In this document: positions 1-64,000 of the stretch, piece after piece
Layout of the letters: every line of letters begins with the position of its first letter
Position numbering within the stretch: position 1 is the first letter of the stretch
Origin: an uncultured Nitrospira sp.
GTDB taxonomy: Bacteria > Nitrospirota > Nitrospiria > Nitrospirales > Nitrospiraceae
DNA: 64,000 nucleotides
Direction of reading: 5' to 3'
Assembly (NCBI GenBank): GCA_902500825.1
Contig: CABVRX010000001.1
Span: 62,001-126,000, forward strand
Program-made: the position numbers and the translations under genes
The notes under the pieces: model-generated
Databases searched by the model: none
Told to the model about the DNA's origin: nothing
Seen by the model: the letters and a program-made list of their open reading frames with translations, nothing else

Positions 1-455
1 TGGTCGACGAGCGCTCACTCTTGCCCGATCTCTTTACCTCTAACGAGATGATCAGGTTCACAGCGGCGGCCGAAGTCCCTGCGCTTATCCGTACCTGGCT
101 CGACGATGCGCCAGGACGGCGCGCGATCGCCGAGGCCGCGCGCCGGCGTGTTCTTGCGCAGCACACGTATGAACATCGCGTGAAAGAACTCTTGGCGACG
201 ATCGGTGTACATCAACCTGATCGAATAGGAGCCATTGTGCGCGGCGATCGTAACGCCGGCGTGTTAGCGCAACAGGTGGATACGCCACCCGAGCTTGCGG
301 CGATGCTTCGCCGATTTCCGCCGGATCAACGAGTGGAGCTTAAAGACGTGGCCGCCCAGATCAAGGCGAAAGGCGCGGGACAGGAACTGACTCGGAAGGA
401 ATTGCTGGTCTTGATGCTGGATAGTTATCGAGCGGAAATGAGAGATCTCGTATGA
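1..455 (+). CDS. CgeB-like glycosyltransferase, C-terminal fragment
   Basis: The reading frame is open from the window edge, so this is the 3' end of a longer gene. The visible part contains the motif RRRVLAQHTYEHRV (about residues 42-55 of the visible frame), which resembles the end of CgeB-type glycosyltransferases, where an ageing-like helix precedes RRRVLxxHTYxHR. About 75 residues of less recognisable tail follow. Its stop overlaps the start of the next glycosyltransferase gene (ATGA at 452-455), so the two are probably co-translated. With flagellin just downstream, a role in flagellin glycosylation is likely but inferred. The family call rests on a short motif. Confidence 0.55.
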   Translation, partial: VDERSLLPDLFTSNEMIRFTAAAEVPALIRTWLDDAPGRRAIAEAARRRVLAQHTYEHRVKELLATIGVHQPDRIGAIVRGDRNAGVLAQQVDTPPELAAMLRRFPPDQRVELKDVAAQIKAKGAGQELTRKELLVLMLDSYRAEMRDLV

Positions 456-2119
456 CGCAGCAGGTCCTGGTCATCAATATCACTCGGATGGGCGATCTCG
501 TACAGATGGGCACTCTCTTGGCACGTCTCCGTGACGAATGGCCAGGCGTGGCGGTGGACCTTGTGGTGGATCGACAATTTGCACCGGTCGCATCCATGTT
601 GAATGGCTTACGTGACATTATCGCCTATGACTTTCATACGTTGATTGAGGAGAGTCGGGCCTGCGTCAAAGATACCGTTAGGCTCTATCAAGAGGTCGCA
701 TCGTGGGCAAATGAGTTGCACGAGCGTCGCTATGATCGCATCATCAATCTTACGTTTAATCGGCCCAGCGCACTGATGGCCGATTATGTCGGAGCGACGG
801 ATATCCGTGGTGCGCGGAGCGCTTGGGACGGGGGTACGGTCGTCGACAATCCATGGATGGCGTACTTTACCGATATTCATCAGGTCCGCCGCATCAATCG
901 CTTCAACCTCGTCGACGTCTATGCAATGGGTGGGAGCGGGCCGGGCTCGTTTGCGCCACTGTCTGTAGCGGCGCCTACAGAGAGTACGGACTGGGCGATG
1001 CGTTTTCTGTCGAGTCCGAACGGGCAGGAGGGCGAATGGATCGCAGTGCAGGCAGGGGCGAGCGACGTGATGAAAGCCTGGCGGCCACAGCATTTCGGCG
1101 TGACGCTGGCTCGCTTCAGCAAGCATTGGGATGGAGGCATTCTGTTCATCGGGTCGCCATCGGAACAGGACACGATCGCCCATGTGATCCGGACGTATCG
1201 AGAGGCGGGTGGGCGCAGCGCGATCAAGAATGTAGCCGGGCAAACGACGCTGGCGCAGCTCGTCGCGCTCCTGGCGCGGTGCCGATTGCTGCTCACGAAC
1301 GACACGGGGCCGATGCATTTGGCCGTGGGAGTGCAGACGCCGGTCATTGATCTCTCGGTCGGCCATGTGGATTTTCAGGAGACCGGCCCGTACGGACCGG
1401 GACATTGGGTTCTGCAGCCGGATCTAGAGTGTGCGCCCTGCGGATTTGACCAGGTCTGTTCGCACCAGGCCTGTAAGGAGCGTCTGCCGATCGATGCGGT
1501 CGCTGACGTCATGATTCATATGGTAGGAAAAGGCCCGCTGCCGTTGGCCGGGTTGGGCTACAGTTTATATCGATCGGGCGTCGACGCGGACCACTTGGGA
1601 AACTTTGAATTGGTCTCCGGCCGAGAAGATGCGGTAGTGGCTTGGTATGCGGCTTTCTGGCGCCGACGCTGGTATGAGTCCTTTACCGGCCAGCCCAGCC
1701 GACTCGGGGAGTTGAACAGTCTTGCTCCGGACACCAGCGAAGGATTGGCCTGTATTCGGACGATGATGCCGCTGCTCGACAGTCTCTGTCGCCGGGCCGA
1801 CCACATTGTCCAGCTTACCGGGCAAACGCCGCTTTCTGTACAAGCCATTCAAACGCTGCAGCGGGCACAAGCGGAAGAGCGTCAAAAGGCCGCTCACGCC
1901 GGTATGGCGACGTGGGCGACAAAACCACTGACCATGGCCGCGCTCCGTCTGTTGTGTCAGGACAATGTGCAAGGGCTGGAGCCAATGGCGAGATATCACG
2001 CGGCGGCGTATCAACGCTGGCGTCGTGAGATCAAACTCATGGCGTCCCACTTCGCATCGGCGCGAGAGGCGGCTGCTCCGAGTGCAATCGCGTCTGTGTC
2101 GTATGCCGGTATCGAATGA
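452..2119 (+). CDS. Glycosyltransferase family 9 (heptosyltransferase-like)
   Basis: A 555-residue protein with the features of ADP-heptose:LPS heptosyltransferases. These are an N-terminal ITRMGDLVQMG loop, a central TNDTGPMHLAVG motif near residue 285 that binds the nucleotide sugar in this fold, and a CAPC...C...C cluster near residues 327-340 common in the family. Family members are usually about 350 residues, so the last 180 residues are an extension of unknown role. The gene overlaps its upstream and downstream neighbours by four bases each and lies just before flagellin. Transfer of sugar to flagellin or to a surface glycan is the likely job; substrate unknown. Confidence 0.8.
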   Translation: MTQQVLVINITRMGDLVQMGTLLARLRDEWPGVAVDLVVDRQFAPVASMLNGLRDIIAYDFHTLIEESRACVKDTVRLYQEVASWANELHERRYDRIINLTFNRPSALMADYVGATDIRGARSAWDGGTVVDNPWMAYFTDIHQVRRINRFNLVDVYAMGGSGPGSFAPLSVAAPTESTDWAMRFLSSPNGQEGEWIAVQAGASDVMKAWRPQHFGVTLARFSKHWDGGILFIGSPSEQDTIAHVIRTYREAGGRSAIKNVAGQTTLAQLVALLARCRLLLTNDTGPMHLAVGVQTPVIDLSVGHVDFQETGPYGPGHWVLQPDLECAPCGFDQVCSHQACKERLPIDAVADVMIHMVGKGPLPLAGLGYSLYRSGVDADHLGNFELVSGREDAVVAWYAAFWRRRWYESFTGQPSRLGELNSLAPDTSEGLACIRTMMPLLDSLCRRADHIVQLTGQTPLSVQAIQTLQRAQAEERQKAAHAGMATWATKPLTMAALRLLCQDNVQGLEPMARYHAAAYQRWRREIKLMASHFASAREAAAPSAIASVSYAGIE

Positions 2120-2133
2120 GAGGAGACCGACGC

Positions 2134-2667
2134 ATGCAGATCACGCTCGATCAAGACCACTGGGAAGTCGACGCGCCATTGACGATGGAACATGTGCTGA
2201 CGGAAGTTAGCGAACGCGCTCATGCCAGGGCTCGTATTGTGACCAAGCTACAGCTCGACCAACGTACGATTACGGATCGTGACTTAGACCCTGCGCTTCT
2301 CGCCGAATCGGTCGTGGGCTTCCGGCAGCTGACGGCAGTGTCACAACCGATGCCGGAGCTCATACAGGCCGCCGAGGAGTCGGTGAGAAGATATGCAGAA
2401 ACCCTGCGCTCCGAAGGGGCTGCCTTGCTCACGCCATTGCGATTCGGACCGTTGCCGTTTTCCATACTCGACGCCTGGCTGGGGCAGTTGGCAGACTATC
2501 TTGAGTTCGTAGATCAAGCTTCCATTGCTATGCAGACAGGGACCGGGGCTTCTACTGTGGCACCTTGGATTCAGCAGCTTTTGGAGGCGCGAGCGGCTCG
2601 GGACCTGGTTCGTCTTGCGGATCTCTTGGAGTACGAGATTTTGCCTCGGTTGGATGCCCGGTGGTGA
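2134..2667 (+). CDS. Hypothetical protein upstream of flagellin
   Basis: A 177-residue acidic, mostly helical protein with no motif I recognise. The frame is open from an ATG at 2116 that overlaps the previous stop, but the AGGAG at 2121-2125 is well placed for the ATG at 2134, so I chose that start. It sits between the glycosyltransferases and fliC and is followed by the sigma-28 promoter of fliC. A link to flagellin modification or assembly is plausible from position only. Confidence 0.6.
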   Translation: MQITLDQDHWEVDAPLTMEHVLTEVSERAHARARIVTKLQLDQRTITDRDLDPALLAESVVGFRQLTAVSQPMPELIQAAEESVRRYAETLRSEGAALLTPLRFGPLPFSILDAWLGQLADYLEFVDQASIAMQTGTGASTVAPWIQQLLEARAARDLVRLADLLEYEILPRLDARW

Positions 2668-2726
2668 CAGCAGATTGGTGTCCGTTGTCATCGACTCAGC
2701 CTCTTCGTGTTCGATTGTTGAACGGC

Positions 2727-2753
2727 TCAAGTCCCTCTTGAGTCAGCCGATAA
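2727..2753 (+). promoter_or_regulatory. Sigma-28 (FliA) promoter of fliC
   Basis: TCAA at 2727-2730, a 15-base spacer and GCCGATAA at 2746-2753 match the sigma-28 consensus TAAA-N15-GCCGATAA with one mismatch. It lies 100 bases before the flagellin start codon and on the right strand. Flagellin genes are classic sigma-28 targets. Confidence 0.88.
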
Positions 2754-2853
2754 GGCACCAGACCCGCTCACAGAGATGAGTCGGGCACGCGCTTCTGCAC
2801 GGATGCCGGAGGCGAAGAGGCTGATCAAGTTTTGGACTCAAGGAGGAAGAGGC

Positions 2854-3681
2854 ATGTCACTTATCGTCAATAACAATCCTGCATCCATCTCAGCCCAGCG
2901 CAATCTGGGTGTGAGTACGGCGAGCTTGGGCCGCTCGGTTGAGCGCCTGTCGTCCGGTCTCCGGATTACCCGCGCCGCCGACGACGCTGCCGGTCTCGGA
3001 TTGTCCGAAACCTTGCGGGCGCACATTCGCAGCATCAACCAGGCCGTTCGGAACTCCTCGGACGGCATCAGTTTGACGCAGATAGCCGACGGGGCAGCGG
3101 CCACGATCGGTAATCTCATGGCTCGGCTGCGGGAGTTAGCCTCGCAATCATCCAGCGGTACGGTGGGTGCGACCGAACGGTCGTACATCGATCAGGAGTT
3201 TGTGGCGCTGCGTTCGGAAATCGACCGCATTGCGCAGGTGACGGAGTTCAATGGACAAGCGTTGACCAGCGGCAGCACGATCAGTTTCACGATGCAGGTG
3301 GGTTTCAAGAGCGGTACCGGCAATACCTTAACGATGGACCTGAACCAGCTGACGATCTCCGCGCTGGGTATCAGCAGTGTGAACGTGTCCACGGCGGCCA
3401 ATGCGCAGAGCGCATTGAGCAACATCGACAGTGCCATCAGCGCCGTGGCAACCGCCCGAGCCGAGTATGGATCGCTCCAAAATCGGTTCGAAGCGACAAT
3501 CGCGAACTTAGAGATTTCGAGTGAGAACCTCACGGCGGCCGAATCACGGATCCGCGATGCGGACATCGCGTACGAGACCTCACAATTCACTAAGAACCAG
3601 GTGCTGGTGCAGACAGGTATTGCCGTGCTCGCGCAGGCGAATACGTTGCCGCAACAGGCACTGGCGTTACTCCGAGGATAA
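2854..3681 (+). CDS. fliC: Flagellin
   Basis: A 275-residue flagellin, the subunit of the filament. The N-terminal D0/D1 helices (SLIVNNNPAS at the start, VERLSSGLRI near residue 32) and the C-terminal D0 helix (ANTLPQQALALL) are intact. The protein is short because the surface D2/D3 domains are almost absent. The frame is open from 2776, but AAGGAGGAAGA at 2840-2850 directly precedes the ATG at 2854, and the protein then starts at the family's normal position. It heads a late flagellar set (flaG, fliD, fliS, fliT-like). Two glycosyltransferase genes upstream suggest that it is glycosylated. Confidence 0.97.
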   Translation: MSLIVNNNPASISAQRNLGVSTASLGRSVERLSSGLRITRAADDAAGLGLSETLRAHIRSINQAVRNSSDGISLTQIADGAAATIGNLMARLRELASQSSSGTVGATERSYIDQEFVALRSEIDRIAQVTEFNGQALTSGSTISFTMQVGFKSGTGNTLTMDLNQLTISALGISSVNVSTAANAQSALSNIDSAISAVATARAEYGSLQNRFEATIANLEISSENLTAAESRIRDADIAYETSQFTKNQVLVQTGIAVLAQANTLPQQALALLRG

Positions 3682-3690
3682 GTGACTTTT

Positions 3691-3727
3691 GGGGCCGCGC
3701 CTTCTCTTCTATGGGGGCGCGGCACCC
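3691..3727 (+). terminator. Hairpin after fliC
   Basis: GCCGCGCC at 3694-3701 pairs perfectly with GGCGCGGC at 3716-3723, and flanking GGG/CCC can extend the stem around a bulge. It lies ten bases after the fliC stop. No U-tract follows, so it may be a Rho-dependent or mRNA-stabilising 3' structure that sets flagellin apart from flaG, not a classical terminator. Confidence 0.5.
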
Positions 3728-3749
3728 ATAGATTCGCGCGGAGGCTGCC

Positions 3750-4112
3750 ATGATACACAGCGTTACACCAAAGGCAGATCTTCGGGTCGAACGCATTCGT
3801 GGAGAAGAACCATCGGGTGTGGCGAGGCCGAAGTCAGAGATAAGAAAAAGTGACTCGGAAGGGCAGTCGACTTTCCAGGCGTCTGCTGACCGTGCCAAGA
3901 TCGATAGGGCTGCAACGAAGGTCAACGAGGTCCTGAGTCTGGCGGATCCGCGGCTCAAGATCGAGGTGGACAATGAAACCAAACGGGTAGTTGTGAAAGT
4001 GATCGAACAGAAATCAGGTGAGGTGATTCGCCAGATTCCAGCTGAAGAGTTGCTGGCGTTGGAAAAATACCTGGCCAGCCCGAAGGGGATTCTCCTGAGC
4101 GAACAGGCGTAG
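3750..4112 (+). CDS. flaG: FlaG family flagellar protein
   Basis: A 120-residue protein. The second half shows the FlaG pattern LKIEVDNETKRVVVKVIEQ followed by GEVIRQIPAEELLALEKYL; the N-terminal 50 residues are variable and charged, as usual in the family. FlaG proteins influence filament length, and their genes usually sit between flagellin and fliD, as here. GGAGG ahead of the ATG supports the start. Confidence 0.9.
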   Translation: MIHSVTPKADLRVERIRGEEPSGVARPKSEIRKSDSEGQSTFQASADRAKIDRAATKVNEVLSLADPRLKIEVDNETKRVVVKVIEQKSGEVIRQIPAEELLALEKYLASPKGILLSEQA

Positions 4113-4132
4113 GGCAACCGCGAGGATCGCGC

Positions 4133-5536
4133 ATGGCGACGATAAGTTTTGGCGGTCTGGGAAACGGACTTGACTTTGGCCAGGTTGTCGATCAACTGGT
4201 CAAGGCGTCGCGCATTCCTGTCGATCGGCTCAATGCCAAGAAGGCCGACCTTAACTCAAAATCGACCGACTATGCCACGCTGAGCACGAAGTTGGTCACC
4301 CTGCAGAGCGCAGCCGACAAAATGCGTCTGCCCTCAAACTTTGACCGTACCAGCCTGTCGGTTGGCGACTCGACCGTGCTCACAGCGACAGGGTCGTCAT
4401 CGGCCGTTCAAGGGAGTTACACCGTCAAGGTTACGCAACTGGCTCAATCTCACCAGATAACGAATAAGGCGGTGAAGGCGGTCGTGGCCACGACGACCGA
4501 CATCGTGAGCGGCGGCTCCGGGACGTTCACCTTTCGTGTCGGCAGCGGCGCGAGTCAGACCATCAGTCTGAGCGCTACCGCGACGATCGAAGATCTCAAA
4601 ACCGCCATCAATGATCTCGGTGGCGGCGTCACCGCCTCGGTCGTAAACGCGGGGAGTGAGGGGTCTCCCGCGTACCGGCTGGTACTGACTGCCACCAGTA
4701 CCGGCGGCAGTAACGGAGTCACAATTGTCGCGGACGACACAGATCTGGACTTTCTGAACGGCAGCGGAACCGGAGGGACCGATACTCTACAGGCAGCTCA
4801 AGATGCCGTCATCGTCGTGGGCGATCCCGGCCTGAATCCACTGACATTCCAGCGAAGCAGCAATACTATTACTGATGCCATTACCGGGGTGACGTTGACG
4901 CTGAGCAAGACGACCGGTTCAAGTACGACCTCGGTGAATGTCTCACGGGATATGTCGGCTGTCCAAACAAACATCAAAGATCTGGCGACAGCCTATAATG
5001 AGGTGGTCAAGTTCATCCATGAGCGGAATACCTACGACATCACGACCAAGAAGGGCGGGATCTTTTTCAACGAGCCAACGGTGCGGACGGTGCTTAGCCA
5101 AGTGAGGACGGCACTCGCCTCTGTCGTGCCAGGGTTGACCACGTATGCTTCGGTGGGTGACATCGGGTTCAAAACGGAGCGCGATGGCACGGTGACCGTC
5201 GAGGACGCCAAGCTGAGTGCGGCGCTCAGTTCGAATTACGCCGCGGTCAAGAATTTATTTGTGAATCAGGCCGGCAGCATCGGGGTAGCGCAGCTCCTCA
5301 ATGCAGCGGTGGATACGCTCGATGACATTGAAGCAGGGGCACTGACGCTTCGGAAAGGTGGTCTTACCGATCAGATCTCGGACCTGACCGATGAGATCAC
5401 CAGAAAAGAGGATTCTATCGCACAGTATGAAGAGCGGCTCCGCCGCCAGTACGCCGCGCTCGATGGACTCCTTCGACAAATGCAAAGCCAGATCGGATTC
5501 CTTCAGTCTAATTCCTCGCTGACGGGAAGAAATTAG
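4133..5536 (+). CDS. fliD: Flagellar filament cap protein FliD (HAP2)
   Basis: A 467-residue filament cap protein, which folds and inserts flagellin at the growing tip. The N-terminal FliD domain begins with GLGNGLDFGQVVDQLVKASRIP, and the C-terminal domain (about residues 275-455) ends in a coiled coil with SDLTDEITRKEDSIAQYEERLRRQ split across it. The middle is Ser/Thr/Gly-rich, typical of the exposed D2/D3 parts. It lies between flaG and its likely export chaperones fliS and fliT. Length is normal for the family. Confidence 0.96.
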   Translation: MATISFGGLGNGLDFGQVVDQLVKASRIPVDRLNAKKADLNSKSTDYATLSTKLVTLQSAADKMRLPSNFDRTSLSVGDSTVLTATGSSSAVQGSYTVKVTQLAQSHQITNKAVKAVVATTTDIVSGGSGTFTFRVGSGASQTISLSATATIEDLKTAINDLGGGVTASVVNAGSEGSPAYRLVLTATSTGGSNGVTIVADDTDLDFLNGSGTGGTDTLQAAQDAVIVVGDPGLNPLTFQRSSNTITDAITGVTLTLSKTTGSSTTSVNVSRDMSAVQTNIKDLATAYNEVVKFIHERNTYDITTKKGGIFFNEPTVRTVLSQVRTALASVVPGLTTYASVGDIGFKTERDGTVTVEDAKLSAALSSNYAAVKNLFVNQAGSIGVAQLLNAAVDTLDDIEAGALTLRKGGLTDQISDLTDEITRKEDSIAQYEERLRRQYAALDGLLRQMQSQIGFLQSNSSLTGRN

Positions 5537-5556
5537 AATCGTCCACGGAAGGACCT

Positions 5557-5949
5557 ATGATCACTCAATATACGAACCAGTATCAGCAGACACAGGTCAT
5601 GACATCGTCCAGAGTCCAGATCGTCGTGCTGCTCTATGACGCGGCTATTCAATCGATTGAACTGGCCCGATCCGGCATCGAGTCGAACAATCCCAAAGAA
5701 AAAGGCCGATTCCTCGGACGAGCCATTTCCATCATCGGAGAACTCAACAGCGTGCTCGATTTCGAACAAGGCGGTGAGATCGCGCGTTCGTTGCATCGGC
5801 TCTACGAATACATGCTCAGCGAACTGGTCACGGCCAATGCCCGAAACGATGCAGGCCGTCTCAATGGCCCGCTGCGTTGCCTGACGACGCTTCGCGAAGC
5901 GTGGCGCGAAATCGCGGCTCAGCAGACTTCTCTGGCAAGTGTACGATGA
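5557..5949 (+). CDS. fliS: Flagellin export chaperone FliS
   Basis: A 130-residue helical protein with the FliS signature: a start rich in Tyr and Gln (MITQYTNQYQQTQV), then SSRVQIVVLLYDAAI, and later LHRLYEYMLSELVTAN. FliS binds the C-terminal helix of flagellin in the cytoplasm and prevents early polymerisation. It follows fliD by 20 bases and overlaps the FliT-like gene by four bases (ATGA), so FliS and the next protein are probably made together. Confidence 0.95.
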   Translation: MITQYTNQYQQTQVMTSSRVQIVVLLYDAAIQSIELARSGIESNNPKEKGRFLGRAISIIGELNSVLDFEQGGEIARSLHRLYEYMLSELVTANARNDAGRLNGPLRCLTTLREAWREIAAQQTSLASVR

Positions 5950-6272
5950 GCTCCACGAGAGAGAATTGTCAGGCCGACATCGTTCGGCTTACGAAGGCTG
6001 CTGCAGAGGCGGCCGAGCTTGGGAGATGGGACACTGTTGCTCAATGTTATCACGAGCGCGGTACTCTCTTGGCGGCCATACAGGCGCCGGTTCGAGAGGC
6101 GAGTGACCTGATGAAACTCGATGAACAAATCCGCGATCGTGTGCGTGCCGTGCAAGCAGTGGTGATATCTCTGCTGGATGAGGCGATGGCGACCAGGAAG
6201 CGACTTCAAGGCCTATATCAGCGACTCGGAGTTCAGCGTTCGACTCCTGTGGCCGTATCCAGAAAGGTATAG
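5946..6272 (+). CDS. fliT: FliT-like flagellar chaperone
   Basis: A 108-residue all-helical protein. The stretch LTKAAAEAAELGRWDTVAQ followed by RGTLLAAI resembles FliT, the chaperone for FliD. I chose the ATG at 5946 because it overlaps the fliS stop; the frame is open further upstream only by chance within fliS. Sequence similarity in this family is weak, so the call rests strongly on gene order (fliD-fliS-fliT). Confidence 0.65.
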   Translation: MSSTRENCQADIVRLTKAAAEAAELGRWDTVAQCYHERGTLLAAIQAPVREASDLMKLDEQIRDRVRAVQAVVISLLDEAMATRKRLQGLYQRLGVQRSTPVAVSRKV

Positions 6273-6290
6273 CAGAGGCAGAAGTAGGCG

Positions 6291-7409
6291 ATGACCGAGC
6301 AGATATCCCATGACGCATCTCAGGTTGCACAGGAGTTGGCGCATGTTCAATCTGACTTGCAACACTCCCGGCAAAGACTGAGCGCATTGCATGATCTCAC
6401 CGATGCGCTCGCATGCTCACCTGACGAGGAAGGGATCATCCAGGCCCTAATGAAAGGATTGCCGACGCTTATTGATACCGTTATGGTTGGGATTGCGAGA
6501 TCAAAGCGTGATCGAATATGGATCTGGTCGGATCTTCAGAACCGGGAGCGAGAGGCGCGTGCGCGCCGATATCTGCTCCGCAAACTGGGCCACTTCCCTT
6601 CTCACCGTACTGGATCGTGTTCCCCTCCGCGGCATCTTCGCCTTGTTCCGTCTTCGGCTTCGCAACAGTTCCCGCATGAACAGGATTTCACCCTTGGGCA
6701 AGAAGTGCCTCTATCTCTCGGACAGGAAGAGATAGGCCTTCTCTTGGTTGAGCCGAAAGACCCGGATCGTTTTACGCGATGTGAGCGAGAAGTGCTTGAG
6801 ACCGTCGGGGCTTTTTTGTCTCTCGCCCTACGCCACATCGAGACGCATCAGAGAGCGCAGGAGCTTGCTCTTCGTGATCAACTCACGGAGATGCTCAACA
6901 CACATGCATTTGACGGAGCGTTGGCGCGTGAATTGAGCGTTGGGCTTCGCTACGGTGTGTCGACCTGCCTGTTACTGTTGGACTTGGATTTCTTCAAGAC
7001 CGTAAACGATCGTCTCGGCCACAAGACCGGGGATCAGGTGCTCAAGACGGCAGCCGATCTGATACGGACGACGGTGCGCGATAGCGATATCGTCGGACGC
7101 TACAGAGGTAACACATTCGCGGTCGTGTTGCCCCATACAGATCGACAGCAGGCGCGCGCCCTTGCGGAGAGATTGCGGGATCGCATCGAACGACATCCCT
7201 TTGCGGTGGAGGCCGGACAGGTCCGTACTACGGCAAGCATCGGTTTAGCCGCGATTCCAGATGCTGATGTGGTTTCCATTGCGGGGTGGATGACGATCGG
7301 CGATGCTGCCGTGAATGATGCGAAGGTCCAAGGACGCAACCGCGTGGTCCTTCATGCTCCGAAACCACCGGCATTAGCATGTGCTGCAGCCCTGAGTTGT
7401 GCCGCATAA
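6291..7409 (+). CDS. GAF-GGDEF protein with degenerate active site
   Basis: A 372-residue protein. The N-terminal 40 residues look coiled, a GAF-like sensor spans about 45-190, and a GGDEF domain spans about 195-360 with the usual DQLTEMLN and LLLDLDFFKTVNDRLGH motifs. The catalytic GGDEF loop reads RGNTF (residues 272-276), so the metal-binding acidic residue and the next Glu are both lost. The RxxD inhibitory site (RDSD, 263-266) is kept at the normal five-residue spacing. I infer a c-di-GMP-binding effector and not a cyclase. It lies between fliT and a PilZ gene, which suggests control of the flagellum. Confidence 0.88.
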   Translation: MTEQISHDASQVAQELAHVQSDLQHSRQRLSALHDLTDALACSPDEEGIIQALMKGLPTLIDTVMVGIARSKRDRIWIWSDLQNREREARARRYLLRKLGHFPSHRTGSCSPPRHLRLVPSSASQQFPHEQDFTLGQEVPLSLGQEEIGLLLVEPKDPDRFTRCEREVLETVGAFLSLALRHIETHQRAQELALRDQLTEMLNTHAFDGALARELSVGLRYGVSTCLLLLDLDFFKTVNDRLGHKTGDQVLKTAADLIRTTVRDSDIVGRYRGNTFAVVLPHTDRQQARALAERLRDRIERHPFAVEAGQVRTTASIGLAAIPDADVVSIAGWMTIGDAAVNDAKVQGRNRVVLHAPKPPALACAAALSCAA

Positions 7410-8034
7410 CGTTGAAAGCAGCCTGACCATGGCGTCTCCAGTCACGACACCCTCCGTATCATCCCAAAATTCCGCAGATGAACGGCGAGAATGGATCAGA
7501 ATCGACGACCGCGTGCTGATGGAATATCGCGTGCTGACCGAGACAGGAGCTGGGACTCCCGTTGAAGCAACTAGCACCACTCCGGAGATGATCTCCGCAG
7601 CAGTGACGAAACCGACCGCCGATCTGCTTGCCCGCACAGGAGAATCATTGATCGGTTCACCGGTGCTTCCATGGATCATGAAGGTCGACTATTTGCTTGA
7701 AGTCATCCTCAATTCCTTAGCAACCTGCCAACCGTCAAGCGTCACCCTGGCACGGCCGACGGATGTCAATCTGAGCGGGGGAGGAGTGGGGTTCGTCTCT
7801 CCCCAGGATTTTACCGCCGGTGATCAGCTGGCGATCAAGTTGATTCTTCCACCGTTTGTTCTCATCCAGGTCCTGGCCAAAGTGATTCGCTCTGTTCCCG
7901 AGGAGAGCGGAAAGGGGTTTGCCATTGCCACTGAATTTGTCGACCTCAAGGCCGACGATCAGGAGCACCTGATCCGCCACATTCTTCATACACAAGCCGA
8001 ACGCTTGAGAGCTCGCCGGGCGTCCCCCCTGTAA
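7399..8034 (+). CDS. PilZ-domain-like protein
   Basis: A 211-residue soluble protein whose C-terminal half looks like PilZ, the c-di-GMP receptor domain. It has an Arg-rich stretch RREWIRIDDR near residue 29 and DVNLSGGGVGF near residue 120, matching the N/DxSxxG motif. About 75 residues separate the two motifs, more than in a minimal PilZ domain. The GTG at 7399 overlaps the upstream stop by 11 bases; an ATG at 7429 is an alternative start. Its position behind a degenerate GGDEF gene and flagellar genes suggests a motility or secretion-related c-di-GMP output. Confidence 0.72.
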   Translation: MPHNVESSLTMASPVTTPSVSSQNSADERREWIRIDDRVLMEYRVLTETGAGTPVEATSTTPEMISAAVTKPTADLLARTGESLIGSPVLPWIMKVDYLLEVILNSLATCQPSSVTLARPTDVNLSGGGVGFVSPQDFTAGDQLAIKLILPPFVLIQVLAKVIRSVPEESGKGFAIATEFVDLKADDQEHLIRHILHTQAERLRARRASPL

Positions 8035-8060
8035 GAAATAGTCGTCGCTGAAGACTGCGG

Positions 8061-8960
8061 TTATGCGGCCTGTGAAGGAGCAACTGTGAGGAGCTGTAGC
8101 AGCATCTCTCCGGTCTTCGTCAGCGCAACGGCGGCAGGGGACGAAGGAGCGTGCTGAATCACCGGGATATAGGCACGCACCGCCTGTTCCATTGCGGAGT
8201 CTTCTGGAATTTCACCCAATAAGGTTAAGTCACCCCCGACATACTCCTTGAGTAACTTCTTGAGCTGCAGCACATTGACGCGCGCCCGCCCAGAAACGCG
8301 ATTGAGAATGAGGGCCGGTTGAAAGGCTTTGAGCGTAGATGCTGCAATAGATCGACCGGATTCATCCGTCTTGCCGGCAACGTCCAACACTTCTTCTACG
8401 CTGCTGTAGTCTCGATTCGCAAGCCCTTCCGTCATGACATCCCGCATCATGAACATCGACAAGACACGACGAATCGCCGCCAACTTGATGAAGCGGTAGA
8501 GATCTAGGACGGAGGTCGGATCTGGAGTTGCCACCGCAACGTGATGGTCGGCCATGAGAAAAAAATCGAGCGCATGATAACTCGCTCCTGCTCCGATATC
8601 GACGACGATTACGTCTGCGCGGATATCCTGAAAATTTCGGATCAGGCGCTTTTTTTGTGTATAGGCCATATTGGCTGTGGCCAATGTGTCGCCGGTGCCG
8701 GGAATAATCCGCAAGTTCTGGTGAATGGAGAGTCGTTGGGGCAGATCATCCAGGCTCTCAATTCGATGATTGAGGAAGTCGGTCAGGGTGAGAGCCGGAT
8801 TGAGGAGGCCGACCAGAACATGGGCATCGGCGCCGCCGACATCGAGGTCTGCGAGCACCACCTGCTTGCCCTTCTGTGCCAAGGCGAGGGCTAGATTGAC
8901 CGAAACCACACTTTTCCCGACCCCGCCTTTTCCCGACGCAACCGAGATCACATGCGCCAT
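8061..8960 (-). CDS. MinD/ParA-type ATPase (FlhG-like)
   Basis: A 299-residue P-loop ATPase with the deviant Walker A motif GKGGVGKS at residues 10-17, LADLDVGGADAH (switch I region) and VVDIGAG (Walker B-like). These proteins dimerise on ATP and place cellular structures. Next to flagellar genes, an FlhG-like role in flagellar number or position is the best guess, though the wider family also includes chemotaxis-array and pilus-placing ATPases. It is transcribed towards the PilZ gene and is probably a single-gene unit. Confidence 0.82.
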   Translation of the reverse strand: MAHVISVASGKGGVGKSVVSVNLALALAQKGKQVVLADLDVGGADAHVLVGLLNPALTLTDFLNHRIESLDDLPQRLSIHQNLRIIPGTGDTLATANMAYTQKKRLIRNFQDIRADVIVVDIGAGASYHALDFFLMADHHVAVATPDPTSVLDLYRFIKLAAIRRVLSMFMMRDVMTEGLANRDYSSVEEVLDVAGKTDESGRSIAASTLKAFQPALILNRVSGRARVNVLQLKKLLKEYVGGDLTLLGEIPEDSAMEQAVRAYIPVIQHAPSSPAAVALTKTGEMLLQLLTVAPSQAA

Positions 8961-9138
8961 TGCGTTCAGTTCCTATTGGTTTGCGCACAGTAACACACCC
9001 TTTGTCGGTCAGCAGGGGAGAAACATGAATGGACATCATCCATCCGGGTGAAATGGGCAAGAAATATGATTGCAGTCACAGATCCTCTTTTATTGGACGC
9101 TCAAGTTTTGAAACCGCCACGCCGATACCTCAGTCGTC

Positions 9139-9369
9139 ATGAATAATGAACTATCTTCAGCAACAGCGATTCAGACCGACGAGGCCACCGCACGGGAGGA
9201 GGATATTCTCACCGTGATGGAGGTGGCTCGGTTTCTGCGCGTACCGAAGTCCACCGTCTATAAGCTCGCCCGAGTGGGTGAATTGCCGGCGTCAAAAATT
9301 GGAAAGCACTGGCGCTTCATGCGCCGTGATATCCATGAATGGATGCATGGTCGTTCTCGGCAAGGCTAG
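9139..9369 (+). CDS. Small helix-turn-helix (excisionase-type) DNA-binding protein
   Basis: A 76-residue protein. Residues 20-72 form a MerR/excisionase-type HTH_17 domain: LTVMEVARFLRVPKSTVY, then KIGKHWRFMRRDIHEWM. The domain is usually found in small transcription or recombination factors. No integrase is adjacent, so a transcriptional role is more likely than excision. It precedes the cheY-cheZ-motAB block but is separated from it by about 320 bases. Confidence 0.82.
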   Translation: MNNELSSATAIQTDEATAREEDILTVMEVARFLRVPKSTVYKLARVGELPASKIGKHWRFMRRDIHEWMHGRSRQG

Positions 9370-9690
9370 AGATCTTCGGGTCGCTGTTTGGTTCATCGGT
9401 AGAATGACGCGACTATCCCTCTCTCAGCCGATAAGTCGCTCAGGTCATGAGTGGAGTCATGATTCTACCGGCGACGGGCCTTCCAGGGCCAAGCTTTCTC
9501 CACGCACGTCGATCATTTCTTATCAAACCGGCGAGTTCTGCAACGCATGGATGCTTTCCGGCTCAGGTCGGTCTGCGAATGTGCCGATATCCGAGGAAAC
9601 GCCGAGAGACTGTGAAAAGGTCCGGCCACCCATCACGGGCCAGACCGTCGGTCGTCGTTGCTGTGAAGACAGGAAGACAAAGGAGGCGTT
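9370..9690. other. Non-coding stretch before cheY
   Basis: No gene is supported in these 321 bases. The notable element is a perfect sigma-28 -10 octamer, GCCGATAA, at 9427-9434 on the + strand, but the expected -35 position (9408-9411, CGCG) does not match. AAAGGAGG at 9679-9686 is the ribosome-binding site of the following cheY. Confidence 0.5.
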
Positions 9691-10071
9691 ATGGCGGTAG
9701 ATCCAAACATGAGAATCCTCGTGGTCGATGATATGGTGACGATGAGAAGAATCGTTAAAAATATCCTGAAACAGTTGGGATTCGCCAATACAGACGAAGC
9801 GGAAAACGGACAGGAGGCGCTGCAGAAGTTGCGGGCAGACACGTATGGGTTCGTCGTGTCTGACTGGAATATGCCGGTCATGACGGGGATCGACATGCTC
9901 CGCGCGATTCGAGCGGACGAGAAGCTCAAAGCAACACCGGTCTTGATGGTCACGGCGGAGGCGCAACAGAGCAATTTGATCGAGGCGGTGCAAGCAGGCG
10001 TCAGCAACTATATCGTCAAGCCGTTTACAGCCGAGACCTTACAGGAAAAGATCGCGAAGATTTTTAAGTAA
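9691..10071 (+). CDS. cheY: Chemotaxis response regulator CheY (CheZ-linked)
   Basis: A 126-residue single receiver domain close to proteobacterial CheY. The acidic pair D13-D14, phospho-acceptor D58 in SDWNMPVM, T88 in VTAEA, Y107 and K110 in NYIVKPF are all present. Phosphorylated CheY binds the flagellar switch. It is followed directly by cheZ, whose product would dephosphorylate it, then by motA and motB. A strong ribosome-binding site (AAAGGAGG) supports the start. Confidence 0.95.
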
Positions 10072-10116
10072 CCGTGATCAAGCAAATCCGTCTCCACACC
10101 GAAATAGAGAGGGGCT

Positions 10117-10704
10117 GTGCATAAACTAGAGCATAAATTATACGAAGAACTCGGGACCTTGACCCGTTTTGTCGACAGCGCGATGAAAGCCATCTCTGCG
10201 GCCAGCCCGCAGATCATGTCCGGCAGCACTCAGCTTCCTGCCGCTGTCTCCCATTTGAGCGACTTGAGCAAGATGACGGAGGACGGCACGCTTGAAGTCA
10301 TGCGTTTGACGGAGATGATTCAGGACAATCACGGGAGGATCGCCAAGGATCTCTCCGCGATCACGGAGGTACTGCAGACGATGGATTGCCCGACCCTTGC
10401 CGGACGTCTTGGGAACGTGACCTCCGTTCTCGCACAGGACGGAAAATGTTTGACGGAGATCATGACCGCCCTATCCTTTCAAGATCTCGTGGCTCAGCGA
10501 GTGAAGAAACTCGTCTCGATTCTTGACGAAGTGCAAGGAAGGCTGATGGAACTCGTTGTCGTGTTCGGATTACAGGAAAGCTGCGAGGCGGCACGTGATG
10601 CGGGCACAGCCGGGGATTTGCTCAAACAACTTGAGAAATCGAACACGACGGCCATGAAGCAGAAGGTCGCCGACGACATCCTGGCTCAATTCGGGTTCAA
10701 ATGA
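10117..10704 (+). CDS. cheZ: CheY-P phosphatase CheZ
   Basis: A 195-residue helical protein. The active-site motif SFQDLVAQ gives D123 and Q127, matching the catalytic Asp and Gln of E. coli CheZ (D143, Q147; same spacing). The C-terminus, VADDILAQFGFK, resembles the CheY-binding tail helix of CheZ. The start is a GTG at 10117 behind GAGAGGGG. It lies 45 bases after cheY, as expected for a phosphatase-substrate pair. Confidence 0.92.
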   Translation: MHKLEHKLYEELGTLTRFVDSAMKAISAASPQIMSGSTQLPAAVSHLSDLSKMTEDGTLEVMRLTEMIQDNHGRIAKDLSAITEVLQTMDCPTLAGRLGNVTSVLAQDGKCLTEIMTALSFQDLVAQRVKKLVSILDEVQGRLMELVVVFGLQESCEAARDAGTAGDLLKQLEKSNTTAMKQKVADDILAQFGFK

Positions 10705-10716
10705 GGTGTCCGCACA

Positions 10717-11487
10717 ATGGATATTGCAACAATACTCGGGATGGTGATCGCATTGGGTTCCATCCTCGGGGGGCAGGTGCTGGAAGGCGGCCATGTGGGT
10801 TCGATTCTGCAGTTGACCGCCTTTATCATCGTGATCGGCGGAACCGCTGGAGCGGTCTGCATCCAGAATCCGTTGCCGGTCGTCGTCAAGGCGGTCGGCG
10901 CCCTCTCTCTGGCGTTTTCCGGTCCCCAAAGCGACAACAAGGGAACGATTAAACTGATCTTGGATCTCGCAAATCTTTCACGAAAGCAAGGGCTGTTGGC
11001 GCTCGAGGGCAAACTGAAAGACATCAAAGATCCCTTCATGCAGAAAGGGATTCAGTTGATCGTCGATGGTACTGAGCCGAAAGTCGTGCACGAAATTCTC
11101 GAGATTGAAGTGGAACACCATGAAGAGCAAGGGGTGATAGCGGCCAAGGTCTGGGAAGCGGCCGGAGGGTATGCGCCGACCGTCGGCATCCTGGGCGCGG
11201 TACTTGGATTGATTCACGTGATGGAAAATCTCGCCGATCCTTCCAAGCTCGGCAGCGGAATCGCCGTCGCGTTCGTCGCTACGATCTACGGTGTGGGGGC
11301 GGCAAACCTCTTCTTTCTCCCCATTGCGAATAAGATCAAGCTGAAGCTGAAAGAGGAAACGGGGAGCCGCAACCTGATCATCATGGGGCTCGTCGGACTC
11401 GCGCATGGCGAAAATCCTCGATTACTGCAGGAAAAGTTGGAGAGTGTTCTCCCACACAGCGAACGGATCAAAGATGCAAAGAAGTGA
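10717..11487 (+). CDS. motA: Flagellar motor stator protein MotA
   Basis: A 256-residue inner-membrane protein with four membrane segments: about 5-22, 32-50, 150-170 and 185-205. The cytoplasmic loop between segments 2 and 3 is charged, and the third segment carries the family's GGYAPTVGILGAVLG motif. With MotB it forms the ion channel that drives the rotor. It follows cheZ by 12 bases and precedes motB. Confidence 0.95.
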   Translation: MDIATILGMVIALGSILGGQVLEGGHVGSILQLTAFIIVIGGTAGAVCIQNPLPVVVKAVGALSLAFSGPQSDNKGTIKLILDLANLSRKQGLLALEGKLKDIKDPFMQKGIQLIVDGTEPKVVHEILEIEVEHHEEQGVIAAKVWEAAGGYAPTVGILGAVLGLIHVMENLADPSKLGSGIAVAFVATIYGVGAANLFFLPIANKIKLKLKEETGSRNLIIMGLVGLAHGENPRLLQEKLESVLPHSERIKDAKK

Positions 11488-11565
11488 AGCGTGAAATCTG
11501 ACATGTCATGCTGCGAACAAGAGGCCGACTGCCCCGCTGTTCATGTTTAACGGCTTGCGTGCCCT

Positions 11566-12411
11566 ATGGCCAAGCATAAACACGAAGAACACGAAAATCA
11601 CGAGCGATGGCTGGTTTCGTATGCCGATTTCATTACCTTGCTGTTTGCCTTTTTCGTTGTGATGTACTCGATCTCGTCGATCAACATCGGGAAGTATCGA
11701 ACCGTCAGCGACTCGATCAAGGCGGCGTTGAATCCACTCGCCAACCAGTCGGGTGCCAACCAGATGATCAGCGTCGGCGAAGCAAAAATGGCGCTGCAGG
11801 GGAGAAATCCAACCGACGCCAAGGAAATCACAATTCGCCGTATCCGCCAAGTGACCCAAGTCATTAAAGATAAGCAACTGAAAGACATGGTGGCGTTCGT
11901 CACCGTCGTGCAAACGATCAGTGGAGATATCGTCATTACGATCCCCGATCGACTACTGTTTAACAGTGGAGAAGCGACAGTCAGGACGGAAGCGCTTCCT
12001 TTTCTCGAAGGATTAGGCGGAGCTATTCTGGAAATGAACCGGCATGCCCGCGTCGAAGGGCATACGGATAATGTTCCCATCCGGACGGCACAATTTCCTT
12101 CCAATTGGGAGTTGTCGGCGGCTCGATCGGTGATGGTTGTGCGGGTGTTGTCTGAACTCTACGGCGTCCCGGCCGAGCACTTGGCGGCCGTGGGGCATGC
12201 CGATACCAGGCCTGTGACGGCCAATTCGGATGCGGAACAGAGGGCCAAGAATCGTCGAGTCGAAGTCGTCATTCTCGCGCAAACTCCGGCCGCCCCGATT
12301 CTTCAGTCCGGCGATCAATCAGAGCCATCCGCGCAATCGGTGGAAGATATGCCGCAAAATCCATCTCCGAATCCGGAGTTGTCGGGCGAAGGGCGAGTCC
12401 AAACGCCGTAG
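11566..12411 (+). CDS. motB: Flagellar motor stator protein MotB
   Basis: A 281-residue protein with a short basic N-terminus, one membrane segment (WLVSYADFITLLFAFFVV, about 15-35) and a periplasmic OmpA-like peptidoglycan-binding domain at about 125-245 (motifs VEGHTDNVPI and NRRVEV). D21 in SYADF is the conserved proton-carrying Asp. A Pro/Ser/Glu-rich tail of about 35 residues follows. Gene order motA-motB is standard. Confidence 0.95.
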   Translation: MAKHKHEEHENHERWLVSYADFITLLFAFFVVMYSISSINIGKYRTVSDSIKAALNPLANQSGANQMISVGEAKMALQGRNPTDAKEITIRRIRQVTQVIKDKQLKDMVAFVTVVQTISGDIVITIPDRLLFNSGEATVRTEALPFLEGLGGAILEMNRHARVEGHTDNVPIRTAQFPSNWELSAARSVMVVRVLSELYGVPAEHLAAVGHADTRPVTANSDAEQRAKNRRVEVVILAQTPAAPILQSGDQSEPSAQSVEDMPQNPSPNPELSGEGRVQTP

Positions 12412-12437
12412 GCGGGCCACGTGTTATGTGCCGGTCC

Positions 12438-12465
12438 TCAAGTCTCAACCAAAAGCAGCCGACAA
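12438..12465 (+). promoter_or_regulatory. Possible sigma-28 promoter before the STAS gene
   Basis: TCAA at 12438-12441 and GCCGACAA at 12458-12465 resemble the sigma-28 boxes, with a 16-base spacer (15 is usual) and one mismatch in the -10. It lies 38 bases ahead of the STAS start codon and after the motB stop. Confidence 0.4.
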
Positions 12466-12503
12466 TATGATCCAGTGATGTCAGCGAATGAGGCTAACGA
12501 CCG

Positions 12504-12806
12504 ATGGCAGACGGGCAATCGTCGTCTCCGACACCTCGAGTTGAAGGGCAGGACGCAAGGCATTTGGCGCCCACGGGCGAACTCACCATTTTTGAGGCGG
12601 CTGAATTTAGGGAATCATTAGTGAAATTGTTCGCCAACGAAGGGATGGTCTCGCTGGATCTCAGCGGCGTCGCCAGAGCCGACACGGCGGCAATTCAACT
12701 GATGCTGGCCGCGCGCAAGCAAGGGCGCATGTTCGTAACGGGTATCTCCGATGACCTTCAGACGAAATTGAATCAGCTGGGATTTACAGACTCTCTGAGC
12801 GAGTGA
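12504..12806 (+). CDS. STAS domain protein
   Basis: A 100-residue STAS domain (LAPTGELTIFEAAEF near residue 21; LDLSGVARADTAAIQLMLA near residue 51). The residue at the phosphorylation position of anti-anti-sigma factors is Thr in ADTAA, not the usual Ser. Such small STAS proteins are common in chemotaxis clusters of this type (order STAS-CheZ-like-CheY-CheA) and may act as scaffold or phosphorylation switch. Function here is not known. Confidence 0.8.
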   Translation: MADGQSSSPTPRVEGQDARHLAPTGELTIFEAAEFRESLVKLFANEGMVSLDLSGVARADTAAIQLMLAARKQGRMFVTGISDDLQTKLNQLGFTDSLSE

Positions 12807-12893
12807 GAGGCATGCCGGGAGGGTCGTGGCGGCGTTGGACGGCAAGTGTGACGCGCCGCCGAGAGTGGCAAGAGGAGCCGCGTAAGCGGGGCT

Positions 12894-13436
12894 ATGAACT
12901 CATCGGGACACCACAATAGAAGGCCCGATCATTCTCTTGCCGGCGATGAAACGACACTCAGCGCGCTTCTCGATCATCAACGGGCATGGGAGATTTTTGC
13001 GACCGAATCCATGCATATGATCCCGGTATTGAAGGCTCAGATGACCGCTGTGACGCAAGAGACCGAGAGAGCGGCCATGGAGTTAGTGCTTCATCTCCGA
13101 ATGCTGGCATCTCCGGAAAGAGCGGCGTCGTCAAAAGACGACTCGGCCAGCCTGTCCAAGGTCGTGATGGCGATGCAGTTCCAAGACATCACACGTCAAA
13201 AGCTGGAGCATGTCGGTCTGGCGTTGGATCGACTACAGGCGCATCTGCAGGCTCTATTGAAAGGACCAGGTGACGAAGCGGCAAAGAAAGAGATTGCCGA
13301 GTTGGAGCTGGTTGAGCAGCACTATACCATGGAGGAGGAACGTCGCCTGCATGCGGCGGTGTTAGGGCCGGATTACGGAGAACCGGTGCCCATGGACATG
13401 TCGAGCAAAGAGTCTGATTCCGTCACACTCTTTTAG
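12894..13436 (+). CDS. Second CheZ-like chemotaxis phosphatase (putative)
   Basis: A 180-residue helical protein. Residues 94-110 read AMQFQDITRQKLEHVGL, closely matching the CheZ active-site helix: D98 and Q102 sit at the catalytic Asp and Gln positions (Asp-x3-Gln). The true CheZ at 10117-10704 has SFQDLVAQ at the same place. The rest of the protein diverges, and it ends in SDSVTLF, not a CheZ-type tail. It is followed by a second cheY and cheA, so it may dephosphorylate that CheY. Family known; exact activity inferred. Confidence 0.65.
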   Translation: MNSSGHHNRRPDHSLAGDETTLSALLDHQRAWEIFATESMHMIPVLKAQMTAVTQETERAAMELVLHLRMLASPERAASSKDDSASLSKVVMAMQFQDITRQKLEHVGLALDRLQAHLQALLKGPGDEAAKKEIAELELVEQHYTMEEERRLHAAVLGPDYGEPVPMDMSSKESDSVTLF

Positions 13437-13492
13437 AGAGAAAGTTCGATGCCATCTCAATCCGACTCTGTCACCGATGCCGGAGGGGCGCT

Positions 13493-13864
13493 ATGGGCAA
13501 GACCGCACTGATCGTCGATGATTCACCCACCATGCGGCAGATGGTGGCTTTTACGCTGACAAATGCCGGTTTTACCGTGGTCGAAGCGCAAGACGGAAAG
13601 GATGCGGTCAACAAGGTCTCCGGCGGCGCGAAAATGGATATCGTCGTCACTGACCTCAATATGCCGGAGATGGATGGGATCGCTCTCATCAAAGAATTGC
13701 GACGATTGAGCGCCTTCAAATTCACTCCTATTCTCATGCTTACGACCGAATCGGCTGCGGAAAAGAAGCAGGCCGGTAAAGAGGCTGGAGCGACCGGATG
13801 GATCGTGAAGCCTTTCAATCCTGAAGTTCTTTTAAAGACGATCGCCAAAGTATTGCCGGCATGA
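13493..13864 (+). CDS. Second CheY response regulator
   Basis: A 123-residue single receiver domain with intact chemistry: an acidic pair at 9-10, phospho-acceptor Asp in VVTDLNMPEMDG, Thr in LTTES and Lys in WIVKPF. A Trp replaces the switch Tyr before VKPF. It is more like the CheY paralogues that sit beside cheA than the cheZ-linked CheY at 9691. CGGAGGGG precedes the ATG. A phosphate sink or a second output is possible. Confidence 0.92.
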   Translation: MGKTALIVDDSPTMRQMVAFTLTNAGFTVVEAQDGKDAVNKVSGGAKMDIVVTDLNMPEMDGIALIKELRRLSAFKFTPILMLTTESAAEKKQAGKEAGATGWIVKPFNPEVLLKTIAKVLPA

Positions 13865-14003
13865 CGCGTTGCACGTATCTCGTGAAGCCTGAATCGTCCG
13901 AAGCGGATCAAGCACGCGCTTCACGGTCGACGCTCACTCAACTTGCGGCGAAGTCGAAGTCCGCGCTGAGTCGAAACGGGCTTCACGCACGACAGGGTTC
14001 ACG

Positions 14004-16172
14004 ATGAGCAACGATTTTGCACAGTTTCAAGACGCCTTTTTCGATGAAGCGGCTGAACATCTTGCGGTCGTCGAGGAAGGGCTTCTGGAACTGGAACAAC
14101 ATCCTGAGGATCTGGACCTCCTCAACAAGATTTTCCGCTCCGCTCACTCGATCAAGGGTACGGCCGGCATGTTCGGTTTCAATGCCGTCGCGCAATTTAC
14201 TCATAAGATGGAGACGCTGCTCGATCTGCTGCGGAACGGGCAGAAGGCCGTGTCCCCATCGATTGCCGACCTCCTCCTGAAATCGACGGATTGTTTGAAG
14301 ACGTTGATCGAGTCGGTCAAGACGGGTGCAGCCGTCGACGAAGAAACGGCGAGACGACTCACGACAGAGCTTGCGGCGGCGAGCGCATCGGATTCGCAGC
14401 CAGCGGTGGCAGGGTCGACTAACAAAGTAGCGCCCGCTGGTTCAGCCGCGAACTGCAGCGGAGATCGGACGTATGTGATCGCGTGGACGCCGCCCGAATG
14501 GCTGTTTCAACGAGGCCTCGATCCGCTGCAGACGTTTAAGGAATTAAAAAACCTCGGCAGCCTGACCGAAGTGACGCTCGATATGTCTCGGTTGCCGGAG
14601 CTTGCCGACATCGATTCGGAGAAATGTTATCTGTCCTGGGGAATGCAGCTGACCACCGATAAAGATCAGACGGTAATCGAGTCCGCCTTTGAGTTTGTCA
14701 GAGAAGACAGCGCGTTATCGATCCAGTTGGTTGAGAACAAGGGCGCGCAAGCGCAGAGCCTTATAACAGAGACGAGCGCCTCTGCCGAAACGGAGAGTCC
14801 TAAACCGCTTGGAGAAATTTTGGTGGAGAGTGGCGTCGTTTCACGTGAGACGCTGGATCAGGCACTGGCCCAGCAAAAGCGCGTCGGCCAGATTCTTGTA
14901 GAGCAGAAAGCCGCCACGCCGCAGCAGGTTGAACAGGCGCTGCAGAAACAGCGGCAGCAGGAATCCGCTGCGCAGGCAAAAAAAACAGACACCACCTCCA
15001 TCCGAGTCGATACGGCCAAGATCGACAAGCTCATCAATTTGGTCGGTGAGCTGGTGATCACCCAGTCGATGTTGAGCGATTTAGGGTCTCGATTCGAGAT
15101 GCGGCAACTGCCGGTATTGCTGGAGCGCATGGTGGAGTTGGAACGAAACACACGAGAGATTCAAGAACGTGTCATGAGTATTCGCATGTTGCCCATCGGC
15201 ACCGCATTTGCCAGATTTCCTCGGCTCGTACGCGATCTCTCGGCCAAAGCCGGGAAAAAAATCCAACTTGTTCTGTCCGGAGAAGAAACAGAGTTGGATA
15301 AGACGGTCATTGAGTCGATCGGCGACCCGCTTACGCATCTGGTTCGGAATTCCGCGGACCATGGATTGGAGCCGCCGGAAGAGCGCCTTGACAACAATAA
15401 ACCGGAGGTCGGGACCATCCGGCTTAACGCGTTCCATGAAGGCGGCACTATCTGCATTACCGTGGAGGATGATGGACGTGGATTGAATCGCGATAAGATA
15501 TTGGCGAAGGCGATCAAGCAAGGCTTGATCAGTGAGAGCGAGAAACTGACCGATGATCAAATTTGGCCGTTGGTCTTCAAGCCGGGATTTTCAACGGCCG
15601 AGAAAATCACGGACATATCGGGCCGGGGCGTGGGCATGGATGTCGTGAAGCGGAACATTGAAAATTTGGGAGGGACGGTTAGTATCAAGACAAGGAAAGG
15701 ATATGGGACCACCTTTACGCTCAAGCTTCCGCTAACGCTGGCGATCATTGACGGCATGACGGTGCGGGTCGGCAAGGAAACCTACATCATACCGCTGCTG
15801 TCTATTTTGGAGTCGATTCAGCCCAAAGCCGAATTGATCAAAACCGTGGTCGGCAAGGGCGAACTCATCAATGTCCGGGGCACGTACATTCCAATGGTGC
15901 GGTTGTATGAGGTCTTTGCAAGCGAGCCGGAATATACGGATCCCAAGGAGGCCATTCTTCTCATCTTGGAGACGGAAGGGGAGCGAGTGGCAGTCATGGT
16001 GGACGAAATCCTCGGACAACAGCAAGTTGTCATCAAGAGTATGGAGCAGAATTTTCGCAAGGTCGAAGGCGTCGCTGGGGCCACGATCCTTGGCGACGGC
16101 AGGGTAGGGTTCATCGTCGACGTACGTGGCGTGCTTGAAATCGCGCGCCACGGTCATCCGGTTGCAGCTTGA
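14004..16172 (+). CDS. cheA: Chemotaxis histidine kinase CheA
   Basis: A 722-residue kinase. Domains in order: HPt (P1) with phosphorylatable H48 in RSAHSIKGTAG; a variable region; a segment at about 268-318 with two repeats of LGxILVExxxxxxExxxxAL resembling the GspE/MshE N-terminal domain; P3 dimerisation helices (IDKLINLVGELVITQSM) from about 335; P4 ATPase with LVRNSADHGLE, EDDGRGL and GRGVGMDVVK; and a CheW-like P5 at about 590-715. It phosphorylates CheY and CheB. It is followed by cheW. No clear P2 domain is visible; the GspE-like segment takes its place. Confidence 0.97.
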   Translation: MSNDFAQFQDAFFDEAAEHLAVVEEGLLELEQHPEDLDLLNKIFRSAHSIKGTAGMFGFNAVAQFTHKMETLLDLLRNGQKAVSPSIADLLLKSTDCLKTLIESVKTGAAVDEETARRLTTELAAASASDSQPAVAGSTNKVAPAGSAANCSGDRTYVIAWTPPEWLFQRGLDPLQTFKELKNLGSLTEVTLDMSRLPELADIDSEKCYLSWGMQLTTDKDQTVIESAFEFVREDSALSIQLVENKGAQAQSLITETSASAETESPKPLGEILVESGVVSRETLDQALAQQKRVGQILVEQKAATPQQVEQALQKQRQQESAAQAKKTDTTSIRVDTAKIDKLINLVGELVITQSMLSDLGSRFEMRQLPVLLERMVELERNTREIQERVMSIRMLPIGTAFARFPRLVRDLSAKAGKKIQLVLSGEETELDKTVIESIGDPLTHLVRNSADHGLEPPEERLDNNKPEVGTIRLNAFHEGGTICITVEDDGRGLNRDKILAKAIKQGLISESEKLTDDQIWPLVFKPGFSTAEKITDISGRGVGMDVVKRNIENLGGTVSIKTRKGYGTTFTLKLPLTLAIIDGMTVRVGKETYIIPLLSILESIQPKAELIKTVVGKGELINVRGTYIPMVRLYEVFASEPEYTDPKEAILLILETEGERVAVMVDEILGQQQVVIKSMEQNFRKVEGVAGATILGDGRVGFIVDVRGVLEIARHGHPVAA

Positions 16173-16232
16173 GCAGCCATCACGCTGAAACGGCGAAGCG
16201 GCGAGAAGGGAGCCTTCTACGGAGGAGCAGGT

Positions 16233-16748
16233 ATGGACAAGGAAACCAAAGACCTCAATCAGCAAGCGGGGTTGAGCACGGACGGGAGTCAGTTTTTGAC
16301 CTTCAGTCTTGGAGACGAGTTGTACGGGGTCGATATTCTCCGTGTGCAGGAGATCAAGGGGTATACCGCCGTGACCAAGATCCCCAATACACCATCTCAC
16401 ATTAAGGGGGTTCTGAATCTGCGGGGAACCATTGTGCCCATCGTCGAGCTGCGGACCAAGTTCGGTATGCCGACCATCGACTACACGACGTTCACCGTCA
16501 TTATTGTCGTGGTAGTGCAGGACAAAGTGATGGGGTTGGTGGTCGATGCCGTATCAGATGTGCTCGACATCGAAAAAAAGGATATTCAGTCGGCGCCGGA
16601 TTTTGGAAATCAGGTGGATGTGACCTTCTTAAATGGGGTCGGAAAGTCCGGCGACAAATTGATATCGCTCTTGGACATCGACAGGTTGCTCCTGGATTCA
16701 GCCGGGAAAGATTTATCAAAAGATGTACCGGTTGCGGCTGCAGCGTAA
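16233..16748 (+). CDS. cheW: Chemotaxis coupling protein CheW
   Basis: A 171-residue CheW that couples receptors to CheA. Typical motifs are FSLGDELYGVDILRVQEI, then TPSHIKGVLNLRGTIVPIVELR, and VVDAVSDVLDI. The N-terminal 20 residues are variable. It lies 60 bases after cheA, with GGAGGAG ahead of the ATG. Confidence 0.97.
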   Translation: MDKETKDLNQQAGLSTDGSQFLTFSLGDELYGVDILRVQEIKGYTAVTKIPNTPSHIKGVLNLRGTIVPIVELRTKFGMPTIDYTTFTVIIVVVVQDKVMGLVVDAVSDVLDIEKKDIQSAPDFGNQVDVTFLNGVGKSGDKLISLLDIDRLLLDSAGKDLSKDVPVAAAA

Positions 16749-16816
16749 GGAGTCTGACCGAGCGACACGGCCGATCACGAAGCCGTCGGCCAGGTCATAG
16801 CGGAAAGGGATCATCT

Positions 16817-16999
16817 ATGGCGAAACATGAACGAAGATCCGGCCAGTCGTCGATCTCCAAACAAGTTCATTCATTGTCGGAACGTCGTCAACAGATCGCG
16901 AAGCGAGCGTACGAGTTGTATGCGGCCCGTGGTTATCGACCAGGCTATGATCTCGACGACTGGCTTGAGGCCGAGCGAGAAATCGACCGCGCGGCATAG
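16817..16999 (+). CDS. DUF2934 family small protein
   Basis: A 60-residue protein matching DUF2934: IAKRAYELYAARGYRPG, then DLDDWLEAEREI at residues 45-56. The family is common in soil and nitrifying bacteria and has no known function. It follows cheW; whether this reflects co-function or chance is open. The ATG lies after GGAAAGGGA. Confidence 0.8.
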   Translation: MAKHERRSGQSSISKQVHSLSERRQQIAKRAYELYAARGYRPGYDLDDWLEAEREIDRAA

Positions 17000-17113
17000 T
17001 CTATTCTTGCCTTCTTTTGTATGCCGGGTTATCCATTACTTGATTGAAATAGGGGCTAGAGTAGAGCCATATGGATTTGACGGATACTGTGTCGCGCTTT
17101 ATCCTGTCGCTCC

Positions 17114-19447
17114 GTGACCAGCCATGATTGTCAGAGATCCTCTGAAGCCGACATCCGCTCACGCCCACTCCATAGCCTCCCATCTTTAGGTATTTTCGTT
17201 CTTCCGACCACAAGTATTGTCACACTTCTCGGCTTTATTGGTTTCTGGCTCGCTCCCTCGGAATCGGATTCTATGATAATTCCGTACCTGTCGTCCTTTG
17301 CCGCTTTGTGTTTCATATGGGCGGGAGTTTGCCGATGGATGAACAGGAGGCCAATTGATCTCAAGCGGGCAGAACAGGCCCTGCGGCAAAGTGAAACGCG
17401 ATTGATCGAATCCATTCCTCAGCAGGTCTGGACTGCTCGTCCGGACGGCACATTGGATTATGTGAATCGGCGTGTGCTGGAGTACTTCGATGTTCCGGCA
17501 GAGCGACTGCTCGATTGGGAATGGCAGTCTGTGCTCCATCCTGACGATTTGCCTGCCTGTATGACGGCATGGACCGCTTCTTTGCAAACCGGGGAGCCGT
17601 ATGAGATTGAGTTTCGTCTCAGACAAGCGGGTGCCGGCACCTATCGCTGGTATCTGACCCGCGCTCTGCCGATCAGAAACGAAGCGGGTCGGATCGTGAA
17701 GTGGATCGGGACGAACACTGACATCACTATGCGCCGACAAATGGAAGGGGCATTGTGCGAGAGCGAACAACGGCATCGGAGTGTTGTAAGGGCCATGGCC
17801 GAGGGAATCGTTATTCAGGACAGAATGGGGTGTATTGTCTCATGCAACGCCAGCGCCTGCAGGATTTTTGGGCTCACCGAAGACCAGGTACTGGGCTGCA
17901 CTTCACTTGATCCGCATCCGCAGTGGCAAGCGATCCATGAAGACGGCTCGCCGTTTCCCAGCGAAACTCATCCGACGATGGAAACCCTCCGAAGCGGCCG
18001 CGCCAGCGAGAACGTCGTCATGGGCGTGCACCGACCCGACGGGTCGCTTGTGTGGATTTCGGTCAATACACAACCCATGATGGCGGACGAGAATGCGCTG
18101 CCTTCCGGCGTGGTCGCGTCGTTTCGTGACATCACGGCGCAAAAGCTGGTGGAGGCGGAGCTGCGGCGAGTGCATGATGAATTAGAGCAGCGGGTCAGTG
18201 AACGGACCGCGCAGCTGGCGCTGGCCAATCGATCTCTTCAGGACGAGATCGCCGAGCGGAAACACGTGGAGGAAGCAGTGCGCGACAGCGAATTACGGTA
18301 CAAGCTGTTGACGGAAGCGACGTTTGACGGCATCGCCATCCATGATCAGGGGATCCTGATCGAGGTGAATGCGGGTTTGGAGCGGATATTCGGGTACGGA
18401 CCAGGCGAGCTCATCGGCCGATCCCTATGGGATCTCGTTGCCGACGAATCCCGAGATCTGGTTCTGGCCAATATGCAGAACGGTGTGAACGGGCCCTACG
18501 AAGCCACGGGGCGCCGCAAAGACGGTACAATCTTTCCTGGTGAAGTCGTGGTCAGACCTTGTCGTTATCGCGGAAAGGAAGTCCGATTGGTAGCGGGCCG
18601 TGATATTACCGAGCGCAAATACTTGGAGGCGGAGCGGTCCCGCCATACTGAAGAGTTGGAACATCAGATCGCCGAACGGACCGCCGAGATCGCCAAGCTG
18701 GAATCGCAGCGGGCGCAGACGGAAAAGCTGGCGGCGATGGGCCGTTTAGCGGCCGGCGTCGCGCATGAAATCAATAACCCGATCGCCGGGATTAAGAACG
18801 CCTTTACGCTCGTGAAACAAGCAGTGGATCCAGGCCATCCTCACGCTGAATTCGTCGGCATGATCGATCGCGAGATCGGTCGTGTCGCATCCATCGTCCA
18901 GAATATGTATCAGCTCTATCGACCGGAGTCCGGCAAGGGGGAAGCGGTTGAATTCCAGACCATGATGAACGACATCGATGCACTGTTTGCCAAACGGCTG
19001 CAACAACATCGGCTCGCGCTGTCGATCGATGTGGATCCTGGCCTCGACCGGCTCAGCGTCCCACGAGGGGATTTGCTGCAAGTCTTGCTGAACCTGCTGA
19101 ATAATGCCATCGATTGTTCCAGCGAGGGAGGGATGATCAGACTGACGCTTCGTGTAGAGCCGGATGCGATACGAATTGCCGTGTCCGACCAAGGGCCGGG
19201 CATTTCCCCGGAGCATCTCCCGCACATTTTCGACCCGTTCTTTACGACAAAGACGGAAGGAGATCAGAAAGGTATGGGACTGGGGCTTTCCATCTCTCAG
19301 AGTCTGGTGATGGCGATGGGAGGCAAGATTGAAGTCCAGACTCAGTCGGTCGGAGGATCGACGTTCTCGGTTCTTCTGCCGCGTCTCACGGCTGGTGCTT
19401 GTGTGCAGGATCAATCTGACATCATAAAGGAGGTTGTGACCCTATGA
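17114..19447 (+). CDS. Multi-PAS sensor histidine kinase
   Basis: A 777-residue hybrid-free histidine kinase. Two membrane segments lie near the N-terminus (about 25-45 and 55-75). Three PAS domains follow (about 90-215, 220-345 and 395-510), separated by coiled coils. HisKA has its His in GVAHEINNPIAG near residue 550. HATPase has N, G1 and G2 boxes (NLLNNAIDCS, SDQGPGI, GMGLGLSI). The start is a GTG at 17114. It overlaps the next response regulator gene by four bases, so the two form a pair. The signal is unknown. Confidence 0.9.
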   Translation: MTSHDCQRSSEADIRSRPLHSLPSLGIFVLPTTSIVTLLGFIGFWLAPSESDSMIIPYLSSFAALCFIWAGVCRWMNRRPIDLKRAEQALRQSETRLIESIPQQVWTARPDGTLDYVNRRVLEYFDVPAERLLDWEWQSVLHPDDLPACMTAWTASLQTGEPYEIEFRLRQAGAGTYRWYLTRALPIRNEAGRIVKWIGTNTDITMRRQMEGALCESEQRHRSVVRAMAEGIVIQDRMGCIVSCNASACRIFGLTEDQVLGCTSLDPHPQWQAIHEDGSPFPSETHPTMETLRSGRASENVVMGVHRPDGSLVWISVNTQPMMADENALPSGVVASFRDITAQKLVEAELRRVHDELEQRVSERTAQLALANRSLQDEIAERKHVEEAVRDSELRYKLLTEATFDGIAIHDQGILIEVNAGLERIFGYGPGELIGRSLWDLVADESRDLVLANMQNGVNGPYEATGRRKDGTIFPGEVVVRPCRYRGKEVRLVAGRDITERKYLEAERSRHTEELEHQIAERTAEIAKLESQRAQTEKLAAMGRLAAGVAHEINNPIAGIKNAFTLVKQAVDPGHPHAEFVGMIDREIGRVASIVQNMYQLYRPESGKGEAVEFQTMMNDIDALFAKRLQQHRLALSIDVDPGLDRLSVPRGDLLQVLLNLLNNAIDCSSEGGMIRLTLRVEPDAIRIAVSDQGPGISPEHLPHIFDPFFTTKTEGDQKGMGLGLSISQSLVMAMGGKIEVQTQSVGGSTFSVLLPRLTAGACVQDQSDIIKEVVTL

Positions 19448-20211
19448 TCACTGAGATGCCCAGGGTTCTGCTCGCCGACGATGAAGACACGTTCCGTCTC
19501 GCGACGGCGAGGCTTTTGGAGCAAGAGGGCTATCGCTGCGATTGCGCGCAGGACTCGCAAGAAGCCGGTAGACTCCTGACGAGTCAGCATGATGCCCTCA
19601 TTACCGATATCCGTATGCCGGGCAACATGCAATTCGAATTTCTCCGGGATATCCGCGCCCAATTCCCTTCGCTTCCAATCGTGCTCGTGACCGGCTATCC
19701 CTCTGTTCAAACTGCCGTGGAAGCACTCCGCCTGTCGTTCACAGACTACCTGCTCAAGCCGGTCGATTGGCCGGATTTGCTTCGTGCGGTGGGCGAAGCG
19801 GTGAAAAGGACCAGCCTTTTGCGTATGACCACGGCGGTTCGAGAAGAAGCGAGTCGACTGGTTGCTTCCTTGGAGCAGGTGCAAGATCACTTGCCTCGGC
19901 CCGGAAGCGGGGCGAGCGAACGAGAGTTGGCATGGTCTCTCGACGCGTTCCTTTCCCAGAGTTTTTCCCAGATGGCCGTCTTGTCTTCCAGGATTCGGTC
20001 CGTTCTGACGAGTCAGTTACAAGGCGGCGCCGAAGCGCCCACTGATGTCTGTCGCATGATGCAATGTCCGAGACTCGATGGGTATCGAGAAGCGCTTGAG
20101 AGTACCGTTGAGGTTCTGGCGAACACCAGGCACGCATTTCCATCCAAGGACCTTGGATTGTTACAGGGTAAAATTGAACAGTTACTCCGCGAAGATGCAA
20201 TGAATTCATAG
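19444..20211 (+). CDS. Response regulator with helical C-terminal domain
   Basis: A 255-residue protein with a complete receiver domain (residues 7-125; acidic pair in LADDED, phospho-acceptor in ITDIRMPG, Lys in LLKPVDW). The remaining 130 residues are helical, with no DNA-binding or enzymatic motif that I recognise. It is translationally coupled to the PAS histidine kinase upstream, its likely kinase. The output is unknown; protein-protein interaction with the chemotaxis or motor proteins is possible. Confidence 0.82.
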   Translation: MITEMPRVLLADDEDTFRLATARLLEQEGYRCDCAQDSQEAGRLLTSQHDALITDIRMPGNMQFEFLRDIRAQFPSLPIVLVTGYPSVQTAVEALRLSFTDYLLKPVDWPDLLRAVGEAVKRTSLLRMTTAVREEASRLVASLEQVQDHLPRPGSGASERELAWSLDAFLSQSFSQMAVLSSRIRSVLTSQLQGGAEAPTDVCRMMQCPRLDGYREALESTVEVLANTRHAFPSKDLGLLQGKIEQLLREDAMNS

Positions 20212-20398
20212 TCATCGGCCATTCCGTCGAACGCCAGTTCGACCGTCTTGACGGTTCGGCATTGTCCGTTGGCGCCGTTGATCCTCACGAATGTGGAGAT
20301 CGTGTCGGTGGTGTTCTTTGCAGAACCGATGGATTTTTCAACTGATCCGCTCTAGGGCTCTCCGTCTTTCTGACTACGGGTGTGTCTTTCATCGCCGC

Positions 20399-20425
20399 TT
20401 AAGGTTTCCCATCTCGAACCGATAG
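20399..20425 (+). promoter_or_regulatory. Sigma-28-like promoter of the MCP gene
   Basis: TTAA at 20399-20402 (or TAAG one base on) and ACCGATAG at 20418-20425 with a 15-base (or 14-base) spacer resemble the sigma-28 consensus. It lies 163 bases before the MCP start. The match is weaker than for fliC or cheR. Confidence 0.6.
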
Positions 20426-20450
20426 AGTGTCAGTCACGGCATAGAATGCC

Positions 20451-20471
20451 GGTTGAGCGGACGGCTCAACC
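20451..20471 (+). promoter_or_regulatory. Hairpin in the MCP 5' leader
   Basis: GGTTGAGC (20451-20458) pairs with GCTCAACC (20464-20471) around a five-base loop. It lies between the promoter and the start codon. No U-tract follows, so it is more likely an mRNA structure or protein site than a terminator. Confidence 0.4.
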
Positions 20472-20588
20472 CGTTTGAGCGGGCAGGGGGAAGACCTGTC
20501 GTTTCAAGACCACTTCGGTGGCGCTCGAAACAGAGTTTGCGTAGGGACTCCACGAAGAAATGGATGGAGTTCGATTTATGGAGGGCGC

Positions 20589-22895
20589 ATGCTGAACGCG
20601 TTCAAGAACCTCAGCATCAGGTTCAAACTGTTGTGCGGGTTCGGGGTTATCGGATTCCTGCTTCTCGTCATCGGCGGCTTGTCCATTGTGGGCATGAATC
20701 GGCTGAATGGGAACGCGGAGTTTATCTATAAAACGAACTTGCTTGGGGTCACGGTCTTGAGCGATCTGCGCGCGCAGATGTTGCGCAGGAGCAACTTCGT
20801 GGTCTGGCACATTCTGGCGAATGACGCGGCTACGATGGCGGCGCGGGAAAAGAGCATCACGGATCTTGATAAAGAAATCGAGGGTCTTGTGGCAAAGTAT
20901 GTCCCGCTCATCGTCGCGGAAGAGGAAAAAAAGGTCTTTGAGAAATTACAAGCCGGGATACCCGGGTATATGGAAGTCCGGAAGAAAGTGTTGCAGCTCA
21001 GTAAGAATTACAGCAAGGACGCCGCGACGGAGGTCCAGAAGACCGAACTGGCCGAGAAAATCACCGTGCTCTATGACGCGGTCGACTGGTTGGTTAAAGA
21101 AAATAATAGGCAGGCGGAGGAAAGCTATCAATCCGGCCACGATCTCAGCACGAGCCTGAATTGGGGCATGAGCATCCTGAACATCAGCGTGCTCCTCATC
21201 GGCGGGTTCACCGTGTGGTTTGTGTCCAAACTGATCAGTCAGAACTTGCTGAATGTGCTGGACGCGGCGCATAAGCTCCAAGGCGGGCAGCTGACTCATC
21301 GTTCGACGGTCACGGCACAGGACGAAATCGGGCAGCTGGCCAAGGCGTTCAACCAGATGGCCGAGTCGCTGGAGAGCGCGGCAGCCAAACAGGAACAGGC
21401 GCTGAAAGCGCAGGCAGCGGAGCTGAGCGGTGTTACGAACGCTATTGGACGAGTGCAGGCTTGCATTGAATTCAATGTCGACGGGACGATCGTAACGGCC
21501 AATGACAATTTCCTCGGGTGCGTCGGGTATGGCATGCACGAGATCAAGGGCCAGCATCACCGGATGTTCTGCGATCCGGCGCATGCCAGCAGCGGCGAAT
21601 ATGCGGCGTTCTGGCAGAAGCTCAACCGGGGAGAGTCTGATTCTGGCCAATATCGATGGGTCGGTAAGGGTGGGAAGGAGATCTGGCTTCAGGCCTGCTA
21701 CAGTCCGCTCCTCGACGTCAACGACAAGGTGTGCAAGGTAGTGCAATTTGCGACGGACATTACCGCCCAAAAACAAAATCAAGCGGAGACGGAGAAGTTG
21801 GTGTCGGATGCGCAGGTGGTGTTGGGGCGACTGGCTGCCAACGATTTGACCGAAGAAATGACCGGCGCATATCAAGGGGAATTGGACAAGATCAAGCTCA
21901 GCATCAACGGCGTGGTGCACAACTTGGTGGACACAATCGCCGCCGTGCGCGAGTCGGTGGAGGCAGTGGCGACGGGAGCCGAGGAGATTACGAAGGGCAA
22001 CGAGGACCTGTCTCAACGAACCAGCGAACAGGCCTCGGCACTGGAAGAGACCAGCGCCTCGATGGAAGAGATGACGTCCACCGTGAAACAGAACGCCGAT
22101 AACGCCAAGCAGGCCAATCAACTGGCGGTGGCCGCGCGGGACACGGCGGACAAGGGAGGGGCTGTCACGAAACGAGCCGTGGACGCAATGGGGGAGATCA
22201 ACAAGAGCAGCAAGAAGATCGCCGACATTATCACGGTGATCGACGAGATCGCGTTCCAGACGAATCTTCTGGCCTTGAACGCGGCGGTAGAAGCGGCGCG
22301 GGCGGGAGAACATGGGCGCGGCTTCGCCGTGGTGGCGGCGGAGGTGCGGAATTTGGCGCAGCGCTCGGCGACGGCGGCAAAAGAAATCAAAGGACTGATC
22401 AACGAGTCGATTCAGCGGGTGAACGACGGCAGCGAGCTTGTCAATCAGTCAGGAAAGACGCTGGAAGAAATCGTAAGCGCGGTAAAGCGGGTTGGTGACA
22501 TTATCGCTGAGATCACGGCCGCCTCCCAAGAACAGGCGAGCGGGATCGATCAGGTAAACAAGGCGATCATGGCTATGGATGAAACGACACAACAGAATGC
22601 GGCCTTGGTGGAGGAGACCACGAGCGCCAGTCAGTCGATGCGGAGTCAAGCGACGGAACTCCTGCGCCGAATGGCGTTGTTCAAGATCCAGAAGATGTCC
22701 GAGGCAGAGAAAGCGGGAAGCGTGGCGATCGCCAGCGTGAGGGAAAATACCGCACGCTCGATCGACCGTGCGTATAATGCTCGAGAACGGAAACCGGAAA
22801 TACCGCGCCCGCCTCGCACGAGTGCGCCGAAGAAAGCTATGGTCGTTGCCGGAGGGAATGTCTCACGAGGGTCGGAGGAGTTCGAAGAGTTTTAA
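20589..22895 (+). CDS. Methyl-accepting chemotaxis protein with PAS domain
   Basis: A 768-residue chemoreceptor. A membrane segment at about 15-35 is followed by a four-helix periplasmic domain (about 38-190), a second membrane segment (about 195-215), HAMP, a PAS domain (about 285-395) and the methyl-accepting signalling tip ([20 protein letters not shown]). The C-terminus ends in EEFEEF, matching the aromatic pentapeptide that tethers CheR/CheB (x-F-x-x-F). The frame opens at 20475, but GGAGGG before the ATG at 20589 and the membrane topology decide this start. cheR follows. Confidence 0.95.
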
Positions 22896-23060
22896 CGACG
22901 GCTCGCCCGGTCACAACCGATCTTGATAGGAGGTTTACCTTTGTAGCATCTCGTCGTTTTGTTCTGACCTCGATCTCACCATCCGCCAGGTTTGCACAAA
23001 GCCGAGCACCGAATCGTTTTTTCCGGGGGCGCTCCATTAGTCCGTTTCTATCCATTCGCT

Positions 23061-23087
23061 TAAGATTTGTTCTCGACGGACCGATAA
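23061..23087 (+). promoter_or_regulatory. Sigma-28 promoter of cheR
   Basis: TAAG at 23061-23064, a 15-base spacer and ACCGATAA at 23080-23087 match the sigma-28 consensus with one mismatch in each box. It lies 66 bases before the cheR start, so cheR, cheD and cheB may be transcribed from here. Confidence 0.82.
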
Positions 23088-23153
23088 AACCTATGCATAG
23101 GCGCGTCGGGTCCACCGATGGTGCGCCTGGTTCGTCGCAGGCTTTGACCGACC

Positions 23154-23972
23154 ATGGTATACGCCATCTCGACAGAGGAGTATCAACAATTCCGTAGGCT
23201 CATCTATGACGAGAGCGGGATTGAGCTCGGTGATCAGAAGCAGACGTTGGTTGCCTCACGGCTCTCGAATCGTCTACGCGAGCTTGGGCTGAAGACATTC
23301 TCCGACTACTATGGACAGGTGGTGGAAGATCCCAGCCGAGAAGAATTTACCCGTCTGCTGGATCTGATCTCAACCAATAAGACCGATTTCTTTCGTGAGC
23401 CGAAACATTTCGAGTTTCTCCGTGACAGGATTCTTCCAGAACTGGCGCAAGAAAAACGCGTCCGCATCTGGTCGTCCGCATGCTCGACCGGTGAAGAACC
23501 CTATACGATTGCCATGACTCTCTTCGAACATGCGCGGAATCCGGACCAGTGGGATTTCAAGATACTCGCTTCGGACCTGTCAACCCGAGTGCTGGCCAAA
23601 GCGGCCGCCGGCACCTACGGCGAAGACCGCTTCCGCGATGTGCCGCCGGAGGTGCTGCGGCGGCATTTCTTACGCGGGCGGGGGAACAGCGCGGGCTTCT
23701 TCAAGGTGAAGCCGCATCTTGCCGCGGTGATTCAGTTTCGTCGGCTCAACTTGATGGACAGTGAGTTTCCCATTAAGAGTCCTCTGGACCTGATTTTCTG
23801 CCGGAATGTCATGATCTACTTTGACAGGCCAACCCAGGAAACACTGGTCAATAAATTCCACCGCTATCTGAAGCCTGGTAAATATCTCTTTATCGGGCAT
23901 TCCGAGAGTCTCCAATGGGTGAATCACACGTTCAAATCGTTGGCTCCGACGATCTATCAGAAGGAGTGTTGA
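23154..23972 (+). CDS. cheR: Chemotaxis methyltransferase CheR
   Basis: A 272-residue enzyme that methylates receptor glutamates using S-adenosylmethionine. The helical N-domain (about 1-75) precedes the SAM-binding fold, with NKTDFFREPKHF, WSSACSTGEEPYTIAM near residue 105 and the motif DLIFCRNVMIYFD near residue 210. Length is normal. The neighbouring receptor ends in a CheR-tethering pentapeptide. cheD begins 5 bases downstream. Confidence 0.96.
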   Translation: MVYAISTEEYQQFRRLIYDESGIELGDQKQTLVASRLSNRLRELGLKTFSDYYGQVVEDPSREEFTRLLDLISTNKTDFFREPKHFEFLRDRILPELAQEKRVRIWSSACSTGEEPYTIAMTLFEHARNPDQWDFKILASDLSTRVLAKAAAGTYGEDRFRDVPPEVLRRHFLRGRGNSAGFFKVKPHLAAVIQFRRLNLMDSEFPIKSPLDLIFCRNVMIYFDRPTQETLVNKFHRYLKPGKYLFIGHSESLQWVNHTFKSLAPTIYQKEC

Positions 23973-23976
23973 CCGC

Positions 23977-24588
23977 ATGCCTCCGATGGATCTGGAGCAA
24001 TTTGCGCATATTCGACGCATGCGTGACAGCCGATTTCCCCATGAGATTGCGTGCATCCTACCGGGTGAATTTTTTGTGAGTGCCGATCCCATGGTTGTGT
24101 ACACCGTGCTCGGTTCATGCATCTCGGCCTGTGTCCGTGATCCAATCGCCGGCGTGGGGGGGATGAATCATTTTATGTTACCGAAGCCGAAAGATGGAAA
24201 CTGCGACGCATGGGGGGAATCAACTCGATATGGGTCCTATGCCATGGAGTCGTTGATCAACGGTATTCTCAAACGAGGAGGAATCAAGAGCCGGTTAGAG
24301 ATTAAGCTGTTCGGCGCCGGGAAAATTTATGACGGGAACATCGATGTCGGCGCTCGAAATACCGAATGGGTCTTGGAGTATCTCAAGACCGAAGGATTAT
24401 CCGCCGGTAAGACTGATTTGGGCGATGTGTATCCGCGCAAAGTGTACTACTTCACCGAGTCGGGGAGAGTGTTGCTGAAAAAACTTGAGCGGCTGAAGAA
24501 CCGAACGATCGAGGTTCGTGAACAAGAGTACGCCGCCACGATTCAAACGCGCAAACAGGCCGCGGAGGAAGAAGTCACGCTGTTTTGA
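23977..24588 (+). CDS. cheD: Chemoreceptor glutamine deamidase CheD
   Basis: A 203-residue deamidase that converts receptor glutamines to glutamates. The catalytic Cys and His are present in VLGSCISACVRDP (C48) and GGMNHFMLP (H65), at the normal 17-residue spacing. The protein ends in EEEVTLF, the same last four residues as the CheZ-like protein at 12894-13436. CheD can also bind CheC or CheY-type partners in other bacteria. It sits between cheR and cheB. Confidence 0.94.
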   Translation: MPPMDLEQFAHIRRMRDSRFPHEIACILPGEFFVSADPMVVYTVLGSCISACVRDPIAGVGGMNHFMLPKPKDGNCDAWGESTRYGSYAMESLINGILKRGGIKSRLEIKLFGAGKIYDGNIDVGARNTEWVLEYLKTEGLSAGKTDLGDVYPRKVYYFTESGRVLLKKLERLKNRTIEVREQEYAATIQTRKQAAEEEVTLF

Positions 24589-24655
24589 AGATGCCATCAG
24601 TACGGTCTGAGGCGTATCCATGCTTCGGTTGTGTTGAGAGTAATGTGAGGGATGT

Positions 24656-25720
24656 ATGCAAAAGATTCGAGTCTTGACCGTCGATGACTCGGCGCTTATG
24701 CGGCAGGTGCTCGCCACCTTGCTCGCAAAGGACCCGGATATCGAAGTTGTCGGCGCAGCGCCGGATCCCTACATTGCGCGAGAGAGGATTAAGGCGCTGA
24801 ACCCGGATGTGCTCACTCTTGATGTCGAGATGCCCAAGATGGATGGGTTGACCTTCTTGGAAAAGCTGATGCGAGGGCATCCGATGCCGGTGGTGATGGT
24901 GAGTTCGCTGACGGAAATCGGCTGCCAGACCACATTGCGCGCGTTGGAACTCGGAGCGGTCGATTTCATCGCCAAGCCGAAGATCGATCTTCGGGAAGGC
25001 ATGAATGAGATCGCTCAGGATCTCATCGCCAAGATCAAAGCCGCCGCCGTGGCTCGGGTAAGAGGTAAGGGAATAGGGGGGAATGGTCATCAGAATCCCC
25101 TCGCTTCTCACCCATCACCTCTCGCTTCCGGAAGCGCCATGATCAAGACCACTGATACGATCATTGCCATCGGGTCTTCGACCGGTGGGACAGAAGCGGT
25201 GAAGGAAGTCTTGGAAAAGCTCCCATCGAATACCCCGCCCATCCTGATTACGCAACATATGCCGGAACGATTCACGAAGACGTGGGCGGACCGGATGAAC
25301 AAGATCTGCAGGATTGCCGTGAAAGAAGCGCAGGATGGAGACAGTGTGTTGCCGGGGCATGCCTTGATTGCGCCGGGCAATTACCACATGACACTAGTCA
25401 GAAGCGGGGCTCGATACACGGTGCAGATCAACCAAGACCCACCGGTCAATCGTCACCGGCCGTCGGTGGATGTCATGTTTGCTTCAGTGGCCCGCTATGC
25501 CGGCGCGAACGCCGTCGGGGTCATCCTGACCGGGATGGGAGGCGACGGCGCCAAAGAAATGTTGACGATGAAACAGGCCGGAGCATTCACGATCGCACAA
25601 GATGAAGCAAGTTGTGTCGTGTTCGGCATGCCGAAAGAAGCGATCAAGGCGGGAGCGGTGGACAAAATTCTTCCGTTGGATGATATCGCCGGATCCATAC
25701 TGGCCCACGTGAGCCGCTGA
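24656..25720 (+). CDS. cheB: Chemotaxis methylesterase/response regulator CheB
   Basis: A 354-residue protein. The receiver domain (1-120) has D10-D11 and phospho-acceptor D56 in [12 protein letters not shown]. The methylesterase domain (about 165-354) has the catalytic Ser in [10 protein letters not shown], His in [10 protein letters not shown] and Asp in [11 protein letters not shown]. It removes receptor methyl groups and completes the adaptation set cheR-cheD-cheB. The interdomain linker (about 135-160) is Gly/Ser/Pro/His-rich and coincides with an imperfect inverted repeat in the DNA. Confidence 0.96.
25058..25129 (+). repeat. Imperfect inverted repeat inside the cheB linker
   Basis: A purine-rich arm made of GTAAGAGGTAAGGG-like units (25058-25081) faces a pyrimidine-rich arm with TCGCTTCTCACC and CACCTCTCGCTT (25097-25129). 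The sequence differs in composition from the rest of cheB and encodes the low-complexity linker in frame. It resembles the inverted repeats at 44337-44400 and 44641-44724. Confidence 0.45.
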
Positions 25721-25731
25721 TCGGAGGATGT

Positions 25732-26067
25732 ATGCCCATGACACGACGGGGTTTGAACGATGCGACTGTGGTACATATCGCCGATGTCTTCACGCACCGG
25801 AACCGCAAGGACTTTTCTTCTGCGGTGTCGGCTTTTCGGGAATCGCAAGACAAGCATCTCATCGTCAATCTGCGCGACGTGACCTACATGGACAGTGCCG
25901 CCTTGGGTCTCCTGGCGTTGACTTCTCAACAGCTCGCAGCTGACGAACGAACGCTCAGTCTTGTGGATCCCCAAGGGACTGTGAAGCAGATTTTGGAAAT
26001 GGCCAATATCGATAAGATGATCGCAGTGTTTCCGACGGAGGAAGCGGCGGTAGCTCGGGCCGCGTGA
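25732..26067 (+). CDS. STAS-domain anti-sigma factor antagonist 1
   Basis: A 111-residue STAS protein of the SpoIIAA/RsbV type. S55 in TYMDSAALGLLAL is at the conserved phosphorylation position. In partner switching such a protein, when unphosphorylated, binds an HATPase-type anti-sigma factor. One such kinase domain (28138-29037) and a PP2C phosphatase (26543-27751) are encoded just downstream. It begins 11 bases after cheB. Confidence 0.88.
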   Translation: MPMTRRGLNDATVVHIADVFTHRNRKDFSSAVSAFRESQDKHLIVNLRDVTYMDSAALGLLALTSQQLAADERTLSLVDPQGTVKQILEMANIDKMIAVFPTEEAAVARAA

Positions 26068-26113
26068 GCGAGAAGCGAGACGATTTCGACGAGTCTGAAT
26101 AAAGGAGGTACTC

Positions 26114-26464
26114 ATGTCGATGCATACGAAAGAACGCCCCGTCCCGAACGGTGTGATTCTTGATATGGCGGGGGATCTCACATACGCGAATCGTGAACAG
26201 TTCAAAACGGCCGTGGAGACGATACGCCAGAAGGGCTGTCGGCATTTGATCTTGAATATGGCCGAAGTCCGTTTTGTGGACAGTTCAGGGCTCGGTTTGC
26301 TGGCGCTCGTCTCTCAGAACTTCAAGTTGAGCCAAGGCAAAGTGAGCATGTTGAAACCACAAAGTTACGTGCGAGAAATCATGAGTCTAGCAAGCATTCA
26401 AAAATTGATTCCTATATATGACAATGAACAAGATGCATTGGGTGGACAGCAACGTGCTGCCTAG
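26114..26464 (+). CDS. STAS-domain anti-sigma factor antagonist 2
   Basis: A 116-residue STAS protein, clearly paralogous to its upstream neighbour. RFVDSSGLGLLALVSQ near residues 53-68 holds the canonical phosphorylatable Ser (S57). AAAGGAGG directly before the ATG gives a strong ribosome-binding site. Two antagonists in tandem suggest two competing clients or targets for the same kinase/phosphatase pair. Confidence 0.9.
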   Translation: MSMHTKERPVPNGVILDMAGDLTYANREQFKTAVETIRQKGCRHLILNMAEVRFVDSSGLGLLALVSQNFKLSQGKVSMLKPQSYVREIMSLASIQKLIPIYDNEQDALGGQQRAA

Positions 26465-26542
26465 GTCGATCATCACCTGATCGGACAGACGGCGTGTTCG
26501 TCGATCAATTTGCTCACAGGTGCTCACAGCGAATCTCATACG

Positions 26543-27751
26543 ATGCCGATTCCAACCGCAGTGACAACGTCCGGTAATGCCGCAGATGGTTTGGTGCAAA
26601 CCGTCTTGGTCGTGGATGACGAGCCTACGGCGCGCATTGCGTTGGCGGCTCGACTCAAGCGGCTCGGCTACCGTGTGATCGAGGCCGGTGACGGGATGGC
26701 TGGGTTGGACGCACTGAGGCGGGAGCGGCCTGACCTGACGATTGTGGATTGGATGATGCCGGAAATGGATGGTCCCTCGTTTTGCGAATCGGTTCGCCAA
26801 GATCCGGCGCTCGTCTCGAGTCAAATTTTGATGATGACCGGAAATGACCAACCCGAGCAGATCGCTGAAGGACTGGCTCGCGGTGCCGACGACTTTCTCA
26901 GCAAAGCCGCCAGCAAGCATGAAATCACGGCACGAGTGCAGGCCGGGCTTCGCTCGGCGACGTTGATCAGAAGGCTTGAGGATGCGACGGAAGAAATCAC
27001 GAGGAAACAGGAGGCGCTCGAACGGGAACTTCAGTCTGCCGCTCGCTATGTCGAAACGTTGCTCCCGGTCTCAGGGAGAGTCGTGCCCGGTGTGCAGATG
27101 GCCCGCATCTATCGACCGTCACTCGCGTTGGGCGGCGATCTCTTCAACATCGTTCCGTGGAGCGACGACTTCTTGGGGCTGTATCTGCTGGATGCGTCCG
27201 GTCATGGTGTCTCGCCGGCGTTGCGATCCTCCTCATTTGCCACCTTTCTTCGCAGGGACAGTTTGCTACGTCACGTTGGCTCGAATGACCCGGGCGCTAT
27301 CCTAACGGAAGCGAATAAGCAATTCCCGCTCACGGAAAGCGGACATTACTTCACGATCGTGTTCGCGAGTCTTGATCTCCGATGCCACATCCTGTCTTAC
27401 GCGGCGGCCGGGCACAGTGGAGCTCTGCTTCATCGTCGATCCGGTGAGGTTTGTTGGCTGACCCAACCGAATTTACCGCTTGGGTTCGATTCTTCAACGA
27501 CCTATGTGACGGCGACGCTTCCGATCGCTCCGGGTGACCGGCTGTATTTGCTCAGCGATGGCCTCTACGAATGCCCCACCGCGGACGGGGAGTTGTGGGG
27601 ACAGGACCGGTTAGAAACGACGATTCGAGCATTGGGTCAGCAGTCATTGGAGACCGTCATTGCCGAGACGATCGCGGAGGCGGTACGCTGGCAGGGCCAT
27701 GAGCAATTTCCCGATGATGTGGCCTTGATGGGTGTCGAGATTGCCGTCTGA
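26543..27751 (+). CDS. Response regulator with PP2C (SpoIIE/RsbU) phosphatase output
   Basis: A 402-residue protein. The receiver domain (about 18-140) is intact: VVDDEPT, phospho-acceptor in IVDWMMPEMDG, and Lys in FLSKAASK. A coiled linker leads to a PP2C-type phosphatase domain (about 190-400) with metal-binding motifs LGGDLFNI and LLDASGHGVSPAL and a C-terminal Asp in PDDVALM. It would dephosphorylate the upstream STAS proteins once its receiver is phosphorylated. The frame opens at a TTG at 26510; I prefer the ATG at 26543. Confidence 0.9.
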   Translation: MPIPTAVTTSGNAADGLVQTVLVVDDEPTARIALAARLKRLGYRVIEAGDGMAGLDALRRERPDLTIVDWMMPEMDGPSFCESVRQDPALVSSQILMMTGNDQPEQIAEGLARGADDFLSKAASKHEITARVQAGLRSATLIRRLEDATEEITRKQEALERELQSAARYVETLLPVSGRVVPGVQMARIYRPSLALGGDLFNIVPWSDDFLGLYLLDASGHGVSPALRSSSFATFLRRDSLLRHVGSNDPGAILTEANKQFPLTESGHYFTIVFASLDLRCHILSYAAAGHSGALLHRRSGEVCWLTQPNLPLGFDSSTTYVTATLPIAPGDRLYLLSDGLYECPTADGELWGQDRLETTIRALGQQSLETVIAETIAEAVRWQGHEQFPDDVALMGVEIAV

Positions 27752-27781
27752 GAGTCGAGAGGGTTTGGGAGGAGTGATCTC

Positions 27782-28141
27782 ATGAGCCATGACCCCGTCT
27801 TCAGTCTCGATGAGGCTCTCGCCCGTGTCGATGGCGACCGAGAGACGTTCCAGATGATGATCGAATTGTTTATGGAGCATGGCCCGAAGGACTTGGCGGA
27901 GGCTCAGGCTGCATTGGGTGCCGGGAATGCCATAGGGGTGGCGCGATCGAGCCATCGCTTGAAGGGCGCTATCTTGCAGTTCTGCGCTCCGGCAGCTCTT
28001 CAAGCCTGCAAAGAATTGGAAGAGTCGGCGAAAGCAGGAAATCTGGCGCATGGCGGGGAACTCCATACCGCATTGGAACGGGAATTCCAACGTCTTTTGG
28101 ACGCACTCTGTCAGGCGCGCGACAAGGGGATGGCCGCATGA
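27782..28141 (+). CDS. HPt phosphotransfer protein
   Basis: A 119-residue single HPt domain with the phosphorylatable H58 in SSHRLKGAILQF. Such proteins pass phosphate between receiver domains. It lies between two receiver-containing proteins, so it could feed the phosphatase regulator upstream; the downstream receiver lacks the Asp needed to accept phosphate. It overlaps the next gene by four bases. Confidence 0.9.
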   Translation: MSHDPVFSLDEALARVDGDRETFQMMIELFMEHGPKDLAEAQAALGAGNAIGVARSSHRLKGAILQFCAPAALQACKELEESAKAGNLAHGGELHTALEREFQRLLDALCQARDKGMAA

Positions 28142-29037
28142 ATACACTCATGACGTCCGATCATCTTTTGGTCATCGATCCATGTCCCGACACTCAGGCG
28201 CGTATCGCTGAACAATTGCAGGGGAGAGGGTTTTCGGTCGTTGCCGCGTCCGACCCTACTGCGGCCTTGACCATGATCGACATGGCGACGCCGGACATTG
28301 TGATCACCGAGCTATTTCTTCCGGCAGCGGCGGGCCTGACGTTCCTCAAGCAGCTGAAGAGCCGGCATGAACTCTGTCCGGTGATCGTTATGGCGAAGGA
28401 TGCGCCGGAATCGACGATTGTTCAGGCGCTTCGGATCGGAGCCGCAGACTACCTGCACAAGCCCGTGATGGAAGAGGAGCTGGCCCATGCGTTGCAGCGC
28501 GCTCGGAATCTCGTGCCCGGAGACCTCGCTGATGTCCCGGGATTCTGCAGATCGGAATATCAGCTGACCGTCGATTCCGATCCGACCCATATTCCAATGG
28601 TGATTTCCTGGCTCATCAAGACGACAGCCGCGCCTCTCCCTTCGATCCGGCGATTGCATCTTCGCGGAGCACTACAAGAATTGCTCTTCAATGCCGTTGA
28701 ACACGGGAACCTCGAGATTCAATACCAGGAAAAACAGAAGGCCCTGATGGATGGTTGCTATGAGCAGCTGCTCGCACATCGACTCGCTCAAGCTCGGCTG
28801 AGGAATCGCCGGGTGACTATGCATGTGCTTCACGACAAGGATGCAAACAGTCTGACGTACAGGATCGCGGATGAGGGGAAGGGTTTCAAGTGGCGGAGTC
28901 TGCTGACGCGAGCCGACGAGGCCTGCGGAGTGGAAGACGCGAACGGCCGAGGAATGTTTTTGGCGCGATCATTCTTTCCTTGCTTAGCGTACAACGAGCG
29001 GGGCAACGAAGTGACGATCACCGTGCCGCTGGACTAA
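28138..29037 (+). CDS. Pseudo-receiver fused to RsbW-type HATPase domain
   Basis: A 299-residue protein. The N-terminal receiver fold (8-125) is degenerate: one of the acidic pair is missing (VIDPCP), the phospho-acceptor Asp is Glu (E58 in ITELFLP), and the switch Thr/Ser is Ala (A86), while K108 remains. The C-terminal half is an anti-sigma-factor-type ATPase with N box ELLFNAVEHGN, G1 DEGKGF and G2 GRGMFLARSF. It is likely the kinase of the STAS proteins. The Glu may mimic a fixed phosphorylated state. Confidence 0.87.
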   Translation: MNTLMTSDHLLVIDPCPDTQARIAEQLQGRGFSVVAASDPTAALTMIDMATPDIVITELFLPAAAGLTFLKQLKSRHELCPVIVMAKDAPESTIVQALRIGAADYLHKPVMEEELAHALQRARNLVPGDLADVPGFCRSEYQLTVDSDPTHIPMVISWLIKTTAAPLPSIRRLHLRGALQELLFNAVEHGNLEIQYQEKQKALMDGCYEQLLAHRLAQARLRNRRVTMHVLHDKDANSLTYRIADEGKGFKWRSLLTRADEACGVEDANGRGMFLARSFFPCLAYNERGNEVTITVPLD

Positions 29038-29060
29038 GTGATGTGAACGACAACCGAACC

Positions 29061-29093
29061 CGCAGGCGGACTTTCTGAGCATCCTGTTAGAGA
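29061..29093. repeat. Degenerate half-copy of the CAGGATGTT palindrome
   Basis: This 33-base stretch matches 46180-46212, the right arm of the element at 46052-46205, at 28 of 33 positions. It lies between two converging genes, and the stop codon of gspK (29087-29089) falls inside it, exactly as the desaturase stop does in the full copy. Confidence 0.6.
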
Positions 29094-30031
29094 ATCCGCA
29101 GGTATTCGACGGAGCTCTCGCCCTTGCTGGCGTCCCGCTTTAGGATCGCCAGAGAAGTCTTGGTGGTTTCATTAATCGTAATGGCGAGGCGCGCGGAGAA
29201 ATAGTCCGATTTGATATCGTAGTCGCTTCTCAGTGTCCGGCCGATCTCTTGAAAGCTCCCGACTCGATCGAGCTCCACTTTCGTCTTGTAAGGGCGTCCT
29301 TGGACGATCTCCAACGCGACGGATTGGGTAACGGCAGGGTCCAAGGTCTGAAGGACGATGGGATCGGCGGTATTGATATTCATTGGCGTTCCTCCATCTT
29401 GCGGGAAGACCGTCACGTAGGGGGTGATCCGCTCGATGATTTCCGGTGTGAACCCCTTGATGAGCCGGAGATCTCCAAGCCCGGCCAACCGCTCGTTCGC
29501 GCAGCGATAAGGCGGCCTCAGCGACTGGTAGTAGAGGCTCTCGGCGCCGGACGGTTGGGGCACTTCGTCCTGATCCATCCAGTCGATGAGGGCATCGACC
29601 AGGGTTGGGTTGACTCTGAGCAGTTCGAATAGTCGTTTAACTCGGTTCACCTTTTTTTGTTGGACGTCTGAGCTTCCCGTAGCTGATGCGAGATCGTTCA
29701 GGTTCAATTTCCCTGTTTCGTCCTGGATCTGCGCGGTCAGAAACCCGTCTCCGATCGCATAATTCTTGATCGGCATGGCCCAGATATCGGTCGGCCCGTC
29801 GTATTTCTGCCCCGTCATCTTTTCGCGCAAGAGATCCTGCAGGAGCACGGCGCGTGCGGCTTGGACTGCGGATCGGGTCAACATCCCTGCCTTGTAGTCG
29901 TCGCGAAAGGCGGCGGCGGCTCGGTATTCGCGTCGCGCTTCCGCATCGAACTCAAGAATAAGGGCTGTAAGGATCGTCAACACTAACAATGCCAAGAGCA
30001 GCGCGACGCCTCGTTCGTCAGCTCTTGGCAT
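29087..30031 (-). CDS. gspK: Type II secretion minor pseudopilin GspK
   Basis: A 314-residue GspK. After a short leader (RADERG), the pseudopilin helix VALLLALLVLTILTALILEF starts at about residue 8. The large globular domain carries the typical NLNDLA, DQDEVP and AYxY-like NINTADP motifs. GspK caps the pseudopilus tip with GspI and GspJ. It is the last gene of this cluster instead of following gspJ, and it overlaps gspM by 14 bases. Confidence 0.92.
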   Translation of the reverse strand: MPRADERGVALLLALLVLTILTALILEFDAEARREYRAAAAFRDDYKAGMLTRSAVQAARAVLLQDLLREKMTGQKYDGPTDIWAMPIKNYAIGDGFLTAQIQDETGKLNLNDLASATGSSDVQQKKVNRVKRLFELLRVNPTLVDALIDWMDQDEVPQPSGAESLYYQSLRPPYRCANERLAGLGDLRLIKGFTPEIIERITPYVTVFPQDGGTPMNINTADPIVLQTLDPAVTQSVALEIVQGRPYKTKVELDRVGSFQEIGRTLRSDYDIKSDYFSARLAITINETTKTSLAILKRDASKGESSVEYLRIL

Positions 30032-30566
30032 AACTCAAGACTCGAACGGTTGCGTCGATATTGACGGGATTATCGAATTTCGGGCGGATCTGCAGGTGGC
30101 GAACGCGAAGGTCGTAAGGGGCTTGATCGAGAGCCACGAGTAACGCCAACAAGTCCGGCAATTGGATGCCTTCCAACCGGAGATCGACGGTTGTTTCCTC
30201 GTAGCCTTGCACCGACGACTGTACTTGAGGCTGCATGCCGGTGATGCGCTCGCGCACATGGGCGGTGGTGGCCGCTTCCTCCATGAATGTCAGCAAGGAG
30301 AAATGGCTGTCGGCTCCCGGCATGCGGCTTTCCGCTTTGGCTAAGCGGTCCCGTTTGGTGAGATACGCTTGGCCGAGCGCCGCCAGTTCGGTCAGATCTT
30401 TCTGTTTGCGCACCTCCTGGCGATCGAGCCGATCCAAGGTGTCCCACAGGGGATCGACGATCAGGACGAAGAGAAGGCTGAGTCCCAGCACAATCCCGCC
30501 CGTCAGTACGAGGGTACGCTCACGCTGAGACATGTGGCGCCAGCGTTCATGAAAGCTCTGCATCAT
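30018..30566 (-). CDS. gspM: Type II secretion protein GspM
   Basis: A 182-residue inner-membrane protein with one membrane segment at about 20-40 (LVLTGGIVLGLSLLFVLIV), preceded by the typical RWRHMSQRERT cytoplasmic start. A periplasmic coiled region and a ferredoxin-like domain follow (about 95-180). GspM binds GspL in the inner-membrane platform; the two genes overlap by four bases. Confidence 0.88.
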   Translation of the reverse strand: MMQSFHERWRHMSQRERTLVLTGGIVLGLSLLFVLIVDPLWDTLDRLDRQEVRKQKDLTELAALGQAYLTKRDRLAKAESRMPGADSHFSLLTFMEEAATTAHVRERITGMQPQVQSSVQGYEETTVDLRLEGIQLPDLLALLVALDQAPYDLRVRHLQIRPKFDNPVNIDATVRVLSYAKS

Positions 30567-32146
30567 GGTTTCTCCACCGTGACGGTGATTCGAAATACGA
30601 CTTGATTGGGACCTGCGCCCACCCGCGTTTCCGTCACCGCGATGTCCTTCAATTGTGGGCTCGATGCGAAGGTTTGCTTGAGTCGTTCCACGGCGTCGAA
30701 GGATGTGGTCTCACCCTCCATGAGAATGGCCTCTCCGTCTACGGTCAACTCGCGCACCTTGACCATTGTTCCAAGAGGGAGTTGTTTCACGAAGGTTGAG
30801 AGTGTGCGCAACACCTTGCCGTCCGCGATATCGACGACCGCGAGCGCCTTGTCCAGAACTCCGATGCGGTATTGGGCTTGATCGAGTTCTTCTCCTGGAG
30901 CGGCGCCAGATCCAAAGAATTGTTCGTACTGGCTGTGCAGCGCGGTTTTGAGCCGAGCAACCCGCTGGTCGTGCAGCATAAAGTGAACCGAGAAATCTAC
31001 GATCGCCAAGACCGCAATGACCAGCATGGCCGCGATGGTCAGGCGGCGGTCCTGTTTGGTCGTGCCGGCGTCCGGCGAAGTTGCGTCGGCGACGTCTTTG
31101 AGATCAAGCGCAAGTTCCATGGAAGCCGGCTTGAATCGCCATCGTGGACGGATGATCTTTGGGTGAATTGCCAAGCCGAACGCGATGGAAAAGGCCCGTG
31201 GAGTTTCAGCTCCGAATCCCTGTCGCGGTCCGACCGGATAGAGCCCCAATTGTCGAGCGATATAGCCGCCGATTTCCTGTAGCTTGGCCCCTCCTCCGCA
31301 TATCCAACAGTGTGTCAAGCGGCTTCGCTCGTTTCCCATATGAGCCTGCAAGGTGATGCGGAGCTCTCTTAGAATCGGCTCCAAGAGACCATCCACCTGA
31401 TCTACGGCCATCGTCCGTTTCCGACGTTCCGCGTCGGCGAAACTACAGGCGTGTCGGACGGCCAGGGCGTGCGTCAGGTGGTTGCCGCCCCACAGAATCG
31501 TCCGGAGGATCAGGGGACGTCCTCCCTGTACAAGGCAGAGCGTCGTCTTCGACGCCCCGACGTCGATGATGGCCAGGTCTTGCGGGACGGCCGCTCCTTC
31601 TTCTTGTAGGTATTGGGTCACGGAAAAGAGGGCCATCGCGTCGACATTGATCGCCGAGGGCTCCACATCGGCTTGGGCCAAAAACCGGAGATGCTCCGCA
31701 ATCTTGTCTCTCGGCGCTGCCGTGACCAGGACTTCCGAACCTTTGCTCTCACGGGACGTGCCTTCCGCCGTATATCCCGGCGGCAACACCAGGCTTCCGA
31801 CCGCAAGGTCTTCGAGCGGCATCGGGACGAGATTCTCGACCTCAAAGGGGACGACTTGTGCGAGCTTGGTCGCATCCTTGAAGGGAAATGAGAGGGTTCT
31901 GACGAAAAGATCCTGGCAAGGAATCGCGGTCACCAACCGGTCTGTGCCATAGAGCCCATTTTGCCAGAGGAACCCACGCAGCGACTTGACACGTCGAGCC
32001 GGTTCGAGATCCTCGGGGCGTGAAAACGGCATGGGGTGTTGGAAATAATCGATCGTTTCGCGGCCGCTCAGGCGGCGACGAAAACGCACGGCCTTCAAGC
32101 CCGTTTGTCCGATATCCAGCCCGACACATTCGTTTACAATGGCCAT
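30563..32146 (-). CDS. gspL: Type II secretion protein GspL (PilM/PilN-like)
   Basis: A 527-residue protein. The N-terminal 330 residues form an actin-like cytoplasmic domain (VGLDIGQTGLKAV at the start; IIDVGASKTTLCLV near residue 190). A membrane segment lies at about 362-382 (LTIAAMLVIAVLAIVDFSVHF), and a periplasmic PilN-like domain follows. GspL anchors the GspE ATPase to the membrane. The architecture resembles a PilM-PilN fusion. Confidence 0.88.
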   Translation of the reverse strand: MAIVNECVGLDIGQTGLKAVRFRRRLSGRETIDYFQHPMPFSRPEDLEPARRVKSLRGFLWQNGLYGTDRLVTAIPCQDLFVRTLSFPFKDATKLAQVVPFEVENLVPMPLEDLAVGSLVLPPGYTAEGTSRESKGSEVLVTAAPRDKIAEHLRFLAQADVEPSAINVDAMALFSVTQYLQEEGAAVPQDLAIIDVGASKTTLCLVQGGRPLILRTILWGGNHLTHALAVRHACSFADAERRKRTMAVDQVDGLLEPILRELRITLQAHMGNERSRLTHCWICGGGAKLQEIGGYIARQLGLYPVGPRQGFGAETPRAFSIAFGLAIHPKIIRPRWRFKPASMELALDLKDVADATSPDAGTTKQDRRLTIAAMLVIAVLAIVDFSVHFMLHDQRVARLKTALHSQYEQFFGSGAAPGEELDQAQYRIGVLDKALAVVDIADGKVLRTLSTFVKQLPLGTMVKVRELTVDGEAILMEGETTSFDAVERLKQTFASSPQLKDIAVTETRVGAGPNQVVFRITVTVEKP

Positions 32147-32246
32147 GAATCCAGCTTCTTCATTCGTTTCAGGTGTCTCGTTTCGAGTTTCACGTGTGAG
32201 TGAATCGTATCAGACAACCTGAAGCCTGACACTTCAGCCTCGTACT

Positions 32247-33131
32247 TTACAATGCAATCCTCGCCTGTGCCAAGGTTCCGATGATCTTGACGGTCATGGG
32301 CGTTCCCAGAGGTGGCAAGGGGATGCCCAGGGTTCCGGCTTTCGAAGCGAATCCAGGGCCGGGGATGACCGTCACCGTGAGGTTCAATTGGCTCTGTTGC
32401 ATCGGTTGCTGGATGGTAATGTATCCTTCGCCTGTAAAAGAGCCGTCGATGCCCTCGCCTTTCATCTGTGTCACGTCGCAGCGAAGGTCTCGGCATGCGA
32501 GTCCTGCCGAGACCTTGCTGAATGTGAGCGATAGGGTTCGTCCGTTTCCGAGCGGAATCTGATCGACCACCAGATCCGTCGCCTCGGCCGTCCACATACC
32601 TTCTCCCTTTATGGTGGTGGAGGTCGCCTGACCGGAGTCGACTCGATGGGAGAAATCTCCGTTGAGCGTGCCGTGCGTGACATAGCGGCGGAGGACTTTT
32701 GAAAGGTCCACTTGTTGAACCTGTCCCTTGATCGTGACGGGACCTGCCAAAGAAAAGGATGGAGCGGTGACTGTTCCTTTGGCAAGACCTGTCGAAGACG
32801 CAGTCTCGTTCAGCTTTGCGACGATGTCGAGTCCAAGCGTGCCGCCCAAGGCTTTCATGACGCCGAGTTTGGCCTGCAGCATGGCCAATTGAATCGGAGT
32901 CCAGTTCTGTTGCGATAAGGTGATGTTCTGCCATTCGAGGCCTAATGGCAGCTCCAGGGTCCAATCGGCAACTCGGATCTCCATGCCGGAGGCTCGCTTG
33001 AGTTCCGCAACGATCCGCGCCTGCAGCATGCCGTACGGGAAGGTGGCCATCAGGCACAACACCAAGATGGTGATTCCCGCTGCCGTCCAAGCCAAGATCT
33101 CTCGCCAAGCCTCAGGCCATTTGATGGTCAT
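32247..33131 (-). CDS. gspN: Type II secretion protein GspN
   Basis: A 294-residue inner-membrane protein with one N-terminal membrane segment (about 12-32) and a beta-rich periplasmic region ending with KIIGTLAQARIAL. This fits GspN of the delta-proteobacterial/Nitrospirota type. The frame opens further upstream at 33167, but the ATG at 33131 overlaps the gspJ stop (ATGA) and puts the hydrophobic segment near the N-terminus. Its location between gspJ and gspL is unusual. Confidence 0.75.
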   Translation of the reverse strand: MTIKWPEAWREILAWTAAGITILVLCLMATFPYGMLQARIVAELKRASGMEIRVADWTLELPLGLEWQNITLSQQNWTPIQLAMLQAKLGVMKALGGTLGLDIVAKLNETASSTGLAKGTVTAPSFSLAGPVTIKGQVQQVDLSKVLRRYVTHGTLNGDFSHRVDSGQATSTTIKGEGMWTAEATDLVVDQIPLGNGRTLSLTFSKVSAGLACRDLRCDVTQMKGEGIDGSFTGEGYITIQQPMQQSQLNLTVTVIPGPGFASKAGTLGIPLPPLGTPMTVKIIGTLAQARIAL

Positions 33132-33751
33132 GATGCCCCGATCGTCACCCATTCCCGCACCGTCCATGGGGCGGCGTCGGGGTATTGAAACGTCACTTCA
33201 ATCAACAAGGCCTTGGGGATTTTGAGGACCGCCGGCCATTCGTCGATCCAGATCCGATTCTGGTCGTCGTAATATCGGATATTGAAGGCCTGGACACGAT
33301 CGGCTAGTTCCATCTGATCCAACGACTCATTGGTATCGGTCAGCGTATAGAGATTTCTGCGGACGAATCGAATCAGTCGATCGCGTTCTCGCGTGTAGAC
33401 CACGCGAACGGTCTCGCTTTCCTTGGCGGCTGACGTGCTCAACTCTCGGCTCATCGCAAGGACGGCCAGGATGTCGGCCGGTTGCCCGTCTTGTGTCGCG
33501 TTTGTTCCAACCCAAGGATACATGGTCGTGCGTTTGCTGAGTGAAATTTCCTCGGCCATGAGGCGCAAAATTCTTCTGATCGTTTGTTCCTTCGCCGCAT
33601 GTTCTCGTCCGGCCTGCACGGCATTCGCCGTCATGACGAGCGACCCAAAGACCATGGCGCCGACCATGCCCAGCAAAGCCACGGCGACCAAGATCTCGAC
33701 GAGCGTAAAGCCCGTTTGGGATCTAAAATGTGAGACGTCCGGCGAAGACAT
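33128..33751 (-). CDS. gspJ: Type II secretion minor pseudopilin GspJ
   Basis: A 207-residue pseudopilin. The leader ends at a Gly-Phe cleavage site in QTGFTLVEILVAVALLGM with Glu at mature position 5. The C-terminal part has FNIRYYDDQNRIWIDEWP, typical of GspJ. It overlaps gspI by 29 bases at its start and gspN by four at its end. Confidence 0.88.
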   Translation of the reverse strand: MSSPDVSHFRSQTGFTLVEILVAVALLGMVGAMVFGSLVMTANAVQAGREHAAKEQTIRRILRLMAEEISLSKRTTMYPWVGTNATQDGQPADILAVLAMSRELSTSAAKESETVRVVYTRERDRLIRFVRRNLYTLTDTNESLDQMELADRVQAFNIRYYDDQNRIWIDEWPAVLKIPKALLIEVTFQYPDAAPWTVREWVTIGAS

Positions 33752-34160
33752 ACGTGCTCACCTCTACCGCTTCTTCCAGTTGGCCCCGCAGCCACGAGAC
33801 CTTGATCCGAATTTCCCGAATCAGCTCCAGCGGGGTGGGGGCGATCGTGCGCTTCCATTTGTACCCGACCGCTCTCGGGACTGCTTGCAGGGTCAGTTGT
33901 GCTCCAAGCGGGATATTTGTAAACTCTCCGGTGCTTTCCCCGATGGCATATTGTCCGACGAGTTCGGTTTCCAGGAGTTTTTCTTGGGCCAACAGCGTGG
34001 CAGCTGTCAGTTCAGACGCTCTCTCTTGGAGTTCCAGGTCGAAATTTCTGAGGCCAAGGAGAATCGGGAGTGCGATGGCCAGCAAGGCGATGGCCAGTAA
34101 CACTTCGAGCAGCGTGAAACCTCCTTGATCGGACTCGGTTCTGTGTTCAATTTGAGTCAT
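33723..34160 (-). CDS. gspI: Type II secretion minor pseudopilin GspI
   Basis: A 145-residue pseudopilin with prepilin site GGFTLLEVLLAIALLAIALP and the GspI-like ATLLAQEKLLETEL helix after it. GspI starts assembly of the pseudopilus tip with GspJ and GspK. The length matches the family. Confidence 0.87.
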   Translation of the reverse strand: MTQIEHRTESDQGGFTLLEVLLAIALLAIALPILLGLRNFDLELQERASELTAATLLAQEKLLETELVGQYAIGESTGEFTNIPLGAQLTLQAVPRAVGYKWKRTIAPTPLELIREIRIKVSWLRGQLEEAVEVSTYVFAGRLTF

Positions 34161-34166
34161 TGCGGC

Positions 34167-34775
34167 CTACTGTTGAACCGGAAACAACCCTCTCGGCAGC
34201 GCTCCTGCTCCTGCTTGCTGGTTCGGCTTCAATAGAAGCCGGACTCGGTCGGGGATGATCCGGTTTAGGGGAGGGTCGAGCCGTTCGTCGCTGACCCGAA
34301 TCCCTCCTGTTAATGAATCGATCGCCAGTGCTAAGAGATTATTCTTCGTATCCATCAGGTACATCGTGACCGGCTCGATCCGTCCGTTGGCGAAGAAGGA
34401 GACATCGACCCGTCCGGAAAAACGTTTGTCTTGTCCGACGGATACTTCTGTCAATCGAATCGATTCAGGCAACGAACGAGGCAGCTTCCATGCGGGATCG
34501 AGCGGAATCCGTTCTTCTTTGCCCTCCACCATTATCATCCAGTAGGTTCCCCGATCCAAATCAAGGTAAAGCTTCAGGGTCTGTTGGCGTGTGGCCGCCA
34601 GTTCTTGAAAGGTCCGAAGAACACCGATGAGTTTTCGCCCGGTAGAGCTCAGATCCTCGTCGAGACTAATCCGAGGGAAGACAACCACTACGACCACGGT
34701 CAGGAGAAACAGGACGATCAGCATTTCCAGGATGGTGAAGCCTGCTTTCTCCAATGACCTATGCCCGGTGACCAT
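34167..34775 (-). CDS. gspH: Type II secretion minor pseudopilin GspH
   Basis: A 202-residue pseudopilin. The prepilin site is KAGFTILEMLIVLFLLTVVVVV, with Glu at +5, followed by a beta-rich domain. It sits between gspG and gspI, the normal place of gspH. The extended hydrophobic Val run is a little longer than usual. Confidence 0.85.
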   Translation of the reverse strand: MVTGHRSLEKAGFTILEMLIVLFLLTVVVVVVFPRISLDEDLSSTGRKLIGVLRTFQELAATRQQTLKLYLDLDRGTYWMIMVEGKEERIPLDPAWKLPRSLPESIRLTEVSVGQDKRFSGRVDVSFFANGRIEPVTMYLMDTKNNLLALAIDSLTGGIRVSDERLDPPLNRIIPDRVRLLLKPNQQAGAGALPRGLFPVQQ

Positions 34776-34781
34776 TGCTTC

Positions 34782-35339
34782 CTATTCTTTATCGAGATTC
34801 CAATTCGTGATATCGGCGTTCACGCCTTCACCACCGACCTCGCCGTCCGTTCCGAGGGAGGTGATCTCATACTCCACTTTGTAATCTCCTTTTTGGACCG
34901 GGCTGAGATACTTATACGGATTGCCCCATGGATCTTCCGGAAGCTTCGGCAGGTATCCTCCGATTTTCCATTTCTTCGGGACTACACCGACGGAGGGCTT
35001 TTCAATGAGCGCCTTGAGGCTCTGTTCCGTGGTGGGATAGACGCCGTTATCCAATTTATAGAGTTGCAGCGCTCCCTCGATATTTCTGATCTGGACTTTG
35101 GCCGCCGTGCGTTTGGCATCATCCGTCCTGCCCATGATGCGCGGGACGACCAAGGCCGCGAGAATGGCCAAGATAGCCACGACGACCATGATCTCGATGA
35201 ATGTAAAGCCCGCGGAGTTTGCCGATGTCCGCTGTCTCAGGCAGGCGACGACGCGAAGCAGCCGATTGCTTTCACCGATGGTAGGCTGACACTGCTTTTC
35301 CGGATCAGTCATCGTGAGTCCCCCTTTATCTCGTTTCAC
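34782..35339 (-). CDS. gspG: Type II secretion major pseudopilin GspG
   Basis: A 185-residue major pseudopilin. Cleavage is expected at NSAGFTFIEIMVVVAILAIL, with Glu at +5. The mature part has LYKLDNGVYPTTEQSL and LPEDPWGNPYKY, including calcium-site residues typical of GspG. The leader is long: 44 residues from the first Met or 35 from Met10, against fewer than 10 in most GspG proteins. No nearer ATG or GTG is in frame. Confidence 0.93.
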   Translation of the reverse strand: MKRDKGGLTMTDPEKQCQPTIGESNRLLRVVACLRQRTSANSAGFTFIEIMVVVAILAILAALVVPRIMGRTDDAKRTAAKVQIRNIEGALQLYKLDNGVYPTTEQSLKALIEKPSVGVVPKKWKIGGYLPKLPEDPWGNPYKYLSPVQKGDYKVEYEITSLGTDGEVGGEGVNADITNWNLDKE

Positions 35340-35372
35340 GCTTATCCTCTATCGTATTTCGGATCGTCTCCC

Positions 35373-36611
35373 TTAGTGGACCATCTGTCCCATCTCAAAG
35401 ATGGGCAGCAAGATCGCGACGACGATGAAGAGGACGACGGCGCCCATGGCCAGGATCATGATCGGCTCCATGAGCGAGGTCAAGCGGGCGATGACCCGCT
35501 CCACTTCACCGTCGTAGATCTGACTCACCCGGCGCAACATCTCCTCCATTTCACCGCTTTTTTCACCGACGGCGATCATATGGGTGACCAGGGCCGGAAA
35601 TTCGCCGCTCCGCTTTAACGGATCTGCGATCGTCTCGCCCTCGCGGATGTTCTGTCGTGCCGTTTCGACCGTTTCTTCAAGGACTCTATTGTTCATGACG
35701 CGCTTGGAGACATCCATCGCGTCGAGCAATTGCACTCCGCTGGCCAACATTGTGGATAGAGTGCTGGTGAGCCTGGAAATCGACACCATCCGCGCGACGT
35801 CTCCGATCAACGGAAACTTGAGTATGAACCGGTCCGCCGTCATGCGACCGGCTCCGGTCCTGATGAAGCGCCGCGCCGCATAGAGGCTTCCGAGCACGAG
35901 CCCGACCAACACCATCCAGTAGTCGGCAAAGAACTGGCTCACCGACATCAACGCCACCGTCGGCCATGGCAATGCTTGTTTCTGTTGGGCAAACACGAGG
36001 GTAATCTTTGGGACGACGAACGTAATGAGGAAAAAGAGGATGATCGACCCGATCACGAGCATGATGATGGGGTAGAGCATCGCATTGGTGACCTTGTTCC
36101 TCAGGGCAAGTTGTTTCTCCAAGAACTCCGCGAGGCGGAACAAGATCTGATCCAACGCTCCACTGGCCTCGCCGGCTCGTACCATGTGAACATAGATGGG
36201 AGAAAAGTCCTTTTCGTACGTCTCCAAGACGGCACTCAATGCTTTTCCCCCACGGATTTGTTCTCGGATATCGGCGAGGAGAGCCTTGATGGGTTTCTTT
36301 TCGGCTTGGTCTACCAAGACGCCGAGAGCTTCGACCAACGGGAGCCCGGCCACGAGCAGTGTCGCAAACTGCCTGGTCAACAGGGCGAGGTCGGATGAGG
36401 TAAGGGTGACCGATCGGCCGATGGATCGCTCGGTACGGCTGGGAGCTTTTTCTCGCGATCGACTCGGCGATTGACCTTGCTCGACGACATCGGTCGGATA
36501 GACGCCCTCTTTTCTCAGTTTGAGCCGGGCGACTTTGACGTTCTCCGCGTCGATGATCCCGGTCGCGGCTCCGCCGTCGTTCCGGTAGCCTTGGTATTGA
36601 TAGACCGGCAT
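35373..36611 (-). CDS. gspF: Type II secretion inner-membrane platform protein GspF
   Basis: A 412-residue polytopic membrane protein with two GspF domains (about 75-195 and 275-400) and three membrane segments (about 172-192, 220-240, 380-405). The start MPVYQYQGYRNDGG is typical. It binds GspE and forms the base for pseudopilus assembly. The gene lies 33 bases ahead of gspG. Confidence 0.95.
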   Translation of the reverse strand: MPVYQYQGYRNDGGAATGIIDAENVKVARLKLRKEGVYPTDVVEQGQSPSRSREKAPSRTERSIGRSVTLTSSDLALLTRQFATLLVAGLPLVEALGVLVDQAEKKPIKALLADIREQIRGGKALSAVLETYEKDFSPIYVHMVRAGEASGALDQILFRLAEFLEKQLALRNKVTNAMLYPIIMLVIGSIILFFLITFVVPKITLVFAQQKQALPWPTVALMSVSQFFADYWMVLVGLVLGSLYAARRFIRTGAGRMTADRFILKFPLIGDVARMVSISRLTSTLSTMLASGVQLLDAMDVSKRVMNNRVLEETVETARQNIREGETIADPLKRSGEFPALVTHMIAVGEKSGEMEEMLRRVSQIYDGEVERVIARLTSLMEPIMILAMGAVVLFIVVAILLPIFEMGQMVH

Positions 36612-36708
36612 GATCAGCAGACTCCGGACGCATCGGGCTTGGCCGATCGGTGCCGAACCGTCCCAGATGGAATCGACTGGGGGCGGTGACCGGCGCGTCG
36701 GTGCCGCA

Positions 36709-38478
36709 TTATTCGACCTCGATTTCCTGTTGAGTAATCCGCATCACTTCTTCCAGCGTGGTATGACCGTGAATGACTCGCTCAGCCCCTTCCTGTTTTA
36801 ACGTCACCATGCCTTTGGCGATGGCTGCTTGTCTGATCGCGGTGGAGTCGGCTTTGCTTCCAATGAGCCTTCGGATCTCGTCGTCCAGCACCATGAGCTC
36901 AAAAATGCCGGTACGACCTCGATAGCCGGTTTGGGAACAGGCCGCACAGCCGGTTCCTCGATAGAGGGTGACGTCGGAACCAGGAGGGACGTCCAAGCGA
37001 CTGAGTTCTTCTTCGCTCGGACGATAGGAGTACTTGCAGTCCGGGCAAATCCTTCTGAGCAGTCGTTGGGCCAGGACGGCGACGACCGATGAGGCCACCA
37101 GGAAAGGCTCGATTCCCATATCGATCAGGCGCGTGGGTGCGCTGGCGGCATCGTTGGTATGCAGAGTGGAAAACACCAGATGTCCGGTGAGGGAGGCGTG
37201 AATGGCGATCTCCGCCGTTTCACGGTCTCGGATCTCGCCGATCATGATGACGTCGGGGTCTTGCCGCAGAATCGAACGCAGCCCGGCGGCAAACGAGAGA
37301 TTGATCTTCGGGTTCACTTGCATTTGCCCGATGCCGACCAGTTGATATTCCACCGGATCTTCGACCGTGATGATGTTCTTATCCGGTGCATTGATATGGC
37401 TCAAGGCAGCATAGAGGGTCGTGGTTTTTCCGCTTCCCGTCGGACCGGTGACGAGAATAATCCCGTGTGCGAGTTGGATCAGCTGATGGATCACGGCAAG
37501 CCGCTCTTTCGAAAAACCCATTTCCGAAAGATTCAGAAGGCGATTCTCTTTCTCCAGCAATCGCAACACGACCCGTTCGCCGTGGGAAGTGGGCAGTACC
37601 GAGACACGAAGGTCGACGTCCTTCCCGGAGGTCCTGATGCCGAACCGGCCGTCTTGCGGCAAGCGCTTCTCAGCAATATTGAGACCGGACATGATCTTCA
37701 AGCGCGCGATAATGCTGGCTTGCAAGTGTTTTGGCGGGGTAAGGACCGGATAGAGCACGCCGTCGATGCGATACCGGACCACCAGCCCACGCTCGAACGA
37801 TTCGAAATGGATATCGCTTGCTCGTTGTCGAACCGCCTGAAACAGCACCGAATTGACCAATCGAATGATCGGAGCTTCGTCGGTAGCATCCAGCAAGTCT
37901 TGCGGCTCGTCGAGTTCGTGCGCGAGCTGGTCGAGACTCTGGTTTGCCGCGATGTCTTCCATGACCTGTTCCGCGCCGGCCGGGTTAGCAATTTCGTCGT
38001 AGGCTCTGTTCAAGCAAGCCAGCAGCACGACACTGGTGGTGAGGACAGGCTTGATCGGCTTTCCCAAGAGCAGGCGAAGATCGTCAAGTGCGACCGTTTC
38101 CAGAGGGTCGGTGGATGCGGTCAGAATGGCCCCTTCCTCATATCGAATCGGCAAGACACGGTATCGTCGACAAAATGTGATGGGAACTTTCTTGATCAGC
38201 TCGTGGTCCACATGGGTGGTGTCGAGATGAGGCATCCAGGACATCTCAAATTGCTGGGCGAGCGCCTCCAGCAATTGTTCTTCCCGCAGCAGGCGCAAAT
38301 GCAGCAGGACCTCTCCCAGCAGGCCCCCTTTTTCCTGCTGGTAGGCTAAGGCCTCCTCGATCTTGGTACCCAGAAGGTTGAACTTTTCCCCGAGAATTTG
38401 TCCTAACAGTGGGCGACGAACGCTGGAATCGGATTGGTCGTTGTCGAGTCGTTCTGACAACTTGCCCTGGCCTCTCAT
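36709..38478 (-). CDS. gspE: Type II secretion ATPase GspE
   Basis: A 589-residue secretion ATPase. The N-terminal domain (about 20-190) includes MshEN-like LGQILGEK and LLGEVLLHL repeats. The ATPase core has Walker A GPTGSGKTTTLYA near residue 345, an Asp box and Walker B (DPDVIMIGEIRD). A tetracysteine zinc module (CPDC ... CAAC, about 480-520) marks it as GspE-type. It powers pseudopilus assembly. The gene is 97 bases upstream of gspF. Confidence 0.95.
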   Translation of the reverse strand: MRGQGKLSERLDNDQSDSSVRRPLLGQILGEKFNLLGTKIEEALAYQQEKGGLLGEVLLHLRLLREEQLLEALAQQFEMSWMPHLDTTHVDHELIKKVPITFCRRYRVLPIRYEEGAILTASTDPLETVALDDLRLLLGKPIKPVLTTSVVLLACLNRAYDEIANPAGAEQVMEDIAANQSLDQLAHELDEPQDLLDATDEAPIIRLVNSVLFQAVRQRASDIHFESFERGLVVRYRIDGVLYPVLTPPKHLQASIIARLKIMSGLNIAEKRLPQDGRFGIRTSGKDVDLRVSVLPTSHGERVVLRLLEKENRLLNLSEMGFSKERLAVIHQLIQLAHGIILVTGPTGSGKTTTLYAALSHINAPDKNIITVEDPVEYQLVGIGQMQVNPKINLSFAAGLRSILRQDPDVIMIGEIRDRETAEIAIHASLTGHLVFSTLHTNDAASAPTRLIDMGIEPFLVASSVVAVLAQRLLRRICPDCKYSYRPSEEELSRLDVPPGSDVTLYRGTGCAACSQTGYRGRTGIFELMVLDDEIRRLIGSKADSTAIRQAAIAKGMVTLKQEGAERVIHGHTTLEEVMRITQQEIEVE

Positions 38479-38725
38479 GAATTGAGACGAACGCCTTCAT
38501 AGGTCGTCTCTCAGGTACGTGGTTCGATCTCCCTTGTAAAGATACTCTCCCTTCGGACGGCCTGGCAAGGACGCCGCGAATTCTTCACCCAACGAGGACC
38601 CGTGCGTGTCTTAGACCATGAGTGTTCCTCGCCATTGCCTGCTATTACGGGGGTCGATTCATCGTTTATCGAGAGGTAACGACGCAAATACTCGCCAAAA
38701 ATTGTGGAGGAAGCCCGCGGGCTGT

Positions 38726-39631
38726 TCAGCGGAGCTCGTACGTGATTGTGGATCGTTGATTGTTCCGCAGCACGTCGAGCTTGACGATCTGCTCGTTCTT
38801 GAGTTGTTGCAGTAAATTCAACATGGTACTAGGGTCACGGATGTCGACTCCGTTGACGCGCTGCAACACATCTCCCGTCTGAACGCCTATTTTTTCGTAA
38901 AAACTGGCCGGGGCGATGTAATCAAGACGAAATCCATTGATGGCTCCATTCACCATATGAGGTCCGGCTCTGGCCTGAGATAAGAGTTTTGGCAGATCGC
39001 TCATGGCCAGCTCCACTTCACGGCGATCGATGACTTTCCGCAACGGAACACCGGCTGTCTGTGTCTGGACGGCTGAAGGCACAGTACCAGCAGAACCGCC
39101 TGAAATCGCCGGGTTTTCCAACAGCGCCAGCTCCAATAATTCTTCCAGGTTGCCTTGACGGACGAGGATTCCGTTCCGCCGAATCTCGCTCACTTCTCCC
39201 AGATCGAGCACCTGGTCATGGACGTGGTACAACATCTGCTGTTTAGAGGCCAGCTCCTCGACGATCGCAAAGCGCTGGTCGCCGAATACGACGCCGAGCA
39301 GGCGAATTCTGGCCGCCAAGCCGAGAGAAGCGCGAACCGGGGCGCCGGGGGATCCTCGCCTATCAGAGTTCATGAGTCCTTCCGGAGGCGCAGGAGGAAG
39401 AAGGAAGAGGCCGCTGGAACGCACATCCTCCGCTGCCTGAGCCGGCGAATACGAAGCAAGCAATGAAGCGCCCGTTGATCGATCGATGCCGGCGCCGATC
39501 GATTGTGCAGGGATCATATACAACGCATCGGCGACAAATGCATTGATGGAGTGGGCGATCAGGAGCCCGCACACGATCATGCAGAAGAGTATGCCGATAC
39601 GGCGCATGTGTTGACGAGGGATGGCGGCCAT
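38726..39631 (-). CDS. gspC: Type II secretion protein GspC
   Basis: A 301-residue protein with a single N-terminal membrane segment (about 10-30), a homology region at about 100-160 (IRLLGVVFGDQRFAIVEE) and a C-terminal PDZ-like domain (about 220-300; IGVQTGDVLQRVNGVDI). GspC links the inner-membrane platform to the outer-membrane secretin. It heads the cluster, but the gene expected next, gspD, is absent; 247 bases without a gene separate it from gspE. Confidence 0.88.
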   Translation of the reverse strand: MAAIPRQHMRRIGILFCMIVCGLLIAHSINAFVADALYMIPAQSIGAGIDRSTGASLLASYSPAQAAEDVRSSGLFLLPPAPPEGLMNSDRRGSPGAPVRASLGLAARIRLLGVVFGDQRFAIVEELASKQQMLYHVHDQVLDLGEVSEIRRNGILVRQGNLEELLELALLENPAISGGSAGTVPSAVQTQTAGVPLRKVIDRREVELAMSDLPKLLSQARAGPHMVNGAINGFRLDYIAPASFYEKIGVQTGDVLQRVNGVDIRDPSTMLNLLQQLKNEQIVKLDVLRNNQRSTITYELR

Positions 39632-39782
39632 TGTATTGTCTCAAGCTCTGCTCACCTTGATAGTACCCGGTCAACGCCGTTCGTCGCAAGAATCTTCAGT
39701 CAATGATCGATTAGCATCGATGAGTAGACAAACGGATCGAAGCACGCAATAATCCCCCCCCTCGTTCAAGGAGGCTTCACGC

Positions 39783-40790
39783 GTGAAGAAAGCACTGATT
39801 ACCGGGATTACCGGACAGGATGGGTCCTATCTGTCGGAATTTTTGCTCGGCAGAGGCTACGAAGTCTATGGCATTGTGCGTCGTTCCAGTTCGTTTAATA
39901 CCGGTCGTATCGACCCGATCTACGAAGATCCGCATGTGCCCCATCGTCGGCTTCATCTGGTCTACGGCGATCTGAACGACGCGAGTTCCTTGAATCGGAT
40001 TTTGCGCACCATCCAACCGGATGAAATCTATAATCTCGGCGCGCAGAGTCATGTCCGGGTCAGCTTCGATATTCCCGAGTATACCGGGGAGATCACAGGG
40101 CTCGGCACTATTCGGCTGCTTGAGGCCATTCGAGAATCGGGACTCAAGCCCAAGTTTTATCAGGCCTCGTCCAGCGAGATGTTCGGCAAAGTGCTGGAAG
40201 TGCCACAGAGGGAAACGACTCCTTTCTATCCGAGGAGTCCGTACGGGGCGGCAAAGGTCTATTCCTATTGGATTACTGTCAACTATCGCGAGGCGTATGG
40301 TTTGTTTGCCTGTAACGGGATCCTATTCAACCATGAATCGCCGCGGCGGGGGGAAACCTTCGTGACGCGGAAAATCACCAAGGCCGCCGCACGCATCAAG
40401 CTCGGCACCCAACAAGATTTGTTTCTAGGCAACCTCGATGCTAAGCGCGACTGGGGGTTTGCAGGCGACTATGTTGAGGCCATGTGGATGATGCTGCAAA
40501 CATCGACGCCGGACGATTATGTCATCGCAACGGGTGAGACCCATACGGTCAAGGAAATGCTGGAGTTAGCCTTTGACCGGTTGCAACTGGACTGGAAGAA
40601 ACATGTGAAGATCGATGCCAAATATTATCGTCCGACCGAGGTTGATCTGCTCATCGGCGATGCCGGCAAGGCTAAGCAACAACTCGGTTGGCAACCCAAG
40701 GTCCGGTTTGAAGAACTGATTGCCATGATGGTCGATGCGGATTTGGCGGCGGAACGGGAAAGATTGGACGGGGTTGGGAAGAGAGGCTGA
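39783..40790 (+). CDS. gmd: GDP-mannose 4,6-dehydratase
   Basis: A 335-residue short-chain dehydrogenase-type enzyme that turns GDP-mannose into GDP-4-keto-6-deoxymannose. [15 protein letters not shown] binds NADP near the N-terminus, and [12 protein letters not shown] holds the Tyr and Lys of the active site. [15 protein letters not shown] is highly typical of Gmd. The start is a GTG at 39783 after AAGGAGG. With fcl 9 bases downstream it makes GDP-L-fucose for surface glycans. Confidence 0.97.
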
Positions 40791-40799
40791 GATATTCTT

Positions 40800-41759
40800 A
40801 TGTCTTTCTGGTCTGAGAAATGTGTCGTCGTGACCGGAGGAGCCGGATTTCTCGGTTCCTTCGTCGTAGACCAGTTGCGCGCGAAAGGATGCCGACGGAT
40901 CGTCGTGCCGCGAAGCCAGGACTATGACCTGGTGCAGATGGATGCGGTGAAGCAATTGTATAGTGATGCGAAGCCGGACCTGGTGATTCATCTCGCGGCG
41001 CGTGTTGGAGGCATCGGGGCCAACCAGGCCAACCCAGGCCGGTTTTTTTACGACAATCTGATGATGGGCACGCAGCTGATCGAGGTCGGCCGTCAACGAG
41101 GTTTGAAGAAGTTCGTCGCAACCGGAACCATTTGCGCCTATCCCAAATTCGCGCCTATTCCATTCAAGGAAGACGATATCTGGAACGGATACCCCGAGGA
41201 AACCAATGCCCCATATGGGCTGGCAAAGAAAATGATGTTGGCGCAATCGCAGGCGTATCGGCAACAATATGACTTTCACTCAATTGTCTTGTTCCCCGTG
41301 AATCTCTATGGGCCACGCGACAACTTTGATTTGGAAACGTCTCATGTCATTCCGGCGCTCATTAGGAAGTGTGCGGCAGCGAAGGAAGCCGGACAAGCAT
41401 CGATTACGCTATGGGGGGATGGATCGCCGACCCGGGAATTCCTTTATGTCGAGGATGCAGCGGAAGGCATTCTCCTCGCTGCCGAGCAGTATGATGGGGA
41501 TCTACCTGTCAATTTGGGAACAGGTGAAGAGGTCACGATTCGTGATCTTGCCGGAATGATCTCGACTGAAATGGGATTTTCCGGTCAGATCCAATGGAAT
41601 ACCACCAAGCCGAACGGCCAGCCGCGGCGGTGCCTCGATGTCAGTCGCGCCAAGCAGCTCTTCGGATTTCAGGCCCGCCATGGGTTACGTGAGGGGATAA
41701 CCAAGACCGTGCAGTGGTTTCAGACCAATCGTCAAACGCTACGGGAAGTGCGCTTCTAG
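40800..41759 (+). CDS. fcl: GDP-L-fucose synthase
   Basis: A 319-residue epimerase/reductase that completes GDP-L-fucose synthesis from the Gmd product. It has [13 protein letters not shown] for NADP binding, [13 protein letters not shown], and the catalytic [10 protein letters not shown] motif. Length is normal. The pair gmd-fcl may supply sugars to glycosyltransferases such as those upstream of flagellin. Confidence 0.96.
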
Positions 41760-41799
41760 TACAGAAGACTATTTCATAACTTGCACAAGTATTGCTTTC

Positions 41800-41856
41800 C
41801 TGTTGGGGCCTGCTTCTCTGAGACATGACACTAGGGAAGGAGAAACTTCCCAACAG
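41800..41856. terminator. Inverted repeat between convergent genes
   Basis: CTGTTGGG (41800-41807) is complementary to CCCAACAG (41849-41856). It lies between the ends of fcl and the HMA-like gene, where a bidirectional terminator would be expected. The loop is long and there is no U-tract, so the call is tentative. Confidence 0.3.
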
Positions 41857-41889
41857 CGAGGTGGAACTCCATCGTGCATGCGGCGCTAC

Positions 41890-42255
41890 TCAGTGCGGTG
41901 CAGCCGATGCTGTGGGCATGGAGGCCGAAATACATCCTTCAATGATCTCAACCTTGCATTGCCATGAGGAGGCTGCATCGTTGACACGATTGATTATATC
42001 CGCTGACTTCACGATGTTGGGAGTAATATCGACGAGCACATGGTTGGGGACACGGTTGAAGTATATGCCCGTGACACCGGGAATGGCTTGCAGGACGGTC
42101 TTTATCTCAGATTCCTTGCTGTCGCAACCGGACCCGTTGAGCGTCAGAGGAAGTCGTTCTTTGGTGGGGGGGGTTGCCGAAACCGGCACGGAAAGGGAAA
42201 AGCTTGCGATCAGGAGTACGGCCGGGACGGCTCGTTGGATCCAGAATGTTTGCAT
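41890..42255 (-). CDS. Exported HMA-like (heavy-metal-associated fold) protein
   Basis: A 121-residue protein with an N-terminal signal peptide (about 1-26, ending VPVSA) and a domain with the spacing of an HMA fold: LTLNGSGCDSKESEIKTVL, then IPGVTGIYF and DIIN helices. The metal-binding CxxC is reduced to one Cys (GSGCDSK). The frame opens earlier, but the ATG at 42255 places the signal peptide correctly. It is the last gene of a four-gene minus-strand run. Metal binding is uncertain. Confidence 0.6.
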   Translation of the reverse strand: MQTFWIQRAVPAVLLIASFSLSVPVSATPPTKERLPLTLNGSGCDSKESEIKTVLQAIPGVTGIYFNRVPNHVLVDITPNIVKSADIINRVNDAASSWQCKVEIIEGCISASMPTASAAPH

Positions 42256-42328
42256 GCAATGAACCCCCAGGCAAGATGGTATCTGTGCATTCATAAAATA
42301 CACGATGCGGGATAATCTTGTCGAGTTG

Positions 42329-42781
42329 CTACTTGGCCTGCACCAAAAAGGCTTTTGAACGGGCATTGCCTCCGCTGGCGACGACATCAATGAATGACAT
42401 GCCTGGTTGAACATCGGGAACTGTTACCTCGATCGTCGTCTCGTTCACGAACTTGTAGGCAATCTTGGTAGGGCCGGTTGCGCTGAATGCCACGCCACGG
42501 AAACAATCATTCGTCCCGAAGTTCTCGCCTTTGACCATAATCGTTTGCCCCGGCTTGGCTTCGTCCGGCTCCACGCGCAAGATCTTTGGCTTTTTGCTAC
42601 TATCGCAGACGGGGTCTTTCGCGACCGTTTGCTCGTCATGACCCTTGATCGATTCTGTATCATGCAGTGTGTAGCCCGCGCCGTCGACGATCACTCCCTC
42701 TTCGGCAATCGAGTGTAGAGGGAAGCAGGTGAGTCCAAACAATGAGACCATCAGGAAGGGCTGCAGGAATCGGGAATGCAT
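42329..42781 (-). CDS. Exported IPT/TIG-domain protein
   Basis: A 150-residue exported protein: a signal peptide (about 1-26) and then one IPT/TIG immunoglobulin-like domain (about 65-148; PKILRVEPDEAKPGQTIMVKG, NFGT, VTVPDVQPG). Cys59 and Cys93 may form a disulphide. It lies 21 bases after the PstS-like gene and is probably co-transcribed. A binding or structural role in the periplasm is likely; partner unknown. Confidence 0.75.
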   Translation of the reverse strand: MHSRFLQPFLMVSLFGLTCFPLHSIAEEGVIVDGAGYTLHDTESIKGHDEQTVAKDPVCDSSKKPKILRVEPDEAKPGQTIMVKGENFGTNDCFRGVAFSATGPTKIAYKFVNETTIEVTVPDVQPGMSFIDVVASGGNARSKAFLVQAK

Positions 42782-42802
42782 CGTGACCTCCTTCGATGGG
42801 AA

Positions 42803-43642
42803 TTACTTGTTCGGCATCGGAACATAGATCTCTCCGATAATCGTTTGTCCGAGAGGGGAGAGCGAAAATTTTGCAAAGGCCTCAACCAGGGTGTTCGGGT
42901 CTTTCTTCGAGAGCAGCAACAGGGGACGACGGAGGCTATAGCGGCCGTCCTTCACGGTCGGCACTTCCGGTTCAACCTTATCCACCGGCAGCAAGCGAAC
43001 AGCGACGCCACCCGAGACAGCTGAGAGGCCGGTACTCAATGAAATATAGGAAGCTGCAGAGAGAGGCGGCAGAGTGCCGACGACGGTTTTCACGACGGCG
43101 TCATCGGCATCGATCACTTTGGCGGAATCTGGAATTTTGTCCGCGATCCCGAGTTGAGTTTCGAAAACTTCCCGAACGTTCTGATTGCGTGGCCTGTCGA
43201 TCAGGAGAATTTGGGTCTCCGGTCCGCCCAGTTCCGACCACTCCTTGATCTTTCCCGAAAAAATGTCGGCCACTTGCTGCTTGGTCACCTCTTTGGTGAA
43301 GTTTGATAAATGGACCAAAATACCGATACCATCCCAGCCTATTTGAGTCGCCGCCAAAGCAGGATCTTCAGCCCCTGTGACGGCGATCTGGGCCTCGCCG
43401 GTTTTGACTAATTGCAGGGGGGTGGAATTCTGGTCCCATAAGATGTCGACATAGGCGCGAGGATTGGCTTTTTCAAAAGCTCGAGCCAAAGTCTCAATGG
43501 TTGTTTGCTCCGGCCCATTGCCTGCGATGATCAGGTTTCCGGCTATTTGAGCGAAAATGTCGGCAGGGGATACACTGAGGGCCAGTCCGACGAGCAGCCC
43601 GGTTACGAATCGTCCCACGGTCATCGAACGGTCTGTTCCCAC
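42803..43642 (-). CDS. PstS-like periplasmic substrate-binding protein
   Basis: A 279-residue protein with a signal peptide (about 1-31) and a PBP-like fold of the phosphate-binding type (GNGPEQTTIETLARAF; VTKQQVADIFSGKIKEWSELGG is diagnostic). No ABC permease or ATPase is adjacent, so it may act as an orphan binding or sensory protein. A second Met at residue 7 is an alternative start. It lies between fmdB and the IPT gene. Confidence 0.82.
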   Translation of the reverse strand: MGTDRSMTVGRFVTGLLVGLALSVSPADIFAQIAGNLIIAGNGPEQTTIETLARAFEKANPRAYVDILWDQNSTPLQLVKTGEAQIAVTGAEDPALAATQIGWDGIGILVHLSNFTKEVTKQQVADIFSGKIKEWSELGGPETQILLIDRPRNQNVREVFETQLGIADKIPDSAKVIDADDAVVKTVVGTLPPLSAASYISLSTGLSAVSGGVAVRLLPVDKVEPEVPTVKDGRYSLRRPLLLLSKKDPNTLVEAFAKFSLSPLGQTIIGEIYVPMPNK

Positions 43643-43679
43643 AGGAGGTCACGATCGAGCTGGTGCTGGTACTGGGTGC

Positions 43680-43994
43680 TCAAGAAGGCGATCCTTCTGT
43701 TGATGGTGGCTCTGGTTCTGACGCGACGTTCGGCAACTGCATATTGGGTCTGATGTTCAGCGGCGGCAACTTGGCGAAGCGCTGCATTCGCTCCTCGTTC
43801 ATGGCCTTGGCTTTCAGCTCAGTAAAGCCGGGTTTGCGATCACCGACGACATTGGATGAAAACGAAGACATGAGTCTGGTTGCCTGGCGAGCTCGACAAA
43901 ATGGACATTCCGTGTCTTCGACCCTGGCATACACGGACTGACTGATTTCGAATTGCTTCTCGCACTGTCCACAACGGTACTCGTAGAGGGGCAC
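43680..43994 (-). CDS. FmdB-family zinc ribbon protein
   Basis: A 104-residue protein with the FmdB/CxxC zinc ribbon in the first 45 residues: MPLYEYRCGQCEKQFE and CPFCRA. The rest is a Met- and Pro-containing tail of low similarity. The family often lies next to regulators and transporters, but its role is unknown. It is the first gene of the minus-strand group 43994-41890. Confidence 0.85.
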   Translation of the reverse strand: MPLYEYRCGQCEKQFEISQSVYARVEDTECPFCRARQATRLMSSFSSNVVGDRKPGFTELKAKAMNEERMQRFAKLPPLNIRPNMQLPNVASEPEPPSTEGSPS

Positions 43995-44156
43995 GGAATT
44001 GGATCCTTTCTCTGCCTCTATTATAAAAACATCATACGGAACTCGGTTTGGGACTTGACAAGGCGACCTTTCCCAAGCGATCTTGACCGGCTCACAACGA
44101 TACGTTTATTCTAACAACATACGCAACTAAACTGCCAGCTTCATAGGAGGGTTTCA

Positions 44157-44333
44157 ATGTCAGTGCTGATTCGACGGTACAAAGGCAATAACGGCATGAT
44201 GCAGGAAGAACGAATCGACGACGACGATCGAATCGAGCGCTACATGAGGCTCTTCGAAAAAGATGACGTCAAGAAGTTGCAAACTGGCGTGAAGGTCTTC
44301 ATTGAGAAGGATGAGTGGCAACTCCTCCCATGA
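44157..44333 (+). CDS. Small hypothetical protein (58 aa)
   Basis: A 58-residue ORF with a near-perfect ribosome-binding site (AGGAGGG, 44145-44151) before the ATG. The protein is charged, with a DDDDR cluster near residues 21-25 and a KVFIEKDEWQLLP end. Codon use resembles neighbouring genes. I do not recognise the family. It stands alone on the + strand between the fmdB start and an inverted repeat. Confidence 0.6.
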   Translation: MSVLIRRYKGNNGMMQEERIDDDDRIERYMRLFEKDDVKKLQTGVKVFIEKDEWQLLP

Positions 44334-44336
44334 AGT

Positions 44337-44400
44337 CGGTAAGGGGTAATAGGCGAAGGGTAACCTGGTGACCTGCAGTTATTCCCATCGCCCTTCGCCA
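44337..44400. repeat. Inverted repeat with GGCGAAGGG arms
   Basis: GGCGAAGGG (44352-44360) is the reverse complement of CCCTTCGCC (44391-44399); imperfect pairing extends outward from both arms. The element follows the 58-residue gene and may be its terminator. It resembles two other text-like inverted repeats in the window. Confidence 0.5.
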
Positions 44401-44428
44401 CTGTCAGTTCAACTCTGACCGATCTGCC

Positions 44429-44632
44429 ATGATTTACTGGGTTCACATTGCACGTGGAATTGATCGTGCGACCCTCCACCGCGACCGGTGTTCAGAGGTT
44501 CCCTCCACCGCAACCTCCAGCGATTTCTGGGAGGGGGGATGGTTTGACTATCCGGACAAGGAGCGGGCGCTCCTTGCCATGGAACAGGCCGGAACCAATC
44601 AGCAGCGGCGATGTCCACTCTGTAAGCCATAG
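44429..44632 (+). CDS. Small putative zinc-binding protein (67 aa)
   Basis: A 67-residue ORF with MIYWVHIARGIDRATLHRDRC at its start (Cys at 21) and CPLCKP at its end, leaving three Cys and a His that could bind zinc. The pattern of an aromatic start, a GGWFDYPDKERAL centre and a terminal CxxC looks like a real small protein family, but I cannot name it. No strong ribosome-binding site is visible. Confidence 0.45.
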   Translation: MIYWVHIARGIDRATLHRDRCSEVPSTATSSDFWEGGWFDYPDKERALLAMEQAGTNQQRRCPLCKP

Positions 44633-44640
44633 AAGTATAA

Positions 44641-44724
44641 AAGTGCTGAGTTCTGGGTGCTGAGTTCGAAGTCAAAAGAATGGGCGGCTATGCTCAGCAC
44701 TAAGCACTCAAGACTCAGCACTCT
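44641..44724. repeat. Inverted repeat built from GTGCTGAG units
   Basis: The left arm (44641-44667) contains two copies of GTGCTGAGT. The right arm (44692-44724) contains CTCAGCACT, GCACTCAAG and CTCAGCACT, the reverse complement with a few mismatches. It fills the gap before the EamA transporter gene. Confidence 0.7.
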
Positions 44725-44731
44725 TTAATTC

Positions 44732-45556
44732 ATGCCGCGACTTGCCCTTCTACTGACCACTATCATCTGGGGCGCCACATTTCCCGCAACCAAAGCGGCG
44801 CTTGAACAGATCCCTCCGCTCTCTTTCTTGTTGCTCCGATTTTTTTTAGGCACTCTGCTTGTGCTTCTGTGGTTTGTGATCAGTCGCCGCCGACTGCACC
44901 GTGATCGTGCCGTATTGGGAGCGAGTGCGCTCACGACCGTCTTCCTTTTTTTGGGGTATCTGTTGCAAACAGTCGGGCTTCGCCATACGAGTGCATCCAA
45001 TTCAGCCTTTCTGACGGCGTTGTACGTGATCTTTGTGCCGATGATTCTCATGCGGATCGACAGGCGGGTCGTGTCGGCTACGGCGATTGCGGTGGTCGGG
45101 CTTTGGTTATTGGTGAAGCCCGACACCGCTATGAATCTGGGAGATCTCATGACGCTCGGGTGCGCCGTCGCGTTTGCCGGGCATATCATTTGTCTTGAGC
45201 GGTTCACCCGGCAGGTCGATGCTCCATCGCTATTTGTATGGCAGATGGTGGCGATGACGGTGTTGTTTCTTCCCGCACCGTGGTGGGAAGGGACGACCCA
45301 GAGCGCCTTTTCACCAACGGACGTCTTGCTGATCGGCCTTGGCGTCACGGGCGTTTTGGCCACGCTGGCGTTCGCCGTCCAGATGTGGGCGCAGCGACTG
45401 ATCCCCGCTCAACAGGTGGCACTATTGTTTGCGTCCGAACCGGCCTACGCGGCCTGGTTGTCCTGGTACTTTCTTGGCGAGACGTTGGATGTGCAAGGAT
45501 GGATCGGGAGCGCGCTGATCTTATTGGCGGTGGTGATCGGAGCGTTCGGCAGCTGA
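44732..45556 (+). CDS. EamA/DMT family transporter
   Basis: A 274-residue inner-membrane protein with about ten membrane segments in two EamA repeats. The opening LLTTIIWGATFPATKAAL and the RFFLGTLL region are typical of the drug/metabolite transporter superfamily. The substrate cannot be told from sequence. The start at 44732 directly follows an inverted repeat. Confidence 0.88.
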   Translation: MPRLALLLTTIIWGATFPATKAALEQIPPLSFLLLRFFLGTLLVLLWFVISRRRLHRDRAVLGASALTTVFLFLGYLLQTVGLRHTSASNSAFLTALYVIFVPMILMRIDRRVVSATAIAVVGLWLLVKPDTAMNLGDLMTLGCAVAFAGHIICLERFTRQVDAPSLFVWQMVAMTVLFLPAPWWEGTTQSAFSPTDVLLIGLGVTGVLATLAFAVQMWAQRLIPAQQVALLFASEPAYAAWLSWYFLGETLDVQGWIGSALILLAVVIGAFGS

Positions 45557-45580
45557 TCGTTCTCATGAAGGAGAAGTTGT

Positions 45581-46051
45581 ATGGCTCAGAAGTTCGGTAA
45601 TGGACGGTGGGTTCACGAAGGATTTTTAGATAACCGCGTCGAGGGAACGGTTGTGGGCCAGGTTGTCTTTGCCGTGATCGGGCCGGTGGATTTTTATTTA
45701 CGCGGCAATTTTAAGCCGGATATCGCGGGAGAGGTGATTCGATTCCGCAACAGCCGGTTTGAAGATGACGATATGGCCGGACAAGTCATCGGCGACATGG
45801 CGAATCCGCAGGTCGGAACGGTGAATCTCATTTCGCTGGATCCACACCCGAATCTGGAGCCGCACCCCTACGTCGAGTGGTTTACGCTCAGAAAGGATCA
45901 CTATCGCTTCGAGTTGAGTTCAGGCGATGCCTGGGTATTGTCCGATGAGGAGCGGAAAGTGATCGATGGAGAAAGCCGACGAATTCGAGAGACCATGGCC
46001 GATCGAGGTGCGGACCGGCCAAGGTCTGACGGTGATTCAGAGTGGATTTAG
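45581..46051 (+). CDS. Conserved hypothetical protein
   Basis: A 156-residue soluble protein, with no motif that I recognise. The first 120 residues are beta-rich (HEGFLDNRVEGTVVGQVVF; VDFYLRGNFKPDIAGEVIRF) and the tail is charged and helical. It lies 24 bases after the transporter and may share its transcript. Its stop codon (46049-46051) directly borders the repeat element at 46052. Confidence 0.65.
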   Translation: MAQKFGNGRWVHEGFLDNRVEGTVVGQVVFAVIGPVDFYLRGNFKPDIAGEVIRFRNSRFEDDDMAGQVIGDMANPQVGTVNLISLDPHPNLEPHPYVEWFTLRKDHYRFELSSGDAWVLSDEERKVIDGESRRIRETMADRGADRPRSDGDSEWI

Positions 46052-46205
46052 CAGGATGTCAAAACTATTTCGAGCAGGACGCCTCAGGATGTTCAAAAAG
46101 ACCGTCCAGCAAGGCCACAGCGAGTGAAATGGCGAGGCATACGTTCGGTATGTTGAGCCGTTGAGCGATGCGAGAACGCCGCTGGCGGACTTTTTCAACA
46201 TCCTG
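46052..46205. repeat. CAGGATGTT palindromic element filling a convergent gap
   Basis: CAGGATGTTCAAAAAG (46085-46100) and CTTTTTCAACATCCTG (46190-46205) are imperfect reverse complements, and arms extend inward (GACCGTCCAGC with GCTGGCGGA). A further CAGGATGT starts at 46052. The element occupies the whole gap between the upstream stop (46049-46051) and the desaturase stop (46206-46208). I associate such sequences with Nitrospira from memory. It may act as a bidirectional terminator or be a small mobile repeat. Confidence 0.75.
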
Positions 46206-47261
46206 TTAGGGAGGGGTCAGCTCAAGTTGAGGTTGAGGCGATGGAAGTTCCGCTGCTTTCACGGCTGCTTCGATTTTCTTCTTGAGTACGTTGCGGTCTG
46301 AATCCTGTTTCGTTTTTCCCTCGCGCACATACTCTGGGACACCACGAATATCCCAGACGAGTCCCAACCACTCGAGTCCCTTCAGGCAATAGTAGCTCAT
46401 ATCGATTTCCCACCAATAGAAGCCTTGTCTTGTCGCGGCCGGATAATAATGGTGGTTATTGTGCCAACCTTCTCCCATGGTAATGAGGGCCAGGAAGAAG
46501 TTGTTTCGGCTGTCGTCGCCGGTCTCATACCGCTGTGAGCCATAGACGTGGGACAAGGAATTGATGGTGCAGGTTCCATGAAACAGCGCCACGGTCGAAA
46601 TGAAAAATCCCCAGATCAGCATCTGAGGGCCGTTGGTGCCGAGCTCGGGTGCATAGGCCTCAAGCAGCTTGCCGAATCCGAACATTCCGAAGCCGGTAAT
46701 AGTGGGAACGAGGACATCAAATCGGTCGAGAAACCGCAATTCAGGAAACTTCGCAAAATCGGCAATCCCTTTTAGGCGTGGAGCATAATGCGTTTGCGAC
46801 ATAACCCAGCCCATGTGCGACCAGAGGAACCCTCCTTGACGCGGAGAGTGCACATCGTCCGGCGTATCGGATGCAATGTGGTGATGACGATGATGGCCAG
46901 CCCACCATAAGGGGCCACGTTGCGCGCAGGAGCTGCCCAATAATGCAAAGAGAAATTGGACGGTGCGCGAAGTCTTGAACGTGCGATGTGAGAAGTAGCG
47001 GTGGTACCATCCGGTGATCGCAAACATGCGGATGTAATAGAAGGCGACCGCGACGGCGACGGCGGTCCAGCTCCATCCTACCCACAACACTCCCAAACAC
47101 ATCAGATGCACGGCGATAAATGGGACACTCCGAACCCAGTCTACCTTGGGAGGCCCTTCTGTTTTCGTGTGTTCAAGACCAGCCCAGGAGTCAAACCAGC
47201 GAAGAAATGAATACAAAAAGTCCCGGGCTTTGGTCGGGTTAATCGTTTGCACGTCGGACAT
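46206..47261 (-). CDS. Membrane fatty acid desaturase
   Basis: A 351-residue di-iron acyl desaturase of the delta-9 type. The three His boxes are HRYFSH (about 89-94), HHRHHH (about 124-129) and HNNHH (about 260-264), and the protein has four or more membrane segments. It introduces a double bond into membrane acyl chains using oxygen. The electron donor may be the flavin reductase at 51037-51765, by inference only. Its stop is within the edge of the palindromic element. Confidence 0.92.
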   Translation of the reverse strand: MSDVQTINPTKARDFLYSFLRWFDSWAGLEHTKTEGPPKVDWVRSVPFIAVHLMCLGVLWVGWSWTAVAVAVAFYYIRMFAITGWYHRYFSHRTFKTSRTVQFLFALLGSSCAQRGPLWWAGHHRHHHIASDTPDDVHSPRQGGFLWSHMGWVMSQTHYAPRLKGIADFAKFPELRFLDRFDVLVPTITGFGMFGFGKLLEAYAPELGTNGPQMLIWGFFISTVALFHGTCTINSLSHVYGSQRYETGDDSRNNFFLALITMGEGWHNNHHYYPAATRQGFYWWEIDMSYYCLKGLEWLGLVWDIRGVPEYVREGKTKQDSDRNVLKKKIEAAVKAAELPSPQPQLELTPP

Positions 47262-47539
47262 ACAATTCTCCTCTAGGTCGGGGGATCGGCAACGTCACTG
47301 CGGTGGGAGACAGGGAGCCGGGGTCCCAATTAAGCTGATTGACCGTGCAGGATAGGCTAGGTCGTCATTATACATAAGAACGTGAGGAAAGTGAAACCTG
47401 ATTTTTGCGTGGCTCCTGCGGGTTTGGATTATACCGGATAGGCGTCCGCTGTCCATTCATTTAGACAAGTCTCCGGACAGAGTGGAGATTCGCTTGGCTG
47501 TTTGACAGGGCTCTGGTGCGTCTCTAGAATGCCGCTACA

Positions 47540-48565
47540 ATGAACGACCGATTTCTCCGAGCCTGTCGCCGAGAACCGGTAGACTGCACTCCGGTGTGGT
47601 TTATGCGTCAGGCCGGGCGCTACATGTCCGAGTACCGGACGTTGCGTGCAAAACATTCGATCCTCGAAATGTGTAAGACACCTGAGCTTGCAGCTCAGGT
47701 TACCCTCCAACCGATTGACCGATTTTCGTTGGATGCCGCCATTATTTTTGCCGACATCCTGCTGCCGTTGGAGCCAATGGGGCTCAGTCTCGAGTTTGCC
47801 GCGGGAGAGGGACCCGTCATTCACAACCCGGTTCGTGACCGAGCGGCGGTGGATCGGCTTAACGTGATTGACGGGGACGAACTGGACTATGTGGCAGAAG
47901 CCATCCGCCAAGCCCGACGCGCCCTCGACGGACGAGTCCCGTTGATCGGGTTTGCCGGTGCACCGTTCACGCTTGCGAGCTACGCCATCGAGGGCGGAGG
48001 GTCACGAAATTATTTACACACCAAGCAGATGATGTATGGCGATCCCACCGCCTGGCATCGCCTCATGGATAAGTTTGCTCGTGTGCTCACCGGATATCTC
48101 CGGCGACAGATCAAAGCGGGAGCTCAGGCGATTCAGCTCTTCGATAGTTGGGTCGGCTGTCTCTCGGCCGGTGACTATGCCGAATATGTCATGCCGCACG
48201 TCCAGCGGATTTTTGATGGGCTCAAGCGGGAAGGTGTGCCGATGATTCATTTCGGCACCGGCACGACGGCCATTCTGCGGCAGATGCGCGAAGCAGGTGG
48301 GGATGTCATCGGGATCGACTGGCGGGTTCATCTGGATGAGGCCTGGACCATGGTCGGACATGACCGCGCTGTGCAGGGCAATCTCGATCCGCTCGTGTTA
48401 TTTGCGCCGCTCCATGAAATCGAACGCCGTGTCGAGGATATCTTGCGACGAGCCGGGGGGCGTCCCGGGCATATCTTCAACCTCGGTCACGGCATCCTGC
48501 CTACGACGCCGATCGAACATGTGGCCGCGACGATCGACATGGTACACAAGCTCAGTCAACGCTAG
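47540..48565 (+). CDS. hemE: Uroporphyrinogen decarboxylase
   Basis: A 341-residue enzyme that removes four carboxyl groups from uroporphyrinogen III to give coproporphyrinogen III. The signatures PVWFMRQAGRYMSEYR and FAGAPFTLASYAIEGG are clear, including the substrate-binding Arg and Asp residues. It heads hemE-hemH-hemG, the late haem pathway. The 278-base gap upstream shows no gene. Confidence 0.97.
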   Translation: MNDRFLRACRREPVDCTPVWFMRQAGRYMSEYRTLRAKHSILEMCKTPELAAQVTLQPIDRFSLDAAIIFADILLPLEPMGLSLEFAAGEGPVIHNPVRDRAAVDRLNVIDGDELDYVAEAIRQARRALDGRVPLIGFAGAPFTLASYAIEGGGSRNYLHTKQMMYGDPTAWHRLMDKFARVLTGYLRRQIKAGAQAIQLFDSWVGCLSAGDYAEYVMPHVQRIFDGLKREGVPMIHFGTGTTAILRQMREAGGDVIGIDWRVHLDEAWTMVGHDRAVQGNLDPLVLFAPLHEIERRVEDILRRAGGRPGHIFNLGHGILPTTPIEHVAATIDMVHKLSQR

Positions 48566-48575
48566 ATTACCTCTC

Positions 48576-49526
48576 ATGCCTGCTCCGCAACGTCATACCG
48601 CTGTCCTGCTGATGGCCATGGGCGGGCCTGATTGCCTGGAGAACGTCGAACCATTTTTACGGGATGTTCGAGGGGGGCGACCGACACCTCCGGAGCTCGT
48701 GGAAGAGATTCGTGAACGATACCGAGTCACCGGGGGCAAATCGCCGGCGGTCGCCATTACACAGGAAGTCGCGAAGAAATTCGAGCGGCGACTGAATGAA
48801 TCGGATGATCGCCGATACCGGGTGTACGTCGGTTTGCGGCATTGGCATCCTTTCATCAGAGAAACGTATGCCGAGCTGCTGAACGAATCGCCGGAACAAG
48901 TCATCGGGGTTTGTATGGCCCCGCAACAGTCCTCCTTGAGTACCGGAGCCTATCGAAAGAAAGTGGAAGAGGCCCGCGCCGAGTTGCGGGACCGGACCGA
49001 GATGACGTATGTCGGCAGTTGGAACCGGCACCCTCGATTGATTGCAGCGATTGTCGACAACATTCGGGAAGGGCTACTTGCGTTTCCTGCCGATGTGCAA
49101 GCATCGGTGCCCGTGCTGTTTACTGCTCATAGTCTGCCGGAACGGATCGTGGCCATGAAGGATCCCTATCCGGACGAAGTGAGGGGTACGGTCGAAGGGG
49201 TGACTCAGTTTCTGGGTAACCAACCGACCTACTTTGCCTATCAAAGTCAGGGGCGATCACACGAACCATGGTTGGGACCTACCGTGGAATCGATGTTGGA
49301 GACCATTCGGCTGGCGGGACACCGGTATGTGCTTGTGGCGCCCATCGGGTTTATCTGTGACCATGTGGAGACGCTGTTCGATATCGACATCGAGCTCAAG
49401 CAGTTGGCAGTGAACAAAGGGATTCACCTTGAACGCATGGTCATGTTGAACGACTCGCTCCCACTTATCGAAACGTTGCGCGACATATTGGCTGCACACG
49501 AATCGTCCCTCTGCATTCAGCCGTGA
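48576..49526 (+). CDS. hemH: Ferrochelatase
   Basis: A 316-residue enzyme that inserts ferrous iron into the porphyrin ring. GGPDCLENVEPFLRDVRGG at the start, VYVGLRHWHPFI, FTAHSLPERI (catalytic His) and PIGFICDHVETLFDID are conserved. The frame is open upstream into hemE, but the ATG at 48576, 10 bases after the hemE stop, gives the family's normal start. It overlaps hemG by four bases. Confidence 0.96.
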   Translation: MPAPQRHTAVLLMAMGGPDCLENVEPFLRDVRGGRPTPPELVEEIRERYRVTGGKSPAVAITQEVAKKFERRLNESDDRRYRVYVGLRHWHPFIRETYAELLNESPEQVIGVCMAPQQSSLSTGAYRKKVEEARAELRDRTEMTYVGSWNRHPRLIAAIVDNIREGLLAFPADVQASVPVLFTAHSLPERIVAMKDPYPDEVRGTVEGVTQFLGNQPTYFAYQSQGRSHEPWLGPTVESMLETIRLAGHRYVLVAPIGFICDHVETLFDIDIELKQLAVNKGIHLERMVMLNDSLPLIETLRDILAAHESSLCIQP

Positions 49527-50998
49527 CTCGACCACGAACAGTCGTGATCGTGGGCGGGGGCATTTCCGGACTGGCCACCGCGTTTTCGCTGCACGAGAAG
49601 GCCACCAAAGCAGGCCTTCCCATCCACTGCACCATTCTCGAATCTGACACATTCTGGGGAGGAAAGATCGTCACGCACCGGGTCGGCGAGATTGTGACTG
49701 AAGCCGGACCGGACTCCTTCCTTTCCCAAAAACAGGCAGGTCTCGATCTCTGCGTGAAGCTTGGCCTTGCGGATCAACTCGTCAATACGAATGAGACGGG
49801 TAAGAAGGCCTCGGTGCTTTATGGCGGACGATTGCATGATTTGCCGGAGGGACTGCTCTCTTTCGTTCCGAAACAACTGGGATCTTTCTTTCGGAGTGGT
49901 CTGTTCACCTGGACAGGATTAGCGCGTATGGGGCTGGAGATCGCCGTTCCAGCAGGCCCCTCAACGGGCGATGAGTCGTTGGCGGCTTTTCTGCGCCGTC
50001 GGTTTGGGGTCCAAGCGTTTGAGCGGGTCTTGGAACCGCTGATGGCCGGGATTTATGCAGGTGATGCCGAGCAGATGAGTCTGCGCGCCACGTTCCCGCG
50101 TTTTTTTGAGCTGGAGCAACAGCATGGCAGCATTGTTCGAGGCATGATGGCCGCCAAGAAAGCGGCGTCATCAGTTTCGACAGATCAGCCCAGACGGACG
50201 ATGTTCGTCAGTTTAAAGAACGGTCTCGGCGATTTGGTGACCGCTTTGACAAATCGGTTGACGCAGCAGGGGGTTGATCTCCGTGTCGGTGCTCGAGTCG
50301 AGGCCCTCCGAGTGAGGTCGCATGAGCTCGGCCGCTGGATGTACGACCTGATATTGCAAGATGGATCGGCGCTTTCCGCTGACGGCGTCGTTCTTGCCAC
50401 CCCGGCGTATGTTTCAGCAGACCTGTTGCGCCCGTTGACGCCGATAGCGGGTGGTTTGCTGGACATGATTTCGTATGCGTCGACTGCCACCATTGCGATG
50501 GCGTTTCCACGAACTCTGACAAGCGCGATAGAAGGATTCGGATTTATCGTGCCGCGAAGGGAGCAGCGCCATTTAATTGCCGCAACGTGGACCTCGCTCA
50601 AGTGGCCGTATCGCGCTCCGGCGGATCAGCTGTTGGTGCGCTGCTATGTCGGCGGAGTGGGGCGGGAAGATATTCTTCAACTGGATGATGATGCGCTGAC
50701 GGCAACAGTCAGAGAGGAACTCGCCGCTGTATGCGGCATTCGAGTGGAACCACGTTATGTGGAAGTGAATCGATGGTGGAAGGCGATGCCGCAATACACG
50801 CTTGGCCATCTGGACCGATTAACACAGCTGGATGCGGCAATAAGCCGTTATCCTGGACTCGTCCTTACAGGAGCCAGCTATCGTGGCGTCGGCATCCCCG
50901 ACTGCATTCGTGACGGAGCGGTAGCCAGCGAGCGGGTCGTGCAGGATCTTTTAGGGGAAACCAAGGTGGTCAGACGATCAACCACGAAAATAGGGTGA
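49523..50998 (+). CDS. hemG: Protoporphyrinogen oxidase (HemY type)
   Basis: A 491-residue FAD enzyme that oxidises protoporphyrinogen IX (or coproporphyrinogen III). The dinucleotide-binding motif VIVGGGISGLATAFSL is at the N-terminus, and the C-terminal GASYRGVGIPDCIRDG binds FAD. It belongs to the oxygen-dependent HemY/PgoX type, not to the flavodoxin-like HemG. It starts with GTG at 49523, overlapping the hemH stop. Confidence 0.94.
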   Translation: MTRPRTVVIVGGGISGLATAFSLHEKATKAGLPIHCTILESDTFWGGKIVTHRVGEIVTEAGPDSFLSQKQAGLDLCVKLGLADQLVNTNETGKKASVLYGGRLHDLPEGLLSFVPKQLGSFFRSGLFTWTGLARMGLEIAVPAGPSTGDESLAAFLRRRFGVQAFERVLEPLMAGIYAGDAEQMSLRATFPRFFELEQQHGSIVRGMMAAKKAASSVSTDQPRRTMFVSLKNGLGDLVTALTNRLTQQGVDLRVGARVEALRVRSHELGRWMYDLILQDGSALSADGVVLATPAYVSADLLRPLTPIAGGLLDMISYASTATIAMAFPRTLTSAIEGFGFIVPRREQRHLIAATWTSLKWPYRAPADQLLVRCYVGGVGREDILQLDDDALTATVREELAAVCGIRVEPRYVEVNRWWKAMPQYTLGHLDRLTQLDAAISRYPGLVLTGASYRGVGIPDCIRDGAVASERVVQDLLGETKVVRRSTTKIG

Positions 50999-51036
50999 GC
51001 CTTAGGCTAAGTCGAGACCGGGCGATTGTCGATGTC

Positions 51037-51765
51037 TTAGGGAAGAATAATGGCCTGCTCTGGGTAGCCGAGTTCCTTGAGCGTGGTTTCCAGATTGTCG
51101 ACCATCGGCGGAGGGCCGCAGAGAAAAAGGCAGGTGTCCGGGGTCGGAGCGGGAAGATGCTGTCGGAGAATTTCAGGGGTGACGCGACCTATGCCACCTT
51201 CCCATCTGGGAGGCGGCTGTTCCAACACGTGATGGCAATGGAAGTTCGGATATTCCCGGATATTTCGTTCCCACTCCTGTCGGAAGATAATGTCCGACTC
51301 TGTCTTGTTGGCGAAGACAAGGAATAACTCCGCCTCGAGCTTCTTGGTGAGAATCCAGCGAATAATGGAAATCATCGGGGTGATGCCGGTGCCTCCGGCT
51401 ATGAATCCCACCCGCTTCGCCATTCCCTCGACCCAATGCCCGCCGGCGTTCGGGCCGCTCATCAACACCGTATCTCCGATCCGCTGATCATGCAGGTACT
51501 TCGAGACGGAACCAGCCTCATAGCGCTTGACCGTGAGATCGAAGAAACCCGTCGTGCCAGGCAGCGACGACGGAGTGTAAGGCCGTTTCATGGATTTTCC
51601 GTTGATCGTCGCATAAACGTAGAGAAAATCGCCGGGGAACATGTCCAGGGCTGCATCGACAGGAAGCTCGAAACGGAACGTCTTCGTGTCATGGGTGTCC
51701 GTCTCAATGTGGGTCAGCTTGTACGGAGCGGGCGTTTTGGTCTTGATGCGGGTGATGTTGTCCAT
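51037..51765 (-). CDS. FAD-dependent ferredoxin/cytochrome b5-type reductase
   Basis: A 242-residue flavoprotein. The FAD motif is RPYTPSS (about 62-68), the NAD(P)-binding loop is IAGGTGITPMISI near residue 124, and CGPPPM lies near residue 218. It would pass electrons from NAD(P)H to a one-electron acceptor. Ferredoxin, a cytochrome or the nearby desaturase are candidates; none is shown by the sequence. It is convergent with hemG. Confidence 0.85.
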   Translation of the reverse strand: MDNITRIKTKTPAPYKLTHIETDTHDTKTFRFELPVDAALDMFPGDFLYVYATINGKSMKRPYTPSSLPGTTGFFDLTVKRYEAGSVSKYLHDQRIGDTVLMSGPNAGGHWVEGMAKRVGFIAGGTGITPMISIIRWILTKKLEAELFLVFANKTESDIIFRQEWERNIREYPNFHCHHVLEQPPPRWEGGIGRVTPEILRQHLPAPTPDTCLFLCGPPPMVDNLETTLKELGYPEQAIILP

Positions 51766-51829
51766 AGCAGGGAGTGCATATTATGGGATTGTATCGACTG
51801 GTGCAATACCGGAGGGGAGGGCGGATTGC

Positions 51830-52675
51830 TCAGTGATGCTGCGTGAGAGCGTTCACCTGTTCGGTCGCTTTCGAAGTGGGGGCGGCATGAGACTGCATTG
51901 CCAGGCCGGCGAGAACCGGCTGGGCCGCTGTGATTTTCCGTTCAACTGCTTGGGTCAGCCAGCGGCGAGCTTCCTCCGTATTTCTCGCCACTCCGCGCCC
52001 ATAGGCGTACATGACTCCCAGGACGTACATCGCTTGTCCATTGCCCGTCTCAGCCAAGCGGTGCATACCGGGAGAAGCTTTCTTGTACCAGCGTGACGAC
52101 TCCGGCGTCTGTCGCCCGTCTCGCTTTGCGTAATAGCGTCCGAGGCGATACTGGGCAAATGCATCGCCCTGTTCGGCGAGGCGAACGTCGACATCCGGAC
52201 TTTTGGCAGGTTTTGTGGCCGACGGACTTGGTGCTGATTTCTCGTTGCCTGAAGGTGCCACGTTCTGAATCGAGGAGAAGTTGATCGGATCCGATTTTGG
52301 CTGTGAGTCTTGGTCTCGATTGTCCTGGATCGCAAGTTGATCGGGGTCAGGGGTAGGTGAAGGCGGGAGATTTTGGGACTTGCTGAGGCTTTCGGCCTGT
52401 GAGATCGGCGTAAGGCTGAACTCGCTCTGGTTTGCTGGCGGCTGTGTGACCGATTGCGGTCGGCCACAGTTTTCAGCGGAACTGTTCGAGCCTTCTTGTC
52501 CGACGCTGGGTTGACAGGTTGCGCTGTTATCGGAGGCGGGTGGCCACAAGTTTACTGTCGATGCACCCCAGATCAGCGCGATGAGGAACAGAGCCAGATA
52601 CAGCAGGCGGCGTCTCAAGATCGTTCGATCGCTGGGCGGCACCAAGACGAGTCCAGGATAGCCTTTTTTGGCCAT
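51830..52675 (-). CDS. Sel1-repeat protein with N-terminal membrane anchor
   Basis: A 281-residue protein with a membrane segment at about 22-43 (RLLYLALFLIALIWGASTV), a long Ser/Pro/Gln-rich linker (about 50-155), and two Sel1-like repeats at about 160-245 (AEQGDAFAQYRLGRYYA; GNGQAMYVLGVMYAYGRGV). Such proteins act as periplasmic adaptors. The linker is of low complexity. It is probably a single gene. Confidence 0.8.
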   Translation of the reverse strand: MAKKGYPGLVLVPPSDRTILRRRLLYLALFLIALIWGASTVNLWPPASDNSATCQPSVGQEGSNSSAENCGRPQSVTQPPANQSEFSLTPISQAESLSKSQNLPPSPTPDPDQLAIQDNRDQDSQPKSDPINFSSIQNVAPSGNEKSAPSPSATKPAKSPDVDVRLAEQGDAFAQYRLGRYYAKRDGRQTPESSRWYKKASPGMHRLAETGNGQAMYVLGVMYAYGRGVARNTEEARRWLTQAVERKITAAQPVLAGLAMQSHAAPTSKATEQVNALTQHH

Positions 52676-52743
52676 GCCTTCCCCCGAAGGAATCCTTGGT
52701 CGGAGTATATCAGTACGTCAAAAAGCTGTCTTGTGTTTTGGAA

Positions 52744-52768
52744 CCCCCGCTGCCCGTAACGGCGGGGG
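52744..52768. terminator. GC-rich hairpin in a divergent gap
   Basis: CCCCCGC (52744-52750) pairs with GCGGGGG (52762-52768). It lies between the divergent starts of the Sel1 gene and the gene at 52922, so it cannot be a normal 3' terminator of either. It may be a 5' structure or protein-binding site. Confidence 0.4.
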
Positions 52769-52921
52769 AACCGCGTAGTTCTCAAGGCGCAGCCTAACAG
52801 CATCGCTCTTGCCGTGCACTGTCGCTCTATATAGATAGCCTCTTGTCCTCCTCAACTTCAAGCTCCTATAGTAGTAAGGGTCGATACAGAGTGCTATTTT
52901 ACCGAGGAAAGCGAGCGAACT

Positions 52922-53338
52922 ATGCCTTCAACAGAAAACATCTTGGCCATCGTGGACATCAACGGTCCATTTCGTGAACCACGAGAACCGGTCTTTTCGT
53001 ATGATTATTCGATTCAACGGTCCATCTGGGCGACGCCGCATGGCGTGCGGGTGAAGGTTTCAATACCGGATGAGCTGGAGGTGTTTAAACGTCGTCTTTT
53101 CGGGATGGTTGTCGGCTCGCCGGGCCAGCAATTGATGATAAGTAACATACTCTGCAAAACGATTGCCGACAGGAAGATGCGTGTGGCCGAAGACGAAGGG
53201 ATGCTGACGGAACGACGTGATATGATGCTGGGGCCATTTATCGGGCCGCTGGCCCACCTGTTCCCGAAGTTGGAGGCGTTATTTGAAGCGGATCAATCAG
53301 CTATCCGAGAAGAAGTGAAGAGACGTGCGGGCATCTGA
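52922..53338 (+). CDS. Hypothetical protein (138 aa)
   Basis: A 138-residue soluble protein with no recognised domain. The first 50 residues are probably beta-rich, and the rest is helical with charged segments. It starts at an ATG behind GAGGAAAGCGAG. The gene is isolated on the + strand and converges on the hypothetical membrane gene at 53370. Confidence 0.6.
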   Translation: MPSTENILAIVDINGPFREPREPVFSYDYSIQRSIWATPHGVRVKVSIPDELEVFKRRLFGMVVGSPGQQLMISNILCKTIADRKMRVAEDEGMLTERRDMMLGPFIGPLAHLFPKLEALFEADQSAIREEVKRRAGI

Positions 53339-53369
53339 CGCTCAACGGAAAACACGCGAGCCGGATCCG

Positions 53370-53987
53370 TCAAAAGATTCTTCGGTAGTGCTTCGAGTGG
53401 ACACCTGATTCGTCCGCGAAACCAAGCGAGCCCTTGTCCGGGCTGCCGGTATCGTTCAAGTCGATACGATAGTGGCCCCGAACGTGCTCCATGGCCACCT
53501 CAAATGGAACGGCATTCGGGTAAAGTGTCCCAGGCACATGGGCTCCTTGCGCCAGCGTACGGATTGTATCCGCGTCCGCGTAGGGGCTGTCTGAAAAGAT
53601 GAAAATGTCGGCGATAGCGTGATCGCCGAGTTTGTGGCCTGGTGTGGTCGTTGGGAGTTGTTCACCGAGTGTGCCGTCCATGCGCGCTTGTTTGAGGCGT
53701 TTCAAGAGGGCGACGACCTGACTATCCGTCGCTTGAGAGGGAACGACCAACCCCAGGGTGTTCATATCCAGAATGGTCGTCTGGACCTTGAACATGACAG
53801 GCGCAGCTTCCGGATCCTCGATAACCGAAACATTGGGGCCTTCAGTACCGGTTGCCTGTTTGTTCCTCGAACTGGGGACAATCAGGGCGACGAACAGCCA
53901 CAATCCGACGAGGATGCCTAATACCACCAACAGCGGATGGGCCCCGGCACGTTTTCCCTCTTCGTAGGGTTCTTGGTTTTTCGTCAT
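53370..53987 (-). CDS. Hypothetical membrane-anchored protein
   Basis: A 205-residue protein with a short cytoplasmic start (MTKNQEPYEEGKRAG), one membrane segment (about 18-37; PLLVVLGILVGLWLFVALIV) and a soluble domain of about 150 residues with no recognised motif. The frame is open from 54059, but the ATG at 53987 overlaps the mazG stop by four bases (ATGA), so that start is preferred. It is likely co-translated with mazG. Confidence 0.65.
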   Translation of the reverse strand: MTKNQEPYEEGKRAGAHPLLVVLGILVGLWLFVALIVPSSRNKQATGTEGPNVSVIEDPEAAPVMFKVQTTILDMNTLGLVVPSQATDSQVVALLKRLKQARMDGTLGEQLPTTTPGHKLGDHAIADIFIFSDSPYADADTIRTLAQGAHVPGTLYPNAVPFEVAMEHVRGHYRIDLNDTGSPDKGSLGFADESGVHSKHYRRIF

Positions 53988-54871
53988 GGAGCGCGGTCTC
54001 CAACGTTCGGTGTAGTATCCGGCTGTGGTTTCTGTAACCGTCGCTTGGCTTCGTCCCACAGCTCATCCATTTCGACCAGCGTCATGTCTGTCAACGACCG
54101 GCCTTTCTCTGTAGCTTGTGCCTCCACCAGATGAAATCGATCGATGAAACGGTTCGTGGCTCGGCGCAGCGCATCTTCAGGATTGGCTTTCAGAAAGCGA
54201 GCGAGATTCACGAGGGAAAACAGAATGTCTCCCAGTTCTCCTTCGATTGCTTCCCGCTCGCTGGGCTGATGAGACACCGGTTCGGTCTCGGTTGGAATCT
54301 GGGCCAACGCCTCCCGCAGTTCGCCGATTTCTTCAGCCACCTTTTCTAGGATCTGTTCAAGACCGGCCTTGCTCTGCGGCCAATCGAAACCGACGCGGGC
54401 CGCTCTTGCCTGAATCTGATAGGCCCGCAACAATGCCGGCAAGGTCTTCGGCACCCCGTCAAGAGCCGATTGTGTGTTCCCAGCCGCTTCTCGCTCGGCG
54501 CGTTTGATGTCCTCCCATTGCGCCAAGACCTGCTCACTATTCGACACCTGTCCTGTCGGGTCGCCGATACGGAACACATGAGGATGTCTGCGGATTAGTT
54601 TTGCCGTGAGCGTCTCGATCACATCCTCCACCGTAAAGGAGCCGGCTTCAGCGGCAATCTGGCTGTGAAAAATGACTTGTAAGAGAACATCGCCGAGTTC
54701 TTCACGCAGCTTCTGCTTGTCACGCTGATCGATAGTCTCGATGACTTCGTACGCCTCTTCGAGAAGGTAAGGTTTAAGTGATTCGTGAGTCTGCTTCCGA
54801 TCCCACGGACATCCGTTTTGCGCGCGGAGTACAGCCATCAGTTCAACGACTTTAGTAAAATGTGTCGACAT
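53984..54871 (-). CDS. mazG: Nucleoside triphosphate pyrophosphohydrolase MazG
   Basis: A 295-residue MazG with two MazG folds. The first has CPWDRKQTHESLKPYLLEEAYE and EELGDVLLQVIFHSQ, the metal-binding EExxE/ExxD pattern; the second lies at about 175-275. It hydrolyses non-canonical NTPs. The frame is open to a GTG at 54925, which would add 18 residues; I chose the ATG at 54871 as closer to the family start. No clear ribosome-binding site distinguishes them. Confidence 0.9.
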   Translation of the reverse strand: MSTHFTKVVELMAVLRAQNGCPWDRKQTHESLKPYLLEEAYEVIETIDQRDKQKLREELGDVLLQVIFHSQIAAEAGSFTVEDVIETLTAKLIRRHPHVFRIGDPTGQVSNSEQVLAQWEDIKRAEREAAGNTQSALDGVPKTLPALLRAYQIQARAARVGFDWPQSKAGLEQILEKVAEEIGELREALAQIPTETEPVSHQPSEREAIEGELGDILFSLVNLARFLKANPEDALRRATNRFIDRFHLVEAQATEKGRSLTDMTLVEMDELWDEAKRRLQKPQPDTTPNVGDRAP

Positions 54872-55044
54872 TGATGGTGCTGCCGATAGTTCGAGGTCTA
54901 TTGATGAAACCGGAATAGGCTGCACTCTATACTGAGAACGGCTGCCGCTTCAATGGCCGCTATCTACAGTAGGACTTGACGGTAGGCAAGAATAGACTAA
55001 AAATGTGCGCGTGTTGTTTTTGTGCCGTATGCGCGTGTGTGCGA

Positions 55045-55219
55045 CGGATACACTGCCATGCCTTCTGGTATTCCTTCGCCACGCATCTGCGTAAAAGTGG
55101 CTCTGATATTCGAGCCGCCCAGAAGTTGTTAGGCATCGCGATGTCAATAGACGATGATCTACACGCATGTCCTTCATCGAAGGCCAGCGGGTGGTCGCAG
55201 TCCTTTGGACAGCATGTGA
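55045..55219 (+). pseudogene. Integron integrase (IntI) C-terminal remnant
   Basis: Frame 1 from 55045 encodes HAFWYSFATHLRKSG then SDIRAAQKLLG, the integrase box before the active Tyr. From about 55151 homology continues one frame on with TMIYTHVLHR and ends SPLDSM followed by a stop at 55217-55219, the typical end of IntI. The HxxRH box now reads HAFWY, so the catalytic Arg is lost (cgg to tgg would do this). About 260 N-terminal residues are missing. It reads in the same direction as the downstream cassettes. Confidence 0.8.
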
Positions 55220-55239
55220 ACCCATTCACGGGGCGGGTG

Positions 55240-55391
55240 TTATGCCGATCCGCATAAGAACGCGTGCTAAATGGTCACACAGTCGTCATCCATTGAAACG
55301 GCGGTGGTTATGACGTATTGTTCGCGAACAGTTGTGGCGTGTTATGCGGGCAGAAATTGGCAGATCCGGATCTTATGCGGATCGGCCTAAG
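55240..55391. repeat. Inverted repeat flanking the first cassette junction
   Basis: TTATGCCGATCCGCATAAG (55240-55258) and CTTATGCGGATCGGCCTAAG (55372-55391) are nearly perfect reverse complements. GTTATGC occurs again at about 55341. The position, just after the integrase remnant and just before a short ORF, suits a long attC or an altered attI site, but the core GTTRRRY motif is not clean. Confidence 0.5.
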
Positions 55392-55410
55392 CATTGTTAG
55401 CTAGGCGTAA

Positions 55411-55644
55411 ATGGATCGCACGACCAATCCGCTCACAAAGGAACAGGAAGCACTGCGGGGGCGAGCGATCAAGGACATGTCCGACGATCAACTCCGCCTC
55501 TGGATCGACGCGTGCGAACGCATGGAGCGCTGGGTTGCCTTCGCCAAAGCGCGCCGCATGTGGAAGCGCAGCCACCAAGCCGCCGTGGAAGAAATGGCGT
55601 TGCGGGAAGATCGGCGCGCGAAGCGTACTGCCGCCGCTAGCTAA
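55411..55644 (+). CDS. Integron cassette ORF, hypothetical (77 aa)
   Basis: A 77-residue charged helical protein (KDMSDDQLRLWIDACERME and REDRRAKRTAAAS) with no recognised family. The frame starts 8 bases after a GTTAGCT-AGGC junction, a common cassette layout, and its stop lies inside GCTAACGAGG, which resembles the start of an attC site. Cassette ORFs are often of unknown function. Confidence 0.55.
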   Translation: MDRTTNPLTKEQEALRGRAIKDMSDDQLRLWIDACERMERWVAFAKARRMWKRSHQAAVEEMALREDRRAKRTAAAS

Positions 55645-55657
55645 CGAGGAGTTGTAG

Positions 55658-55972
55658 CTGACGGCGCGCCTTCCTAAAGGACTGCGCAAAAGCTCAAGTG
55701 CGAAATCTGTGAAGAATTCGGAGAGCATTTTGATGGGTCGCATTGGATTGCCGACAAGGATGGCGGCAGCACGCAAAGTTACAACATCTTGCAGGATGCC
55801 GAATTGCCACCGGAAGCTCGACAGAGATGATCCAATCATCACGCAACGAGCGAAAGAAGCTTTGCTGTTCCGGGAGGTGAAGCGAATTCTCGAAGCTCCC
55901 GAAGATTCCAAAAACACCAAGAGAGACCTTGTTGAGATATGCAATGCGATCCTCACGAGAAAGATCACATGA
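55658..55972 (+). pseudogene. Frameshifted cassette ORF (CxxC protein remnant)
   Basis: Frame 2 is open here, but the sequence is protein-like in three pieces. LTARLPKGLRK is in frame 2, then KLKCEICEEFGEHFDGSHW through AELPPEAR is in frame 1 (about 55693-55825), then RDDPIITQRAKEALLF to the stop is again in frame 2. The shifts compensate each other, leaving an open frame but a scrambled, Cys-less middle. The CEIC pair suggests a zinc ribbon in the ancestor. Confidence 0.5.
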
Positions 55973-55988
55973 GCTACAAAGGGCAACG

Positions 55989-56051
55989 GGCTAACCAATC
56001 GCTCCAGCAAACCGCTGGTAGCCCGATGGTCACTGAGCTTTTCCGTTAGGC
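55989..56051 (+). other. attC: attC recombination site
   Basis: R'' GGCTAAC at 55989-55995 and R' GTTAGGC at 56045-56051 are exact matches to attC core ends and to each other as reverse complements. Inside, GCTCCAG and CTGAGC pair with one extrahelical base, as attC hairpins do. The length of 63 bases is normal. The cassette start of the dioxygenase gene lies just beyond. Confidence 0.8.
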
Positions 56052-56099
56052 GTGTGATTTTGTCTACCGCGGGTGCGAATACCCAAAGAGGAGGCAAAC

Positions 56100-56771
56100 A
56101 TGAGCAAGGATCTGATTCCAAAGATGACGTTGGCCACATCACGGCGGACGTTCTTGTACCGGAGCGCAGTGATGCTTGGGGGCGCGCTTCTGGGGGGCCC
56201 CGCTTTTGCCGCCAACCAAGTCTGTCGCCTCACCGAGCCCGAGATAGTTGGTCCGTTCTATCGGTTCGGCGCGCCGTTTCGGAGTCAGCTGGCAGGACCT
56301 GACGAGCCCGGTGACAGGCTTATTCTGACCGGCACTGTATTCAGTTCAGACTGCCGTACACCCTTACCTGGGGCGCTGATCGAGGTGTGGCAAGCGAACA
56401 ACGCTGGCCTATACGACACGAGCAAGCCTGGCAACTTCACCGAGGCCGCCACGTTCCACTTGCGGGGGATGCTGTATACCAATGAAAAAGGCCAGTACCA
56501 GATTGAGACGATTGTACCGGGCCGTTATCCGGTCCCGCCGAATCTGCCGGGGCTTGAGAAATACGCGGGATTGACGCGACCCGCTCACATTCACTTCCGG
56601 GTGATCGAATCGCTGCACGTCCCGCTCACGGCGCAGCTCTATTTCAAGGGTGACCCCTTCATCGCCAAGGACCCCTGGGCCGGCCACAAGCAATCCTTGG
56701 CTATCGATCTAAAGCAGGACGGTAAGCTTCGACGCGGAGTTTTTGACATTGTGCTCGGTAGGGGTTTTTGA
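56100..56771 (+). CDS. Tat-exported intradiol ring-cleavage dioxygenase-like protein
   Basis: A 223-residue protein. A twin-arginine signal (TSRRTFLYRSAVMLGG, about 13-28) is followed by an intradiol dioxygenase domain: EIVGPFYRFGAPFR, GTVFSSDCRTPLPGALIEVWQA, and RPAHIHFRV, which contains two likely iron-ligand His. Ligand Tyr candidates are in GLYD and GRYPVPP. It would oxidise catechol-like rings outside the cytoplasm. Its gene is bracketed by two attC sites, so it is an integron cassette. Start chosen at the ATG behind AGAGGAGG. Confidence 0.87.
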   Translation: MSKDLIPKMTLATSRRTFLYRSAVMLGGALLGGPAFAANQVCRLTEPEIVGPFYRFGAPFRSQLAGPDEPGDRLILTGTVFSSDCRTPLPGALIEVWQANNAGLYDTSKPGNFTEAATFHLRGMLYTNEKGQYQIETIVPGRYPVPPNLPGLEKYAGLTRPAHIHFRVIESLHVPLTAQLYFKGDPFIAKDPWAGHKQSLAIDLKQDGKLRRGVFDIVLGRGF

Positions 56772-56778
56772 GAGGGGC

Positions 56779-56846
56779 GCCTAACGAAGGCACTGCAGCA
56801 GACGCGCCCGTTTCCGCGGGCGCGCGGCTGAGCTTCGGCGTTCAGC
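56779..56846 (+). other. attC: attC recombination site with altered R' end
   Basis: R'' GCCTAAC at 56779-56785 and R' GTTCAGC at 56840-56846 bound an imperfect palindrome. The arms are GAAGGCACTGCAGC and GCGGCTGAGCTTC, and the apex has CGCGCCCG pairing with CGGGCGCG. The R' deviates from GTTRRRY by one base, which may reduce recombination. It closes the dioxygenase cassette. Confidence 0.78.
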
Positions 56847-57211
56847 AAAGAAGGATGAAAATATCTCTCGTGCCAATTTACACTAGCAGGCGGCGGAAAA
56901 ACTCGATTTTTATGCTTCGACAGGACTCAGCACGAACGGAAAACCCCAGTATATTCAATGACCGTTCCGTTCGTCCTGAGGCTCTCGAAGGATGAACGGA
57001 AAGGGTTTTCCCAGCCTGCTAGAGCATCTTGTGACGCATTCCATCGCTGATCGCCGTCGCATGTCTTCGTGCGATCGCCTATGAGGTACTAAAGGCGGCG
57101 GTGCACCGAAGATCTCGTCCAGCGGCATGCTTGTCAAGAGCACAAAGTTTAAGCTGGCGCGGAGGCTCAGAAAACTCGCCACCTTAAAGAGCGATAGTAT
57201 AGACTAACATT
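56847..57211. other. Gene-poor stretch after the last attC
   Basis: No gene is supported in these 365 bases. Its main content is the palindromic element at 56883-57022. The rest shows no motif that I recognise; cassette genes do not continue. Confidence 0.5.
56883..57022. repeat. Palindromic element with CTAGCAGGC ends
   Basis: CTAGCAGGC at 56883-56891 is the reverse complement of GCCTGCTAG at 57014-57022. Inner arms CTTCGACAGGACTCAGCACGAACGGA (split view: CTTCGACAGGACTCAG, then CACGAACGGA) match the reverse complement of TCCGTTCGTCCTGAG plus CTCTCGAAG. TCCGTTC (56966-56972) and GAACGGA (56994-57000) form a further hairpin. It resembles widespread TTCGACAGGCTCAG-type intergenic repeats. Confidence 0.7.
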
Positions 57212-57412
57212 ATGATTCTCATACGCTTTCCAAATCCGGAATCAAAACGCGCCGCACTCGGTCGACTTGCTGATCGTTTCCGTTTCAGGATTTGGGCGAG
57301 TGGCGAAATGTTGGTGCCGGTGGAGGGAATCGTATTCACCGCCGAGGGACCGCGCACTTATGAGCAGAATGGTTCGGCGTTTCGAGGTTCTCCTGCCGCT
57401 GCGCTTTTTTAA
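57212..57412 (+). CDS. Small hypothetical protein, possibly internally deleted (66 aa)
   Basis: A 66-residue ORF starting MILIRFPNPESKRAALGRL and containing ASGEMLVPVEGIVFTAEGP. From memory it resembles a small family in which VPV...FTAEGP is separated by more residues, so an internal loss is likely. Its end overlaps the next broken frame (57360) by 53 bases. It may no longer be functional. Confidence 0.4.
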   Translation: MILIRFPNPESKRAALGRLADRFRFRIWASGEMLVPVEGIVFTAEGPRTYEQNGSAFRGSPAAALF

Positions 57413-57521
57413 TGACGGGACTATAGTTCCCGATAACGCGATCGCCGACACATTGCTTGAATTAAAACCACAATTCGGGGCCGTGTCGTGCGACACTCAA
57501 ACCATTCGCGGGCAGTGGCGA
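57360..57521 (+). pseudogene. Truncated partner of the 57212 gene
   Basis: The 54 codons MSRMVRRFEVLLPLRFF to RGQWR look like a real protein start (FNDGTIVPDNAIADTLLEL in the middle), but similarity seems to stop there and the frame then runs out into low-quality sequence overlapping the DUF1844 gene. A T-run (cttttttaat) may have gained a base. I take it as a decayed second gene of the pair; based on memory of the family, not a search. Confidence 0.4.
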
Positions 57522-57618
57522 CGTGCGGTAACAAATCCGCGCGGTACAAGCTTGCGACCGAATAGACCCTATGGTAGGGTACCGGCAATATTTGGGAATG
57601 TGAGGGGAGAGAGGAAAA

Positions 57619-58008
57619 ATGGCAGAGGAAGAGCACGGATTTGTGATTCGCGATCGGCGGGCAAGCGGAGCAACCGAGGCCGCTCCAACGGCGTCTTCGC
57701 CCTCAAAAGAGGCGACGTCTGCAACGTCCTCGACCGAACCCTCTCAAACGCCTCCGACACCTCCGGTCACATTTTCATCATTCATCATTTCGTTGGGCTC
57801 GTCCTCCCTTATGCTCATGGGTGAGCAACTGGATCCCCAACAGCCTTCGATACCGGTCAATCTGCCGCAAGCCAAAGAAATTATCGATCTATTGTCGGTC
57901 TTAGAAGACAAGACAAAAGGCAATCTGACCGCTGATGAACAGACGGTCCTGCGGGATATGCTCTATGCGCTTCGCATGAAGTATGTCACGTTGGCCCCGC
58001 CAAAGTAG
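57619..58008 (+). CDS. DUF1844 family protein
   Basis: A 129-residue protein. The first 50 residues are Ser/Thr/Pro-rich and the remainder is the DUF1844 domain (TFSSFIISLGSSSLMLMGE, then NLPQAKEIIDLLSVLEDKTKGNL). The domain has no known function. It begins behind GGGGAGAGAGG. It lies upstream of ntrY-ntrX and may belong to the stable chromosome beyond the integron remnant. Confidence 0.85.
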   Translation: MAEEEHGFVIRDRRASGATEAAPTASSPSKEATSATSSTEPSQTPPTPPVTFSSFIISLGSSSLMLMGEQLDPQQPSIPVNLPQAKEIIDLLSVLEDKTKGNLTADEQTVLRDMLYALRMKYVTLAPPK

Positions 58009-58149
58009 AATCCTATCGTTTGATTCTCCGTCCCGCGAGCTCTTTGACGACTGCGAATTGTGCTGCAGGCTTTGAGACTGCTTCGTAAGTCGGTTATAGT
58101 GCTACAAACCTCCGTTTTCTTGTGCCGATGGTGCTCAGAGGACGAGTGA

Positions 58150-60483
58150 ATGCCTGAGTTGAAACACCCCATACCTGTGGCAGGACCTGCTTCCGAAGGG
58201 AGTACCGACGGTTACTTCCTCCCAGTCGGCAGTCAGCGGCGTCGTGCTTCGGACAGCCAACTCAAGCAGCCTGATCGAAAGCCACCCCATCTTCGCCCTG
58301 TCTGGATTGTGTTGATCCTCCTGGTTCCCTGCGTGGCTCTCACGCTGTATTACTCACAAGTCGCTACCCCTGGTTCTGAAGAAAGCAGCTCTTTTCTGCC
58401 GACGACCAGCTACGCGCTGGTTCTCCTCCTGGTTAATTTGGATCTGATCGGCTTCGTGGTGCTGCTGCTGCTATTGTCCAGAAATTTGATCAAAGCGTAT
58501 TTCGAACGCCGGCATCGTCTTGTGGGGGCAGGATTTCGTACCAAGCTCATTGCTGCGTTTATCGGGTTCTCATTGATCCCGACGCTGCTCCTGGCGTTCG
58601 TTGCGAGCGGGCTGGTCAATAAGGCCGTCGATGTGTGGTTCAGCGAGCACATCGAGAAGGTTATGAGGGATTCGTACGAAGTGGCTCGTATGCAGCACGC
58701 GGGGCATGTCGCACTCGCGGTCAACAGCGCGCGGGCCATTTCTCAGGAACTGTTCCGTGAAGACATGCTGACTCCGGTACAGCGTGATCTATTGATTGCC
58801 GCGATGGCTCGGAAACGGATGGAATACGGCGTTGCCGGGATCGAGGTGTTTTCGAGCAAGATGGAGACTCTCACCAAGTCACTTGATAGTGACATTCCGC
58901 CTGGGGTGTTGGATTTGCCGATCAGTCAGCTGGTCTTACAAGTCATTAACGGCAAGCAAGAGTTCACCTCCGTCCAGGAGGCCCAGACGGGCAGATTGGT
59001 GCGCGCCGCTATCCCGGTGGCGTCCGGAAGCCGACGAGGCGAGTTGGAGGGTGTCGTGGTCGTGGAAACCTACGTCCCTGAATCCCTGTTGACCAAAATG
59101 GAGGGGATCGGTCGTCAATACACGGCATACAAGCAGATCAAGGCGATGAAAAACCCGATTAAAGCCGGAGCGTACCTGTTTGTTGCCGTCGTCGCGGTGT
59201 TGATTCTCTTCAGCGCGACGTGGTTCGGATTTTATGTGGCGCGCGGGATCACCGTTCCGATTCAACGGTTGGCGGAAGCGACCGAAGCAGTCGCCCAGGG
59301 TGATCTGTCGGTGCAGATCGATGCCAAGGCCACCGATGAAATCGGGACGCTGATCGAATCGTTCAATCGGATGACGCAAGATCTGCAGGGGAGTAAATCG
59401 AAACTTGAGGAGGCCAACCTGACTCTGCGGAACACCAATGTCGAGCTGGATCGCCGTCGCGCCTATATCGAATCGGTTGTTGAGACGATTGCCGCCGGTC
59501 TTTTGTCGATCGATCGGAGCGGAACGATCACCACCTTCAACCCATCGGCCGAGCGCATTCTTGGGTTGGCTGCCGACCGGTTCAGAGGACGGTCGGCCAA
59601 TGAGGCATTCAAGGAGTTCGGTCTCGATCCGTTCCAGACCGCCTATGACAGTATGCTGGCCGATGAGCGTGACGATTTGGACCTGGAAGCGCAGTTGGAT
59701 ATCCAAGGGAAGCTCATTACGATCGGTCTGAAAGGGTCTCGCATGCGGGATGAGGCCAATAAAGATTTGGGGTTTGTCTTGGTGTTTGAAGATCTGACGG
59801 AGTTGATCAAGGCGCAGAAAGTTGCGGCTTGGCAGGAGGTCGCGAAGCGCGTCGCCCATGAAATCAAGAATCCACTGACCCCCATTCAACTGTCGGCTCA
59901 GCGGTTGCGCAAAAAGTTCTTCGAAAAATCCCCCGACCTTGACCGCGTGTTCGATGATGCGACCAATGTGATCATCAATGAGGTCGGAAGCCTGAAAGAG
60001 ATGCTGGACGAGTTCTCGAAGTTCGCCCGTTTGCCTGCTCCACAAATGACGAGACAGTCCTTGCACGATGTGGTACGGGAAGTGGCAACGCTCTATCGCG
60101 AGGCGCAGAAAGATATTGTGCTGATCGTGGACCTGGACGAGGATCTGCCGCCCATCAATTTCGACCGTGAACAACTGAGACGGGTGTTCGTCAATCTCTT
60201 CGACAACGCGGTTCAGGCGATGAATCAGAAAGGGCGGCTGTGGGTCGGTACGAAGTATGATACGAAACGCCGTCGCGTGGTCGCCACGGTGGCGGATGAG
60301 GGGCCTGGTATCGCTCCCGAGGATCAGGAACGGTTGTTTGTGCCGTATTTTACCCGCAAGAAGACCGGAACCGGGCTGGGATTGGCGATCGTCCGCCGGA
60401 TTATCACCGATCATGAAGGCCAGATCCATGTGGGGAACAATCACCCGAAGGGAGCCGTCTTTACGTTCGATTTGCCGGTGTAA
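58150..60483 (+). CDS. ntrY: NtrY-type sensor histidine kinase
   Basis: A 777-residue membrane kinase. Membrane segments lie at about 52-70, 88-113, 135-158 and 338-362, with a periplasmic sensor between the last two. HAMP (about 363-415) and PAS (about 430-540) domains follow. HisKA has H near 571 in RVAHEIKNPLTPIQL, and the ATPase domain holds LFDNAVQAMN, DEGPGI and GTGLGLAIV. It pairs with the sigma-54 regulator directly downstream. The NtrY architecture suggests nitrogen or redox sensing; the signal is not shown. Confidence 0.92.
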   Translation: MPELKHPIPVAGPASEGSTDGYFLPVGSQRRRASDSQLKQPDRKPPHLRPVWIVLILLVPCVALTLYYSQVATPGSEESSSFLPTTSYALVLLLVNLDLIGFVVLLLLLSRNLIKAYFERRHRLVGAGFRTKLIAAFIGFSLIPTLLLAFVASGLVNKAVDVWFSEHIEKVMRDSYEVARMQHAGHVALAVNSARAISQELFREDMLTPVQRDLLIAAMARKRMEYGVAGIEVFSSKMETLTKSLDSDIPPGVLDLPISQLVLQVINGKQEFTSVQEAQTGRLVRAAIPVASGSRRGELEGVVVVETYVPESLLTKMEGIGRQYTAYKQIKAMKNPIKAGAYLFVAVVAVLILFSATWFGFYVARGITVPIQRLAEATEAVAQGDLSVQIDAKATDEIGTLIESFNRMTQDLQGSKSKLEEANLTLRNTNVELDRRRAYIESVVETIAAGLLSIDRSGTITTFNPSAERILGLAADRFRGRSANEAFKEFGLDPFQTAYDSMLADERDDLDLEAQLDIQGKLITIGLKGSRMRDEANKDLGFVLVFEDLTELIKAQKVAAWQEVAKRVAHEIKNPLTPIQLSAQRLRKKFFEKSPDLDRVFDDATNVIINEVGSLKEMLDEFSKFARLPAPQMTRQSLHDVVREVATLYREAQKDIVLIVDLDEDLPPINFDREQLRRVFVNLFDNAVQAMNQKGRLWVGTKYDTKRRRVVATVADEGPGIAPEDQERLFVPYFTRKKTGTGLGLAIVRRIITDHEGQIHVGNNHPKGAVFTFDLPV

Positions 60484-60523
60484 GGCAGTTCGGTGACGGG
60501 TACGTCGTAAGGAGAAAGGGGTT

Positions 60524-61915
60524 ATGTCGGCATCGATCCTAGTAGTGGACGACGAAGAAGCGATTCGTACGTCACTGCGAAGCATTCTTGAAGATGAAGG
60601 GTATGACGTGTCGGTCGCCGCCAATGGGGTGGAGGCGCTGAAAATATATGGAACCGACCCTCCGGATCTCATGATTCTGGACATCTGGATGCCGGAGCTG
60701 GACGGGCTGGAGACCTTACGGCGGGTGAAAGAATTTGTGCCCACGACGCAGGTCATGATGATCTCCGGACATGGATCCATCGAAACGGCCGTGAAAGCCA
60801 TTAAGCTGGGAGCGTACGATTACATCGAGAAGCCGTTGTCGCTGGAGAATGTCACGCTCCGTGTCAAGCATGCGTTGGAGCAGTTCCGCTTGGCGCAAGA
60901 GAACCGGTCGCTGCGGACCAAAGTCCAGCAAAAGTTCGAGTTGGTCGGGCAGTCGCCGGCCATGCAGCGGCTACGTGAGCTTATCCAAACGGCAGGTCCC
61001 ACGAACAGTCGGGTCTTGATCGGGGGCGAAAATGGAACGGGGAAGGAGCTGGTGGCTCGAGCCATCCATCTGCACAGCACCAGATCGGACCATCCGTTCG
61101 TGGCCGTCAATTGTGCGGCCATCCCCGAGACATTGATTGAGAGCGAATTGTTCGGTCACGAAAAAGGCTCTTTCACCGGAGCCACCTCCCTGAAGCGTGG
61201 TCAGTTCGAACAGGCTGATGGAGGCACGCTGTTTCTGGATGAAATCGGCGACATGAGCCTCAATACGCAGGCGAAAGTCTTGCGGGCGTTGCAGGAGCAG
61301 CAATTCACACGAGTCGGTGGGACCAAATTGATGAAGGTTGATGTGCGGGTACTGGCGGCTTCCAACAAGGACTTGGAAAAAGAAATCGGCAAGGGACAAT
61401 TTCGAGAGGATCTGTACTACCGTCTCAATGTCGTTCCGATTGTTGTGCCGCCGTTGCGGGAGCGGCGAGAAGATATCCCGGCGCTTGTGCGGCATTTCAT
61501 GAAGGTGCATGTCGAGGAGCAAGGGTTGCGGATGAAGGACGTTTCGCCGGAGGCGATGGTCGTGTTTCAGCACTATGAATGGCCGGGAAATATTCGGGAA
61601 TTGAGGAATTTGGTCGAGCGACTCATGATCATGGTGCCGGGGTTTGTGATCGAAGCCTCCCAGGCCGCCGTGTCGTTGCAAGGACGAACCACCGGCGTGG
61701 TGCCGGCCGGCAATCACGCAGCCAATCCACTTTTCACAAAATCTTATGATTCTCTTCGAGATGCACGGAATGCGTTCGAAAGAGAATACATCAGCCGCAA
61801 ACTTCGGGAACACCACTGGAACATTTCACGCACCGCCGAGGATCTGAAGATCGAGCGAAGTCATCTTCACCGCAAGATCAAGTTGCTCGATGTGGAGATG
61901 CGACCGGAGAGCTAA
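60524..61915 (+). CDS. ntrX: Sigma-54-dependent response regulator NtrX
   Basis: A 463-residue activator. The receiver has phospho-acceptor D53 in ILDIWMPELDG. The AAA+ domain (about 145-375) has Walker A GENGTGKELVARAIH and Walker B GGTLFLDEIGD. The sigma-54 contact loop reads GSFTGA where GAFTGA is usual. A Fis-type helix-turn-helix ends the protein (NISRTAEDLKIERSHLHRKI). It is 40 bases after ntrY and is its likely partner. Confidence 0.93.
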   Translation: MSASILVVDDEEAIRTSLRSILEDEGYDVSVAANGVEALKIYGTDPPDLMILDIWMPELDGLETLRRVKEFVPTTQVMMISGHGSIETAVKAIKLGAYDYIEKPLSLENVTLRVKHALEQFRLAQENRSLRTKVQQKFELVGQSPAMQRLRELIQTAGPTNSRVLIGGENGTGKELVARAIHLHSTRSDHPFVAVNCAAIPETLIESELFGHEKGSFTGATSLKRGQFEQADGGTLFLDEIGDMSLNTQAKVLRALQEQQFTRVGGTKLMKVDVRVLAASNKDLEKEIGKGQFREDLYYRLNVVPIVVPPLRERREDIPALVRHFMKVHVEEQGLRMKDVSPEAMVVFQHYEWPGNIRELRNLVERLMIMVPGFVIEASQAAVSLQGRTTGVVPAGNHAANPLFTKSYDSLRDARNAFEREYISRKLREHHWNISRTAEDLKIERSHLHRKIKLLDVEMRPES

Positions 61916-61932
61916 GGAAGATGGCGATAGGA

Positions 61933-62550
61933 TCAGCGCTCTTTGCACGTTGAGCAGACGTGGTCCTGGAACTTCGTCGCAGGGTGAGCCTGCACGTACT
62001 CGTTCAGGGCGGTTTCCGACATGTGCGCAGGATGAGCTTTTCTACAGGATGGGCAGACGGGTATCAGTTGTTGCAACGTGGCGATGTCGCGTAGGGTGCG
62101 ATCAAGGTCGGTGATGGTTTTCGTGACCTCTTGTTCCCAATTCTTTCTCGCGTCCGTTTCTTGTTTGAGCTTGAATGCGGATTTCACTCGCGCAAGGAGC
62201 TCTACCTGTTCCACCGGTTTTCTGATGTAGTCCGTCGCTCCGGCGTCGAATGCCGCTTGGAGCCAGTCCTTTTGGTTTCGCGCCGTCACGATGATGATCG
62301 GAATCCCTGAAAACGCATCGATCGCTTTGATGCGGCGACAGGCTTCGACCCCGTCCATGCCCGGCATCTTGATATCCAGCAAAATGACATCGGCCTTGAC
62401 TCCGTTGACACCAGCGTGATCCAGGTCCAGCCTTGTGAAGGCGTCGTTTGCGGAAGAGACCGTGATCAGGTCTCGATATCCGGCATTCTTGAGTATGTGA
62501 TGTAGTAGTAGACGCTCATCGGGAGAGTCGTCGACTATTAAAATCGCCAC
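61933..62550 (-). CDS. Response regulator with C-terminal zinc ribbon
   Basis: A 205-residue protein with an intact receiver domain (1-128; IVDDSPDE, phospho-acceptor D59 in LLDIKMPGMDG, Lys in IRKPVEQ). A coiled helix (about 130-158) leads to a small domain with LIPVCPSCRKAH and CSTCK, a tetracysteine zinc site. Similar receiver-coil-zinc modules occur in stand-alone regulators; the output is unknown. It converges on ntrX with 17 bases between. Confidence 0.87.
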   Translation of the reverse strand: MAILIVDDSPDERLLLHHILKNAGYRDLITVSSANDAFTRLDLDHAGVNGVKADVILLDIKMPGMDGVEACRRIKAIDAFSGIPIIIVTARNQKDWLQAAFDAGATDYIRKPVEQVELLARVKSAFKLKQETDARKNWEQEVTKTITDLDRTLRDIATLQQLIPVCPSCRKAHPAHMSETALNEYVQAHPATKFQDHVCSTCKER

Positions 62551-62758
62551 TGGGCCCTCCTTGCGCGGTTCGCCGGCCGAAGACCATCTAACGATGTAAC
62601 AAGGCTAGTATAGGGCCTATTCGTTGAGCGGCAAGGAAAAAACAGAAGCCTGGGAGAAAGGGAGTCTTCGAGACGATTCCGATGAGCGCGTTGACCTCTA
62701 TCGGACCCTCCGTTAAGATGCGCCTTCCTCAATCGTAACCTATCAGGGACATTCGCCG

Positions 62759-63796
62759 ATGACGACCTATCGTGATGCAGGTGTGGATATCGATGCAGGC
62801 GATGAGCTTGTCGATCGCATCAAGCCGCTTGTTCGATCGACGTTTCGTCCCGAGGTCCTGACCGACTTGGGAGGCTTTGGCGGTCTCTTCGGCCTCCAAG
62901 CCGGCAAATACAAAGAACCAGTGCTCGTCTCCGGGACCGACGGGGTTGGAACCAAACTGAAGATCGCCTTCATGGTGGATAAACACGACACCGTCGGAAT
63001 CGATTTAGTGGCGATGTGTGTCAATGATATTGCGGTGAGCGGAGCAGAGCCGCTGTTTTTTCTAGACTATTTTGCGACCGGGAAGTTATCCGTCTCGAAG
63101 GCTCAGGACGTGATCGCCGGTATTGCCGAAGGCTGCCGTCAAGCCGGGTGTGCGCTGATCGGGGGTGAAACCGCCGAGATGCCGTCATTCTACCCTGATG
63201 GAGAATATGATCTGGCCGGTTTTGCCGTCGGCGCGGTCGATCGCCAGAAGATCATCGATGGTCGGCACATTGTATCCGGGGATGCGGTCATAGGCTTGGC
63301 TTCGACGGGTCTCCATAGTAACGGCTACTCACTGGCCCGGCGAGTGTTGTTCGAACAAGCCAAGCTGACGGTGGCCAGCCGTCTTTCTGAACTTGATGGG
63401 CCCATCGGTGAGGTACTCCTGACACCCACCAGGATTTATGCGAAGCAAATTTTGGCGCTCGTCGAACAATTTCCGATCAAGGGCATCGCACACATCACCG
63501 GAGGAGGCATTACGGATAATTTGCCACGCGTGTTCCCTAAGGCTGTACGGGCGAGGATCGCCCGCACAGCCTGGCCAGTGCCGCCGATCTTCGGCGTGAT
63601 GAGTCGTTTAGGTCGGGTCGATCGTGAAGAAATGTACCGAGTGTTCAACATGGGCATTGGGTTGATTCTTGTGGTACCGCCTGATTTCGTGTCCGGAGTG
63701 CTGGCTCGCGCCACAGCGATGGGCGACCAAGGCTGGCAGATCGGTGAAATCGTTTCCTCCACCGGGAAGGAGCCGGAGGTTGAGTATGTCGATTAG
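62759..63796 (+). CDS. purM: Phosphoribosylformylglycinamidine cyclo-ligase
   Basis: A 345-residue enzyme of purine synthesis that closes the imidazole ring to give [42 protein letters not shown] (split in the text by CVND) and [21 protein letters not shown] are typical. Length is normal. It overlaps purN by 11 bases, so the two are co-translated. Confidence 0.97.
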
Positions 63797-64000
63797 CCGG
63801 GCGACTCCATTGCGGGTGGCGGTACTGGCATCCGGCCGAGGCTCCAATCTGCAAGCCGTCATCGATGCGATCGAAGCAGGGCAGGCGCAAGCTCAGATTG
63901 TCGCTGTCATCAGCAATAAGAAGGATGCGGTCGCGCTGGAGCGGGCTCGGAAGCACGGACTGACTGATAGTTTTGTCGATCCCAAACCCTTTGCTGGACG
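63786..64000 (+). CDS. purN: Phosphoribosylglycinamide formyltransferase, 5' part
   Basis: The frame from the ATG at 63786 runs off the window. The 71 visible residues include [19 protein letters not shown], the phosphate-binding start of PurN, and [10 protein letters not shown]. The enzyme transfers a formyl group to GAR. It overlaps purM, as in many bacteria. Confidence 0.93.

Follow-up and report, generated by a model that had tools for sequence, protein, structure and literature searches.

The window analysed here, a stretch of 64,000 nucleotides from an uncultured Nitrospira sp., carries a chemotaxis cluster in the order cheY1-cheZ1-motA-motB-STAS-cheZ2-cheY2-cheA-cheW-histidine kinase/response regulator (17114, 19444)-MCP-cheR-cheD-cheB. 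Besides a classical cheZ (cheZ1), it contains a CheZ-like gene, cheZ2, whose nearest database records are Nitrospira genomes. The features considered are the following:

9691..10071, + strand: cheY1, classical motor-type CheY (NCBIfam CheY, 181.6 bits)
10117..10704, + strand: cheZ1, classical CheZ (Pfam CheZ, 66.3 bits)
12504..12806, + strand: STAS-domain gene directly 5' of cheZ2, a conserved neighbour
12894..13436, + strand: cheZ2, CheZ-like protein of 180 aa (ORF scored against Pfam, orthologues, AlphaFold2 model)
12951..13115, + strand: N-segment of CheZ2 (residues 20-74), homologous to the N-segment of MCP-CheZ hybrids (hhalign E 1.4e-17, 55 columns)
13116..13433, + strand: C-segment of CheZ2 (residues 75-180) with active-site helix, YTMxxER region, linker and tail, homologous to the hybrid C-terminus (hhalign E 1.5e-37)
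13185..13199, + strand: D98-Q102 codons (DxxxQ, putative catalytic pair), invariant in 36 short forms and 40 hybrids
13422..13433, + strand: C-terminal VTLF tail of cheZ2, putative docking motif (17/17 of the genus sample; [VILM]xLF in 44/47 retrieved short-form ORFs)
13493..13864, + strand: cheY2, likely partner of CheZ2
14004..16172, + strand: cheA, sole kinase of the cluster
16233..16748, + strand: cheW
20475..22895, + strand: MCP, C-terminus FEEF
23154..23972, + strand: cheR
23977..24588, + strand: cheD, with a VTLF tail like that of cheZ2 (tail codons 24574-24585; [VI]TLF in 30/30 related CheD)
24656..25720, + strand: cheB (sequence and gene order)

Since the cluster holds one cheA and the other CheA of the genome (a 1119-aa frame) lies on a separate contig, both CheY proteins encoded here probably share one kinase. 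The first-pass annotation had placed cheZ2 before its own cheY and cheA; cheY2 and cheA do follow, but the kinase is the only one of the cluster rather than a private one. The 1119-aa frame belongs to a second CheA/CheW/MCP cluster on contig C8 (approximately 103-110 kb), perhaps of the pilus chemosensory type. Only in this genome and some relatives is a PAS histidine kinase and response regulator pair (17114-20211) inserted between cheW and the MCP gene. Residues 268-316 of the window CheA (14805-14951), ahead of the dimerisation domain, form an MshEN-type c-di-GMP-binding motif, which is also found in CheA1 and CheA2 of the N. defluvii locus L169 (NCBIfam NF053729, 45-51 bits, cut-off 38); we claim no novelty for it, as MshEN has been reported together with CheA before (PMC5013675).

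The CheZ active-site helix with Asp98 and Gln102 that had been proposed from the sequence is borne out: it reads AMQFQD98ITRQ102, and Q95, F96, Q97 and D98, together with Q102, are invariant across the 36 orthologues of this short form, at identities down to 36%. D98 and Q102 are kept even in loci L022 and L023, where the neighbouring RQ is replaced by GQ. The AxxFQ motif that is conserved next to DxxxQ in the CheZ of Proteobacteria (PMC7750401) is present as A93MQF96Q97. The search with the Pfam CheZ profile (PF04344) gave a divided answer: CheZ2 itself is matched over residues 58-141 with 18.8 bits (E 0.0016), short of the curated cut-off of 30.7, and alone it also stays under the NCBIfam CheZ cut-off, but the match recurs among its relatives, at E <= 0.01 in 24 of the 36 short orthologues (best 2.5e-5) and in 20 of 40 longer MCP-CheZ hybrids described below (best 5.7e-6). 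Moreover, a profile of the CheZ2 family retrieved CheZ1, the genome's own classical CheZ (E 4.6e-5); hhalign of CheZ1 against the short family was weak (probability 12%, E 0.002). Two ordinary MCPs, from this and one related cluster, gave no CheZ match at E 0.05, and hence the similarity of CheZ2 is not a generic coiled-coil signal. The family was matched in 32 of 59 related genomes and, judged by its sequence conservation, cheZ2 is a real, conserved gene.

The two CheZ proteins of the window differ most clearly at their C-termini. CheZ1 ends in the classical manner (VADDILAQFGFK), and this QFGFK-type C-terminus is kept in all loci. CheZ2, which the first-pass annotation had called otherwise unlike the classical protein encoded at 10117, does not carry the classical CheY-binding helix after a flexible linker; its linker is predicted to be disordered and ends in VTLF, a tail that does not resemble that helix. 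Given the sub-threshold curated score and the missing C-terminal helix, we term CheZ2 CheZ-like and not a member of the CheZ family.

AlphaFold2 predicted helices at residues 15-71, 80-123 (which carries D98 and Q102) and 128-156, followed by a disordered tail, with a mean pLDDT of 75.5 and core blocks of about 90. The first two helices of the modelled monomer form a helical hairpin, the unit that pairs into a four-helix bundle in the dimer of classical CheZ, in agreement with the structure anticipated in the first-pass annotation, and the modelled layout matches that of E. coli CheZ, which consists of a hairpin, a linker and a C-terminal motif (PMC7750401). Searches with the model (Foldseek and VIA-align) returned many generic helical hairpins at Z 8-9 without singling out CheZ, with a Thermotoga soluble chemoreceptor at rank 43; such hairpins make fold searches uninformative.

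More distant relatives of CheZ2 are longer ORFs (357-438 aa) that score above cut-off for the Pfam MCPsignal domain; the MCP signalling domain (PF00015) is present in 40/40 of these hybrids and absent from the short form. They share a layout of hydrophobic N-terminus, N-segment, MCP hairpin, QFQDITRQKLEHV helix, YTMxSER and a [VI]xLF tail, and a membrane-anchored hybrid in the cheZ2 slot is the form found in most other Nitrospirota that have the family. A model of a hybrid showed long helices at a low pTM (0.37), so that a coaxial arrangement of the CheZ-like part and the MCP hairpin is putative. The short form and the hybrids align at both ends, over 55 columns in the N-segment (hhalign E 1.4e-17) and 105 columns in the C-segment (E 1.5e-37), with the MCP core between them missing from the short form, and both occupy the slot after the STAS gene and before cheY2-cheA-cheW-MCP-cheR-cheD-cheB. 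In a tree of the adjacent CheA, the 39 short-form rows all cluster together (a single change, SH-aLRT 99); with midpoint rooting, this cluster lies within the hybrids. Phylum-wide, 115/246 genomes match the family profile at E <= 0.001, a count in which some classical CheZ and the short forms are included; at E <= 1e-8, so do 21/148 genomes of the phylum to which a Geobacteraceae genome belongs. DxxxQ and FQ form the invariant core across the two phyla. Taken together, homology at both ends, the common slot, the one-group CheA tree and the phylum-wide hybrids suggest as the simplest history that the MCP core was lost only once, in the Nitrospira lineage to which the window belongs. Hence, the earlier description of CheZ2 as a second, divergent CheZ captured the CheZ-type helix in its predicted hairpin but fell short of the whole, since CheZ2 looks like the remnant of an MCP-CheZ hybrid that lost its receptor core.

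Larger proteins were also seen. A 736-aa protein (L161, 4757-6964) has two CheZ-like matches flanking an MCP-like core, and proteins of 618-640 aa (L162, L163, L182, L187, L189) come from further Nitrospirota and from the phylum to which the Geobacteraceae genome belongs; two CheZ-like matches each are present in L162 and L163, and in the first match of L162 the Gln before the catalytic Asp is replaced by His (FHD). The cluster MCP of N. defluvii (L169, 13696 onwards) has globin and PAS domains, which suggests oxygen or redox sensing as its input, as in the Aer2-like receptors of F7 systems.

The VTLF tail forms the last four residues in 17/17 aligned genus members, and the linker before it is variable. 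We surveyed 4,255 ORFs of at least 100 aa from 80 related loci and the window, and found a [VILM]xLF C-terminus in 44 short forms, 33 hybrids, 20/21 CheD and one other ORF; the ordinary MCPs of these loci end in FEEF. A codon-pattern search of the genome itself left VTLF ends only in CheZ2, CheD and one 47-aa frame, while among 18 loci from other families and phyla [VIL]x[LIFM]F ends 15 of 419 ORFs, 15/15 of them hybrids. The 736-aa hybrid of L161 carries six copies of D(N/G/D)I(E/D)LF in its C-terminal tail. As the tail is common to CheZ2, the hybrids and CheD and to almost nothing else, a short docking motif is the best explanation, and by this distribution VTLF is probably one. Two CheD frames of the Geobacteraceae genome G059, followed to their ends, have no such tail, so its sharing with CheD is not universal. 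CheY2 as the only partner of the tail is disfavoured, because CheD keeps VTLF in genomes G018 and G031 despite a disabled cheY2; with CheZ2 broken there as well, this speaks weakly against either protein as the only partner, and the losses look recent.

CheY2 retains the residues required by CheZ. Among 73 CheY2 sequences, D9, D10, D54, T84 and K106 are invariant, and N56 (71/73) and E86 (73/73), which correspond to N59 and E89 of E. coli CheY, are conserved. CheZ2 always adjoins CheY2, and in complete loci the short form never occurs without cheY1-cheZ1 nearby; fused CheZ2-CheY2 ORFs were sought and none was found. In G018 and G031 a deletion takes most or all of cheZ2 together with the first 25 or 69 cheY2 codons, and cheA, cheW, cheR, cheD, cheB, cheY1 and cheZ1 remain. 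In G012, cheZ2 is without its N-terminal half and has an altered tail, and on contigs L100 and L110 it looks broken (frameshifts, possibly assembly errors); as cheY2 is intact in these three cases, CheY2 may work without CheZ2. The losses in G018, G031 and G012 indicate that the CheY2/CheZ2 branch is dispensable in some lineages, in which CheY1/CheZ1 is retained, and the loss pattern fits a CheZ2 that serves CheY2. In G019 (L196, 4331-4738), cheZ2 breaks off at residue 94 and is fused with the end of a histidine kinase gene; the locus has no cheY2, and the first 116 residues of CheA are missing.

The two forms also differ in the kinases of their genomes. Across 31 related genomes, which are not independent, an F6-like CheA (>590 bits to the N. 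defluvii copy) was found in 8/8 with a hybrid and in 0/23 with a short form. In N. defluvii, F6-like genes (cheZ1, cheA1, cheW, cheY, cheB) lie upstream of motAB-STAS-hybrid; upstream of motAB in short-form loci only cheY1-cheZ1 is left. A takeover of the F6 cheY/cheZ pair by an F7 system has been described for gamma-proteobacteria, and cheZ has been reported only with F6 systems (PMC7184735); by analogy, the short-form loci seem to parallel this takeover. Since short-form genomes have no separate F6-like CheA, one CheA probably now feeds two CheY-CheZ pairs, the motor-type CheY1/CheZ1 and CheY2/CheZ2.

From conservation, hybrid origin, synteny, tail sharing and the association with CheA1 absence, all read from sequence, we postulate with fair though limited confidence that CheZ2 is a soluble CheZ-like phosphatase, most likely for CheY2, which docks by its tail and works in a system where one CheA serves both CheY-CheZ pairs. 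The ancestor would have been a membrane-anchored hybrid with the MCP signalling hairpin between two CheZ-like helices. In CheZ2, two long antiparallel helices would present D98 and Q102 to the active site of CheY2, into which they would extend like Asp143 and Gln147 of E. coli CheZ; the putative activity would be to take the phosphate off CheY2. VTLF, at the end of the flexible linker, would dock within the signalling complex to a component that CheD probably binds as well. Possibly, however, CheZ2 is a phosphatase with no private partner that also acts on CheY1-P, in which case the two CheZ proteins would be partly redundant and not two routes. At the two positions that face CheZ, CheY1 and CheY2 alike retain N (D+2) and E (T+2), the cluster has a single CheA, and short forms in complete loci are never found without the nearby cheY1-cheZ1; yet CheZ2 always sits next to CheY2, the deletion in G018 and G031 takes cheZ2 and cheY2 and spares the other pair, and CheZ1 retains its own QFGFK-type C-terminus in all loci, so that we consider redundancy unlikely. 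Thus, of the separate dephosphorylation routes originally suggested, the conserved CheY2 residues and the joint deletion in two genomes are in favour, but the one CheA for both pairs is not.

Somewhat less likely still, CheZ2 could be mainly a structural or regulatory array protein, which binds CheY2 or another Che protein through its tail and helix and has little phosphatase activity. Its descent from hybrids with an MCP hairpin, its sub-threshold similarity to CheZ and the fact that its most specific feature is a tail in common with CheD would all suit such a role, but the invariance of D98 and Q102, even where RQ has become GQ, is hard to explain without catalysis. Finally, low-complexity helical proteins produce spurious matches, and in the light of the 12% hhalign probability the QFQDITRQ helix might be a chance or convergent look-alike in an MCP-derived coiled coil with no kinship to CheZ. 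We regard this as highly improbable, given that DxxxQ and FQ are the invariant core over two phyla and that Pfam CheZ matches recur in the relatives and not in ordinary MCPs.

A protein may still function as a CheZ when hardly any sequence identity is left, as with the remote CheZ of the F3 class in H. pylori and other Campylobacterota. CheZ homologues of this type have been confirmed experimentally (PMC9321776). This CheZ is not known to be linked with an MCP hybrid or a VTLF tail, and its gene context differs from that of cheZ2. Compared with classical CheZ (PF04344; E. coli 1KMI; CheZ1), CheZ2 is alike in DxxxQ and AxxFQ within a long helical hairpin, in its flexible linker and C-terminal motif and in lying beside a CheY gene, but differs in its score below the curated cut-off, its shorter length, VTLF in place of the CheY-binding helix and its apparent derivation from an MCP-containing hybrid. 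The F7-type cluster (Ortega et al. 2020, PMC7184735) has the same order, STAS (anti-sigma factor antagonist)-cheY-cheA-cheW-chemoreceptor-cheR-cheD-cheB, and its later stages keep the cheY/cheZ pair after loss of the F6 cheA, as in short-form loci; here, however, a CheZ-like gene stands within the F7-like order, between STAS and cheY. The hybrids resemble MCPs in their MCPsignal domain above cut-off but have no recognised ligand-binding domain, and end in a CheZ-like helix and [VI]xLF tail instead of the CheR-tether pentapeptide.

Two features are surprising, the make-up of the hybrids and the tail that they and CheZ2 have in common with CheD: searches for work on MCP-CheZ hybrids, second CheZ proteins or Nitrospira chemotaxis, mostly outside subscription papers, turned up no description of either feature. 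CheZ has so far been treated as a stand-alone protein. We speculate, at slightly less than even confidence, that the hybrids are a widespread, unannotated receptor-like class of Nitrospirota and Desulfobacterota, with a CheZ-type phosphatase built in coaxially to the MCP hairpin and a [VI]xLF docking end, which would terminate signals within the array of receptors and account for CheZ in lineages that are said to have none; CheZ2 would be a branch freed when the cluster kinase took over the motor CheY/CheZ. For Geobacter, for instance, the described absence of CheZ was taken to require a mechanism independent of it (PMC2577667). If receptor-like proteins do contain a CheZ-like module, the list of bacteria with CheZ-type signal termination would change, and phosphatases would be hidden in such proteins of bacteria to which none had been ascribed. 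The hybrids would also provide a link, open to test, between the receptor and CheZ four-helix bundles, and the tail common to CheZ2 and CheD makes a putative new docking interaction testable with peptides. Nitrospirota would be a second case in which one chemosensory system has apparently inherited the motor CheY/CheZ of another.
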